A stretch of 48,657 nt of DNA from Desulfobotulus alkaliphilus. GTDB taxonomy: Bacteria; Desulfobacterota; Desulfobacteria; Desulfobacterales; ASO4-4. Position numbers and translations under genes: made by a program. The stretch lies in the NCBI RefSeq assembly GCF_007830435.1, contig NZ_VLLC01000027.1, positions 1 to 48,657 on the forward strand, read 5' to 3'. The notes beneath the pieces are model-generated. The model was given only the letters and a program-made list of their open reading frames with translations. It did not search any database and had not been told where the DNA came from. Below, piece after piece: positions 1 through 48,657 of the stretch (position 1 is its first letter; each line of letters opens with the position of its first letter).

Positions 1-93
1 TGTCACTTGCAAATAGCCACGGAGCCTTGCAACAGTACGATGCTGCTGTAATTACAGCATTGTCAGTTCAGAATAAACTGTGCTGAATAATTA
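1..93 (+). repeat. MITE-like element, copy C (right end only)
   Basis: This is the right-hand ~93 bp of the repeat found complete at 8094-8437 and 37762-38106. It ends in the same terminal motif, AAACTGTGCTGAATAATTA. The rest lies outside the window. It stops 3 bp before the stop codon of pbpC, so the element sits directly at the 3' end of that gene. Confidence 0.8.
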
Positions 94-96
94 CAC

Positions 97-2277
97 CTAT
101 GGTTCCCTTTTTGCCTGCATCCCTCCCAGAACCTGTATCCGGGCACTTTTCTGAACCATATCTCTCCCATCCATGAAAATTTCCACCCTTATGCTGTACT
201 GGCCCGGAGAGATCTGCCATTCGATGTCAGGAGACCGGCCCTCACCCAAAAAGCCCCCATTGATATACCAGCGGTAATGTGCCCCCTCTCCCGCCCCTTC
301 CACGCTGAATACAAGGCGCTGCTGCTGATTGGGAATTCTTGGGTCCATGGCAAGGGCAAGCCCGTCTGAAGGACGGACAAGGCGTATCTCTTCTGGCTGG
401 CCAGCGGATGGGGGCAGGGGGGAGGTCATGGACGGCAGCCATTCACTGCGGAAGGCCGTGCACTCTTCCCCCTTTTTTTGCATGCAGATGTCTTGTTTTA
501 CAAGTTCTTCGGGTTTAGCCAGCCCCCTTGTGGGCTGGTTGCGGTTCAGTTCCGTAAAGATGGCCCGAAGCAGAGGTACAGGACCGGAAGCACCTGCAAG
601 CCCCTGCATGGGGCTGCGGTCAAGGTTGCCCATCCAGATGCCCACGGTGTGCTGATGGTCAAAGCCAAAGGCCCAGGCATCCCTGTGGTCGGAGCTGGTT
701 CCTGTTTTGATGGCGGTCTGTACGGGAAAATTCATGAGGGGGCCGAATTCGTATTTTCTGGCTTCAGGGTCGGAAAGAATATCTGCGATGAGCCGGGCCG
801 TATCCTTGCGGAAAATTTTTTTCGGGGGCAAAAGGGGCCCTGCCGCGTCCCCAAGGAAACGTAAGGGGATTTTCTGACCATCCATAGCCAGAACAGCATA
901 GGCCTCTGTCAACTCCAGCAGGGAAACTTCGCCGTTGCCCAGCACCAGGCCATCGCCGTAAAATTCCGCATTCCGGGTGAGGCTGCGGAGACCACAGTCC
1001 CGTAAGGTTGCAAGGAAGGGGGCGGTTCCCACATGGCGCACGGTCCGGATGGCCGCAAGGTTGAGGGAATTTGCAAGGGCATCCCGCAGGGGCAGGGTGC
1101 CATAGCTGTTGCGGGAGTAGTTCCTGTAATCGTGAAGGCCTGTTCCCACGGGAGTGCTGATGGGGGTATCCTCAATGGGGGTGGCCGCTGTCCAGTCCTT
1201 TTCCAGAGCCATGGCATAGGCAAAGGGTTTGAGGGCGGATCCCGGCTGTCTTGGTGCAAGGGCTGCGTTGATTTTTCCACCGGGCCTTTCATCGCCGTTA
1301 CCCGCCACGGCCCATGCCCGGATTGCCCCTGACCTGTGACAGAGGACGATGGCGGCTCCGTTGCTGACCTTCCGGTTTTCCATCTGCTCTGTACGTCTGT
1401 CCAGAAGCTGCTGCACCCTGTGCTGGAGGGAGGCATCCAGCGTGGTCCGTATGCGGGGATTATCTGCAAGGTCATGGGGGATTCTTTCCCTGACAAAGCG
1501 GACAAAAAAGGGGGCATGTACGGGGATCGAAGCCTGATTGAGATCCGGAATACGCCAAGCCCTTTCAAGGGCGTTTTTTTCAAGCAGCCCGGATTCGACC
1601 ATGCGAAGGGCAAGGGCCCTGCTGCGTTTTTCCAGTCTTTCAGGATAACGTCCGGGATGGAGGGACTGGGGAGCTCTGGGGAGGACGGCCAGGGTGATGA
1701 TTTCTGCATGGCTCAGGGTGGAAAGATCCCTGTCAAAGAGATAATTTGCGGCCTGAACCACGCCCCTGCACCGGTCCGGATAGGGGACCTGATTCAGGTA
1801 GAAGGCAAGAATATCCGCCTTGGAGAAGCGACGTTCCAGAAGGTGGGCTTCCATGCTTTCCAGAATGCGGGAGCTCAGGGTGCGGGGTCTGGGATGCAGA
1901 ATCCTTATTGTCTGTTCCGTGATGCTGCTTGCCCCGCGGATGTTCCGGCCCGCACGGATGTTCTGGAAAAGGGCATGGGAAACCGCTTGCCAGTCTGTTC
2001 CCCGGTGCTGGAAAAAACGCTGGTCTTCGGCCAGAAGAATGGCCTGACGGAGCAGCAGGGGGATGGTATCCAGCTCCGCAAGGTCTGTGGTGTTCAGGCC
2101 TTCTTCCCGGGAAAGGGTGAGGGGCCTTCCCTGATAATCCAGCAGGCGGATCCGCTCCTGCCTGCCGGTGGGTGTCAGTTCCTCGGGCAGAGGCCGCAGC
2201 TCAGATCTCAGCCAGAGGGAAGCGATGACAAGCATGGCAGTGGCCACAGCGGCAGCGCTTAAAAAAATCTTTTTCAT
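97..2277 (-). CDS. pbpC: Penicillin-binding protein 1C (glycosyltransferase/transpeptidase)
   Basis: A bifunctional class A penicillin-binding protein of the PBP1C type (726 aa), acting in the periplasm on lipid II and peptidoglycan. An N-terminal membrane anchor (about residues 1-22) is followed by a GT51 glycosyltransferase domain with the EDQRFFQHRG motif. The usual GGST motif is altered here to RGASSITEQ. The transpeptidase domain has SALK (SxxK), SLN (SxN) and KTG motifs. A C-terminal BiPBP_C beta domain closes the protein. I start at 2277 and not at the upstream in-frame codon at 2343, because this ATG overlaps the stop of the upstream alpha-2-macroglobulin gene in an ATGA, indicating translational coupling. 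The pairing of pbpC with an alpha-2-macroglobulin gene is known from E. coli and many other Gram-negatives. Confidence 0.95.
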   Translation of the reverse strand: MKKIFLSAAAVATAMLVIASLWLRSELRPLPEELTPTGRQERIRLLDYQGRPLTLSREEGLNTTDLAELDTIPLLLRQAILLAEDQRFFQHRGTDWQAVSHALFQNIRAGRNIRGASSITEQTIRILHPRPRTLSSRILESMEAHLLERRFSKADILAFYLNQVPYPDRCRGVVQAANYLFDRDLSTLSHAEIITLAVLPRAPQSLHPGRYPERLEKRSRALALRMVESGLLEKNALERAWRIPDLNQASIPVHAPFFVRFVRERIPHDLADNPRIRTTLDASLQHRVQQLLDRRTEQMENRKVSNGAAIVLCHRSGAIRAWAVAGNGDERPGGKINAALAPRQPGSALKPFAYAMALEKDWTAATPIEDTPISTPVGTGLHDYRNYSRNSYGTLPLRDALANSLNLAAIRTVRHVGTAPFLATLRDCGLRSLTRNAEFYGDGLVLGNGEVSLLELTEAYAVLAMDGQKIPLRFLGDAAGPLLPPKKIFRKDTARLIADILSDPEARKYEFGPLMNFPVQTAIKTGTSSDHRDAWAFGFDHQHTVGIWMGNLDRSPMQGLAGASGPVPLLRAIFTELNRNQPTRGLAKPEELVKQDICMQKKGEECTAFRSEWLPSMTSPLPPSAGQPEEIRLVRPSDGLALAMDPRIPNQQQRLVFSVEGAGEGAHYRWYINGGFLGEGRSPDIEWQISPGQYSIRVEIFMDGRDMVQKSARIQVLGGMQAKREP

Positions 2278-5200
2278 TGGCCCGTGGCAGATGCATCGGG
2301 CCGGGGGCCGATGTGCAGCGAATGCTCTTTGTCTCTGCCCCATATTTCAGAACGGTAAAGGGCTTCGGCATGGGCTGCAGGCATAAGGAAGCTGCCTTCG
2401 GCAATGGCCTGGGCCGTGAAATGAAGACGCCAGGTGCCTGCAGGAAGATCTTCAGCAAAGAATCGGACCTGCTGATGCTGAAGCTCCTGATGATAAAAGG
2501 GCCATGGACTGCCGGGTTTTACGGAATCCGGCAGGGCCGGAGCCTTCTCCTGTTCTTCGGAGCCTTTCAGCAGGGGATTCACCGCTTCAAGGCCTGCAGG
2601 CAAGGGGATTTCAGCCATGATAAAGTGCAAACGCTGGGTATTGCTGACATCGCACACCACATGGACACGATCTCCCCTGGCCAGGGAAAGGCCACTGTCC
2701 CTTTGTATCTCCTCACCCTTTTCATTCAGTATGCGCAGCCGTACATGCAGGCCGTTGTCCGCAGGGGGTTGCGGCTCTTCCCATGCAAAGGCAAGGGCAG
2801 CCGTATAGTAAAGTGAGCCAGTACCTTTTTTTTCTATGTGAAGAATCTGATCCCTGCCCGGATCATCTTTCCCCATGGGTCGTGTCATGCGGACGGCCGT
2901 GTCCCGGATATCCCGGAAACGGATGTTCCCTTCAAGTCCTGCATCGTCCCGGACCTTCGCCACAAGATCCACCCTGTCGCTTTCATAACTCAAGGCATAT
3001 TCCGTGGCTGCCATGGCGCCAAAAAGATTTTCCTGGGTACCCTGCCACCGGGCAGCCGGGCCCTGCTGTGCCATGAGTTCTCCCATCAGCAGAGGGGGAT
3101 AGCTGCGCAGTTCTTCCGGGGCGTCGGGCAGTTCTCCCAGACGGACCATGGCCATGAGTACCGCAGCCTGGGTCCGGGAGTGGGAGCCCATGAGCCAGGG
3201 GTGGGCCATGCTTTTTTCATCCTGGGCAGCAAGCCCCCCCGCTGTTTTATGGGTTCTTGCAAGGAGGGCGTCCACCAGAAAAGAGAGTTCATCATAGTCC
3301 AGTCCCTTTCTGGCTGCGGCTTCCAGAAAAAGGGCCGTTGCAAAAAGCCCGTCCTTTCCGGGATGGGGCCGGAGGCGTTCAAAAAGATCCGTATCCGACG
3401 TATCCGTCCGGGCCAGAAGGGCCATGATGCGGGAACTGCGGTCAAGAACAGGGTTTCCTGAGATGTCCCTACGCATGAGGGTGTCAAGGTAGGCATCCAG
3501 CTTCCGGCTGACATCAGGGTCCGGATAGAAGCCGAAGTCTGCGAGTTTTTTGAAGATCAGGGCCGTGAATGCCGAGAGCATGGGGTTTTCGCCCCCGCCG
3601 GATGTGGGGAAATAGGCCATGGAGCCATTATCCCTTTGGAAGAGGGAGGCTTTTGCCAGAATGTCAGGAATGATTTTTTCCGCATCCTGCCATTGTACCT
3701 CATCGGGAAGATAATCCATCATGGAAAGGTAGAGGGCAGCACCCATGGCCTTTGACAACTGCTGCTCCCAGCAGTCATAGGGGTAGTCCCTCAGGAAAAG
3801 AAGGGGGGCTTCCACCGAGGAGATCAGGCTGGGGGAAAGGCGGATACCCAGTACGCCCAGATCATTCCTTGCTTTTTCAGGTACCCTGACAGGAATTCTG
3901 GTTTTCTGCTCCCCGGCCATTCCCGAACTTGTCTGGGTTTCAAGTACAATACTGTCTTTGACCTTAAGCGTATGCACCATGGCATCCCCATCCAGAGCAT
4001 CCTTTGCGATGACTTCCATGCGCAGGCTTCCCCTGTTTAAGGCTTTTACAGGCAGAAGGAAAAGCTGGCGCTGCCAGGGTTCAAAGCTTTTTTCAAACTC
4101 ACGATGGGATAAAACGATTCCGTTTTTGTGCAGCTCTGCCCGGATATTGATGTCGCGGGCCTGATCCGTACGGTTAAAAATGGAAAAACCGGCTTCAAGC
4201 CTGTCTCCCGTTCGCAGGAAATTGGGCATGACAGGCCGGATTTCCGTGGGGCGGTTGACCCTGAAAAGCCCGTGGCCCGTACCCATGCGATCCTTGGGCG
4301 TGACGGCGAGAACCAGCACTTCCCAACTGGTCAGGTTATCCGGAGCACTGAAGGAAACACTGGCACGGCCGCTGGCATCGGGAAGGATCTCCGGCTGCCA
4401 GAAGGCCACGCCACGGAAATCTTCCCTCAGACGGATACCGCCACCGTCCCCTGCCGGTGTGGCGCCTTTGGCTTCCAGGCGCTGCATTCCGATCAGACGG
4501 GAAAGGAGGGTGTAGGTTTCAAGATCCATGGAGGAAACGGGGGCGTACAGACCTGTATGGGGATCGAAGTTTTTCTTTCCGCCGGGCAGAAGATCGAAAA
4601 TGGCACTGTCGAGAACGGCCAGGGCCAGTTCCGTATCACCGGCCAGTTTTTCCGGAACTTCAATGCTTACATGCACGGTCTCACCGGGCTTGTAGCTCTC
4701 CCTGTCCATGTCCACGCGAACGGGAATCTTCTGCTCTTCCGGCTTCACGCTCAGGTACAGATAACCGCTGCGAAAGGCTGGTTTTCCCAGATCCGGACCC
4801 TCCTCCGGGGGGAGTGATCCTTCTACTCTGGGGGAGAGAATGGATACGGATACATAGCATCCCGGAAGCATGGCAGGCCCCATGGGTATTTCTATCAGCT
4901 CTGCGCCATTTTCGAGGGTGCGGACTTCGTGACGGAGGACGCCGTAACGCTCCACGCTGATGAGTGCCTTTGCGCCGGGGAAGGGGTTTTTTACAAGAAT
5001 GCGGGCCGTATCTCCCACCTGCAGTTCTGTTTTTTCAGGAACCAGATCCACCCGGAGATCTTCCGGACTCTCCCAGATCACAGGGCCTGAGCCGGAAACC
5101 CATACGGGAATACGGGTCTGATGGCTGCGGCCCCGGCTGTCTTTTATTTCCACGCGAACCCGCCAGCGGCCCGGTGTATCCGGTGTAAATACGGCATCTT

Positions 5201-7934
5201 TGGGGCTTTCTCCGGAGATAAGGCTGCCAGTTGCAATTTCCTTCCATTCTATGCTGTGTCTGGGGGTATAGGCATCCCCGGCCGATCTTGCCCGTACCAC
5301 GGAAACATCCTGACGTTCCGCAACAAAACGGATGGGAATATCAGGTATTATTTTTCCCTTTGGATCCACAACCACCACACGGAATTCCGCACTTTTTCCG
5401 GATTGCTGCATCCAGCTAAGGGCCTTGATGCCCACAAGCATGTCCCGGCCCTCAAAGGGGATGGATGTGCTGGCAGATACGGTTTTTCCCCTTTCGTCGC
5501 TGACACCTGCTTCCAGGCTAAGTGTACCAAAGGCCAGATCCGTTTCAGGGATTTTTATCCGGGCCTTTGACCTGCCCTTGTCATCCAGCCTGCGGCTGAG
5601 GTCTGCAAGGGTTTTAACCGGTATATTTTCCCTGCCATTATTGCTGTCAAAATAGAAGTCCTTCAATGCGGGACTGTCCGGTGTAAAGGGCCGGGAGCGG
5701 ATATGGCTGCGTATGCGCACCGGTGCTTCCGTATAGGCACCCCCCGCATGGAGACTGGCACCTGCCTTGAATGTGACCTCGTCTCCGGGCCGGGCCTGCA
5801 GGGCGGCAATGTCTGCCTGCACACGGAAGGGCGCTGTGGAAAAGTCCGTCACCATAACGGAAAGGGGACGAAGAATTTTATCCGTGTCTTTATGGGAAAG
5901 CTCAAAACTGTATCTGCCCACCCTGCCGTTTTCCGGGATGGTGAGGGCGCCGTGGAAGGTGCCGAAGGCGGAAAGCGGGAAGTCCTCTTTCTTGAAAATT
6001 TCCTGACTGGAGGGATCAAGAATTCTCAGTGTCCATCCTGATAAAGGCGGCGGGATCAGTCCGTGGAGATCCTGATTCCGGACATAAATTTTATACTCCA
6101 TGGTTTCGCCGGTGCGGTAAATTCCCTGGGCCGTCAGTCCCCAGCTTCTCAGATGGCCCAGGGGGGCCTTTGCACTGGAGAATATGGGTGTATCGGATAT
6201 CTGCCATGGATTCAGGGCAAAACGCCAGTCCAGGGGGAAAAGCACCAGATCCTTTTCACTTGCGGCCTCAAGGAACCAGAGGGGCTTGTCTTCCCGGTAT
6301 TCGCCCCTGCCTGCGGTCTTCTGTTCAGGATCCAGCTCCGCTGTTCCCGGCAGAAGGGCGATGCCTTCACCATTGGTGCGGGTTGTGGCAATTTCCTCAT
6401 CACTGATTTCAAGATTTTTTTCATGGCCTTCCAGCAGGCGTATGGTGACACCGGATACGGGCTGGCCCGTGCGGAGATCTGTCACCCATATGAGACTGTT
6501 GAAGTGGCCGATCTTTGCCACCACCTGCCAGGGGGACACGATGGCCAGAAAGCGGGAAGCCCCTTCCCAGGTACTGACTTCAGGATCTGTCTGCACTTCT
6601 GCGCTGAGGATACCGCTTGCGGTCAGGATATTGCGTACACCTGCCGCCAGGGTGGTGGGGGTGTTTTCCGGAATCCCGGTCTGCAGATAGCCTGTATCCA
6701 CCGGGTAGAATCCCCCTTTGTCCATGGCAGAACCCTGAATTCTGTAATTTTTGATATTGGTAAAGGAAATGGGAAGTTCCGATGCCACTCCCTTTTCAAG
6801 AACCGCCGTGCTGGTGGGAAGGTAAAAGGAAGGTTTCAGTCTGTCCGTATGGAAGCGGGCCATGCGTGCTTCGCCCATTTTCCGGCTGAAGGCATCGCTC
6901 ATGGTTTCATTTACATGGATTGTGTATTCCTGCAGGGGCAGCGGCGTTGCAGGCAGGGAAAGGCTGTAGGTGCTGTCTTCGGTGTGCAGGCTGCGGGTGG
7001 GGTCATAATCATAATAATCTTCCCATGGCTTGTTTATGCCCGGAAGGGGAGGTGTAAAGGTGATGTTTTGCGTTGCCTGGGATATGCGTACCGGTGTACT
7101 GAAAAGAAGCTCCGTATATCCTTGGGGATCTGCGGGTTTGGGCAGTATATCTTCATCGGTTTGACCGGCACTGGAAGCAGGAATGAAAATGTTTTCTCCA
7201 TTCAGGCTGGTATAGCGGATGCCGAGAAATGCAGGGGCCGGAAAGGTAACAAAATTGCGGAGATTTCTGATTTCCATGCCGGGCATGTCGCCTTCCGGTG
7301 TCCGCAGTCCTTTTTTTACCATGAGTTCGGTTTTTTCGTTGGCAGGAAGGGGCCGGGCAGGCTGGATAATCCAGGAAGTGGCGATGGCTGCATCGGGAAG
7401 ATCACCGGCTGCGGATACCTTTACCGGATGAAATACGCCGCCCGCATGAAAGACCACGGCCTTTTCCACGGAAGTACGGGTCAGGGGCAGATTGGCCTGA
7501 AGCTCAAATACAGGGGTGACTTCGTCGATCCACTGCAGAAAAAAGCCGTGGCGGATTTCAGGTCTTGTGGTGACAAAGGTTTTTTCTTTAACAGGAGGAA
7601 CAGGCCTGCCATCCAGAGACACAAGCCCCGCATCCACATCCACACGGTAACGGGTTGCGGGTTTCAGTTTTTCTTCGGGGTCGGGCCTGAAACTTAAAGT
7701 CTGGGGATCTGTCCAGCGCCATTGTCCTTTCACTTCCGGTGATATACGTACAGGTATATTTTCAGCGGCAGCCTGCCCTAAGGGTATCATGGGCCTGTCG
7801 AACTCCAGACGGATGCGCTGATCCGAAGGGACATCCTCTCCCTGGGGCACAATGCGTATCAGGGGACTGGCCAGGGCAAGGGAGGAAAAAAGATGGAAAA
7901 GACAGAAAAAAAAGGCGGGAATTCGGGTATGCAT
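2274..7934 (-). CDS. Bacterial alpha-2-macroglobulin with thioester motif
   Basis: A 1886-aa secreted macroglobulin, homologous to E. coli YfhM, thought to trap proteases that enter the periplasm. Residues 1-22 form a signal peptide ending in a LALA-S type cleavage site; there is no lipobox cysteine, so it appears to be released into the periplasm and not lipid anchored. A long series of MG-type beta domains follows. The thioester motif CWEQ is intact, with Cys at about residue 1388, so this is a thioester-forming member. The alpha-helical thioester domain occupies roughly residues 1380-1650. It is first in a two-gene operon with pbpC (4-bp overlap). Family knowledge suggests that PBP1C repairs peptidoglycan while the macroglobulin neutralises the attacking protease; that joint role is inferred here. 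Confidence 0.95.
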   Translation of the reverse strand: MHTRIPAFFFCLFHLFSSLALASPLIRIVPQGEDVPSDQRIRLEFDRPMIPLGQAAAENIPVRISPEVKGQWRWTDPQTLSFRPDPEEKLKPATRYRVDVDAGLVSLDGRPVPPVKEKTFVTTRPEIRHGFFLQWIDEVTPVFELQANLPLTRTSVEKAVVFHAGGVFHPVKVSAAGDLPDAAIATSWIIQPARPLPANEKTELMVKKGLRTPEGDMPGMEIRNLRNFVTFPAPAFLGIRYTSLNGENIFIPASSAGQTDEDILPKPADPQGYTELLFSTPVRISQATQNITFTPPLPGINKPWEDYYDYDPTRSLHTEDSTYSLSLPATPLPLQEYTIHVNETMSDAFSRKMGEARMARFHTDRLKPSFYLPTSTAVLEKGVASELPISFTNIKNYRIQGSAMDKGGFYPVDTGYLQTGIPENTPTTLAAGVRNILTASGILSAEVQTDPEVSTWEGASRFLAIVSPWQVVAKIGHFNSLIWVTDLRTGQPVSGVTIRLLEGHEKNLEISDEEIATTRTNGEGIALLPGTAELDPEQKTAGRGEYREDKPLWFLEAASEKDLVLFPLDWRFALNPWQISDTPIFSSAKAPLGHLRSWGLTAQGIYRTGETMEYKIYVRNQDLHGLIPPPLSGWTLRILDPSSQEIFKKEDFPLSAFGTFHGALTIPENGRVGRYSFELSHKDTDKILRPLSVMVTDFSTAPFRVQADIAALQARPGDEVTFKAGASLHAGGAYTEAPVRIRSHIRSRPFTPDSPALKDFYFDSNNGRENIPVKTLADLSRRLDDKGRSKARIKIPETDLAFGTLSLEAGVSDERGKTVSASTSIPFEGRDMLVGIKALSWMQQSGKSAEFRVVVVDPKGKIIPDIPIRFVAERQDVSVVRARSAGDAYTPRHSIEWKEIATGSLISGESPKDAVFTPDTPGRWRVRVEIKDSRGRSHQTRIPVWVSGSGPVIWESPEDLRVDLVPEKTELQVGDTARILVKNPFPGAKALISVERYGVLRHEVRTLENGAELIEIPMGPAMLPGCYVSVSILSPRVEGSLPPEEGPDLGKPAFRSGYLYLSVKPEEQKIPVRVDMDRESYKPGETVHVSIEVPEKLAGDTELALAVLDSAIFDLLPGGKKNFDPHTGLYAPVSSMDLETYTLLSRLIGMQRLEAKGATPAGDGGGIRLREDFRGVAFWQPEILPDASGRASVSFSAPDNLTSWEVLVLAVTPKDRMGTGHGLFRVNRPTEIRPVMPNFLRTGDRLEAGFSIFNRTDQARDINIRAELHKNGIVLSHREFEKSFEPWQRQLFLLPVKALNRGSLRMEVIAKDALDGDAMVHTLKVKDSIVLETQTSSGMAGEQKTRIPVRVPEKARNDLGVLGIRLSPSLISSVEAPLLFLRDYPYDCWEQQLSKAMGAALYLSMMDYLPDEVQWQDAEKIIPDILAKASLFQRDNGSMAYFPTSGGGENPMLSAFTALIFKKLADFGFYPDPDVSRKLDAYLDTLMRRDISGNPVLDRSSRIMALLARTDTSDTDLFERLRPHPGKDGLFATALFLEAAARKGLDYDELSFLVDALLARTHKTAGGLAAQDEKSMAHPWLMGSHSRTQAAVLMAMVRLGELPDAPEELRSYPPLLMGELMAQQGPAARWQGTQENLFGAMAATEYALSYESDRVDLVAKVRDDAGLEGNIRFRDIRDTAVRMTRPMGKDDPGRDQILHIEKKGTGSLYYTAALAFAWEEPQPPADNGLHVRLRILNEKGEEIQRDSGLSLARGDRVHVVCDVSNTQRLHFIMAEIPLPAGLEAVNPLLKGSEEQEKAPALPDSVKPGSPWPFYHQELQHQQVRFFAEDLPAGTWRLHFTAQAIAEGSFLMPAAHAEALYRSEIWGRDKEHSLHIGPRPDASATGQ

Positions 7935-8038
7935 GGTGCAGATCCTTCATTCTTTTGCTGGCAGATATAAAAGATATTGGCCCGGACAGCAGAAAAGGGC
8001 CTGGCGGGATTGAGAGCAGGAAAAAAGAAATTTTATTC

Positions 8039-8067
8039 TTCATATCCCATGTATTTTCCCATGGCAA
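8039..8067 (-). promoter_or_regulatory. Putative sigma-70 promoter of the macroglobulin-pbpC operon
   Basis: Reading the minus strand, TTGCCA (8067-8062) and TATGAA (8044-8039) are separated by 17 bp, about 105 bp upstream of the macroglobulin start. The match is moderate (5/6 and 4/6). It lies just outside the MITE-like element at 8094. Confidence 0.35.
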
Positions 8068-8093
8068 GAGCCTATAATGTGTTTGTTTATTTA

Positions 8094-8437
8094 TAACTGT
8101 TCAGCACAGTTTTCCAAATACCATAGCTGTAAGACAGATGCACAGGCCCCAGGCTATTTCCCGTGACGCAATCTTATTCGGGAGCTTCTTGCCCTGTGCG
8201 GAAGCGGCAAAAACTCCCCGCCACAGGCAGGATAAGGTTTTTTATTACCATAGCAGGCTTTGGTACGCTGCCTTTGTGGCGGCTCAGACAGTTTGCCGCT
8301 TCTTTCGCACAGGCCTGCAAAGCTCTGATCCGAAACGATTGCAATGTCACTTGCAAATAGCCAAGGTGCCTTGCAAAAGTACGGTGCTGCTGCAATTACA
8401 GCATTGGCAGCTCAGAATAAACTGTGCTGAATAATTA
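8094..8437 (+). mobile_element. MITE-like palindromic element, copy A (full length)
   Basis: A 344-bp non-coding element, about 85-90% identical by eye to 37762-38106. Its termini are inverted repeats: TAACTGTTCAGCACAGTTTT at the left and AAACTGTGCTGAATAATTA at the right. The interior is also palindromic. GCAATC pairs with GATTGC, GAGCTT with AAGCTC, the segment 8191-8211 with 8292-8314, and CCGCCACAGGCAG with CTGCCTTTGTGGCGG, so the whole element can form one long hairpin. An 8-bp direct repeat GTTTATTT (8085-8092 and 8439-8446) may be a target duplication, but the sequence is AT-rich. No transposase is encoded, so movement would need one supplied in trans. It fills the divergent intergenic region between the macroglobulin operon and gcvT, ending about 55 bp before gcvT. 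Confidence 0.8.
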
Positions 8438-8491
8438 CGTTTATTTTTATGGTTTAATCGTTTTTTTTGGGAGTGGGAAGGAAAAATTTTC

Positions 8492-9766
8492 ATGGATTCA
8501 GTCATAAAAAAAACAGCGCTCCATGCAGGGCACCTTGAGCTGGGTGCCCATATGGCAGATTTTGGTGGTTATGAGATGCCCCTCTGGTATACAGCCGGTG
8601 CAAGGGCCGAGCATCTTAGTGTACTCACCGCTGCGGGGATGTTTGATACCAGTCACATGGCCCTGATCCGCATCAGGGGAGAGGATTCCCGGAGCCTTCT
8701 GCAAGGGCTTTTTTCCAAGGATCTGGATCATTGTACCGGTCCCAAAGCCCTGCCCCTTGCGCCGGGGCGCTGCGCCTACGGGGTTTTCTGCGATGTCAGT
8801 GGCCATGTGCTGGATGATGCCCTTGTGTACATGCTGGAGAAGGATCATTACCTCATCGTGGTCAATGCGGGGATGGGGGGGATCATAAAGGAACATCTTT
8901 CTCTTTTTTCCGAAGGTGAGCATGTGGCAGTCGAGGATCTTACGGACAGGGTGGGCAAGGTGGATGTGCAGGGGCCTTTGGCGGGAAAAATTCTCTCTGA
9001 GGTTTTAAAGGATGCTCCGGCACTTTTTGCAGCCATGCCCTATTTTTCCTTTAAGGGAGACTGGACGCTGGATGGCAGTTCAGCACGCTGCCTTTTAAAG
9101 GATGAGACCCCCATCCTTTTATCCCGCACCGGTTATACCGGGGAGTTTGGTTTTGAGATCTTTTGTGCCATGGAGGATGTAAGCAGGGTATGGTCTCTGC
9201 TTTCTGAAGCAGGAACACCCTTGGGTCTGACCCCCTGTGGTCTTGCGGCCAGAGATTCCCTGCGTACCGGAGCCCTTCTGCCCCTTTCCCATCAGGATAT
9301 CGGAGACTGGCCCTTTGTGAATCATCCATGGATGTTTGCTTTGCCCTTTACGGAAGGCAGGAAATCTTTCAGCAAAGGCTTTCTGGGAGACGAGGCCCTG
9401 ATGGCTGCCATGGAAACTGCCTTTCATACCTTTGCCTTTGTGGGAAAGGATCTGCGAAAGGTGGCGGCAGGGCCGGATACAGCCGTATGGCTGGGACAGG
9501 AAAACATTGGCCGGGTACTGACCTGTGTCACGGATATGGGGATGGGTTTGAAAGATGGGGTTGTATATTCCATCACCAGTCCGGACAAACCCGAAGACCT
9601 TGTGATCAAAGGACTTGCCTGTGGTTTTGTGCGGGTGGATCGTCCCCTTGCACCGGGAATCCCTCTGGTTCTGGATGACGGAAAAAGAAAAATTTCCGTA
9701 ACCCTGACAGCGGATCTGCGTCCGGCACGTACGGCGAGAAAAGCCCTTTCTGCCATGCTGGCCTGA
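8492..9766 (+). CDS. gcvT: Aminomethyltransferase, glycine cleavage T-protein
   Basis: The T-protein (424 aa) transfers the methylene group from aminomethyl-lipoyl H-protein to tetrahydrofolate, releasing ammonia. The N-terminal GcvT fold is recognisable (ADFGGYEMPLWY, FDTSHM), as are the RTGYTGEFGFEIF segment and the C-terminal barrel. It is longer than the usual ~365 aa, and the region after GLAARDSLR is divergent from the common form, which looks like a lineage variant and not damage. A purine-rich ribosome site (GGGAAGGA) lies about 11 bp upstream of the ATG. First gene of gcvT-gcvH-gcvPA-gcvPB-lipB. No glycine riboswitch is visible upstream; that space is taken by the MITE-like element. 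Confidence 0.92.
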   Translation: MDSVIKKTALHAGHLELGAHMADFGGYEMPLWYTAGARAEHLSVLTAAGMFDTSHMALIRIRGEDSRSLLQGLFSKDLDHCTGPKALPLAPGRCAYGVFCDVSGHVLDDALVYMLEKDHYLIVVNAGMGGIIKEHLSLFSEGEHVAVEDLTDRVGKVDVQGPLAGKILSEVLKDAPALFAAMPYFSFKGDWTLDGSSARCLLKDETPILLSRTGYTGEFGFEIFCAMEDVSRVWSLLSEAGTPLGLTPCGLAARDSLRTGALLPLSHQDIGDWPFVNHPWMFALPFTEGRKSFSKGFLGDEALMAAMETAFHTFAFVGKDLRKVAAGPDTAVWLGQENIGRVLTCVTDMGMGLKDGVVYSITSPDKPEDLVIKGLACGFVRVDRPLAPGIPLVLDDGKRKISVTLTADLRPARTARKALSAMLA

Positions 9767-9844
9767 AATGTTCTGGAGTTTCGGTCTGCTTTTTGAAAAA
9801 ATGGTTACGTTACAGTAAAATAATATACTTTAAAGAGGTGGAAA

Positions 9845-10246
9845 ATGAAGGAAATCAAAGATCTTGTTGTACCTGACAACTTAAGCTACACCGATGCCCA
9901 TGAGTGGATGGATAAAGAAGCCGTACCTTCCCGCATGGGCATTACGGATTATGCCCAGGATCAGCTTGGGGATGTGGTCTTTGTGGAGCTGCCCGAGCCG
10001 GGAACCCGCCTTGAAAAGGGAGAGGTCTGCGCAACCGTTGAGTCCGTCAAGGCGGTCAGTGAAATTTACATGCCCGTTTCCGGTACGGTTAGCGCTGTGA
10101 ATACAGAGCTTGAAGACCGTCCTGAGCTTGTCAATTCTTCGCCCTATGGCGATGGATGGATTCTTGAAATCACCGCAGATGACCCCGCAGCTCTTTTATC
10201 TCTGATGGATCACGGAGCCTACCTTGATATGCTGAAGGGACTTTAA
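9845..10246 (+). CDS. gcvH: Glycine cleavage H-protein (lipoyl carrier)
   Basis: The 133-aa H-protein carries the aminomethyl intermediate on a lipoyl arm between the P, T and L proteins. The lipoylation motif ESVKAVSE is intact, with Lys at about residue 69. The flanking beta-hairpin glycines (GDVVFVELPEPG and SPYGDGW) match the family. It has a strong ribosome site, AAAGAGGTGG, 5 bp before the ATG, and is followed after 1 bp by gcvPA. A 78-bp gap separates it from gcvT; an additional promoter there is possible but not evident. Its lipoate is presumably built by the octanoyltransferase encoded at the end of the same cluster. Confidence 0.95.
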   Translation: MKEIKDLVVPDNLSYTDAHEWMDKEAVPSRMGITDYAQDQLGDVVFVELPEPGTRLEKGEVCATVESVKAVSEIYMPVSGTVSAVNTELEDRPELVNSSPYGDGWILEITADDPAALLSLMDHGAYLDMLKGL

Positions 10247-10247
10247 T

Positions 10248-11591
10248 ATGCGCTATCTCCCCCATACCGAGGAAGATGTGGCGGCCATGCTGGAAAGGAT
10301 CGGGGTTTCTTCCCTGGAAGATCTTTTTGCAGGGATTCCTGAATCCTGCCGCTCCCTCCGGCCCATGGATCTGCCCCGGCCCCTTTCGGAATGGGATCTG
10401 ACTGCCCGCATGGAAAGCATGGCTGCAACCATGTCCGGCGGCGCTTCCCATTCTGTTTTTCTGGGGGCAGGAAGTTATTCCCATTACATTCCCGCTCTGA
10501 TTCCCCAGCTGCTGGGCCGTTCGGAATTTACCACGGCCTACACGCCCTACCAGCCGGAGGTCAGTCAGGGTACCCTGCAGGCCATCTTTGAGTATCAGAC
10601 CCTTACGGCAAGGCTGTTGGGCATGGATGTGGCCAACGCTTCCATGTACGACGGGGCTTCTGCTCTGGCGGAAGCCCTGCTCATGGCCATCCGCCTTGGA
10701 AAGGGAAGGAAGAAGGTGGCCTTGTCTTCGGCCATTCATCCCCATTACAGGCAGGTGGTTGCTACCTACTTTGCCCCTACGGAATTTGAAATCATAGAGC
10801 TGCCCTATGATCCTGAGACCGGAGTCACGGATTCAAATGCTTTGGCCGATATGGGGGATCTGGCTGCCATTGCCCTGCAGAGTCCCAATTTTTTCGGTTG
10901 CATAGAAGACCTTCAAAGGGCCGCAGACCTGGCCCACGGAGAAAAGGCTCTCCTTGTGGCCTGTTTCAGTGAGCCGCTGGCCTTTGGCCTGATAAAAAAC
11001 CCCGGAATTCAGGGGGCGGATATCGTCTGCGGGGAAGGTCAGAGCTTAGGTATTCCCCAGAGTTTCGGTGGACCGGGGCTGGGAATGTTTGCCTGTCGCA
11101 TGGCCCATGTTCGCAATCTGCCGGGCCGGGTGGTGGGTCAGACAAAGGATATCCATGGAAAAAGGGGTTTTGTGCTCACCCTTTCCACGCGGGAGCAGCA
11201 TATCCGAAGGGAAAAGGCCACATCCAATATCTGTTCCAATCAGGGTTTGTGTGCAACGGCATCGGCCATGTATATGGCCTGTCTGGGAGGCACGGGGTTG
11301 AGGAAACTGGCGGCCCTGAACAGGGACAAGGCGGCCTATCTGAAAACAGGGCTTGAGGCCGCAGGCTTTACTCCCCTTTTTAAAAGCCCTGTTTTCAATG
11401 AATTCTGCCTGAAGGCACCGGAAGGTTTTTCAAAAATCCGGAAAAGGCTGATGGAAAAGGGCATGGTGGCTGGGCTGGGCCTTGGAGATTTTTATCCTGA
11501 ACTTGAAGGGGCCTTTCTTTTCTGCGCTACGGAAACCGCATCCGCAGCATCCATGGACAGACTGGCAGATGCTATTCGGGAGGCAATATAA
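10248..11591 (+). CDS. gcvPA: Glycine dehydrogenase (decarboxylating) subunit 1
   Basis: N-terminal half of the split P-protein (447 aa). With GcvPB it forms the pyridoxal-phosphate enzyme that decarboxylates glycine and loads the remaining aminomethyl group onto H-protein. Family signatures include the N-terminal RYLPHTEEDVAAML, the FLGAGSYSHYIP segment and the glycine-rich QSFGGPGLGMFA region. The length is typical for the split form found in many anaerobes and Gram-positives. It begins 1 bp after gcvH and its stop overlaps the gcvPB ATG (TAATG), so the subunits are translationally coupled. Confidence 0.95.
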   Translation: MRYLPHTEEDVAAMLERIGVSSLEDLFAGIPESCRSLRPMDLPRPLSEWDLTARMESMAATMSGGASHSVFLGAGSYSHYIPALIPQLLGRSEFTTAYTPYQPEVSQGTLQAIFEYQTLTARLLGMDVANASMYDGASALAEALLMAIRLGKGRKKVALSSAIHPHYRQVVATYFAPTEFEIIELPYDPETGVTDSNALADMGDLAAIALQSPNFFGCIEDLQRAADLAHGEKALLVACFSEPLAFGLIKNPGIQGADIVCGEGQSLGIPQSFGGPGLGMFACRMAHVRNLPGRVVGQTKDIHGKRGFVLTLSTREQHIRREKATSNICSNQGLCATASAMYMACLGGTGLRKLAALNRDKAAYLKTGLEAAGFTPLFKSPVFNEFCLKAPEGFSKIRKRLMEKGMVAGLGLGDFYPELEGAFLFCATETASAASMDRLADAIREAI

Positions 11592-13054
11592 TGACAGGGG
11601 ATTATGCATCAGGGGGGCTGGTTTTTAAGGAATCTCTGCTCTGGGAGAAGGGAAAAAAGGGACGCATGGCCTTTTCCATGCCCCTTTCCGATGTACCGGT
11701 GGCAGAAGCGCTGCCCCCGGCCATGGCAGGGGATGGGCCGGATTTTCCGGATCTCTCTGAACTTGAGGTGGTGCGCCATTACACCCGGCTTTCCCAGTGG
11801 AACTATGGGGTGGATTCTGGCATGTATCCTTTGGGTTCCTGCACCATGAAATACAACCCAAAGATCCATGAAAAACTGGCTGCCCTGCCGGGTTTTGCCA
11901 CAGCCCATCCCCTTTTGCCGGAAAGCTTAAGTCAGGGAGCCCTTGGTCTGATGTTTGAACTTCAGGAAATGCTGAAGGCCATCACAGGCCTTGATGCAGC
12001 AAGTCTTCAGCCCGCAGCGGGTGCCCATGGGGAACTCTGCGGCATGATGCTCTTTGATGCCTGTTTCAAAGCCAGAGGAGAAAAAAGAACGAAAATCATT
12101 ATTCCGGATACGGCCCATGGGACCAACCCGGCCTCCGCCGCCCTCTGCGGTATGAAGCCTCTGTCCTTGCGATCTGGCCCGGACGGTATTTTGCACGCAG
12201 AAGATGTGGCTGCCCTGATGGATGAAAACACCGCAGGTATCATGATTACCAATCCCAATACCTTAGGGCTTTTTGAAACCAACTTTGCAGCCATTGCGGC
12301 CATTGTCCATGAAAAGGGCGGGCTGGTTTACTGTGACGGAGCCAACATGAATGCCGTCATGGGCTATGTGGACATGAAGCGCATGGGTGTGGATGTGGTG
12401 CATTTCAATCTGCATAAAACCTTTTCCACTCCCCATGGCGGAGGCGGGCCCGGAGCCGGACCTGTCTGCGTTACCCGTGAGCTGGAGCCCTTTCTTCCCG
12501 TCCCCCGTGTTGTGAAAAAGGATGAGGAATTTGCGCTGGAAACGGATTTTCCCGGAAGTATCGGTCGTCTCCATGCCTTTTACGGAAATTTCGGGGTGCT
12601 CCTGAAGGCATGGGCCTATATCCGGACCCTGGGCGATGACCTGAAAAGGGTCAGTGAGCTGGCTGTTCTGAATGCCAATTATATCCGGGAAAGCCTTAAG
12701 GATGAGTATAATCTTGCCTATGAAGGCATCTGTATGCACGAGTGCGTGTTTTCCGACAAGGGCTTGAAAGCTCTGGGGGTTACGACCCTGGATGTGGCCA
12801 AGCGTCTCATTGATCTGGGTTTTCATCCGCCCACCGTATATTTTCCTCTGGTCGTTTCCGGATCCTTGATGGTGGAACCTACGGAAACCGAAAGTGTGGA
12901 AGAGCTGAATCGCTTCATTGAAGCCATGAAGCGTATCCGGAAAGAGGCGGAATCCGAGCCGGAGACCCTTCTTCAGTCTCCTTCCAGAACCGTTGTAGGG
13001 CGTCTTGATGAAACAGGTGCAGCAAGAAATCCCTGCCTCTGCGGAGGCATGTGA
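11591..13054 (+). CDS. gcvPB: Glycine dehydrogenase (decarboxylating) subunit 2
   Basis: C-terminal, PLP-binding half of the split P-protein (487 aa). The Schiff-base lysine lies in HFNLHKTFSTPHGGGGPG, at about residue 276. The QPAAGAHGE and DTAHGTNPASA motifs of the PLP site are also intact. It overlaps gcvPA at its start, and lipB begins inside its last 47 bases. The C-terminal tail ending in NPCLCGGM is Cys-containing; I cannot assign it a role. Confidence 0.95.
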   Translation: MTGDYASGGLVFKESLLWEKGKKGRMAFSMPLSDVPVAEALPPAMAGDGPDFPDLSELEVVRHYTRLSQWNYGVDSGMYPLGSCTMKYNPKIHEKLAALPGFATAHPLLPESLSQGALGLMFELQEMLKAITGLDAASLQPAAGAHGELCGMMLFDACFKARGEKRTKIIIPDTAHGTNPASAALCGMKPLSLRSGPDGILHAEDVAALMDENTAGIMITNPNTLGLFETNFAAIAAIVHEKGGLVYCDGANMNAVMGYVDMKRMGVDVVHFNLHKTFSTPHGGGGPGAGPVCVTRELEPFLPVPRVVKKDEEFALETDFPGSIGRLHAFYGNFGVLLKAWAYIRTLGDDLKRVSELAVLNANYIRESLKDEYNLAYEGICMHECVFSDKGLKALGVTTLDVAKRLIDLGFHPPTVYFPLVVSGSLMVEPTETESVEELNRFIEAMKRIRKEAESEPETLLQSPSRTVVGRLDETGAARNPCLCGGM

Positions 13055-13826
13055 ACAGCACTTTTCTGTTAAGGATCTGGGGCTGATTTCCTGGGAGTCC
13101 GCCTTCTGTATGCAGCAGAAAGTACTGGAGGAAAAAAGGGCATCGATTAAGGTTCGTTCCGAGATTAAATGCACCCGAAAATTGAACCCTCACTCCGCCC
13201 CTTGCTTCGAGAGCCTCAGCCAAGACCCAGAGGGGGACAAGAGGCATCTTCATTGCAGGAATTGGCCTAAACCTGAAGATGTCCTTTTTCTGCTGGAGCA
13301 TCCGCCGGTATTTACTCTGGGGAAAAGGGGAGGGGAAGGTTTTTTCAGGCTTTCTCCTGAAAAGATCCGGGCCAGAGGTGCTGCCATTGTACGCACGGAC
13401 AGGGGCGGGCTTGTGACCTATCACGGGCCAGGGCAGTTGGTGGTGTATCCTGTCTTTGATATTCAAAAGAATGGTTTTGGGGTAAGGGGCTGGGTGGATT
13501 TTCTGGAAAGGGTGATGGTTCGCTGTGCGTTCCGCATGGGAGTCATGGCCCATGGCAGGGAGGATGCCAGGGGACTGTGGGTGGAAAACCGTAAGCTCGG
13601 CAGTATCGGCGTTGCGGTAAAAGGGGGAGTGAGTCTTCATGGTCTTGCCATGAATGTTGCCATGGACCTTGAACCTTTTTCATGGATCACTCCCTGCGGC
13701 CTTGATGTCTCCATGGGCTCATTGCAGGAAGAGCTTGGAGTGCCCGTATCCATGGAAGAGGTTAAAAGGGAAATGGTGATGGCCTTTACCCGCGAGCTGA
13801 AACGTCACCGGATTAAAGCTTTGTGA
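13008..13826 (+). CDS. lipB: Octanoyl-[acyl-carrier-protein]:protein octanoyltransferase
   Basis: LipB transfers octanoyl groups from acyl carrier protein to lipoyl domains such as GcvH. Signatures are DRGGLVTYHGPGQ, the catalytic Lys in VAVKGGVSLHGLAMN and the catalytic Cys in WITPCGLDVSMGS. At 272 aa it is longer than the usual ~210-230 aa. Part of the excess is an in-frame insertion at about residues 47-88, between the N-terminal helix (QQKVLEEK) and the strand DVLFLLEHPPVFTLG, where relatives have a short loop (see findings). I chose ATG 13008; a TTG at 13005 is also in frame and the ribosome site is weak, consistent with coupling to gcvPB. No lipA is present in the window. Confidence 0.88.
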   Translation: MKQVQQEIPASAEACEQHFSVKDLGLISWESAFCMQQKVLEEKRASIKVRSEIKCTRKLNPHSAPCFESLSQDPEGDKRHLHCRNWPKPEDVLFLLEHPPVFTLGKRGGEGFFRLSPEKIRARGAAIVRTDRGGLVTYHGPGQLVVYPVFDIQKNGFGVRGWVDFLERVMVRCAFRMGVMAHGREDARGLWVENRKLGSIGVAVKGGVSLHGLAMNVAMDLEPFSWITPCGLDVSMGSLQEELGVPVSMEEVKREMVMAFTRELKRHRIKAL

Positions 13827-13866
13827 ATAAAATCAAAAATTGAATTTGTCCGAAAGTGGGGTGCTT

Positions 13867-14070
13867 ATGGAATGCAATCAGGAGGAAAATAAAAAGAGCT
13901 GTGCCTGTACCTATCCCGGATGTCCGAGGCAGGGTAACTGCTGCGCCTGCATTCGTTATCACAGGGGAAAGGGGCAGCTTCCCGCCTGTGTGTTCCCGGC
14001 GGATGCGGAAAAAACCTATGACCGTTCCTTTAAACATTTTGCAAGGCTTGTGGCAGAGGGCAGGGTGTAG
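13867..14070 (+). CDS. Small cysteine-rich protein (DUF6485-like)
   Basis: A 67-aa protein with seven cysteines in a compact pattern (CACTYPGCPRQGNCCACIRYH, then a later PACVFP). It resembles small cysteine-rich proteins of the DUF6485 type found in anaerobes; the function is unknown, and a metal site is only inferred from the cysteine spacing. The ATG at 13867 is preferred over an in-frame TTG at 13840 because GTGGGG lies just upstream. It follows lipB by 40 bp on the same strand and may be co-transcribed with the glycine cleavage cluster. Confidence 0.7.
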   Translation: MECNQEENKKSCACTYPGCPRQGNCCACIRYHRGKGQLPACVFPADAEKTYDRSFKHFARLVAEGRV

Positions 14071-14089
14071 GATGGACCGGCTGTGAGGA

Positions 14090-14141
14090 CTGTGCATCTG
14101 TCTTGCAGCTATGGTACTTGGAAAACTGTGCTGAACAGTTA
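14090..14141 (-). repeat. MITE-like element, copy D (terminal fragment)
   Basis: On the minus strand this 52-bp piece matches the left terminus of copies A and B, from the inverted repeat through the AGACAGATGCACAG segment, and then stops. It lies between the DUF6485-like gene and the end of the ABC operon. The ~35 bp beyond its outer end resembles the sequence just outside the right end of copy B (both run to CTGGCCTTTT or TTGGCCTTTT), so the fragment may derive from an element end plus flank. Confidence 0.7.
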
Positions 14142-14170
14142 CGTTCCTGCATGATTTGGGTCTGGCCTTT

Positions 14171-14782
14171 TCAGATATCAATGCTCAGGGGGGATGCAGC
14201 AAGTGGAACAATGCGGATTCCGGCATCCCTGAGCTGTTCCGTGGCATGGGAAACCATGAAAATGGCCGTTCCTTTTTTCTGGTTCATTGCAACAATTTCT
14301 TCCCATATCCTGGCCTGCCATAAGGCGTCAAGGAAGGCAAAGGGCTCATCCAGAAGCAGCAGGTCAGGTTCGCCTGCAAAACAGGCGGCCATGGCAAGCC
14401 GTCTTTGCATACCACCGCTCATCTCCATGGGTTTCTTATGGGCTGCTTCCTGAAGTCCCATTTTTTCCAGCCAGAAAAGACTGTTTTTATACCTTTTTTC
14501 CCCTGAAATCCGGGCAGAAAGGATAAAATCCATATTCTCCAGAGCCGTTTTCCATGGCAGAAGCGGCGCATCCTGCAGCAGGCAGGCCATGTGTGAAAAG
14601 CGAATGATCCTGCTTCCCGCATCGGGCCGGACAATACCTGCGGCAATCTCCAGCAGGGTGGTTTTACCAATTCCCGAAGGACCTGTCATGCAGAGCAGAT
14701 CGCCTTTTGCAAGGGTAAGGCTGACATCCCCAAGGATACAGCGGCTCTGAAATTGTTTGGATATATGTTCAAGCCTGAGCAT
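14171..14782 (-). CDS. ABC transporter ATP-binding protein (NitT/TauT type)
   Basis: ATPase subunit (203 aa) of an importer of the nitrate/sulfonate/thiamine-precursor class. Walker A GPSGIGKTT is at residues 34-42, the Q-loop Gln at 70, the signature MSGGMQRR at 121-128, Walker B LLLLDEP at about 141-147 and the switch His at 179. It is shorter than the usual ~250 aa because it lacks the C-terminal extension, but every catalytic motif is present. Its start overlaps the permease gene by 14 bp. It is the last gene of the TonB receptor-ABC operon. Confidence 0.9.
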   Translation of the reverse strand: MLRLEHISKQFQSRCILGDVSLTLAKGDLLCMTGPSGIGKTTLLEIAAGIVRPDAGSRIIRFSHMACLLQDAPLLPWKTALENMDFILSARISGEKRYKNSLFWLEKMGLQEAAHKKPMEMSGGMQRRLAMAACFAGEPDLLLLDEPFAFLDALWQARIWEEIVAMNQKKGTAIFMVSHATEQLRDAGIRIVPLAASPLSIDI

Positions 14783-15524
14783 CTATGCCCCTTTGTGCCA
14801 GCGCCCTTCGGCGTAAGGGCCGTATCAGCCCGAATTCTATCCCCATGCCCATACCCACAAGGATGATGGCCCAGGAGAAAAGCTGGGGCATGTCCAGCAT
14901 CCTGTATGACCAGTAGACTCCGGCGCCAATCCCTCTGCTGCTTCCAAAAAATTCCGCCACAGCCGTTACCTTCCAGCAGCTCCCCAAAGCATAGGAGAGT
15001 CCGCCAAGGAGATAGGGATGGATGCCCGGCAGGATCAGGTCCTTCAAGAGTCTGTAGTTTTTTACGCCATAGATTTTTGCAAGGCTGAAGAGCCTTGGAT
15101 CAAGGCTTGCAACACTCTGGGCAACGGTAAAGAAAAGGGGCGGATAAAGTGATGCGATGACCACGGCAATGGGTACCGTGCTCCCTGTCCCTGCCCATAT
15201 CATGAGCAGGGTGATCCACAAAATTGGGGGGGTAGCCTGAAGGGCGACCACAAGGGGAGTAATGAGAGACATGGTTTTTCGGGAAAGGCCCGCCAGAATA
15301 CCTGTAATCAGGGCGAGAAACAGGGTGGTGGAAATGGCCAGAAGGCCTCTGAAGACAGAAATGGCCACGTTTTCCCAGAGGCTGGCTCCCAGAAGCATTT
15401 TTGCAAGACAGGAAAATGTTTCCACCGGGGAGGGCACAAGGCCTGTACCCATAAAAAAAGTGAGAAATCCCCAGAAAGTGAGCATGAGACCCATGGAAAA
15501 AATAAAAGGGATGCAGCCTTGCAC
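14769..15524 (-). CDS. ABC transporter permease (SsuC/TauC-like)
   Basis: Inner-membrane permease (251 aa) of the BPD_transp_1 family with about six membrane segments. The cytoplasmic coupling (EAA) loop runs through the segment KIYGVKNYRLLKDLILPGIHP. The start is GTG at 15524, supported by AAGGAGAC six bases upstream. It lies between the substrate-binding and ATPase genes and should form the transmembrane pore of the importer. The substrate cannot be told from the sequence. Confidence 0.9.
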   Translation of the reverse strand: MQGCIPFIFSMGLMLTFWGFLTFFMGTGLVPSPVETFSCLAKMLLGASLWENVAISVFRGLLAISTTLFLALITGILAGLSRKTMSLITPLVVALQATPPILWITLLMIWAGTGSTVPIAVVIASLYPPLFFTVAQSVASLDPRLFSLAKIYGVKNYRLLKDLILPGIHPYLLGGLSYALGSCWKVTAVAEFFGSSRGIGAGVYWSYRMLDMPQLFSWAIILVGMGMGIEFGLIRPLRRRALAQRGIDAQA

Positions 15525-15552
15525 CTTGTCTCCTTAAAAGCCGCTGGCCGGG

Positions 15553-16554
15553 TTAAGGGGTCTGCCAGAAAAAATCAGACCGGTCTCCGTTAAAAAAAGC
15601 AGGCATGAGAATATGCAGGTAGCTGCGTATTTCCTGCTCTGCTTCAAGGGCACTTTTCACCATCACCCGGTCCCTTTCCAGGGACGCTGTAACCATTTCC
15701 TGTGGAATGAAAGCGGAAAAAGCCTCAGGCAGGGCATGGACGGCATCCCTTGCATCTTCTTCCAGTTTTTTTCCTTCATATAGAAGGATATCCAGCAGGG
15801 ATGCAATGAGTTCCGGGTATTTTTCAGCCGTTTTTGCATGGACGGCCATCCCTGCAATGGGCATGCGTGGCAGCCCACCTGTACGGCGTCCATAGTAATC
15901 TTCTATGTTTTCAATGATTTTAAGATTTGTGTCCCGCAGAAGAAGGCTTGTGAGCAGGGGTTCCGGTACAATGGCTGTATCCATTCTGCCATCCATCAGC
16001 ATCAGAGCCAGCTGCCTTGGTTCCATTTCTGAAAAACGGATCTTTTTTCCATGCTCTTCTTTTAAGGATCTGAGAAGGGATACCGCAGGCCCTCCGGGCG
16101 GAGCCGCTGCCAGTTCTCTGCCGTGGAGGTCGCTTATGGAGGTAATATCCGGATTCCTGGATACAAGATAAAATTTCCGCCAGCCGCTGATCATGAGAAT
16201 GCGCACGGGGGCTCCTGCACCATGGGCCCTTGCAAAACCTTCCGTATCCCCCAGCCAGAGATCTCCTTTTCCAGCCAGCATGATTCCCCGCAGGTCATCC
16301 AGATTTTTCCACAGCACAACCCGGAAGTTGCATTTTTCAAGGATGCTTCCCTTTCGGATGGCACTCCAGAAGGGAAGCTGCGGCGTCGTTGCCATGGCTG
16401 AGGTATAGAAGGTGAGGGTGGGGAGATCCGGATTGTTTCCGAAGACAAGGGTCTGGTCCGGAGCATCCCTGAACAGGATAACAGCCCCTGCAATTCCCAT
16501 AACTCCTGCAAGGATGAGACTTACTGATATTTTGATGGATCTGATTTTTTTCAT
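15553..16554 (-). CDS. ABC transporter substrate-binding protein (NMT1/THI5-like)
   Basis: A 333-aa periplasmic binding protein of the SsuA/THI5 class. An N-terminal hydrophobic segment (residues 10-28) acts as signal or anchor; there is no clear lipobox. Two-lobed features include LTFYTSAMATTPQLPFW, the SDLHGRELAAAPPGGPAVSL segment and DTAIVPEPL. The start ATG overlaps the stop of the TonB receptor by one base (TAATG). The class includes binders of sulfonates, nitrate, pyrimidine thiamine precursors and aromatic acids, so I leave the ligand open. Confidence 0.85.
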   Translation of the reverse strand: MKKIRSIKISVSLILAGVMGIAGAVILFRDAPDQTLVFGNNPDLPTLTFYTSAMATTPQLPFWSAIRKGSILEKCNFRVVLWKNLDDLRGIMLAGKGDLWLGDTEGFARAHGAGAPVRILMISGWRKFYLVSRNPDITSISDLHGRELAAAPPGGPAVSLLRSLKEEHGKKIRFSEMEPRQLALMLMDGRMDTAIVPEPLLTSLLLRDTNLKIIENIEDYYGRRTGGLPRMPIAGMAVHAKTAEKYPELIASLLDILLYEGKKLEEDARDAVHALPEAFSAFIPQEMVTASLERDRVMVKSALEAEQEIRSYLHILMPAFFNGDRSDFFWQTP

Positions 16555-18686
16555 TAAAATTCCAGCGTATAAGTGGCAGCAAGGCTTCTTCCGGGGGCAT
16601 TGAGTTCCGCGGGTTTTCTTCCTGTGGAAAGGTGCTCCCTGTATGTGGTATCCATCAGGTTATTTACTTTGAAGGCAATTTCATGGGTGGTTTTCGTCTG
16701 TCTTAATATGTATGGTCTGAATATGTATGAAATGCCCGCATTCAGGCTGGTCCATCCGGGCGTTGTTTTTTCTTCGGGAGCAACCCTTGTCTGCTTTGTT
16801 GCCCAGAGCAGTTCAAGATGACCGTTGAGCCCGGTGGATGGACTGTGGCGAATCCCCAGAAGACCGTTTAAGGGGGGGATTCCTGCCAGATCCTGTTTTT
16901 CTGTTCGGTTTTCCCCCCGTGTCCATGCAAGGCTGGCGGCGGTATGCCAGTGGCCTGAAAAGCGGTATTCCAGTTCAGCCTCTGCTCCGTAGATTCTGGC
17001 ACTTTCGATGTTTTTCATATCATGCCTGGAACTGTCTGTTCTTTTTTCCACAATCAGATCGTCCACATCATTGAGAAAGACACTGAGGCTGGCAGCAAGG
17101 TTCTGTTGCACATGGTGGATGCCGTATTCAAGGAATCTGGATCTTTCCGGATTCAGATCCGGAGTACCGTATACGGCATATTGGCCCAGATGGATATACT
17201 TGAATCGTTCCATCAGATCCGGAGACCGGTAGCTGGATGCGCCAAGGAAGGTCATAGACCACCGGGGGATGAAATTCCATGCAAGACCTGCGTGAAGGTC
17301 CCAGCTGATGTTTTCGTGATTATCCGCTTCTCGTGTCAGGGGGTTGGGGGTGTCCGGTGAGGGGGGCTGTATCCATGCATAGTGGTCTTTGCTTTCCGCA
17401 CGGATATAATCCACTCTGCCGCCCGTATTAAGGCTGAAGGAAGGGTGGATGCGCCAGTTGTTTTCGGCAAAAACACCTGCGGAAAGCTGCTTTGCATCGG
17501 CAAGGGGCGTGTCAATGCCCGTGGGCTGGTCTTTGAAGTGCCTTGTTCTGGAGGATGTCATTTCCCATTCCCATATATCCGCCCCCAGAGTAAAGGCATG
17601 CTTGCCTTTTTTCATGCTGTTAAGCCATTTCAGTCCCCATGTGTCATGGTCTGCCGAAGGATGCAGACTCAGTATGGGACTGGCAGGTGGCAGCTGGTCA
17701 ATGCGTACATTCCTTTCGATTCTCTGATGAAAGAGGTTTAGCTCCGACTGCTGTAACAGCCCCTGATCCGGGATGAAGGTGTGGGTGAGCTGTGTCAGTG
17801 TTCTCAGGGTTTCCGGGTAGGTGACATCGGCTGCCTGTGGCATGGAGGCTTCGCCCCTTCCGGGGATGCCGACATTTTTTCCTTCAAAGTGCTGGTGCTG
17901 AATGCGGGTAGTGTGGAGGCTGTTCCATCTGTATCCTCCCTTGACACTGCCCCCCTGGTCTTCAAACTGGGAGTTGTGTATTTCATTGCCCCTGCCGTCT
18001 TTGTAGCTTTGATGATCCCGCCTGTTTCCCGAGGCATAAAGCCAGTAATCCGGGGTATTGTACTGAATACGTCCATGGATGCCATAGCCTTCCGGGTTGT
18101 CTCTGAAGGTGCTGCTTAAGGCACCCTTGACTTCAGGGGCAGATGAAAACTTTCCCTTTTTTGTGATGATGTTGACGACACCGCCGATGGATCCTGAACC
18201 ATAAAGGGCGCTGACGGGGCCTTTGAGAATTTCAACCCTTTCAATATCTCTGGTATCCACAAGGCCGAAACGGGCATTGATGTCCGTTGAGGTATGTACC
18301 CTTGCACCATCAATGAGCAGAATGACCCGGTTTCTGCCAAGGCCGCGGATGTTGATTTCAGAACCCCATGGGGAATCCGGTGAGGCACTTAAACCCGGAA
18401 TGCGGGTAAGGGCATCCGTAAGTCCCACAGGGTTGCTGCGCAGAAGGGTTTCAGCATCCATCAGGGCGGTGCCGCCGGGGGTCTGGGAAATGGGGGCCTC
18501 ACTGCCCCTTGCGGAAACAATGACTCTGTCAAGGACAATGATGTCTTCCGTGTTTTCCGGTTGGGATGCAGGGGCTGGTGATGGAAAAATGGAAAAAAGA
18601 AATAAGATCCATGCTAAAATATATATTTTACAGCGTAGTTTTTTATGGATCTTGGTTAATTTTTGGCAAAGCGTAAAGCCGGGCAA
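16554..18686 (-). CDS. TonB-dependent outer-membrane receptor
   Basis: A 710-aa receptor with a signal peptide (hydrophobic core YILAWILFLFSIFPS, cleaved near PAPAS), a plug domain (about residues 50-165, with LIDGARVHTSTD and LYGSGSIGGVVNIITKKG) and a C-terminal 22-strand barrel ending in the expected Phe (TYTLEF). I prefer TTG at 18686 because AGGAGA lies 7 bases before it; an in-frame ATG at 18701 contains that ribosome site and is the alternative. It is the first gene of an operon with the substrate-binding protein, permease and ATPase, so it probably imports the same ligand across the outer membrane. The plug resembles those of CirA/BtuB-like receptors, but no cobalamin or TPP riboswitch is visible upstream. 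Confidence 0.9.
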   Translation of the reverse strand: MPGFTLCQKLTKIHKKLRCKIYILAWILFLFSIFPSPAPASQPENTEDIIVLDRVIVSARGSEAPISQTPGGTALMDAETLLRSNPVGLTDALTRIPGLSASPDSPWGSEINIRGLGRNRVILLIDGARVHTSTDINARFGLVDTRDIERVEILKGPVSALYGSGSIGGVVNIITKKGKFSSAPEVKGALSSTFRDNPEGYGIHGRIQYNTPDYWLYASGNRRDHQSYKDGRGNEIHNSQFEDQGGSVKGGYRWNSLHTTRIQHQHFEGKNVGIPGRGEASMPQAADVTYPETLRTLTQLTHTFIPDQGLLQQSELNLFHQRIERNVRIDQLPPASPILSLHPSADHDTWGLKWLNSMKKGKHAFTLGADIWEWEMTSSRTRHFKDQPTGIDTPLADAKQLSAGVFAENNWRIHPSFSLNTGGRVDYIRAESKDHYAWIQPPSPDTPNPLTREADNHENISWDLHAGLAWNFIPRWSMTFLGASSYRSPDLMERFKYIHLGQYAVYGTPDLNPERSRFLEYGIHHVQQNLAASLSVFLNDVDDLIVEKRTDSSRHDMKNIESARIYGAEAELEYRFSGHWHTAASLAWTRGENRTEKQDLAGIPPLNGLLGIRHSPSTGLNGHLELLWATKQTRVAPEEKTTPGWTSLNAGISYIFRPYILRQTKTTHEIAFKVNNLMDTTYREHLSTGRKPAELNAPGRSLAATYTLEF

Positions 18687-18721
18687 GTTGTATCTCCTCA
18701 TTTAAGGATTTCTTTGGGGCA

Positions 18722-18900
18722 GGTGCAGGGACCTGCCCTGATTCAGAGTTTTTAAGGTTCTTAAGGTCTTTAGAGTCTTTAAGGTTTTTAAGGAAGGCAG
18801 GCGAAGGGGGCTTGCCCGGATTCAGGGTTTTTAAGATCCTTAAGGTCTTTAGAGTCTTTAAGGTTTTTAAGGAAGGCAGGCACAGGGGCCTGCCCGGATT
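18722..18900. repeat. Nested tandem repeat: 79-bp units holding 9-bp units and hairpins
   Basis: Two arrays of five 9-bp units (consensus TTAAGGTYT) lie at 18752-18796 and 18831-18875, exactly 79 bp apart. They alternate with three hairpins of the form GGCAGG-loop-CCTGCC, near 18722-18739, 18797-18817 and 18876-18895. The last has a perfect 7-bp stem (GGCAGGC/GCCTGCC). The block sits between the end of hndD and the TonB receptor gene, both on the minus strand, so the hairpins could slow or end transcription from the hydrogenase operon, although no U-tract follows. Confidence 0.85.
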
Positions 18901-18913
18901 TCAGTAAATTATC

Positions 18914-20662
18914 CTATTTGGTGTATAGGGGCCTGTGCTGATAGTGGGTATGCAGCAGTTCATGGGCCTTGCCGCTGCCGGGTGTTTCCAGAAACTCCTT
19001 ATAGATTTCCTCAATAAACGGATTTTTATGGGAACACCGGATTTCCGACTGCTGATCATCGGCGTACATTCCGGCAATACGGGCGTTTCTCACCTCATCG
19101 GTGGTGTTATAGGGCTGACCGCCCCCTGCGATGCACCCGCCCCTGCAGGCCATGACTTCCACAAAATGGTAGGGGGGTTCTTTCCCCTCGTCCCTGGCCT
19201 GTCGGATTTCGTTGAGCAGATCCCGCACATTGGCGACACCATGGGCAATGGCCACACGCAGCTCTTTTCCGTCAATATGAATGCTGGCGGTGCGGATGCC
19301 GTCCATGCCCCTCACCTCCTCAAAGGTGATTTTTTCATATTCGCTGCCTGTGACAAGGAAGTAGCCCGTGCGCAGGGCTGCTTCCATTACGCCGCCTGTG
19401 GCACCGAAAATGGTGCCTGCACCCGTATAGGCTCCGATGGGGGAATCTGCCCCTTCATCGGGAAGGGAGAGAAAGTCAATGCCGGACTGTTTGATGAGCC
19501 GGGCCAGCTCCCTTGTGGTCAGAACCACATCCACGTCCTGTTGGCCTGAGGCATACATATCCTTATGCCGGACAATTTCAAATTTTTTGCTGGTGCAGGG
19601 CATGATGGCCGCTGAAAAGATTTTTTCCTTGGGTATCTCTTTTTTATCCGCATAATAGGTTTTTGTGAGAGCCCCCTGCATCATCATGGGTGATTTGGCC
19701 GTGGAGAAGTTGGGAATCATGTCGGCACAGTATTTTTCCATGTAATCCACCCAGCTGGGGCAGCAGGATGTGATCAGGGGCAGTACACCTCCTTTGGTGA
19801 GGCGATCGACAAACTCCGTCCCTTCCTCCATGATGGTCAGGTCCGCAGAAAAGTTGGTATCAAAGATGGCATCCACACCAATACGCCTTAAAGCCGCATA
19901 GATTTTTCCTGTGGTGATGGTTCCCGGCTCAAGACCGAAGGCTTCTCCTATGGCCACACGAACGGCAGGTGCTATCTGTACTGCCACATGGAGTTCCGGA
20001 TCAAGGATGGCATCCAGGAGTTTTTTGGTATCATCCCTTTCGTAGATGGCACCCACAGGGCAGTGGGCACTGCACTGGCCGCACTTGATACAGGGGCTTT
20101 CACTGAGCAGGGCACCGGCTGCGGGCATCATTTCCGTATGATCGCCTCTGCCGATGAATTCCAGTGCCCATACGTCCTGAAGCTGCTGGCATACCAGAAC
20201 GCAGCGGCCGCATTTGATGCACTTTCTCGGATCCAGAACAATGGAGAGGGTGGATTCATCCTTGGGATGTTCCGTTACATTGGACTCAAAGGGGACTTCC
20301 CGGATACTGAAGTTTGCCGCAAGGGTCTGCAGCTCACAACTGCCGCTGCGTCCGCAGGTAAGGCACTCATTGGGGTGATTGGAGAGAATCATCTCAACAA
20401 TGGTTCTGCGGATTTTATTCAGTTCCGGGTCATGGGTGATGTAGCTGGCGCCTTCGCTGACTTCCGTAACGCAGGCTCTGGGAAGCTTTGGCATGCCCTC
20501 AACCTTGACCACACAGAGACCACAGGCCCCCCAGGGTGTGAGGTCGGGATGGGCGCAGAGGGTTGGAATATGAATGCCGGCCTTTTTTGCCGCCACCAGT
20601 ACGGAAGTGCCTTTTTCGACTTCCATGGGAATTTGGTTTATTTTTATATGTATTTTCTGCAC
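18914..20662 (-). CDS. hndD: [FeFe]-hydrogenase catalytic subunit HndD
   Basis: Catalytic subunit (582 aa) of the cytoplasmic NAD(P)-linked [FeFe] hydrogenase. In order it has an N-terminal plant-type [2Fe-2S] domain (Cys 36, 47, 50, 64), a His-Cys3 [4Fe-4S] site (His96, Cys100, 103, 109), two [4Fe-4S] motifs (Cys 148/151/154/158 and 191/194/197/201), the H-cluster domain and a C-terminal small-subunit domain. H-cluster motifs are TSCCPSW (298-304), MPCTSKK (354-360) and MACRGGC (504-510). The proton-relay Cys, the first of TSCC, is present, which argues for a catalytic and not a sensory enzyme. It is last in hndABCD. By homology with HndABCD and HydABC it may bifurcate electrons between NAD(P)H and ferredoxin. 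Confidence 0.95.
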   Translation of the reverse strand: MQKIHIKINQIPMEVEKGTSVLVAAKKAGIHIPTLCAHPDLTPWGACGLCVVKVEGMPKLPRACVTEVSEGASYITHDPELNKIRRTIVEMILSNHPNECLTCGRSGSCELQTLAANFSIREVPFESNVTEHPKDESTLSIVLDPRKCIKCGRCVLVCQQLQDVWALEFIGRGDHTEMMPAAGALLSESPCIKCGQCSAHCPVGAIYERDDTKKLLDAILDPELHVAVQIAPAVRVAIGEAFGLEPGTITTGKIYAALRRIGVDAIFDTNFSADLTIMEEGTEFVDRLTKGGVLPLITSCCPSWVDYMEKYCADMIPNFSTAKSPMMMQGALTKTYYADKKEIPKEKIFSAAIMPCTSKKFEIVRHKDMYASGQQDVDVVLTTRELARLIKQSGIDFLSLPDEGADSPIGAYTGAGTIFGATGGVMEAALRTGYFLVTGSEYEKITFEEVRGMDGIRTASIHIDGKELRVAIAHGVANVRDLLNEIRQARDEGKEPPYHFVEVMACRGGCIAGGGQPYNTTDEVRNARIAGMYADDQQSEIRCSHKNPFIEEIYKEFLETPGSGKAHELLHTHYQHRPLYTK

Positions 20663-20693
20663 GTATCTGCTCCTTCTCGTTTCCGGTCAATAC

Positions 20694-22472
20694 CTATGCG
20701 ATCTGTACAGCACCGAACTTGCAACCCTCATAACAGATGCCGCATTTGATGCAGTTGTCCTGATCAATGACATGGGGCTTCTTGCGTTCGCCCGTGATGC
20801 AGTTGTTGGGACATTTACGGGAGCAGACCGTACATCCGATACAGATATCCGGATTGATGGTGTAGGTGACAAGGGCCTTGCATACCCCCGCCGGACAGCG
20901 ATGGTCCCTGATATGGGCCAGATATTCTTCCTCGAAATATCTCAGGGTGGAAAGGATGGGATTGGGAGCCGACTGTCCAAGACCACAGAGGGAGGCCTTC
21001 TGCATGGGAACGGCCAGGGCCCTCAGTTGCTGGATATGCTCCATGGTTCCCTTGCCCATGGTGATTTTTCTTAAAATATTGTACATTTTGCGGCCACCGA
21101 TGCGGCAGGGAGCACATTTCCCGCAGGATTCATCCACGGAAAAATCAAGGTAGAACTTGGTGACATCCACAATGCAGTCATCTTCGTCCATGACGATCAT
21201 GCCGCCGGAGCCCATCATGGAACCCAAGGCACCAAGGGTTTCATAATCAATGGGTGTATCCAGATGTTCTGCGGTAATAACACCGCCCGATGGACCACCG
21301 GTCTGTGCTGCCTTAAAGGCTTTTCCGTTGGGAATACCGCCGCCGACATCATAGATGATTTCCCTTAAGGTGGTACCCATGGGCACTTCCACAAGACCTG
21401 AGTTATTGATTTTACCCGTCAGGGCAAAAACCTTGGTCCCCTTGGATTTTTCCGTACCGATCCGGCTGAACCAGTCTCCCCCCCTTAAGATAATCTTGGG
21501 GATATTGGCATAGGTTTCCACATTGTTGATGACAGTCGGTTTCCCCCAGAGTCCCTTTACGGCGGGGAAGGGCGGTCTGGGGCGGGGCATGCCCCTTTCC
21601 CCTTCAATGGATGCGATAAGGGCGGTTTCTTCACCACAGACAAAGGCACCGGCACCCAAGCGGATTTCAATGTCAAAATCAAAGCCGCTGCCTAAAATAT
21701 TTTTTCCAAGCAGCCCATATTCGCGGGCCTGATCCATGGCTTTGTACAGGCGTTCAATGGCCAGGGGGTATTCCGCACGGATATAAATATAGCCCATGCT
21801 GGAGCCGCAGGCATACCCGGCAAGGGCCATGGCTTCCAGTACGGACTGGGGATCGCCCTCAAGGATGGAGCGGTCCATGTAGGCGCCGGGGTCCCCTTCA
21901 TCGGCATTGCAGATGATGAAAATTTCATCGGCCTGATCTCTGATGTCATGGGTGAACTTCCATTTCATCCATGTGGGAAAGCCAGCCCCCCCCCTTCCCC
22001 TGAGGCCGGATTTTTTCAGCTCTTCGATGATGTCTTTGGGCTCCATTTCAAAAAGAGCCATGCTCAAGGCGGCATAGCCGTCACGGGCAATGTATTCCGT
22101 GATGTCCTCGGGATTGATAATCCCGCAGTTTCTTAAGGCAATACGTACCTGTTTCTGGTAGAATCTGGATTCTTTTGCGGGATTTTCATGCCTGAGCATG
22201 AGGTTTTCCACGGGCTGGCCTGCGATGATGTGCTCATCGATAATGGCCCTTGCGTCTTTTACGCCTACATTGACATAAAAGGTTTCATCGGGAAGTATTT
22301 TGACGATGGGGCCTTTGCTGCAAAGGCCGAAGCATCCGGTTCTTACGATCTGCACGTCTTGGCAGATACCTTTTTCCATGGTCAGTTTTTTAAGCTCTTT
22401 GTAAATTTCTTCGGATTGTCCGGACGCACACTGCTTGCCGCTGCAGACCAGGCAAAATTTTTTATATGGCAT
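20694..22472 (-). CDS. hndC: Hydrogenase flavoprotein subunit HndC (NuoF-like)
   Basis: Flavin- and NAD(P)-binding subunit (592 aa). The N-terminus is a thioredoxin-like [2Fe-2S] domain (CLVCSGKQC and later RTGCFGLC). The NuoF core follows with the FMN/NAD motif LRGRGGAGFPTWMKW, an SLBB domain, and the [4Fe-4S] motif ESCGKCAPCRIGG with a distal Cys in ASLCGLGQ. The C-terminus carries two further [4Fe-4S] ferredoxin motifs (CIGCTVCSRKCPNN and CIKCGICYEGC). Its ATG lies inside the last 11 bp of hndB. It is the likely bifurcation site by homology with HydB and related enzymes. Confidence 0.95.
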   Translation of the reverse strand: MPYKKFCLVCSGKQCASGQSEEIYKELKKLTMEKGICQDVQIVRTGCFGLCSKGPIVKILPDETFYVNVGVKDARAIIDEHIIAGQPVENLMLRHENPAKESRFYQKQVRIALRNCGIINPEDITEYIARDGYAALSMALFEMEPKDIIEELKKSGLRGRGGAGFPTWMKWKFTHDIRDQADEIFIICNADEGDPGAYMDRSILEGDPQSVLEAMALAGYACGSSMGYIYIRAEYPLAIERLYKAMDQAREYGLLGKNILGSGFDFDIEIRLGAGAFVCGEETALIASIEGERGMPRPRPPFPAVKGLWGKPTVINNVETYANIPKIILRGGDWFSRIGTEKSKGTKVFALTGKINNSGLVEVPMGTTLREIIYDVGGGIPNGKAFKAAQTGGPSGGVITAEHLDTPIDYETLGALGSMMGSGGMIVMDEDDCIVDVTKFYLDFSVDESCGKCAPCRIGGRKMYNILRKITMGKGTMEHIQQLRALAVPMQKASLCGLGQSAPNPILSTLRYFEEEYLAHIRDHRCPAGVCKALVTYTINPDICIGCTVCSRKCPNNCITGERKKPHVIDQDNCIKCGICYEGCKFGAVQIA

Positions 22473-22866
22473 GTTCGGGCTCCTTTACCACATCCTGGGC
22501 AGGTTTATCAAAAACATGACCGCAGACCAGCTCCCTGCCGAGAATATGTCTGTCAACAATCCGCCGGGCCACATCGGAGGTCACTTTGCCGTATATAATA
22601 TCCGGCATGCCGCTCATTTTTATTTCAAGGGTGGGTTCTGCATGATCAAGGCCCAGAGAGCCTGTCTTGCGGATCATGGCATTGTTTATACCCCTTTCTT
22701 TGAGGGTTTCGCTGAGTGTTTTCAATATATCCTTTGCACCGGAGGCAATGCCGCTGCTGCCCATTCCGATGAGGATTTCAATCCTGTTTTCACTGTCTTT
22801 GCCTTCGTGGAGCTCCAGGCGCTTTTTCTCACGCAGCAATCTGAGCTCTTCTCTGCTCATTCCCAT
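22462..22866 (-). CDS. hndB: Hydrogenase subunit HndB, thioredoxin-like fold without cluster cysteines
   Basis: Small subunit (134 aa) in the HndB position between hndA and hndC. The fold pattern of thioredoxin-like [2Fe-2S] ferredoxins is visible, but where cluster-binding relatives have GTCGIAAGA and TGCxGxC, this protein has GSSGIASGA and TGSLGLD. Only one cysteine remains in the whole chain, in ELVCGHVF. It therefore cannot bind a conventional [2Fe-2S] cluster and may be structural (see findings). The ATG at 22866 follows GGAGAAATCA; an in-frame ATG lies two codons later. Confidence 0.85.
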   Translation of the reverse strand: MGMSREELRLLREKKRLELHEGKDSENRIEILIGMGSSGIASGAKDILKTLSETLKERGINNAMIRKTGSLGLDHAEPTLEIKMSGMPDIIYGKVTSDVARRIVDRHILGRELVCGHVFDKPAQDVVKEPEHAI

Positions 22867-22907
22867 TGATTTCTCCTTACATGTAACTGGGGCAGGTTAT
22901 CGGCAGT

Positions 22908-23402
22908 TTATTGCTGTCCGGAGGACTTGCTGTGGAATTTTGATATGATTCCAGCAAGCTCATCGGTTTTCAGAACCCCAAAGACTTCGTCATTGATGGT
23001 CATTACCGGTGACAGTCCGCAGCAGCCGATGCAGCGGACGGCTTCTACGGAAAATTCGCCGTCTTCCGTGGTTTGCTTTACGCCGGCTCCCAGAAGGTTT
23101 TCCACTTCATGGAGAAGGTCCTGGGCTCCCTTCAGGTAGCAGGCTGTGCCCGTACACACGGCAAGGGTATTGCGTCCGGGTTTTTCCTGTTTGAAGTAAT
23201 GGTAGAAGGTGAGAACACCGTAGATTTTTGCCAGGGGGACATCAATATAACGGCTCAGTTCAATGGCGATTTTTTTCGGTACATAACCGAAATCCTGCTG
23301 GATGCGGTGAAGAATCATGATGAGGTTTCCCCGTTTTTCCTTCCAGATGTCGATGAAGGCGAGAAGATCATCGGAAAGTCTTAACTCCTGCTGTGTATCC
23401 AT
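22908..23402 (-). CDS. hndA: Hydrogenase [2Fe-2S] subunit HndA (NuoE-like)
   Basis: First gene of the hydrogenase operon (164 aa). NuoE-like, with an N-terminal helical bundle and a C-terminal thioredoxin-like [2Fe-2S] domain whose ligands are in CTGTACYLKG and CIGCCGLSPVM. It passes electrons between the flavin of HndC and the other clusters. The ATG at 23402 is chosen over an upstream in-frame codon (23465) because AAAGGGAGA lies about 8 bp before it. The gap to hndB is 41 bp. Confidence 0.93.
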   Translation of the reverse strand: MDTQQELRLSDDLLAFIDIWKEKRGNLIMILHRIQQDFGYVPKKIAIELSRYIDVPLAKIYGVLTFYHYFKQEKPGRNTLAVCTGTACYLKGAQDLLHEVENLLGAGVKQTTEDGEFSVEAVRCIGCCGLSPVMTINDEVFGVLKTDELAGIISKFHSKSSGQQ

Positions 23403-23474
23403 AATGTATCTCCCTTTACCTGAATCATTGTTTACAACGATATTTACAGGGTTATGCCGGTACAACTTTGCTAC

Positions 23475-23502
23475 CCTATACCGTCCCGGACGTTATTTTC
23501 AA
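23475..23502 (-). promoter_or_regulatory. Putative promoter of hndABCD
   Basis: On the minus strand TTGAAA (23502-23497) and TATAGG (23480-23475) are 16 bp apart, about 72 bp before hndA. Between promoter and gene lie two direct TGTAAA motifs 12 bp apart (about 23433-23450), one of them within the small inverted repeat TTGTTTACAA. That could be a regulator site but does not match a consensus I can name. The rest of the 345-bp gap to the LysM gene shows nothing clear. Confidence 0.3.
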
Positions 23503-23747
23503 TAAAAAAATGTTGATGAATAAATGGTTCCTTAAAAAATTGTATTATCGTTTTTTTAAACAGCGTTTATTGGATTGCATGTCTGAAATATAATTGGATA
23601 TATATGGGCGGTCAGGTTATGTGTTTTAAGTATGGATAAAGGTGGGGATGCAGACTTCCCTGCCTCTATTACATAAGACAGGGATTCTCTGTTCAGGTGG
23701 AGAAAAAAGCAGAGATATTATGCCATGATGATTGCTGAGGAGGTTGT

Positions 23748-24443
23748 ATGGATCCGAAAATCAGATCGAATCTGGAGGCTGGCGGGCATGAAGAGCCCGG
23801 TTTCGGGCCTCCCGCCGGTAAAAAAACCTGGTACCGTTCCGTGGAAATGCCCTTTGTATGGCTGGGGGCTGGTCTTGTGGCCGTACTGGTTCTTTTTCTG
23901 CTTTTTTTTCCGGGCAGATCCGATGAACCGGTTTTTCCTTCTGCGGGTGGTGCAGGTGCGGAGTATGCTGAGATATCCGACCGCCTTGACAGGCTGGCCA
24001 GTGCCATGGAGTCCCTGCGTATGCAGCGGATGTTTTCCGAATCCGGGGTTCCTGATCAGGAAGAGCTTGTGGCAGCCATAAGGAAACTGAATGCGGATCT
24101 TTCTTTACAGATTGCTGCTCTTTCCAAAAAAATGGACGGTCTTCAGGCGGCTGTGGAAGAAAGAAACAGAACCCTTGCCCCTGCTCCCCCAAAGGCAGCA
24201 GAGGCAACAGGTGAAGATGCCACTGTGAAAACACGCAGATCCTCAACCCCAAAGACGGAACCGGCAAGTCCCGCAGCGCCACCGCCTTCTGGCCGGGGCC
24301 TTGAGTATAGTGTACAGCGGGGGGATACCCTGTTCAGCATCGCAAGGAAGCATGGGGTAAGCCTTGGAAGTCTGCTGGAAGCCAACAGGATGAAACAGAG
24401 TGATCCAATCCATCCGGGCCAGAGATTAAAAATTCCGGAATGA
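23748..24443 (+). CDS. Membrane-anchored LysM-domain protein
   Basis: A 231-aa protein with a cytoplasmic N-terminus (about 36 aa), one membrane segment (residues 37-57, WLGAGLVAVLVLFLLFF), a predicted coiled coil (about 70-140), a Pro/Ala/Thr-rich linker and a C-terminal LysM domain (about 186-231, YSVQRGDTLFSIARKHGVS to HPGQRLKIPE). LysM binds peptidoglycan, so it probably tethers the inner membrane to the wall. Its ribosome site GAGGAGG is strong. It stands alone, divergent from the hydrogenase operon. Confidence 0.88.
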   Translation: MDPKIRSNLEAGGHEEPGFGPPAGKKTWYRSVEMPFVWLGAGLVAVLVLFLLFFPGRSDEPVFPSAGGAGAEYAEISDRLDRLASAMESLRMQRMFSESGVPDQEELVAAIRKLNADLSLQIAALSKKMDGLQAAVEERNRTLAPAPPKAAEATGEDATVKTRRSSTPKTEPASPAAPPPSGRGLEYSVQRGDTLFSIARKHGVSLGSLLEANRMKQSDPIHPGQRLKIPE

Positions 24444-24570
24444 TTTTTAATCCGATTATCACTACCTTTCATCCGCAGGAGTCTTATGTTGTTGAAATTG
24501 TATGACCAGATTTTATACTAGTCAGCTTTGCATCTGCAATGGGTCCCTTAAAAGCAGGGATCGAAAAAAT

Positions 24571-24610
24571 TATTCGCAGGGGCAGACCTTCAGGACTGCC
24601 CCTGCGAATA
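24571..24610. repeat. Perfect 15-bp-stem hairpin
   Basis: TATTCGCAGGGGCAG (24571-24585) is the exact reverse complement of 24596-24610, with a 10-base loop. No U-tract follows on either strand, so it is not a classical terminator. It lies 128 bp after the LysM gene and may be a single copy of a dispersed palindromic repeat. Confidence 0.85.
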
Positions 24611-24783
24611 TCCGATCGCACCACGGGCCTGACAACAGCCTGACCTGCAAACGGTGGCCGAGTCAGGGCAGTGAGCAGAAAAGGCTTTACAGGTTTAAAA
24701 GCAATTAAAAAAGCAGTCGTATCTTGTGGGATACAGGCCTGTATGCTTGATCCTGATGGGCCTGCGATGATTATTTAGAAGGC

Positions 24784-24817
24784 CATGGGGAAAAAACCCA
24801 TGCTTTTGTGTTTTTTT
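24784..24817 (+). terminator. Terminator-like hairpin with T-rich tail
   Basis: CATGGG (24784-24789) pairs with CCCATG (24797-24802) across a GAAAAAA loop, followed by CTTTTGTGTTTTTTT. The stem is short (6 bp), but the T-rich tail fits intrinsic termination on the plus strand, upstream of the PHA genes. Confidence 0.5.
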
Positions 24818-25241
24818 CCTATGGACCTTTTTCCAAAATTCGGTTAGCATAAAAAAGTAAACTTAATAACTTCTGAAAAATCCCCATTAAGACGAAGGCA
24901 GATACGCTGCACATACACCAGTCAAAGCAAACCTTAAAATCAATCTCGTTTGTTTGAAACGAAGGATTGTACCGCCTGTAAAATAAAAAAATACCGGATG
25001 ACGTTCTGAGTACAGGAAATAATGGATTTTTTATAGCCGGGGAATACCTTTGAATGTATTGCTGGTATAAAATTACATTGCCGTCTTCGGCCACTCGATG
25101 CTTTTTCCTTCTTGACTGTCTTTCAATTCGATTCACTAATAAACCAGCGAATACGATTTTTAACTTTTACCCCTGTCGTTTGATAAAAATAATTTTTATA
25201 TATGGTGTTTTTTCTGCAGTTGAAAAAGTACAGGAGGTTTA

Positions 25242-26135
25242 ATGACAAAAAATCAGGATGCATCCCCATTCACCAGCTCCATTCAGGCTGTTGCAGAAGC
25301 TACGGGTCAGTTCTGGCGCTCCTTTTCGGAAACGTGGAATGAGACTGGCCAGAATTTTCCCGGCCAGGCAGAAATTTTCCAGAAAAAATGGACGCAATCC
25401 TTAACGGAAAGCTGGGGTGGTTTTCTCAAAAACATGGAAACTTGGAGTGGAAGTATGAATAAAGATCAGGAAAAGTCCTTTGATCCTTCAGATATGGCTG
25501 CACAGATGGAAGCCGTCGGTCGTTTTATGCAGGTTTTTCAGAAGCAGACGGATTTTATGCAGCAGCGTTTTATGGAAAACGCGGGAAAACTCGGAGAAGT
25601 TTTTGAAACGATGGAGGGTAAAGGCAACAGCAATGATTTTCTGCATGCATGGCAGGAAATTTATGAAAAGGAGATACGAAAGATTTTCCATATTCCTCAG
25701 GTCGGACTGGGGCGGGAGTATCAGGAAAGGATGATGACGGCCCTGGACCGGTTCAGTCTTTTCCATGGCAATGCCATAGAGCTGCTGCACTTTCTTTATA
25801 TTCCCATGGAGCAGAGTTTTTTGCAGTTGCAAAAAGATATTGAGAAGATGGTTGCGGAAGGGCGTATTCCAGAAGATAATGAAGATTACTACAAGCTCTG
25901 GCTGCAGAAACTGGAAGCTCACTATATGGAGCTGTTCCGCTCTCAGGAATATACGACGGCACTGGGCAAAACACTGAGTGCCATGGGAGAGTTCAAATCC
26001 GCAAGGGATGCGATAATAGAAGACAGTCTCCAGAGTGTTCCCGTACCCACACGCTCTGAAATGGATGAACTGTATAAAGAAATATACGCTTTAAAAAGGC
26101 GGATCCGGGATCTGGAAAAGAATGCAGAAAAATAA
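25242..26135 (+). CDS. phaE: Class III PHA synthase subunit PhaE
   Basis: Accessory subunit (297 aa) of class III poly(3-hydroxyalkanoate) synthase, required by PhaC for full activity at the granule surface. It is largely helical and rich in Gln, Glu, Trp and Met, with the C-terminal ELYKEIYALKRRIRDLEK segment typical of PhaE. The ribosome site is CAGGAGGTTTA before the ATG. It lies 99 bp ahead of phaC on the same strand. Low sequence conservation is normal for this family, so the call rests on length, composition, C-terminus and neighbour. Confidence 0.88.
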   Translation: MTKNQDASPFTSSIQAVAEATGQFWRSFSETWNETGQNFPGQAEIFQKKWTQSLTESWGGFLKNMETWSGSMNKDQEKSFDPSDMAAQMEAVGRFMQVFQKQTDFMQQRFMENAGKLGEVFETMEGKGNSNDFLHAWQEIYEKEIRKIFHIPQVGLGREYQERMMTALDRFSLFHGNAIELLHFLYIPMEQSFLQLQKDIEKMVAEGRIPEDNEDYYKLWLQKLEAHYMELFRSQEYTTALGKTLSAMGEFKSARDAIIEDSLQSVPVPTRSEMDELYKEIYALKRRIRDLEKNAEK

Positions 26136-26234
26136 TCTGATGGTTTTTTCCTGCCACTGTGGCACAGGTTTTTATCAAATTATCAGGATTGTTTTTTCGG
26201 AAACTGGCGGTAATACAAGTAACGGGGGATCAAT

Positions 26235-27497
26235 ATGATGGATATTGGCAGGTTGACGGACAAGTTTCTTACGGATCTGGAAAACAATACGGAAAAAAAT
26301 CAGGCATATCTGAAAGATGCTGTTGATGTGCTTTTAAGTTCCCTTGACGATCAGATCGCAGCAACCCCCTATGATATCGTATGGCAGGAAGACCGTGTGC
26401 GGCTTAAGCATTACCGGTCAGAGGCTAAGGGGAAAACGCCGAGAAAAACACCTATTCTTGTGGTGTATGCCCTCATTAACAGGGAAACCATGCTGGACCT
26501 GCAGCCGGGGCGGAGTGTTGTGGAGAAGTTTCTGGCAGATGGCATGGATGTTTACATGCTGGACTGGGGATATCCTACCCAGAAGGATAAATATCTGTCC
26601 ATTGATGACCATGTGAATGTCTACATAGATGATGCCGTGGATTTTATCCGTAAAAGGGAAGGGGTTTCTTCCCTGAATCTCATGGGTATCTGCATGGGCG
26701 GAACTTTTTGTACCATTTATTCTGCCATTCACCCTGAAAAGGTAAAAAACCTTGTTCTTACGGTTACGCCGACGAGTTTTGGGCATGAAGAGGGTCTTCT
26801 TCATGTCTGGATGCGGAGTCTGGATGCGGAAGCGATTCTGAAAAATTACGGGAATATGCCCGGAGATATGATGAACTTTGGTTTTCTTCTCCTGAATCCT
26901 GCCCGGCTCATGATTGATAAATACCGGTCATTCATAAACAATCTTGGGGATAAGGTCTTTGTGGAAAACTTTATCCGCATGGAAAAATGGATCTATGACA
27001 GCCCCGATGTGCCCGGTGAAACCTTCCGCCAGTTTATTGAAGATCTGTATCAGAAGGATCTTCTTATTCAGAATAAACTGCAGATTGGTCCCCATCTCAT
27101 TGATTTGAACCGGGTCACCATGCCCGTTTTAAATATTTATGCCCGTCTGGATCATCTGGTTCCGCCTGCGGCCAGTAATCAGATTACCAGTAAGGTAGGC
27201 AGTAATGATACAACGGATATCTGCCTTGATACAGGGCATATAGGAATTTATGTGAGTTCCAAGTATCAGAAGGAATTTGTGCCAACCATTTCCAAATGGC
27301 TCCTTGAAAGGGATGCTGCCCCGGAAACACAGAGTTTGACGGAAGCCTTGAAAGAGTCCGGTGCCGATGCGTCTTCCGAACCCGCTAAAAATACGAGAAC
27401 AGCCGGTAAAAAGCCAGCTTCCGGCCAGAAGCAGGCGGGGAGCGGAAAATCCTATGCTGCCAAAAATAAGGGCAAGGGTGTTGCCGGGAGAGTGTGA
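26235..27497 (+). CDS. phaC: Class III PHA synthase catalytic subunit PhaC
   Basis: Catalytic subunit (420 aa) that polymerises (R)-3-hydroxyacyl-CoA into PHA. It has an alpha/beta-hydrolase fold with the lipase-like box GICMGG and nucleophile Cys153, Asp306 in YARLDHLVPP and His335 in DTGHIGIYV, at spacing typical of class III enzymes (~355 aa). The extra length is a Lys/Ala/Gly-rich low-complexity tail from about residue 361 (see findings). Two adjacent ATG codons at 26235 make the exact start ambiguous by one residue. Confidence 0.95.
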   Translation: MMDIGRLTDKFLTDLENNTEKNQAYLKDAVDVLLSSLDDQIAATPYDIVWQEDRVRLKHYRSEAKGKTPRKTPILVVYALINRETMLDLQPGRSVVEKFLADGMDVYMLDWGYPTQKDKYLSIDDHVNVYIDDAVDFIRKREGVSSLNLMGICMGGTFCTIYSAIHPEKVKNLVLTVTPTSFGHEEGLLHVWMRSLDAEAILKNYGNMPGDMMNFGFLLLNPARLMIDKYRSFINNLGDKVFVENFIRMEKWIYDSPDVPGETFRQFIEDLYQKDLLIQNKLQIGPHLIDLNRVTMPVLNIYARLDHLVPPAASNQITSKVGSNDTTDICLDTGHIGIYVSSKYQKEFVPTISKWLLERDAAPETQSLTEALKESGADASSEPAKNTRTAGKKPASGQKQAGSGKSYAAKNKGKGVAGRV

Positions 27498-27587
27498 AAA
27501 TTCTTTTAACGGCAGGGCCTGGAGGATCAGAATTTTTGAGCCGTCCTGCCCCATGAATTCATTGATTAAACATACGTGAGGATACCT

Positions 27588-28007
27588 ATGCAGGGACTTA
27601 GCATTGATCAGATCTCCATGGGAGACAGCGCAACCTTTACAAAAACGATTTCCGAGTCGGATGTTTATCAGTTTGCAGGAGTTACAGGGGACTTAAACCC
27701 TGCCCATATAAATGAAGAATATGCAAAGGGCACTGTTTTTAAAACCCGTATTGCCCATGGCATGCTGAGTGCCGGCTTTATCTCTGCCGTGCTGGGAACC
27801 CGCCTGCCCGGACCCGGAACCATCTATCTCCGTCAGGAACTTAAATTCCTTGCTCCGGTACGTATCGGAGATACCATCACCGCCAAGGTTGAAGTGACAG
27901 GCCTTCTTGTGGAAAAAAACCGGGTGACCCTGAGAACAACCTGTACCAATCAGGAGGGTACCCTTGTGGTGGATGGGGAAGCCCTGATGAGTCCGCCGAA
28001 AAAATAA
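27588..28007 (+). CDS. phaJ: (R)-specific enoyl-CoA hydratase, MaoC family
   Basis: A 139-aa hot-dog-fold hydratase that converts trans-2-enoyl-CoA to (R)-3-hydroxyacyl-CoA. The hydratase-2 motif AGVTGDLNPAHINEEYA carries the catalytic Asp and His. Placed 90 bp after phaC, it would feed fatty-acid oxidation intermediates into the polymer, which is inferred from family and position. ATG 27588 is preferred over GTG 27576 because GAGGA lies between them at proper spacing. Confidence 0.9.
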   Translation: MQGLSIDQISMGDSATFTKTISESDVYQFAGVTGDLNPAHINEEYAKGTVFKTRIAHGMLSAGFISAVLGTRLPGPGTIYLRQELKFLAPVRIGDTITAKVEVTGLLVEKNRVTLRTTCTNQEGTLVVDGEALMSPPKK

Positions 28008-28026
28008 GAGAAGTTGATTTTAAAAC

Positions 28027-28062
28027 AAGAGATCCGGTGTCCTTCAGGAGACCGGATCTCTT
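28027..28062. terminator. Bidirectional terminator between phaJ and ppdK
   Basis: AAGAGATCCGGT (28027-28038) and its exact complement ACCGGATCTCTT (28051-28062) form a 12-bp stem with a 12-base loop. It sits between convergent genes. On the minus strand the stem is followed by GTTTTAAAA; on the plus strand by a weaker T-rich run. Confidence 0.75.
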
Positions 28063-28087
28063 CTGTTCTGGTTATATATATTAAAGG

Positions 28088-30808
28088 TTATTTACCTGCT
28101 TCAGCCTTCAAGGCAGCCTGTGCTGCAGACAGCCTTGCAATGGGAATGCGGAAGGGTGAGCAGCTGACATAGGTCAGGTTGTTGGCATAGCAGAAGGCAA
28201 CGGATGCGGGATCCCCCCCCTGTTCTCCACAGATGCCGATTTTAAGGTCAGGCCGTGTCTTCCTGCCCCGTTCTACGGAATACTGGATCAATTGACCAAC
28301 ACCATCCTGATCAATGGTCTGGAAAGGATCGGCCTCTATGATCCCCCTGTCCAGATAATCGGCCATGAAACCACCGGTATCATCCCTGCTGAATCCAAAG
28401 GTCATCTGGGTCAGGTCGTTGGTTCCAAAGGAGAAGAAATCAGCGCACTCGGCCATTTTATCGGCCAGCAGGGCAGCCCTTGGAATTTCTATCATGGTGC
28501 CGTATTTGTAATCAATGGCATCCAGACTGAAGGTTTTCAGAATATCCGCATAAACCCTGTCCGTAATGGCTTTGGCAAAGATCAGCTCTTTCACATCACA
28601 GGTGACAGGAACCATGATTTCAGGAAGGGGATTTTTCCCCTGACGGATCAGTTCGGCGGCCGCTTCCAGAATGGCCCGGACCTGCATTTCCGTAATTTCA
28701 GGGTAGGTGATTCCCAGACGTACCCCGCGGTGCCCCATCATGGGGTTGCTTTCCTGAAGCTCTTCACCCCTGCGGACCACATCATCAATGTCAATATCAA
28801 GGGCTTTGGCCAGTTCTTCCTGATGGCTCCTGCCATGGGGAACAAACTCGTGCAGGGGAGGGTCCAGCAGACGGATGGTCACGGGCATGCCGTCCATGGT
28901 TTCAAGGGTGGCCTGAATGTCCCGTTTCATGAAGGGGAAGAGTTCTTCCAGGGCCTGGCGCCGTTCATCCTCCGTATCACTGAGGATCATTTTGCGCAGG
29001 AGGAAAAGGGGTTCTTCGGAATCTCCCCCGTAGAACATATGCTCGGTTCTGAAAAGGCCGATGCCTTCCGCACCGTACTCAAGGGAAACCAGCGTATCCT
29101 GGGGGCTGTCCGCATTGGTGCGTACACCCATGGTCCGGTATCTGTCCACAATGGTCATGAAGGCTTTGAACCGGGGATTTTCCGTGGCATCCACCATTTT
29201 CAGGGCACCTTCATAGACAAGACCCTTGGAGCCGTTCAGGGTAACCACATCCCCTTCTTTGTATACTTTACCGCCAATGCGCATTTCTTTGGCCTTGAAA
29301 TCCAGCTTGATCATGGCGGCACCGACAATACAGCATTTGCCCCAGCCCCTGGCCACAAGGGCCGCATGGCTGGTCATTCCTCCACGGGCCGTGAGAATAC
29401 CTTCTGCAGCACGCATACCTTCCACATCTTCCGGATTGGTTTCCTCACGTACAAGGATTACCTGCTTGCCGCTCTTATGCCAATCCACGGCATCCTGGGC
29501 TGTAAAGACAATCTGGCCGAAGGCACCGCCGGGGCCTGCAGGAAGGCCCTTGGCAATGACGGTGGACGTTTTTTCATGGGCAGGATCCACAATGGGGTGC
29601 AGCAGTTCATCCAGCTGGGAGGGTTTGACCCGCATCACGCACTCTTTTTCCGTGATCATTTTTTCTTCCAGCATGTCCATGGCCATGTTCAGGGCGGCAG
29701 GTCCCGTTCTTTTGCCTACCCGGCACTGGAGCATGTACAGACGCTCTTCCTGGATGGTGAACTCAATGTCCAGCATATCCCGGTAATGCTTTTCAAGGTT
29801 GTTCCGGATTTCATAGAGCTGGGCATACACCTTGGGCATTTCTTCCTCAAGGGAAGGAAGGTGGGCGTTCTGCTCATTTTTTGTGTCGTTGTTTAAGGGA
29901 TTGGGTGTCCGGGTTCCGGCCACAACGTCTTCACCCTGGGCATCGGGCAGCCACTCTCCATAAAAGCGGTTTTCTCCGTTGGCGGGGTTCCGGGTAAAGG
30001 CAACGCCTGTGGCGGATGTGGCTCCCATATTGCCAAAAACCATGCTCTGCACCGTACAGGCCGTACCCCACTGATCCGGAATGCCCTCAATGCGGCGGTA
30101 GGAAATGGCACGGCGACCGTTCCAGCTTTTGAAAACAGCACCAATAGCTCCCCAGAGCTGATCCTCAGGCTTGTCCGGGAAATCGACGCCCAGAACCTCA
30201 CGTACGGTTTTTTTAAAGGTGTCACAGAGGTTTTTGAGGTCTTCGGCAGGAATGTCCGTGTCACTGATGTAGTTTTTTTCTTCCTTGAGATCTTCCATGA
30301 TCCGGTCAAGCTGGCTGCGGATACCCATGCCATCAATGGGTTCAATACCCTCGGCTTTTTCCATGACCACGTCTGCATACATCATGATAAGGCGGCGGTA
30401 GGCATCATAGACAAAACGCTCATTCCCCGTTTTTTTGATCAGGCCGGGAATGGTGGCAGGGCAGAGACCCACATTGAGCACGGTTTCCATCATGCCGGGC
30501 ATGGACTGACGGGCTCCGGATCGGCAGGAAACCAGAAGGGGATTTTCAGGATCCCCAAACTTCATGCCCATAATACCTTCCACAGCTGCAAGGGCTGACT
30601 GAACCTGTTCCCGCAGTTCTCCGGGGTAATTTCCACCGGAAGACAGAAAATCATTGCAGCAGTCGGTACTTAGGGTAAAACCTGCGGGAACGGGAAGGCC
30701 AAGCTGGGCCATCTCTGCAAGGTTTGCGCCTTTTCCTCCGAGAAGTTCGGCCTGGGTTGCATCGCCATCTGCCGCTCCATTACCGAAGCTGTAAACGTAG
30801 GTGGTCAT
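28088..30808 (-). CDS. ppdK: Pyruvate, phosphate dikinase
   Basis: Interconverts pyruvate, ATP and phosphate with phosphoenolpyruvate, AMP and pyrophosphate (906 aa, the usual length). An N-terminal ATP-grasp domain (GGKGANLAEMAQLGLPVPAGF) is followed by the phospho-His swivel domain (GGMTSHAALVARG) and the C-terminal TIM barrel with the catalytic Cys in GICGEQGGDP and the SFGTNDLTQMTFGFSRDD motif. In anaerobes it can run either way, so the direction is not deducible. It is monocistronic, with ribosome site AAGGAAGG upstream. Confidence 0.96.
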   Translation of the reverse strand: MTTYVYSFGNGAADGDATQAELLGGKGANLAEMAQLGLPVPAGFTLSTDCCNDFLSSGGNYPGELREQVQSALAAVEGIMGMKFGDPENPLLVSCRSGARQSMPGMMETVLNVGLCPATIPGLIKKTGNERFVYDAYRRLIMMYADVVMEKAEGIEPIDGMGIRSQLDRIMEDLKEEKNYISDTDIPAEDLKNLCDTFKKTVREVLGVDFPDKPEDQLWGAIGAVFKSWNGRRAISYRRIEGIPDQWGTACTVQSMVFGNMGATSATGVAFTRNPANGENRFYGEWLPDAQGEDVVAGTRTPNPLNNDTKNEQNAHLPSLEEEMPKVYAQLYEIRNNLEKHYRDMLDIEFTIQEERLYMLQCRVGKRTGPAALNMAMDMLEEKMITEKECVMRVKPSQLDELLHPIVDPAHEKTSTVIAKGLPAGPGGAFGQIVFTAQDAVDWHKSGKQVILVREETNPEDVEGMRAAEGILTARGGMTSHAALVARGWGKCCIVGAAMIKLDFKAKEMRIGGKVYKEGDVVTLNGSKGLVYEGALKMVDATENPRFKAFMTIVDRYRTMGVRTNADSPQDTLVSLEYGAEGIGLFRTEHMFYGGDSEEPLFLLRKMILSDTEDERRQALEELFPFMKRDIQATLETMDGMPVTIRLLDPPLHEFVPHGRSHQEELAKALDIDIDDVVRRGEELQESNPMMGHRGVRLGITYPEITEMQVRAILEAAAELIRQGKNPLPEIMVPVTCDVKELIFAKAITDRVYADILKTFSLDAIDYKYGTMIEIPRAALLADKMAECADFFSFGTNDLTQMTFGFSRDDTGGFMADYLDRGIIEADPFQTIDQDGVGQLIQYSVERGRKTRPDLKIGICGEQGGDPASVAFCYANNLTYVSCSPFRIPIARLSAAQAALKAEAGK

Positions 30809-30862
30809 TCTTTTTTCCTTCCTTTCAAAAATACAGAAAAGACTGATGAAATTAATAATTCG

Positions 30863-30874
30863 GGTGATATCACC
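30863..30874. promoter_or_regulatory. Perfect 12-bp palindrome upstream of ppdK
   Basis: GGTGATATCACC is a perfect palindrome 55 bp before the ppdK start codon, in the promoter region. Its size and position suit a dimeric repressor or activator site. On the plus strand it is followed by GTTTTTT and could also act as a small terminator. Confidence 0.45.
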
Positions 30875-31281
30875 GTTTTTTAAGGGTCCACAACCAGAAT
30901 GGCGATGGTGCGGACAAATACATCCAGATGTTTCAGGACAGTTGAATCGGATCTGACTGTCAGAAACATGGGGATAACAAGGTTTTCACAGGTCTTTATA
31001 AAAAAAACTGATAAAATTATTTATTCATATATTCCATGTCTTATGCTTGTCATGGAAAAACATGATATACGGATAAGGGGTTTCGAATCCGTTCCTTTTT
31101 GTTATCTGTCACAGAATATGACAGAAGGGGAACGTTCAGCGGACCAGAGTTCAGAGACCAGAAATCAGCGTCTGTCTAAGTATTTTTAGAGGTGAAGTCA
31201 AGAAAAAACAGGGTTTTCCTCTTTCCCCTGACACGGACAGGAACGGGGGCGTCTTTATTAAAGAGTCTTTTCCCGCAGGCC

Positions 31282-31330
31282 GGGGCATGATATATTTTTT
31301 CTTTTGGGTTTGTTTTTTAATATATGCCCC
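31282..31330 (+). promoter_or_regulatory. Leader stem-loop before the ABC-F gene
   Basis: GGGGCAT-gat-ATATT (31282-31296) pairs with AATATATGCCCC (31319-31330), with a 3-base bulge and a T-rich loop. It ends 17 bp before the ABC-F start, where it could influence ribosome access or termination. Between the stem and the gene, ATG 31331 opens a six-codon frame (MDGYNK) whose TGA overlaps the ABC-F ATG. Confidence 0.4.
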
Positions 31331-31347
31331 ATGGATGGATATAATAA

Positions 31348-33231
31348 ATGATACAGATGGATCAGCTTAAAAAAAGTTACGGCAGTCAGGATCTTTTTGA
31401 TGGTGTGGGTTTCAAGATCAACAGCAGGGAAAGGATAGGTCTTGTGGGCCGCAACGGTCATGGGAAAACAACCCTGCTGCGTATCCTCTCCGGGGAGGAA
31501 ATGCCCGATGAAGGGCAGATCCTGATGCCCAAAAATTACCGCATCGGTTATGTGAGCCAGCATTTATCCTTTTCAGGGGGAAGCATACTGGATGAAGTGG
31601 CCTCGGGGCTGCCTGCAGAAGAAAAGGATGCTGTATGGAAAGCGGAAAAAATTCTTGCAGGACTTGGTTTTTCAGAACAGGATATGGCTTCTCCTCCGGA
31701 TGTGTTTTCCGGTGGTTTCCAGATCCGGGTACACCTTGCCCGGGTGATTGTATCGGAACCGGACCTTCTTCTTCTGGATGAGCCCACCAACTACCTTGAC
31801 ATTACTTCCATCCGCTGGATGGAGCGTTTCCTTTCCTCATGGCCCAGAGAGCTTGTTCTTATCACCCATGACAGAAGTTTTATGGATAAGGTTGTCACCC
31901 ATGTGGTGGGGATTCACAGGAAACGTATCCGTAAGGTGGCAGGAGATACGGAAAAATATTATATACAGATGGCTCAGGAAGAAGAGGTCTATGAAAAGAC
32001 ACGGGTCAATGATGAGAAGCGCCGCAGGGAAATGGAGCAGTTTATCCGCAGATTCAGGGCCAAGGCCAGACTGGCGGGTATGGTGCAGTCCAGGGTTAAG
32101 GCGCTGGACAAAATGGAAAAAAAGGACAAGCTGGAAAATATCAAGGATCTGGAATTCAGTTTTCCCTACCTGCCTTACAAGGGAAAGTACACGCTGCAGG
32201 CCAGTGGCATTTCCTTTGCCTATGAGCAGCATCTCCCCCTGATTCAGAATTTTTCCCTGACCCTGTCCGCGGGAGAACGGGTATGTATTGTCGGTAAAAA
32301 CGGAAAAGGCAAGACAACGCTTTTGCAACTTCTGGCGCAGATTACTGAACCTGCGGAAGGAAAAATTACCCTGAATCCTGGCATTGAGGCGGGTATTTAC
32401 GAGCAGACCCACATCAGCAGGCTGCATCCGGAGCGTAGCGTGGAGGAGGAAATTCAGGCGGCCCATGGAGACTGTGAGCGGCAGACGGCAAGGAATATCT
32501 GTGGTGCCATGATGTTTGAGGGCGATCAGGCCTTAAAGCCCATCCGCATTCTTTCCGGTGGGGAAAAAAGCCGGGTCATGCTGGGCCGTCTTTTGATAAA
32601 GCCCCATAATCTGCTTTTTCTGGATGAGCCGACCAACCATCTGGATATGAACAGCTGTGATGCCCTGCTGGAAGCCATTGATGCCTTTGAGGGTAGCGTT
32701 GTTATGGTTACCCATAATGAAATGTTTCTCCATGCCCTTGCAGACCGTCTGGTGGTCTTCAAAGAAAACGGCCCTGTGGTTTTTAATGGCAGTTACGGAG
32801 AATTTCTTGAGAATGAGGGCTGGGATGAGGAAAAGGAAGAGCAGGGAAGCATGGGCAAATCATCTGCTGTTTCGTCAGCAGGAGCTGGTACAGAAAAAAA
32901 TACGCCCAGCAGAAAAGATCTGAGGAAAATGCGCTCAGAAATCATTCAGCAGAAATCCCTTCTTTTAAAACCCAAAGAAAAAAAAATGAATCTTCTGGAA
33001 AAAGATATAGAAATATCCGAAGAAAAGCTGCAGGGCCTTACCCGGGAGATGCAGGATCTGGCACTGACGGGAGATGGTTTAAAAATGGCAGCCCTTGCAA
33101 AAGAAATCGGTCTTCTGCAGTCAAAGATCGATACCCTTTACGGGACCCTTGAGGAAGAAACCCTTGCCTATGAGACGATCAAGGCGGATTTTGATCTGAA
33201 GATTGACAATCTTGACGGATGTACAGTCTGA
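31348..33231 (+). CDS. ABC-F family ATP-binding protein
   Basis: A 627-aa soluble protein with two ABC domains and no membrane segments. The first has Walker A GRNGHGKTTLL, signature FSGGFQIR and LLLLDEPTNYLD; the second has GKNGKGKTTLL, LSGGEKSR and FLDEPTNHLD. A basic inter-domain linker lies at roughly 215-270 and a C-terminal coiled coil at about 545-627. This architecture is that of Uup/YdiF-type ABC-F proteins, which act on ribosomes. Whether it is a housekeeping factor or gives antibiotic protection cannot be decided from sequence alone. Confidence 0.9.
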   Translation: MIQMDQLKKSYGSQDLFDGVGFKINSRERIGLVGRNGHGKTTLLRILSGEEMPDEGQILMPKNYRIGYVSQHLSFSGGSILDEVASGLPAEEKDAVWKAEKILAGLGFSEQDMASPPDVFSGGFQIRVHLARVIVSEPDLLLLDEPTNYLDITSIRWMERFLSSWPRELVLITHDRSFMDKVVTHVVGIHRKRIRKVAGDTEKYYIQMAQEEEVYEKTRVNDEKRRREMEQFIRRFRAKARLAGMVQSRVKALDKMEKKDKLENIKDLEFSFPYLPYKGKYTLQASGISFAYEQHLPLIQNFSLTLSAGERVCIVGKNGKGKTTLLQLLAQITEPAEGKITLNPGIEAGIYEQTHISRLHPERSVEEEIQAAHGDCERQTARNICGAMMFEGDQALKPIRILSGGEKSRVMLGRLLIKPHNLLFLDEPTNHLDMNSCDALLEAIDAFEGSVVMVTHNEMFLHALADRLVVFKENGPVVFNGSYGEFLENEGWDEEKEEQGSMGKSSAVSSAGAGTEKNTPSRKDLRKMRSEIIQQKSLLLKPKEKKMNLLEKDIEISEEKLQGLTREMQDLALTGDGLKMAALAKEIGLLQSKIDTLYGTLEEETLAYETIKADFDLKIDNLDGCTV

Positions 33232-33250
33232 ACACAAAGGGGTGATAGCA

Positions 33251-33475
33251 TTGGCAAAAAGAAGCGAAAATCCATTGGATACAATATGGGCCATGGCACT
33301 GATCGGGGCAGGGGTAGGAATTATTTTCAGGATTCCCCAGATCATGCCGGATATTCTTGCCGTAGAATCCTTTTCCGGGTCCGGTTTTTTTATCCGTATC
33401 TGTTTTTATTTTATGGCGTTTATTCTGATTGGCGGCGGTGTAAGGAAGTTGTGGTATCGTTTTTTTAGAGCGTGA
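33251..33475 (+). CDS. Small membrane protein of unknown function
   Basis: A 74-aa protein with two hydrophobic segments (about residues 11-28, TIWAMALIGAGVGIIFRIP, and 45-63, FIRICFYFMAFILIGGGV) and basic termini. I place the start at TTG 33251, preceded by AAAGGGG; GTG 33242 is in frame and also possible. It follows the ABC-F gene by 19 bp and precedes the GspE-like gene by 43 bp. I do not recognise the family. Confidence 0.65.
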   Translation: MAKRSENPLDTIWAMALIGAGVGIIFRIPQIMPDILAVESFSGSGFFIRICFYFMAFILIGGGVRKLWYRFFRA

Positions 33476-33518
33476 GGACATTTCCCATTGAAATGTAGCA
33501 GAAAATCCGGGAGCTGCC

Positions 33519-35819
33519 ATGGAACCTGTTGAAAAAAATCATGATGTGCAGAATCTGAAATCTGAGGTTGAGTACCGTACCCGCCTTCAGGAGATCAGCA
33601 ATAAAATCTATTCTGCCGCACGCATAGATGAAATATTCATTGACCTGAAAGATGAGATTACAGCCCTTTTTGCCTGTGAGCGGCTGACCATTTATTATGT
33701 GGATGGTATCAAAAGGGAGCTGGTGTCCCGTTTTAAGAGTGGTGAGGAGATCGGTGAGATCCGGGTTCCCATTTCTCCCGGCAGCATAGCAGGATATTCT
33801 GTTTTTAATCAAAAGCTTGTGAACGTGGGTAATGTTTATGATGACGCAGAACTGAAAAAAATTGATCCTGCCCTTGGCTTTGATAAAAGCTGGGATAAAA
33901 AATCCGGTTTTGTTACCCGGCAGGTTCTGGTGGTTCCCATCATTTATAAAAGTTTTCTTCTGGGTGCCCTGCAGCTCATTAACCGTAAAGACGGGACGGT
34001 TTTTGATGAAAGGGATGAAGTTTATGTGACGGAACTGGCTGAGGTGTTGGGTATTGCCCTGCATAATCAGAAACGTCTTGCCAGCAGCAAGCGGGTCACC
34101 AAGTTTGATTATCTCCTTGAAAATCATATTTTAACCCAGAAGGAGCTCAATGACGCGGTGGCCCTTGCAAGAAACCGCAAGGAAAACATAGAAAAAATTC
34201 TTCTGGATGATTTCAAGATAGATAAGAAGCACATAGGAGAATCCCTTGCACGTTTTTACAAGGTTTCCTTCCAGCCCTACGATGATGCGGTTCCCATTCC
34301 TACGGATCTTCTCCATGGGCTGAAGGTGGGATTTATGCGGGCGAATTTCTGGGTACCCGTAGGTACGGAAAACGATGAACCCCGTATAGCCATTGATAAT
34401 CCCCATGATCTGCAGCGCCTTTCTGAAATCCGGGCACTTTTTCCCGATAAATCCCCTGTTTTCAGTTTCTGTTTTAAGGAGGATATCCGCCGTTTCATTG
34501 ATCGTTTCACCCAGGCCGATCATCAGCAGGGCCTGTCCATGGATGACATCCTCTCCCAGCTTCAGGATGCGGAGGAAGAGGAGGAGGAATCCCAGTCCGC
34601 CCTTTCCGAGGAAAGCAGTGCCGTGGTGCAGCTTGTGAACAAGGTGGTGCTGGATTCCTTTGCAAGGGGGGCTTCGGATATCCACATAGAACCCTATCCG
34701 GGAAAACAGAATACCCAGATCCGGGTGAGGGTGGACGGTGCCTGTACCCTTTACCAGACCATTCCCTACAGTTACAGGAATGCCATTGTTTCCCGTATCA
34801 AGATCATGGCGGATCTGGACATAGCAGAGCGGAGAAAACCCCAGGACGGTAAAATCAAATTCAAAAAATATGGTGGCAAGGATATTGAGCTTCGTGTGGC
34901 AACGGTTCCGACCCAGGGGGGGCTGGAAGACGTGGTCATGCGTATTCTGGCTGCGGGCGAACCCATTCCTCTGGATAAAATGGGGTTTTCAGATCGTAAT
35001 TATGAAAACTTTGTTCAGACCATACAGCAGCCCTATGGCATTATTTTTGTCTGCGGGCCTACGGGCTCCGGTAAAACCACCACCCTCCATTCCGCCCTAG
35101 GTTTTATAAACAAGCCGGAACGAAAAATATGGACGGCTGAAGATCCTGTGGAAATTACCCAGAAGGGTCTCAGACAGGTGCAGGTCATGCCCAAGATCGG
35201 TTTTGACTTTGCCGCAGCCATGCGATCCTTTCTCCGTGCCGACCCGGATGTCATCATGGTGGGGGAGATGCGGGACAAGGAAACCACCCAGATTGGCATT
35301 GAGGCATCCCTCACAGGCCACCTTGTTTTTTCCACCCTGCATACCAACAGTGCTCCGGAAAGTGTGACCCGTCTTCTGGATATGGGCATGGATCCCTTTA
35401 ACTTTGCAGATGCCATTCTCTGTATTCTGGCCCAGCGCCTTGTGCGTACCCTTTGTAAAAACTGCAAAGAGGCCTATCACCCCACAAGGGAGGAATACGA
35501 TGAGATTGTCAGGGACTATGGAGAAGAAGGGGAGTTTGAGGAACATACGGGTATCCGCTATACGGATTCCCTTGAGCTCCGCAGACCCAAGGGATGTGAT
35601 CGCTGTAATCAGACGGGTTACGCAGGCCGCATGGGCCTGCATGAGCTGCTGGTGGGTACGGATACGGTCAAGCGTCTGATTCAGCGCAAGGCCCCCATGG
35701 AGGAAATCCGGGATCTGGCCATAGAAGAGGGCATGAGAACCCTGAAACAGGATGGGATTATCAAGGTTTTTGGGGGGCATACGGATCTGCTTCAGGTGCG
35801 GAAGGTCTGTATCAAATAA
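33519..35819 (+). CDS. GAF domain-containing type II secretion/type IV pilus assembly ATPase
   Basis: A 766-aa fusion. Residues about 20-185 form a GAF sensory domain; about 190-310 match the MshEN/GspE N-terminal domain; an acidic linker (EEEEEES near 355) precedes the hexameric ATPase domain. This has Walker A GPTGSGKTTT from about residue 513, Walker B in RADPDVIMVGEMRD, the His box GHLVFSTLHTNSA, and a tetracysteine zinc site (CKNC and CDRC, about 646-691). The ATPase would drive extension of a pilus or secretion pseudopilus. No pilin or secretin genes are nearby, so its partner machine is elsewhere. The GAF fusion suggests ligand control. Confidence 0.9.
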   Translation: MEPVEKNHDVQNLKSEVEYRTRLQEISNKIYSAARIDEIFIDLKDEITALFACERLTIYYVDGIKRELVSRFKSGEEIGEIRVPISPGSIAGYSVFNQKLVNVGNVYDDAELKKIDPALGFDKSWDKKSGFVTRQVLVVPIIYKSFLLGALQLINRKDGTVFDERDEVYVTELAEVLGIALHNQKRLASSKRVTKFDYLLENHILTQKELNDAVALARNRKENIEKILLDDFKIDKKHIGESLARFYKVSFQPYDDAVPIPTDLLHGLKVGFMRANFWVPVGTENDEPRIAIDNPHDLQRLSEIRALFPDKSPVFSFCFKEDIRRFIDRFTQADHQQGLSMDDILSQLQDAEEEEEESQSALSEESSAVVQLVNKVVLDSFARGASDIHIEPYPGKQNTQIRVRVDGACTLYQTIPYSYRNAIVSRIKIMADLDIAERRKPQDGKIKFKKYGGKDIELRVATVPTQGGLEDVVMRILAAGEPIPLDKMGFSDRNYENFVQTIQQPYGIIFVCGPTGSGKTTTLHSALGFINKPERKIWTAEDPVEITQKGLRQVQVMPKIGFDFAAAMRSFLRADPDVIMVGEMRDKETTQIGIEASLTGHLVFSTLHTNSAPESVTRLLDMGMDPFNFADAILCILAQRLVRTLCKNCKEAYHPTREEYDEIVRDYGEEGEFEEHTGIRYTDSLELRRPKGCDRCNQTGYAGRMGLHELLVGTDTVKRLIQRKAPMEEIRDLAIEEGMRTLKQDGIIKVFGGHTDLLQVRKVCIK

Positions 35820-35880
35820 AAAAGCAGGATTCCATTTTGGGTAATGCCTGATGACCTCAGGAAAAGGCGGCGCAGTGCGG

Positions 35881-37722
35881 CTACTCAGTCCCCTGATCCA
35901 TTAAGAATTTTTCAAGCTGTTTCTCATAATAGTCTGTTTCTCCATGGCTTTTTTTCTGATAATGGAGTGCCTTACGGCCGTAGTAAACCGCTTCTTCCCT
36001 GCGTCCTGTTCTGTGGTATCCTTCTGCCAGGGTATCGAGGATATAAGGTGCTTCAGGTTTTTGGTGTACGGCCTTTTCGGCAAAATAGGTTCCAAGCAGG
36101 GGGTCTGCCACCCCACTGTCTTCGGCGGTGATATAAAGCCAGGCAAGGTTATTAAAAAGATCGGCATCCCGGCTTCCCGCACTCAGGGCCCTGTGATAGG
36201 CGGAAAGGGCCTTTTGATAAGCCTTTTTTTCCTGATACAGGTCTCCGAGATGGCGCAGGAGCAGAGGATCCTTTTTTTCTGTGTGGACTTCCATCTCAAG
36301 GGCACGGATAAGAAGGGTTTTCTGGATGCTGTCATCCCATCCAGCCCATTTCATATACCCCCCAGCCCCTGTCAGCAGAATCAGAAAAAACAGATACAGC
36401 AACACAGAGCCTCTGACCTGCCTGTCATGGAGAATGGCAAGCTCAGGATTTTTTTCGCACTTTTCCAGAAAGCGGATTCTCTGGCTTATGCTGAAGTGAT
36501 GCCAGTTGGGTTTGTCCGGATTTTGGCCTGTCATATTGCTTAAGGTGTGAAAGGTCTGGATCAGGTGCCGGGCAGTACCCTGTACCCTGAAGGCGAAGGC
36601 ATCGGCCTGTCTTTCAAAATGCCGCATAAAGTATCCGAAAAGAAAACGGAAATAGAGGATAAACAGCGTGAGGGTGATAAAAATCCCCAGAGCCGTTGCC
36701 AGGGCTGCAGGGGATAAAAATGAAAAAAAGGAAAGGAGCATAAGTCCCGGCCCAAGGACCAGAAGCTGGTAGAGAAAATCCAGAAAAAACCATGAAACCA
36801 GAAGAAAACCTGCAAGAATGAATACATAAAAAATCAGGTGGCGGTAATGGGCATGGCCTGCCTCATGGGCAATAACGGCTTCCAGTTCTTCCGGGTAAAG
36901 GTGCTGCAGCAGGGCAGGGGTTACCAGAATATAACGGAATTTTTTCCATGGACCCATAATTCCTGCGGTGAGCATACGTCCCCCGAAAAGGGGCCAGATT
37001 AAAATATCCTTAAAGCCGGTTTTTGTGTCCTGAAGCACTTTTTCAATGCGGTGACGAAGAGGGCCGGGGGGCAGGGGAGAGCAGCCCCAGAATTTCTGGA
37101 CGCAGAGGGGCGCAAATAAAAAAATGGCTGTGAAGACTGTCAGATAGTAAACGGTCTGGCCCGTACTGCTGGAAAAGGCTTGTCTGAAACCGGAAAAGGG
37201 CAGCAGCATGAGAAAATCGTGGAGGCCGGACAAGACAAACCATGGCAGAAGGGCAGGCAGGCTGAGTCCCATCTGCTCCCGGATAAAGGATTGACGGTCA
37301 CCTTCTCCGATAATTCTGGTGGATGCCATGCTGCCCGAAGCCAGATGCCAGAGTCCCCAGAGAAGAGCAAAATAAAAGGCAAGGGCAAAAAAGTCCTGAA
37401 GAAAGGGGAGAAGATCTGCCAGAAAGCGGGGGCAAAGCAGAAAAGGCAGGTGAAGTCCGTGGACAAAGAAAGCGAAAAAGATAAGCAGGACAAGATTCTG
37501 GGCCTGCAGACGGCGGTGCCACTTTTCGGCAATGCCTGAAGGGGAGAGATGTCTGTATTTATGCAGGGATTTTTTGTTCCACAGGCTTGAGAGAATAAAA
37601 AAAAGAAGACATGCGGCAAGGAGATGGAACCAGTCGGTAAAGCTGTGGCGAAGGTCGGCCGCAGGCACCCAGGCCGTAACAAGAATCAGTGCCGCAATGG
37701 TATAAAACAGTTGATAAAACAT
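35881..37722 (-). CDS. Membrane M48-family metallopeptidase with C-terminal TPRs
   Basis: A 613-aa integral membrane zinc peptidase. Several membrane segments precede the active-site motif HEAGH (286-290); ERQADAFA further on supplies the third zinc ligand (Glu) of the M48 pattern. Further membrane helices lie between about 295 and 385 and near 455. The C-terminal ~130 residues (DPLLLRHLGDLYQEKKAYQKAL onward) form tetratricopeptide repeats. Related peptidases act in membrane protein quality control. I start at ATG 37722; an upstream in-frame extension to 37800 would be encoded by the MITE-like element and is unlikely to be native. Confidence 0.85.
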   Translation of the reverse strand: MFYQLFYTIAALILVTAWVPAADLRHSFTDWFHLLAACLLFFILSSLWNKKSLHKYRHLSPSGIAEKWHRRLQAQNLVLLIFFAFFVHGLHLPFLLCPRFLADLLPFLQDFFALAFYFALLWGLWHLASGSMASTRIIGEGDRQSFIREQMGLSLPALLPWFVLSGLHDFLMLLPFSGFRQAFSSSTGQTVYYLTVFTAIFLFAPLCVQKFWGCSPLPPGPLRHRIEKVLQDTKTGFKDILIWPLFGGRMLTAGIMGPWKKFRYILVTPALLQHLYPEELEAVIAHEAGHAHYRHLIFYVFILAGFLLVSWFFLDFLYQLLVLGPGLMLLSFFSFLSPAALATALGIFITLTLFILYFRFLFGYFMRHFERQADAFAFRVQGTARHLIQTFHTLSNMTGQNPDKPNWHHFSISQRIRFLEKCEKNPELAILHDRQVRGSVLLYLFFLILLTGAGGYMKWAGWDDSIQKTLLIRALEMEVHTEKKDPLLLRHLGDLYQEKKAYQKALSAYHRALSAGSRDADLFNNLAWLYITAEDSGVADPLLGTYFAEKAVHQKPEAPYILDTLAEGYHRTGRREEAVYYGRKALHYQKKSHGETDYYEKQLEKFLMDQGTE

Positions 37723-37761
37723 AGGGTATCCATATTCTAAGCACTTTGTATTATCTGGTGG

Positions 37762-38106
37762 TAATTGTTCAGCACAGTTTTTCAAGTACCATACATGCAA
37801 GACAGATGCACAGGCTCCAGGCTATTTGCCCGTGACGCAATCTTATTCGGGAGCTTCTTGCCCTGTGCGGAAGCGAAAAAAACCCCCCGCCACAGGCAGA
37901 ATAAGCTTTTTGATTACCATGGCAGGCTTAAGCACGCTGCCTTTGTGGCGGCTCAGACAGTTTGCCGCTTCTTTCGCACAGGCCTGCAAAGCTCTGATCC
38001 GAAACGATTGCAATGTCACTTGCAAATAGCCACGGAGCCTTACAGCAGTACGAAGCTGCTGCAATTACAGCATTGGCAGTTCAGAAAAAACTGTGCTGAA
38101 CAGATA
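37762..38106 (+). mobile_element. MITE-like palindromic element, copy B (full length)
   Basis: A 345-bp copy of the repeat at 8094-8437, same orientation, with ends TAATTGTTCAGCACAGTTTT and AAACTGTGCTGAACAGATA. Differences from copy A are concentrated in the central loop and a few terminal bases; the long internal arms are almost unchanged. It lies between the queH stop and the M48 start, 40 bp upstream of the latter, so it probably holds or displaces the M48 promoter. Open frames of 73 codons (minus) and about 98 codons (plus) occur in both copies, but they follow from the palindrome and have no ribosome site. Confidence 0.82.
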
Positions 38107-38142
38107 CATTGCATTATGATCAGGCTTTGGCCTTTTGCCCGG

Positions 38143-38688
38143 TCAGGCTTTTTTCCCATTATTTTTGAAATACCTGTCCTTTTCACTGTAAATGCATCCG
38201 CAGTAGCTCTGGCGGTACATGCCCCTTTCCTTTGAAGTTTCAATCCCTTCCTGCCAGCCTTCCCTGAAATCCCTGTAAAAAAAGGGGACGCCAGCGCTTT
38301 TGCCTGCGGCCTCTCCCATCTCACGGATCAGGGCATGGTTTTGAAAACGGCTGTAGAGAAGGGTTGTGGAAAAGGCATCAAATTTTCCCCTTTTTGCCAG
38401 AAGTGCCGTTGCGGTGAGGCGTTTATGGTAACAGATGCGGCAGCGTTCCTTTTCCCTGAAAACCATGGACTGCAGGAATTCTTCCAGCTCGTATCCTTCC
38501 TGAAAGATGACTTTCATCTCCATTTGAAGGGCATACTCTTTCAGGGTTTCTTCCCTGCGGAGGCATTCTCTCAGGGGATGGATGTTGTGGCGGTAAAAAA
38601 AACCCATGACGCTGTGGCCTTCGTCCCTGAGGCATTTTAGGGGATAAATGGTGCAGGGACCACAGCAGGTGTGCAGAAGTATTTTCAT
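38143..38688 (-). CDS. queH: Epoxyqueuosine reductase QueH
   Basis: Last step of queuosine synthesis for tRNA, in the QueH (DUF208) form that replaces cobalamin-dependent QueG in many anaerobes (181 aa). The N-terminal LLHTCCGPC and the later CRICYHKR and YRQSYCGC motifs hold the conserved cysteines for the iron-sulfur cluster. I choose ATG 38688, because the family begins right before the CC motif. An in-frame TTG at 38709 overlapping the yggS stop (TTGA) is an alternative. End of the kdsB-maf-yggS-queH run. Confidence 0.9.
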   Translation of the reverse strand: MKILLHTCCGPCTIYPLKCLRDEGHSVMGFFYRHNIHPLRECLRREETLKEYALQMEMKVIFQEGYELEEFLQSMVFREKERCRICYHKRLTATALLAKRGKFDAFSTTLLYSRFQNHALIREMGEAAGKSAGVPFFYRDFREGWQEGIETSKERGMYRQSYCGCIYSEKDRYFKNNGKKA

Positions 38689-38705
38689 GGCTGGATTCGC
38701 TTTTT

Positions 38706-39395
38706 TCAAGATCTTGAACCAAAAATGGCCGTTCCGATGCGGATGAGCGTGGCACCCTCTTCCATGGCCACTTCAAAATCATCACTCATTCCCATGGAAA
38801 GAATGGTCATGGGCGCAGGCAGAATATTTGCTGCATTGTTTTCCTCCATAAGTTCCCGAAGGGCTTTGAAGTGGATGCGGTTTTCTTCCGCATTTTCTAC
38901 GGGTGGAGGTATGGCCATCAGTCCCTGAACACATACATGCTTCAGTCTTGTCATGTTCCGGAGCAGCTCCTGCAGGTCTTTGGGGTGAATACCGGCTTTG
39001 CTTTCTTCGCCACCCAGATGTACCTGAATCAGGATGTTTTGTATTTTTGATATTTTTTCAGACTGTTTATGGATTTCTTCCGCAAGGCGCAGGGAGTCAA
39101 CGGAATGGATCAGGTCAAAATAACGGACCACAAAACGGGCCTTGTTGCGCTGCAGATGTCCGATAAAATGCCAGGATATGGGAAGTGCTGCGAGATTTTC
39201 TGCCTTGGCTGTGGCTTCCTGCACATAGTTTTCACCAAAGAGGATCTGACCCGCTTCAAAGGCTTCCCGGATAAGGGGTTCCCCTTTGGTTTTGCTGACC
39301 GCAACAAGGGCTGCACTGTCGGGGTTTCTCCCGCATGACAGGCAGATTTTTTCCATGCGCTTTTTTATATCCTGCAGTCTCTGGCTGATACTCAC
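38706..39395 (-). CDS. yggS: YggS-family PLP homeostasis protein
   Basis: A 229-aa pyridoxal-phosphate-binding protein (COG0325, PLPBP). It is a single alanine-racemase-like barrel with no known catalytic activity, involved in vitamin B6 and amino-acid balance. The cofactor lysine is in VAVSKTKG, and the phosphate-binding C-terminal MSDDFEVAMEEGATLIRIG is intact. It starts with GTG at 39395, overlapping the maf stop as GTGA. Residues before the first internal Met align with family N-termini, which supports the GTG. Confidence 0.93.
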   Translation of the reverse strand: MSISQRLQDIKKRMEKICLSCGRNPDSAALVAVSKTKGEPLIREAFEAGQILFGENYVQEATAKAENLAALPISWHFIGHLQRNKARFVVRYFDLIHSVDSLRLAEEIHKQSEKISKIQNILIQVHLGGEESKAGIHPKDLQELLRNMTRLKHVCVQGLMAIPPPVENAEENRIHFKALRELMEENNAANILPAPMTILSMGMSDDFEVAMEEGATLIRIGTAIFGSRS

Positions 39396-40018
39396 GGAAG
39401 AGGGTCTCCATTCTGGTCATTCGGGTATGCCGGACGGATGCCTTCCTGTGCAAGGGTTTCCATGACCTCACAGATGGGCAGTCCCACCACATTGGTATAG
39501 GAGCCTTTGATACTTCTGATAAAGTGGGCAGCCAGTCCCTGTATGGCGTAGCCCCCTGCCTTATCATAGGGCTCGGAATCTGCTGTATACCATGAAATCT
39601 CCCTGTCCGAAAGCTGCTTGAACAGTACATCCGTTGTTACGGCATAGGAAATCGTCTTTTCCCTGATCCTGTTCATCAGGCAGACGCCGGTTATGACCTG
39701 ATGGGTGCAGCCGCTGAGCAGGCGCAGCATGGATGCGGCTTCAGGGGCAGAGCCGGGTTTGCCCAGAATCCTGTTTCCCTTTACCACAAGGGTGTCTGCG
39801 GCAAGTATCCAGTTTTCAGGGTAAAGGGCGGCCACTTCACCGGCCTTGGCCGATGCAAGGGCGCAGGCAAGGTTTTCGGGGCTGTCTGCCTGAACGCTTT
39901 CTTCGTCGAGCTGGCTGCAGATAATAGCGAATTCCATACCCGTCTGGGAGAGCAGCTCCTTCCGTCTCGGAGAGGCGGAGGCAAGGATGAGCAGGGATGA
40001 CTTTTTTACGGTGTGCAT
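39392..40018 (-). CDS. maf: Maf-family nucleoside triphosphate pyrophosphatase
   Basis: A 208-aa Maf protein that hydrolyses non-canonical or pyrimidine nucleoside triphosphates (house-cleaning). The start ILASASPRRKELL and the motifs ADTLV and GGYAIQGLAAHFI are diagnostic. The KGSYTNVVGLP segment near the C-terminus is typical of the YhdE (dTTP/UTP) branch, though subfamily assignment is tentative. It begins 7 bp after kdsB and overlaps yggS. Confidence 0.93.
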   Translation of the reverse strand: MHTVKKSSLLILASASPRRKELLSQTGMEFAIICSQLDEESVQADSPENLACALASAKAGEVAALYPENWILAADTLVVKGNRILGKPGSAPEAASMLRLLSGCTHQVITGVCLMNRIREKTISYAVTTDVLFKQLSDREISWYTADSEPYDKAGGYAIQGLAAHFIRSIKGSYTNVVGLPICEVMETLAQEGIRPAYPNDQNGDPLP

Positions 40019-40025
40019 GCCTTTT

Positions 40026-40763
40026 TCAGCTCCCTGATTTTATTTTTGTTTCAATGCGAAGAATGTCTTCGGGAAGATCCACTTCAGGAGAGTCATGGGG
40101 GGTCATGACCACGCGGATGGTATAGCCATGTTCCAGCACCCGGAGCTGTTCCAGTTTTTCAATCTCTTCAAGCTGACCCGTGGCAAGATCCTTGAAAATG
40201 TCCAAAAACCGCCGGGTATAGGCATAGACACCCAGATGCTTGATGTGGGAAACGGGCGTGTTCTCATCTCTGGCATGGGGAATGGTGGCCCTTGAAAAAT
40301 AGAGGGCATTGCCCCGGATATCCCTTACCAGTTTCACATCCTTGGGATCATGGATTTCCCTTGTGTCCTGAATGACATAACCAAGGGTGGCCATGGGCAG
40401 ATCCGGCTCCCTTTCAAAGGGTGCTGTCACCTCATCGATACAGGAGGGATGAATCAGGGGCTGGTCTCCCTGCACATTGACAAGGATGTCATCGGGTAAA
40501 AGTTCAAGTATGCGGGCGGCATCCGCAACCCGGTCTGTGCCGGACCGGTTTTTCTCTGATGTGATCACCGCTTTACCCCCAAAGGCTTCCACGGCCTTGA
40601 GAATCCTCATGTCATCGGTGGCCACCACCACGGCATCCACGGCTGCTCTGGCACAGCGCTGATACACATGCTGAATCATGGGAATGCCATTGATGGGGTG
40701 CAGGGGTTTACCTTCAAGCCTGCTGGAGCCCCATCGGGCGGGAATGATAACCGTTTTTTTCAT
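40026..40763 (-). CDS. kdsB: 3-deoxy-manno-octulosonate cytidylyltransferase
   Basis: KdsB (245 aa) activates Kdo as CMP-Kdo for lipopolysaccharide inner core synthesis in the cytoplasm. The nucleotide-binding N-terminus IIPARWGSSRLEGKPL, the DILVNVQGDQPLI segment and the C-terminal VDLPEDILRIE are family signatures. It is preceded by CCGGAGG. It heads the kdsB-maf-yggS-queH gene run and implies an outer membrane with Kdo-containing lipopolysaccharide. Confidence 0.95.
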   Translation of the reverse strand: MKKTVIIPARWGSSRLEGKPLHPINGIPMIQHVYQRCARAAVDAVVVATDDMRILKAVEAFGGKAVITSEKNRSGTDRVADAARILELLPDDILVNVQGDQPLIHPSCIDEVTAPFEREPDLPMATLGYVIQDTREIHDPKDVKLVRDIRGNALYFSRATIPHARDENTPVSHIKHLGVYAYTRRFLDIFKDLATGQLEEIEKLEQLRVLEHGYTIRVVMTPHDSPEVDLPEDILRIETKIKSGS

Positions 40764-40802
40764 TGAATCCTCCGGAAAAATAAAGATAAACGGGGTGCAG
40801 GG

Positions 40803-40831
40803 CTCATAGCACAGGCAAAATAAATCCTCAA
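40803..40831 (-). promoter_or_regulatory. Putative promoter of kdsB-maf-yggS-queH
   Basis: On the minus strand TTGAGG (40831-40826) and TATGAG (40808-40803) are 17 bp apart, about 40 bp before kdsB. This is a moderate sigma-70 match; read-through from mutY is also possible across the 185-bp gap. Confidence 0.3.
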
Positions 40832-40948
40832 GAAATACGGAATCAGGTGCGGGCTTAGTGAAAAGGTGACATTTTTGTCCGATGGTTTCTTTTGCCTGCC
40901 TTCCTTCGGGAAAAGGGAAGGGCGCTGGCCTGTTTTGGGGTTGCAGGG

Positions 40949-42061
40949 TTATGGGCTGGCATTATGCGCCTGAAACCATGCGGACAGGGCAGGCATGCAT
41001 TTACGGTTTGCCGCAGGAAAGGCAAGGGTATCGAGTTCTCCATGGGGTATCCACCGATGCTCTATGGGCTTAAGATTCTGGCGTTCTTTTTCCGTGATAC
41101 GGCAGATGAAAAGGCTCATTTCGATGCGGAAATGGGTATAGGCGTGGCGGATGGTGCAGATCTTTTCAGGCTTTTCAATCTTGAGACCTGTCTCTTCAAA
41201 CACTTCACGGATGCAGGCATCCATCCCGCTTTCCTTCCCTTCACACCGGCCACCGGGGAATTCCCAGAATCCGGGAAGCATGCCCGTTTCCGGTCTTTTG
41301 GTAATGAGGATGTCAAACCGTTCATTGACGATGACCGCACAGGCAACCGGGTAAAAGGGAATGATTTTTTTAGGCTGACGGACAGGGTAGTTCCGGGTAT
41401 TATCCGTATGCAGGGCCTCGCATGAAAAAGAGACGGGGCAGCCGTCACATGAGGGGCGGGCAGGGGTGCAGACCATGGCGCCCAGTTCCATCAGTGCCTG
41501 ATTGGCTTCTCCCGGCTGTTCGGGGTCAAGGAGCAGGGAGGCATGCCTGAGAAAGTGCCTGTGACTGGAGGAAATATTAACCGGTGCAGGATCTGTGAAA
41601 AGTCTTGCCAGAACCCGCTTCACATTGCCATCCACCACCGCTTCCTTCCCGTGAAAGGCAATGGAGCTGACCGCTGCGGCAATATAGTCGCCAATGCCGG
41701 GAAGCTCTCTGAGGGATTGGAAATCCGATGGCAGTCTGGCATCATTGGTTTCCGTCAGGAAAAGGGCGGTCTTTTTGAGATTTTGAAGTCTTTTGTAGTA
41801 GCCAAGACCTTCCCAGCTTTTTAGGAGGGCTTCGGGTTCTGACCGGGCAAGGGAAGCCATATCCGGGTATTTTTCCATAAAGGCTTCATAATAGGGAATC
41901 ACCGTATCCACACGGGTCTGCTGGAGCATGACTTCAGAAACCCATATGGCGTAGGGATCTCTGGTTCTGCGCCATGGCAGGTCCCGTTTGGTGTTCTGAT
42001 ACCATTGAAGAAGTGTTGTCCGGAATGTGCTGATTTCATTTTCAGAAGGTGGAAAGTGCAT
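40949..42061 (-). CDS. mutY: A/G-specific adenine glycosylase with intact Nudix box
   Basis: MutY (370 aa) removes adenine mispaired with 8-oxoguanine. The helix-hairpin-helix glycosylase domain has catalytic Glu43 (SEVMLQQT) and Asp144 (VVDGNVKR), followed by the [4Fe-4S] motif Cys198, 205, 208, 214 (C-x6-C-x2-C-x5-C). The C-terminal 8-oxoG recognition domain is MutT-like and here keeps a complete Nudix signature (residues 271-293). I place the start at ATG 42061, preceded by GAAGGAACAGGG. The open frame continues upstream to 42190, but those residues are unlike the family. Confidence 0.93.
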   Translation of the reverse strand: MHFPPSENEISTFRTTLLQWYQNTKRDLPWRRTRDPYAIWVSEVMLQQTRVDTVIPYYEAFMEKYPDMASLARSEPEALLKSWEGLGYYKRLQNLKKTALFLTETNDARLPSDFQSLRELPGIGDYIAAAVSSIAFHGKEAVVDGNVKRVLARLFTDPAPVNISSSHRHFLRHASLLLDPEQPGEANQALMELGAMVCTPARPSCDGCPVSFSCEALHTDNTRNYPVRQPKKIIPFYPVACAVIVNERFDILITKRPETGMLPGFWEFPGGRCEGKESGMDACIREVFEETGLKIEKPEKICTIRHAYTHFRIEMSLFICRITEKERQNLKPIEHRWIPHGELDTLAFPAANRKCMPALSAWFQAHNASP

Positions 42062-42353
42062 CCCTGTTCCTTCGGTAGTCGGGCTGGTTGAGGGCAGCAG
42101 GATCAAGGGGCCATCCGCTAAGACCCCGCCATGCTGGCCAGTGAAAAGCCCCTTTCTTATCTGTGGTCGGGCAGGCAGAGCTTTTTTCATTCCGGACAGG
42201 CTGCGGAAGCTTGTGCCAGCCTGAAGGGATTTCCTTTCAAGGCCATAACAGATACATGGCTTCCTGCACAGGGAAAAGGCATCTTGAAATGCCGGGTGGA
42301 TACGGGTATGAAAACCATGACCTTAAAACAATGAGGAAAAAAGGGAGGCTTTT

Positions 42354-42710
42354 ATGGCTGTTTTGAATGTGGTTTTGCATATGGATGACCCCGATGCCAA
42401 ACGTTTGGGCATCGGACTGACCAATCTTGAAAACCTGATCCGGGCTGCGGGTGGTCCGGCCCATGTGAATGCCCACTTTGTCGTGAATGGTCCCGGTGTT
42501 CTGCTTTTCCGCGGACTGCAGCCGGATCTGGCGGAAAGACTTTCCGGTCTTGCCGAGGCAGGTGTCCATTTTGTTGCCTGCCAGAACGCCCTCAGGGCCA
42601 AGGGTGTGGATGTTTCTGAACTGCCTTCCGGCATGAAAACCGTAGCTGCGGGAATTCTGGAGCTGGTTCGCCTTCAGCAGGAGGAGGGCTGTGCCTATAT
42701 CAAACCCTGA
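42354..42710 (+). CDS. DsrE-family protein
   Basis: A 118-aa DsrE/YchN-like protein. It has the alternating strand-helix pattern (VLNVVLHMDD, HVNAHFVVNGPGV, GVHFVACQNALRAKGV) and the single conserved Cys in FVACQNAL that in this family may carry sulfane sulfur. The ribosome site AAGGGAGG is strong. Its role is not known; it is not next to dsr genes. It overlaps the methyltransferase gene by 20 bp, suggesting co-translation. Confidence 0.82.
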   Translation: MAVLNVVLHMDDPDAKRLGIGLTNLENLIRAAGGPAHVNAHFVVNGPGVLLFRGLQPDLAERLSGLAEAGVHFVACQNALRAKGVDVSELPSGMKTVAAGILELVRLQQEEGCAYIKP

Positions 42711-43293
42711 TATTCTGAATGAGAAAAAAGTGATTGCATATTACCGGGAGATGGCAGACGCATTCATTGAAAGAACGCGGATGGCAGATTCTTCCTTGTT
42801 TCTCAGTGATTTTGTGCACTCCCTTCCCCGGGGGGCAAGGGTGCTTGATGTGGGCTGCGGATCGGGCAGGGATCTGAAATGGCTGAAGGCACAGGGCTTC
42901 CATGCGGAAGGCCTGGACCGTTCTCCTGAGCTTGTGGATTTTGCAGAAAGATATTCCGGCTGCAGGGTATGGCAGGCGGATTTTGAAACCTGGGATTTTA
43001 AGGATATGAAGGTGGAAGGCCTTCTTTTTTCTGGCTCCCTTGTGCACCTGTCCGAAGAAAAGGTGATCTCTGTCATGGAGAGGCTTGGCTGCCTTCTTGC
43101 TGACGGTGGCAGGATTTATGTCTCCCTGAAGGAAGGGAAAGGGACGTACAGGGATAAAAACGGACGGATTTTTTATCTCTGGGAACAGGAAAGGGCCGAA
43201 AGCCTTTGGAAGGGACTTGGCCGGGATATTCTTTTTTTCCGTCGTCAGAGATCCGGGGCAGGAACGGACTGGCTGGGCTGGGTGCTGGAATGA
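42691..43293 (+). CDS. Class I SAM-dependent methyltransferase
   Basis: A 200-aa cytoplasmic methyltransferase with the SAM-binding motif VLDVGCGSGRDLKWL, the acidic motif II (GLDRSPELVDFA) and the ADFETWDF post-motif. The start is GTG 42691 with GGAGGAGGG upstream, inside the end of the DsrE gene. Closest in shape to the UbiG/Tam-like group; substrate unknown. It is the last ordinary chromosomal gene before the repeat-rich region. Confidence 0.85.
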   Translation: MPISNPDILNEKKVIAYYREMADAFIERTRMADSSLFLSDFVHSLPRGARVLDVGCGSGRDLKWLKAQGFHAEGLDRSPELVDFAERYSGCRVWQADFETWDFKDMKVEGLLFSGSLVHLSEEKVISVMERLGCLLADGGRIYVSLKEGKGTYRDKNGRIFYLWEQERAESLWKGLGRDILFFRRQRSGAGTDWLGWVLE

Positions 43294-43459
43294 TCGTGCG
43301 AGGGGCAACGGGAAATGTCAGGCGGAAAAAACAGGATGTGGGATGGTGGGAAGATACGTTTTTCCGGACATGAAAAAGGGCCTCATTTGTTCCTGAATTT
43401 TGTATTCAGGTTCCCAAATTCAACCCCAAATAAAAGAAAAGCGTATAATTTTAAGTATT

Positions 43460-43477
43460 TGGTGGAGCTGAGGGGGA
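43460..43477 (-). other. Possible attachment site (tRNA-Ala or tmRNA 3' end)
   Basis: On the minus strand the sequence TCCCCCTCAGCTCCACCA matches the T-stem and acceptor end, including CCA, of tRNA-Ala or tmRNA genes, but the rest of such a gene is absent. Integrases commonly recombine at these 3' ends, leaving a short duplicate at the far end of the element. It sits exactly where ordinary genes stop and the repeat-rich region begins. The orientation predicts the intact gene beyond the right end of the window. Confidence 0.35.
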
Positions 43478-43689
43478 ACCTCCTGGTTATCCTAATCTCA
43501 CAAAAGATAATATAAAGTGCGTGTGCCTGTCAATAGTTTTTTGTACTTTTTTTTGTCCCTGAAAATTTGGCCCAAAAATGTGAAAGCCTGCTTACGTATT
43601 TGCAGTTCCCAATATCCCCCCCGTGGGATCGGTACGTCATGACATTTTTTTCGATTTGCCAAGGGATAGAGGCGGCCAGCTTTTTCATG

Positions 43690-43922
43690 TAATCGGGAAG
43701 GCGAAACAAACGGGCCGGAACTTTTCTTCGGGGATTCTTCTCTGGATTCTGGAATGCAGTATGGCCCATCGAAACAAACGGGCCTGGAATTGTGAAGGGG
43801 TGCAAATGGCCCTGGGATTGTGGCTGCTGATTTTACAGGTGCAAGCGGCTCTGGATTGTGGCAGTCAATTTAATAGGTGCAAGTGGCTCTGAAATTGTGG
43901 CGGGGGGTAAATGGCCCTGAGT
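43690..43922 (+). repeat. Degenerate tandem repeats with GGTGCAARYGGCYCTG motif
   Basis: Three diverged ~39-45-bp units beginning GGTGCAAATGGCCCTG, GGTGCAAGCGGCTCTG and GGTGCAAGTGGCTCTG (about 43798-43922) follow two units with AACAAACGGGCC (about 43706 and 43773). Repeated short motifs of this sort occur at the ends of some IS21-type insertion sequences, but no transposase is recognisable here, so this is only a possible element end. Confidence 0.5.
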
Positions 43923-44100
43923 AAGTCTGGTCATCTTTTGAGTAAAAGTTGACGAGTTGTAAGCACACGCTTTCCCTTTGGATTCAGGGGCTTGACCTTG
44001 ATTCAGGCTGAGGCTGTGATTTTTCCGCTTTACAACCCGTCAAGTTTTCCCTAAGATTGCCACAGAAGTTGACGGGAAGGGACAGGGGGCTGACCGGGAG

Positions 44101-44265
44101 CTGACCGGGAGCTGACCTGAGCTGATCCAAGGCTTGACCGGGAGCTGACCGGGACTGATCCAAGGCTTGACCGGGAGCTGACCTGAGCTGAACCAAGGCT
44201 TGACCGGGAGCTGACCTGAGCTGATCCAAGGCTTGACCGGGAGCTGACCGGGACTGATCCAAGGC
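44101..44265 (-). repeat. Five tandem 33-bp repeats (iteron-like)
   Basis: Five units of exactly 33 bp (44101, 44134, 44167, 44200, 44233) all contain TGACCGGGAGCTGACC and end in CCAAGGC; a partial unit precedes them at 44088. Units alternate between two inner variants (TGAGCTGATC and GGGACTGATC). The period is three helical turns, so the same face of each unit would be exposed to a bound protein. There are no spacers, so this is not CRISPR. The minus-strand frame is open through the array (repeating ALDQLRSAPGQ), which follows from the period being a multiple of three. Confidence 0.9.
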
Positions 44266-44530
44266 ACAGACAGGAACCTTACTCCGCACAAGCCACAGGT
44301 GAGGCCACAGAATGCCCCAGGATCAACGAACGCTTCAGGGCCTGCGTGATTGCCTTCATGGGATTTTGAGACGATCTGAGAGCTTCTGGTGGCTTCCTGT
44401 CTCAGTACGCTATGAAGTAGGGCCTGTACCGCCAGCACCCAGGAAATAGCACAGGAAGGGCCTGAGATTGACTGAGAGGCAATAAGGCTTCCAAGTCAAG
44501 GCAATGACAAGGGAAAGGCTTAGAATCGAT

Positions 44531-44560
44531 CTGAGAGCTTCTGAGGGCTTCTGAGAGCTT
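44531..44560 (+). repeat. Three 10-bp repeats
   Basis: CTGAGAGCTT, CTGAGGGCTT and CTGAGAGCTT stand in tandem. The longer motif GATCTGAGAGCTTCTG occurs here (from 44529) and at 44373-44388, upstream of the recombinase gene. Confidence 0.75.
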
Positions 44561-44768
44561 CAGCGGGATCTTGGCTTACTCCCTGAAATTGAGCTGGTAT
44601 ATCGTGGCCTCCTAACTCCCCACATACCAGCCTTGTTCGGATCAAAGAGACGATCCTTGCAGCTCCTTCAGGTGGGTAAAAAGTATCCACCATTTGAGGA
44701 TATTTCCAAGCTTCCTCTACCGTTTTTCGAGAGTTAACTTTTATTTACATAGGAAGAAAGGCATCGAC

Positions 44769-45359
44769 ATGGGAAACAACGGGAACAATCCAAAGCAGGG
44801 CAGCCAGATAGCCGTGGAGCCTATCAAGCAAGTCAAGGATCTGAAAGCAATCAAGCAGCTTCTGAGATCCAAGCCAAGGGATTACGCCCTGTTTGTCCTG
44901 GGAATCAATACGAACCTTCGGGCTTCTGACCTTCTGAGCTTGACGGTAGGCCAGGTGGAAGGACTTCAGCCCATGGATGAACTTGTGATTCAGGAGCAAA
45001 AGACAGGTAAACAAAGACGCATAAACGTGAACAAGGCAGCCGTGGACGCAATCAATGGCCTTTTGGCTGCCATGCCTGAAGTTGACGCTGAGGCCCTTCT
45101 CTTCCAGGGGCAGCGTGGGCCGCTTACGGTTTCCTATGTAAATCGGCTTGTGAAGAGTTGGTGTAAGGCTTTGAATCTCAAGGGGAACTATGGAAGCCAC
45201 AGCTTGCGGAAGACCTGGGGATACCACCAGCGGGTTACGTTCGGGAAGGGATTGCCTGAGCTGATGGTGTGCTTTAACCACAGCAGCCAGAGGCAGACCC
45301 TGGATTACCTGTGCATTCAGGCTGAAGAGATCAAGAGCGTGTACGCCAATGAGCTGTGA
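44769..45359 (+). CDS. Short tyrosine recombinase (FimB-sized integrase)
   Basis: A 196-aa site-specific recombinase consisting of little more than the catalytic domain. All six catalytic residues are visible: Arg51 (LRASDLL), Lys78 (EQKTGK), His144 and Arg147 (HSLRKTWG), His171 (FNHSSQ) and nucleophile Tyr180 (TLDYL). The N-terminal core-binding domain of ordinary phage integrases is missing, as in FimB/FimE phase-variation recombinases. ATG 44769 is preferred over 44694 because AGGAAGAAAGG precedes it. It stands alone among repeats and is the likely enzyme for the surrounding element or for inversion or excision within it. Confidence 0.88.
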   Translation: MGNNGNNPKQGSQIAVEPIKQVKDLKAIKQLLRSKPRDYALFVLGINTNLRASDLLSLTVGQVEGLQPMDELVIQEQKTGKQRRINVNKAAVDAINGLLAAMPEVDAEALLFQGQRGPLTVSYVNRLVKSWCKALNLKGNYGSHSLRKTWGYHQRVTFGKGLPELMVCFNHSSQRQTLDYLCIQAEEIKSVYANEL

Positions 45360-45459
45360 GAAGCGGTTGCAAGATTCACATACCTATCTGGCTTTCTTCC
45401 TAAGCTTTTTCGGGGGCCAGCCAGGGGATCGGCTCAGGGCAAGGATCGACTCCGAACAG

Positions 45460-45786
45460 GGCTTTCAGTGCCTTTTGCAAGTATGCTTAATGGTTACGGG
45501 GTGTTATGCGAATTCTTATCATGCTTCTGATTTGGGAATTTTTCCGTCAATATGACAAGGTAAATCAGACTGTTACACGAATCTCTATGAGTAAATGCAA
45601 AAGGGAGAGAGAGTAATCTGAGGCTTCTTAGGCAATATCTCAGGTAATACCTAAGCATAGTAAAGAGTAACCTTCCTATAGATCAATGACTACTACGCCG
45701 CCCTTCCAGCCCTTCGGTGCCTTCAAGCTGCCTTCTTCTGATCCACAGGGAGTAACCCTTTTCCCTGACCACAGAAGGAAGAGAGC
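45460..45786 (+). repeat. Long direct repeat, copy 1
   Basis: About 327 bp, closely similar to 48310-48644. Both copies run from GGCTTTCAGTGCCTTTTGCA to CACAGAAGGAAGAGAGC. Each holds two related motifs, TGTTATGCGAATTCTTRTCA and TGTTACACGAAYTCT. It lies 100 bp after the recombinase gene. Confidence 0.9.
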
Positions 45787-45800
45787 AGGGCCAGACCTGC

Positions 45801-45872
45801 AAGGATCGGCTCTTCAAGGATCGGCTCTTCAAGGATCAGCTCTTCGATCCGACCGATCCGACCGATCCGAAC
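45801..45872 (+). repeat. 15-bp (x3) and 9-bp (x3) tandem repeats
   Basis: AAGGATCGGCTCTTC occurs three times (45801-45845; the last has one change), followed directly by GATCCGACC, GATCCGACC and GATCCGAAC (45846-45872). Both periods are multiples of three. Confidence 0.9.
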
Positions 45873-46000
45873 GGCCCGACAAGGTAAAGCCAGGGCAGAC
45901 ACAGGAGCTTCCCGTGTGGGTTTTATCAAAAGGGGTTTTTCCTTATGGCCGTTGACCTTGACCTTGCCCCTGATCCAAGGCCGGGAGCTTTCCTTCACCT

Positions 46001-46072
46001 TCTCACATACCCTTTCACATACCCTTTCACATACCCTTTCACATACCCTTTCACATACCCTTTCACATACCC
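46001..46072 (+). repeat. Six 12-bp tandem repeats
   Basis: TTTCACATACCC is repeated six times without interruption; only the first unit differs by one base. The perfect identity suggests recent slippage-driven expansion. Confidence 0.95.
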
Positions 46073-46107
46073 AACCAAAGGCTTCTCAGAGGCCAACCAG
46101 AGGCCAA

Positions 46108-46134
46108 CCAAAGGAGCGGCTCCGCTTCTTAGGG
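46108..46134 (+). repeat. Inverted repeat, left copy
   Basis: CCAAAGGAGCGG followed by CTCCGCTTCTTAGGG is the reverse complement, with a 2-base length difference, of 48250-48278. Each copy is itself a small hairpin (GGAGC/GCTCC). The pair brackets the KilA-N and Rha-like genes. Two 11-bp repeats (CAGAGGCCAAC) lie just before it. Confidence 0.8.
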
Positions 46135-46248
46135 GCTTCTCAGAGCCATTATTCCACCTTGCCTACCGTATAGGCCAAAGCCCGAACGCTGTTCCTGAGC
46201 GATTTCAGAAGGTCGTTTTTTCCCAGCAGCCCTCTAAAACTTGACCAA

Positions 46249-46406
46249 GTGTAAATCCTTGATTCTTCAGGGGATAAATACAGGCCCCATTATTAGGGAA
46301 AGCAGCGTTTCATTTCATTTCATGCGTCCTGCCAAATTGCCCTTGTGTAAACCCTTGATTCTTCGGGGAATAAATACAGGCCCTATTAACGGCGAAAGCA
46401 AAATCT
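46249..46406 (+). repeat. 96-bp-period direct repeat (x2)
   Basis: The segment GTGTAAAYCCTTGATTCTTC, continuing through GGGAATAAATACAGGCCC to GCGAAAGCA, occurs at 46249 and again 96 bp later at 46345, with about 85% identity by eye. Confidence 0.8.
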
Positions 46407-46884
46407 TCTCACGCCTTCCGATCCTTCCATCCTTCTGTCTGGTTCGGTTTTACCTGAAATACCCGCAAAACTTAACCAGATTGCCCATAGTAACATCCTG
46501 TAATAATTGAACAATCTCAAGGGGCCGCTATAGGGGGAAGTGCCTTTACTTTTCAAGGGCTTATACGAACTCTTATCACGCTCCACTTCTTCCCATAACC
46601 ACCTGACATTGAAGCCTTTCCTGTTCTGGATTTTAAGAGGACAGGGTGGGGTAAGAAGGCTGAGATACGCAATCACATACCAACAGTACCACAGCAACAG
46701 CCACAGCAATCATACCCAAATCACTTTGAATCCAGGGGCTTAACCTAAGCAGCCACAGGCTTGTCCGTGGATTCAAAGAGGCGTGGGTGTTCCATGCTTC
46801 ACATCAACAACTTAACCGGAGAAGATCCAGCCCTCCTCCTTTGAGAGAACGGCTGACTTCCCACAAGAAAAGGAGAAGAAAATT

Positions 46885-47841
46885 ATGAAGAAAAGAATCA
46901 CAGCAGCAGCATCCCAGGATCTTGTAATCAATGGTATTGCCGTTACATGCAATGAAGCCGGGCTTTACCGCCTGAATGATCTGCATGAAGCCTCCGGGGA
47001 ATTGAAGAAGCACCAGGTAAGAAACTGGCTGAGAAGTCAGAGAACGCAGGATCTGGTTCTTCAGGTTGCAAAGGAAAGGTTCGAAGGAGTGCCGATGCTG
47101 GAAGGCGTGGTCAATCTTGATCCGGCCCTGGAAGACAAGACGGTTTATGAAAATATCGGTGGAGAAGTAATGATCCGGCTTGAATCTCCGGATTCCGTAC
47201 TGGAAACCATCCTGACTCACGCCCCTGGGAAAGCGAACCTGGATTCCCAGGAACGGGATTCTGATGGAAAAGCGATGCCGGAATCCCGGCCTTGCTCTTC
47301 TGACGGAAAAGCGAACCTCAAATCTGAGGAACGGGCTTCTGATGCTGTCCTTCACGTTCAGAGAGGCGGCAATCCAAAGACACAGGGAACCTACGCTTGC
47401 CGGGAGCTGGCCTACGATTATGCAGCTTGGATAGATCCGGCCTTCCACCTGAAAGTATTCAAGGCGTTCGATGCCCTGGCAAAAGGGGATACCGCTGAAG
47501 CCTTGGAGATAGCCCTTCGGGAAGACCTGAAACTGTCCTACCATCCCATGACGGATGCCTTGAAAAAGGTACGGGCAGCAGAGGGCAAAGCAACCAAGCC
47601 TTTCCATTATTCCAATGAAAACAATATGATCCGTGAGATTGTGACGGGCCTTACTGCGTCCGCTTACAAGCAGGAGTATGGCAAGACACCTTTCCGGGAT
47701 CTTCTGACTTATGAAGGCCGTGAAATGCTTCTCTGGCTTCAGAAAGAGAACACACGGCTGATCCTTCAGGGCCTTTCCTACAAAGAACGGAAAGAGATCC
47801 TGGCAGCAGGAAGACCCGCACAGCAGACGATGGTGGCCTAA
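46885..47841 (+). CDS. KilA-N domain protein with internal hairpin-coding repeats
   Basis: A 318-aa protein of phage and mobile-element type. The KilA-N DNA-binding domain is split: its first part (residues ~20-75, GLYRLNDLHEASG, HQVRNWLRSQRTQDLV) and last part (~170-200, KTQGTYACRELAYDYAAWIDPAFH) are separated by ~95 residues. That insert includes three 13-residue repeats (GKANLDSQERDSD, GKAMPESRPCSSD, GKANLKSEERASD) at about residues 115-153. The C-terminal ~110 residues are helical and charged. The ribosome site AAGGAGAAG is strong. KilA-N proteins act as antirepressors or regulators in phages; the role here is unproven. One base separates it from the next gene. Confidence 0.85.
   Translation: MKKRITAAASQDLVINGIAVTCNEAGLYRLNDLHEASGELKKHQVRNWLRSQRTQDLVLQVAKERFEGVPMLEGVVNLDPALEDKTVYENIGGEVMIRLESPDSVLETILTHAPGKANLDSQERDSDGKAMPESRPCSSDGKANLKSEERASDAVLHVQRGGNPKTQGTYACRELAYDYAAWIDPAFHLKVFKAFDALAKGDTAEALEIALREDLKLSYHPMTDALKKVRAAEGKATKPFHYSNENNMIREIVTGLTASAYKQEYGKTPFRDLLTYEGREMLLWLQKENTRLILQGLSYKERKEILAAGRPAQQTMVA
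47227..47343 (+). repeat. Three in-frame 39-bp repeats with covarying hairpins
   Basis: Units at 47227-47265, 47266-47304 and 47305-47343, each beginning GGRAAAGCG and ending TCTGAY. At offset 11 in each unit lies a perfect 5-bp stem with a 4-base loop: CCTGG-ATTC-CCAGG, GCCGG-AATC-CCGGC and CCTCA-AATC-TGAGG. The stems differ between units yet stay complementary. Confidence 0.9.
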
Positions 47842-47842
47842 C

Positions 47843-48193
47843 ATGAAAACACACATCTACAGCACCAGAGATTTGTCATACACGTTCGGAGTGAAGCACA
47901 GAACCCTGAAGCTTATGCTTGGGACGTACTGGAAAGAATTTGAAGCCTTGGCAGAGCCTGGGTTTAATGCGGTACCCAACCACAGAAAGCCTCACATGCT
48001 GAATGCGGCACAGTGCTGGCTGATGGTCGCCATGCTTTATCCAGAGCGTGGTGTGGATCTGAAGGTCAAGATGGCTAAGCTGATGAAAGAGGCAGCCTTT
48101 CCGATTAAGCACATACCGCCACCTGAAGCGGAGCCTGAAGCAGCAGCAGTGGAGCGTCCGAAGGTGGTCGGGAAGGTCGGGCTATCTGCTTAG
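47843..48193 (+). CDS. Rha-like phage regulatory protein (tentative)
   Basis: A 116-aa protein. The pattern STRDLSYTFGVKHRTLKLML, then EPGFNAV, then HMLNAAQCWLMVAML followed by KVKMAKLMKEA, resembles the Rha family (phage regulators with a DNA-binding N-terminus), but the match is by pattern only. The C-terminal 25 residues are Pro/Glu/Ala-rich. It starts 1 bp after the KilA-N gene with no separate ribosome site, so the two are probably translated together. Confidence 0.5.
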   Translation: MKTHIYSTRDLSYTFGVKHRTLKLMLGTYWKEFEALAEPGFNAVPNHRKPHMLNAAQCWLMVAMLYPERGVDLKVKMAKLMKEAAFPIKHIPPPEAEPEAAAVERPKVVGKVGLSA

Positions 48194-48249
48194 GGGTACA
48201 TAAGGCCGGGAAACGGTCGGGAGCTGGCTTCTGGTCGGCCCCCGGCTGG

Positions 48250-48278
48250 CCCTAAGAAGCGGAGCTTCGCTCCTTTGG
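48250..48278 (-). repeat. Inverted repeat, right copy
   Basis: Reverse-complement partner of 46108-46134 (CCCTAAGAAGCGGAGC, then TTCGCTCCTTTGG). It lies 57 bp after the Rha-like gene. The local hairpin GGAGC-TTC-GCTCC could also act as a weak terminator for that gene, though no T-run follows directly. Confidence 0.8.
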
Positions 48279-48309
48279 CTGGCTTCCGGCCTGTTTTTGG
48301 CGCACCAAA

Positions 48310-48644
48310 GGCTTTCAGTGCCTTTTGCAAATATGTTTAATGGTTACAGCCTGTTATGCGAATTCTTGTCATGCTTCTGATTTGGGAATTTTTCCGTAAA
48401 TATGACAAAGTATATCAGGCTGTTACACGAACTCTTTACAGTCACGCAATAGGGAGAGAGAGAGTATCTGAGGCTTCTTAGGAGAATCTTAGGTATATCT
48501 TAGGTAATACCTTAGCATAGTAGAGAGTAACCTTCCTATAGATCAATGTACTACGCCGCCCTTCCAGCCCTTCGGTGCCTTCAAGCTGCCTTCTTCTGAC
48601 CCACAGGGAGTAACCCTTTTCCCTGACCACAGAAGGAAGAGAGC
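48310..48644 (+). repeat. Long direct repeat, copy 2
   Basis: About 335 bp matching 45460-45786 in the same orientation, starting 2850 bp after the first copy. After the repeat, the last bases of the window (TTGCCTTCACCTT) resume the sequence that in copy 1 appears only after the 15- and 9-bp arrays (near 45990). The window therefore probably enters a second, shorter version of the same block. Confidence 0.9.
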
Positions 48645-48657
48645 TTGCCTTCACCTT

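Follow-up and report, generated by a model that had tools for sequence, protein, structure and literature searches.

Why should protein-coding DNA keep a hairpin when the bases that form it change? The question is raised by a KilA-N gene in a 48,657-nucleotide stretch of the Desulfobotulus alkaliphilus genome (referred to here as the window), in which three units starting at 47227, 47266 and 47305 repeat in frame with a period of 39 bp. The KilA-N domain is common among the DNA-binding proteins of phages and large viruses, and few of its targets are, to our knowledge, known. A study of the bstA system terms the domain poorly characterized (PMC8585504). A palindrome lying in the gene itself offers a concrete candidate target for KilA-N binding, one for each phage. 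The features discussed below are collected in Table 1.

Table 1. Positions of the repeat units, palindromes and genes within the window
Feature	Position	Strand	Remarks
39-bp unit 1 (GKANLDSQERDSD)	47227..47265	+	
39-bp unit 2 (GKAMPESRPCSSD)	47266..47304	+	
39-bp unit 3 (GKANLKSEERASD)	47305..47343	+	
Palindrome copy 1, 22 bp	47234..47255	.	Paired at the inner 5 bp and the outer CG/CG; intervening AA/AA unpaired
Palindrome copy 2, 22 bp	47273..47294	.	Closest of the three to the family
Palindrome copy 3, 22 bp	47312..47333	.	CA..TG core type
KilA-N domain gene, 318 aa	46885..47841	+	Phage transcription-regulator type; domain in two pieces flanking the insert
Stretch missing from paralogue	47113..47337	+	Residues 77-151, from alignment; predicted unstructured loop within KilA-N
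Small gene, 116 aa	47843..48193	+	Directly 3' of the KilA-N gene; no Pfam or PHROG match; context only

A preliminary description of this DNA had claimed that the three in-frame units each hold a perfect 5-bp stem at an identical offset, that the stems differ with matching changes on the opposite arm, and that the in-frame insert splits the KilA-N domain. All of this is borne out at 47227-47343. Every unit carries the stem and a 4-nt loop, with the arms at offsets 11-15 and 20-24 (CCTGG-ATTC-CCAGG in unit 1, GCCGG-AATC-CCGGC in unit 2 and CCTCA-AATC-TGAGG in unit 3). The units differ from one another at 14, 7 and 15 of 39 positions in the pairwise comparisons; four of the five stem pairs are altered on both arms and none is broken, all eight changed stem positions being compensated. 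The pairing is also wider than first described: units 1 and 3 pair at the outer CG/CG too, and unit 2 has a longer hairpin.

The protein belongs to the KilA-N family (PF04383: E 3.9e-17, 62.5 bits against a curated cut-off of 23.8), the profile matching in two stretches around the insert, and it also matches the PHROG transcriptional regulator phrog_129 (E 4.5e-34). In an AlphaFold2 model built with 16 sequences, residues 70-151 have a pLDDT below 50 and lie between a helix and the beta hairpin of the domain; the palindromes fall at about residues 117-150, inside this predicted unstructured loop, which follows the first helices and precedes the beta hairpin. A paralogue on another contig of the same genome (C69) is 74% identical and lacks about 75 residues that include the array, which accounts for 39 of them. 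A family search of the genome found these two KilA-N genes and no third. In homologous KilA-N genes the corresponding loop varies in length.

How much can be concluded from the array itself? When codons were resampled with the proteins held fixed, a common 5-bp stem appeared in 10 of 200,000 arrays, under a null that ignores shared descent. Random substitution at the observed number kept the stem together with two double changes at P 2.7e-4 for unit 1 to unit 3 and 1.7e-3 for unit 1 to unit 2, with sites treated as independent. Because the unit nulls ignore shared descent or assume independent sites, and because many windows were read, the array taken alone is suggestive. A 141-nt stretch folds better than its own shuffles (z -3.2 as RNA and -2.8 as DNA), and in the predicted fold of that whole stretch unit 1 prefers another 8-bp stem over the 5-bp stem. 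In a 367,350-bp sample of the organism's own genome, window included, the array was the only one found whose hairpins are double-changed across three consecutive units.

The stronger evidence comes from relatives. A scan of homologous loci for double-changed hairpins returned five positive loci, three of them in the same KilA-N loop (L061, L087 and L120). These three loops hold longer palindromes, as do the loops of others, for example CGATCACCA-GATC-TGGTGATCG and CAAAGCAGG-AATT-CCTGCTTTG; the typical form is 9+4+9 nt, and its bearers are other bacteria and phages. KilA-N genes of many genera share a loop palindrome whose symmetry is kept and whose sequence changes freely.

The count behind this statement was made on 97 representatives with less than 85% identity, from which the window gene, its paralogue and the loci found through the palindrome had been left out. 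In 55 of them the loop contains a perfect stem of 7 bp or more and in 42 it does not, compared with a mean of 1.9 and a maximum of 7 in 300 codon-order shuffles. The 97 comprise 69 genome loci (from the best 80 of 336 relatives), 17 viral loci (from the best 80 of at least 500) and 11 phage or plasmid records picked from tblastn lists, and the 86 that do not come from those lists derive from loci found via protein patterns outside the loop. Two of the 80 genome loci and one of the 80 viral loci yielded no segment, and one two-domain locus was dropped (L105, from Zoogloeaceae, where a single gene carries two tandem KilA-N-like segments). The pool of 114 unique loop segments includes many from near-identical coliphages; in the species-level genome collection taken by itself, 40 of 69 loops have the stem (shuffle mean 1.3). 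A fuller set gives 66 of 110, with a synonymous null of mean 3.7 and maximum 11 in 200, and of 628 windows of equal size taken from other parts of these genes 13 have a perfect stem. The 55 of 97 is nonetheless the figure to use, because the set of 110 includes loci that were found through the palindrome.

A second KilA-N subfamily, of GYINAT type, was collected by the part that follows the loop (best 80 of 140 relatives, 79 used). Here the stem occurs in 22 of 35 (synonymous null mean 1.2, maximum 5 in 200; control windows 3 of 105), and since the seed proteins came from palindrome-bearing loci this set is biased towards palindrome-bearing lineages, though the stems returned differ. One Vibrio KilA-N loop (L061, positions 1612-1801) holds six palindromes with stems of 5-9 bp and differing sequences, and is the closest parallel to the window array.

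The palindrome is not tied to one reading frame. Perfect 9-bp palindromes (n = 39) occupy all three frames, in the proportion 16/16/7, and one 18-mer is read as KAGIPAL in one frame and as QSRNSCF in another. Thirty of the 39 share the cores GG..CC or CA..TG. Comparison of ungapped relatives reveals how the arms change: L095 and L106 have five identical and four double-changed pairs, L075 and L103 seven and two, and L095 and L103 three and six, with no broken pair in any comparison. The preliminary description had proposed selection on, or generation of, a palindrome, and this stands in the form of a constraint on the palindrome (or its generation) at the level of nucleic acid, for the palindrome recurs across genera, in all frames and with compensation. 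The case named as a refutation, stem variation that goes uncompensated, does occur in part: in a set of 99 representatives that counts in the window gene and its paralogue, 39 have a best 9-bp stem free of mismatches, and 43, 11 and 6 have one with 1, 2 and 3 mismatches respectively, so that 60 of the 99 carry at least one.

Do the window units belong to this family? A weight matrix built from 74 palindromes of other genes, with the window gene left out, was scored on 97,272 22-mers, and this independent profile finds the likeness: unit 2 ranks first and second (on its two strands), unit 3 third and fourth, and unit 1 seventh on the minus strand and fourteenth on the plus strand. A covariance model (R2) was built from 41 hand-picked perfect palindromes, so that its pairing percentage is set by selection. 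Run against the window plus the paralogue contig, it gave five matches with E of 10 or less, four of them the units, with modest E-values (0.036 for unit 2, 0.22 for unit 3 and 1.2 for unit 1, the fifth of the five); a site at 19435 that is unrelated ranks above unit 1. Genome-wide, the best R2 match (E 0.14, ranked above unit 2) is at G000 C19:53697 (L498), which is not in a KilA-N gene and has no long forward frame over the site. In none of the window units does the perfect stem reach 7 bp: each has five perfect base pairs, then mismatches, then outer pairs. They are at best divergent members of the KilA-N palindrome family.

A similar arrangement is found in RhuM genes (PF13310), a family to which a weak hit of the hairpin model in a congener had led. 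Of 15 loci, two are without upstream sequence; 11 of the other 13 have a perfect stem of 7 bp or more ahead of a conserved motif, compared with 0 of 39 control windows; the seed bore a palindrome, and the set therefore leans towards palindrome-bearing lineages, though the stems differ. Most RhuM stems are 10-12 bp long, their loops measure 3-6 nt, and their position behind the N-terminal part is almost constant, in the congener itself (L499, G002 C19:45561) and in L504-L515 and L518. The coding DNA of two phage gene families thus obeys a symmetry rule that selection on the protein does not require. Among the open-access journal papers listed as matches in literature searches, titles and the beginnings of abstracts report no palindromes in KilA-N or RhuM genes.

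What might the palindrome be for? The reading we prefer, which we place just short of even, is that it is a putative dyad site in DNA, carried within the KilA-N gene and probably bound by the gene's own product. Each 39-bp unit would then be one copy of a palindrome commonly kept inside phage-type KilA-N reading frames, in the stretch that codes for the flexible loop of the DNA-binding domain. Which frame it is read in would not matter, since widely differing peptides would be tolerated in that loop. The dyad would be kept in duplex DNA, its arms free to change provided that both do, with the symmetry often running through the centre. A symmetric (dimeric) DNA-binding protein would bind it, most simply the KilA-N protein itself, and such self-binding might provide feedback on the gene or a mark on the phage's own DNA. 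An intragenic site would also travel with its protein whenever phage modules are recombined, which bears on how phage proteins stay matched with their sites despite heavy recombination. Tandem duplication would have raised the number of sites in the window to three; template switching may supply the compensated changes, and selection would keep the site.

Two known systems resemble this arrangement. Phage lambda O protein binds the iterons of ori and starts replication there. The lambda record places four iterons, O-binding according to the annotation, inside the coding sequence of gene O itself, and the likeness is thus of a phage DNA-binding protein with repeated, partly inverted-repeat sites in its own gene. 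Lambda O is, however, a replication initiator and not a KilA-N protein, and its iterons are imperfect palindromes alike in sequence, whereas the window units vary in stem from copy to copy and preserve the symmetry instead. In the other system, bstA/aba (PMC8585504), a KilA-N-like protein has a DNA-form element overlapping its own gene, in cognate pairs. The aba element spans 63 bp over the gene start and carries direct CCCGCC repeats, so that the KilA-N palindrome differs in both place and symmetry; we found no stem of at least 5 bp in aba and none of at least 6 bp in the KilA-N-like part of bstA. The window palindrome is accordingly not an aba element, having neither the gene-start position nor the terminal direct repeats.

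Several observations count against a self-site. BstA is a KilA-N-like protein with a cognate DNA element and has no palindrome in that domain. The 42 representatives without a perfect stem of at least 7 bp weigh in the same direction, as does the paralogue in the same genome, whose loop has none of that length. Stems that differ within one gene (six in L061, three in the window) are not predicted by sequence-specific binding. A regulator's site would be expected elsewhere too, and the mostly single copy per phage or locus counts against the site of an own regulator; palindromes outside KilA-N genes, near hokD and in other contexts, likewise count against a KilA-N self-site. The dyad-site account does not explain why stems differ within a gene, why a phage hardly ever has a further copy, or why copies lie near hokD.

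Is the palindrome active as DNA or as RNA? In 37 of 74 distinct palindromes the central tetranucleotide is entirely self-complementary, a figure inflated by shared descent, with five different centres of which AATT makes up 29. Among 24 single mismatches G.T occurs three times and A.C four times; a looser count gives 10 and 14 of 65, and the outer pair of the centre has 9 G.T and 8 A.C. The self-complementary centres and the lack of a G.U excess on the coding strand make the balance lean towards duplex DNA as the active form, which fits better than an RNA hairpin. We consider it unlikely that the palindrome acts as an RNA hairpin in the mRNA, through pausing or processing, or by pairing with a regulatory RNA, in operons already under C4 or isrK control. 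The predicted hairpins are stable, and C4 antisense RNA is found in 11 of 34 KilA-N loci searched, with isrK in seven of the 11, which means that RNA-level control of such genes exists. These 11 loci (L061, L095, L103, L106, L120, L087, L081, L075, L115, L113 and L066) look like C4-controlled antirepressor-type operons. Against this, an RNA tetraloop does not need self-complementary central bases and G.U does not exceed A.C; moreover, six C4 loci have no exact match of at least 10 nt between the palindrome and the remainder of the locus, save for sister palindromes in L061, which leaves pairing of the palindrome with C4 RNA without a supporting match.

Searches with Rfam did not account for the palindrome. 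The window has no match at the gathering threshold, and a permissive search of 46450-47900 returned two sub-threshold hits at chance level and no C4, so that the window gene does not qualify as part of a C4 antisense-controlled ant operon; the relatives show only other RNAs nearby. Conserved mRNA structures have been predicted in KilA-N genes of eukaryotic viruses and are apparently not this palindrome (PMC6563262).

Could the palindromes have arisen by mutation and serve no function? Template switching at imperfect inverted repeats could keep homogenising the arms where the encoded loop accepts a wide range of peptides, an origin we regard as fairly improbable. Two papers describe template switching as a source of compensatory multi-base changes and spacer inversions, coding DNA included (PMC8794818, PMC8604942), and the inverted repeats homogenised in this way resemble the KilA-N palindrome in just these respects. 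On one and the same stem, L136 has the loop AATC and L110 its reverse complement GATT, and the differences between units 1 and 3 of the window are clustered. For template-switch repeats, however, neither a fixed gene position nor a shared core would be expected, and such an origin leaves unexplained the restriction to one site in KilA-N genes (compare the 13 of 628 control windows), the GG..CC and CA..TG cores, the same palindrome in two frames, and the self-complementary centres.

The preliminary description had also offered a small palindromic element invading the coding region, a proposal that is not supported. Rickettsia palindromic elements are palindromic sequences, longer than this one, that lie in frame in coding regions and are dispersed. 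The KilA-N palindrome is about 22 bp long and is found mainly at one gene site, and we judge a mobile palindromic element inserting in frame in a similar manner to be very unlikely. Its recurrence in different frames would fit such an element, as would the variable length of the loop and an exact 22-mer found at several unrelated places (see below). In the organism's own genome, however, DNA and covariance-model searches found no significant copy of the 39-bp unit beyond the three, and two congeners gave no match at E <= 1; an exact-pattern search of viral contigs produced five hits, all unrelated. One pattern, CGATNNNGGAATTCCNNNATCG, was searched in 27 host genomes of palindrome-bearing KilA-N genes and matched in five with at most one mismatch, four being the genome's own KilA-N palindrome and one being off-type. 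Dispersed copies, as expected of a mobile element, were thus not seen in any of these searches. In addition, loops with and without a perfect palindrome are of similar length (medians of 84 and 90 nt), which gives no sign of a clean insertion.

The 18-mer AAGCAGGAATTCCTGCTT lies in the KilA-N gene, in two frames, in 24 of 26 viral stretches (a stricter regular expression retrieves the segment in 21), and it is single-copy in 21 of 22 viral contigs tested, the remaining contig having a second site with three mismatches. That site aside, no extra operator copies were found in the same phage. All eight coliphage-type records have one palindrome copy each, and among 80 KilA-N loci of about 3.5 kb a site like one 22-mer occurs once in 61 and is missing from 19.

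Where, then, does the palindrome occur outside KilA-N genes? Among the 80 loci listed for the pattern CGATNNNGGAATTCCNNNATCG, the arms are complementary in 65 and the site falls within a KilA-N gene in 17, and most of the others represent one exact 22-mer, CGATATGGGAATTCCCATATCG. In the loci listed, CGATATGGGAATTCCCATATCG is found in KilA-N genes of E. coli type (six, plus L373 by its flank), near hokD-type toxin-antitoxin genes (51) and in seven other contexts. The 51 hokD-type loci are lambdoid prophages forming one cluster (L303 and L416 are examples); hokD is annotated in one record, and one of the 51 has a GYINAT-type KilA-N gene within the stretch examined. As separate observations, a sok RNA lies close to the KilA-N gene of L417, and in L354, from position 13856, an open frame contains CGATATGGGAATTCCCATATCG followed shortly by a near-palindrome of the same core type.

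Chance, or conservation of the protein alone, is scarcely credible: the array has only three units, many windows were read and the window has 41 tandem-repeat rows, but the enrichment is family-wide with the protein held fixed, the synonymous nulls contradict codon-level conservation as the whole cause, and the independent matrix ranks the window units high.

Returning to the dyad-site reading, the KilA-N and RhuM genes might together form an unnamed class of phage regulator genes, each carrying in frame, beside its DNA-binding domain, its own palindromic recognition site, of which the sequence drifts and the symmetry is kept. Such an inseparable pair of protein and site could serve as a tag of self and non-self or as an autoregulatory switch. 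We think this generalization somewhat doubtful.

The surroundings of the window gene have features of their own. Foldseek with the model of the window protein returned weak matches only, the best being the Deinococcus DNA-damage protein DdrC (E 6.6e-4, TM 0.2-0.3). A small gene similar to the one that follows the window gene also lies 3' of the paralogue. On the 5' side, a 24-nt inverted repeat with 79% complementarity occupies 46714-46788; it matches no Rfam family above threshold, and a similar sequence is found upstream of the paralogue as well (L004). Finally, short tandem arrays with units of 38, 33, 15, 12, 11 and 9 bp cluster around an integrase gene at 43799-46114 and are present on contig C69 too, and the region may therefore be prone to tandem duplication.
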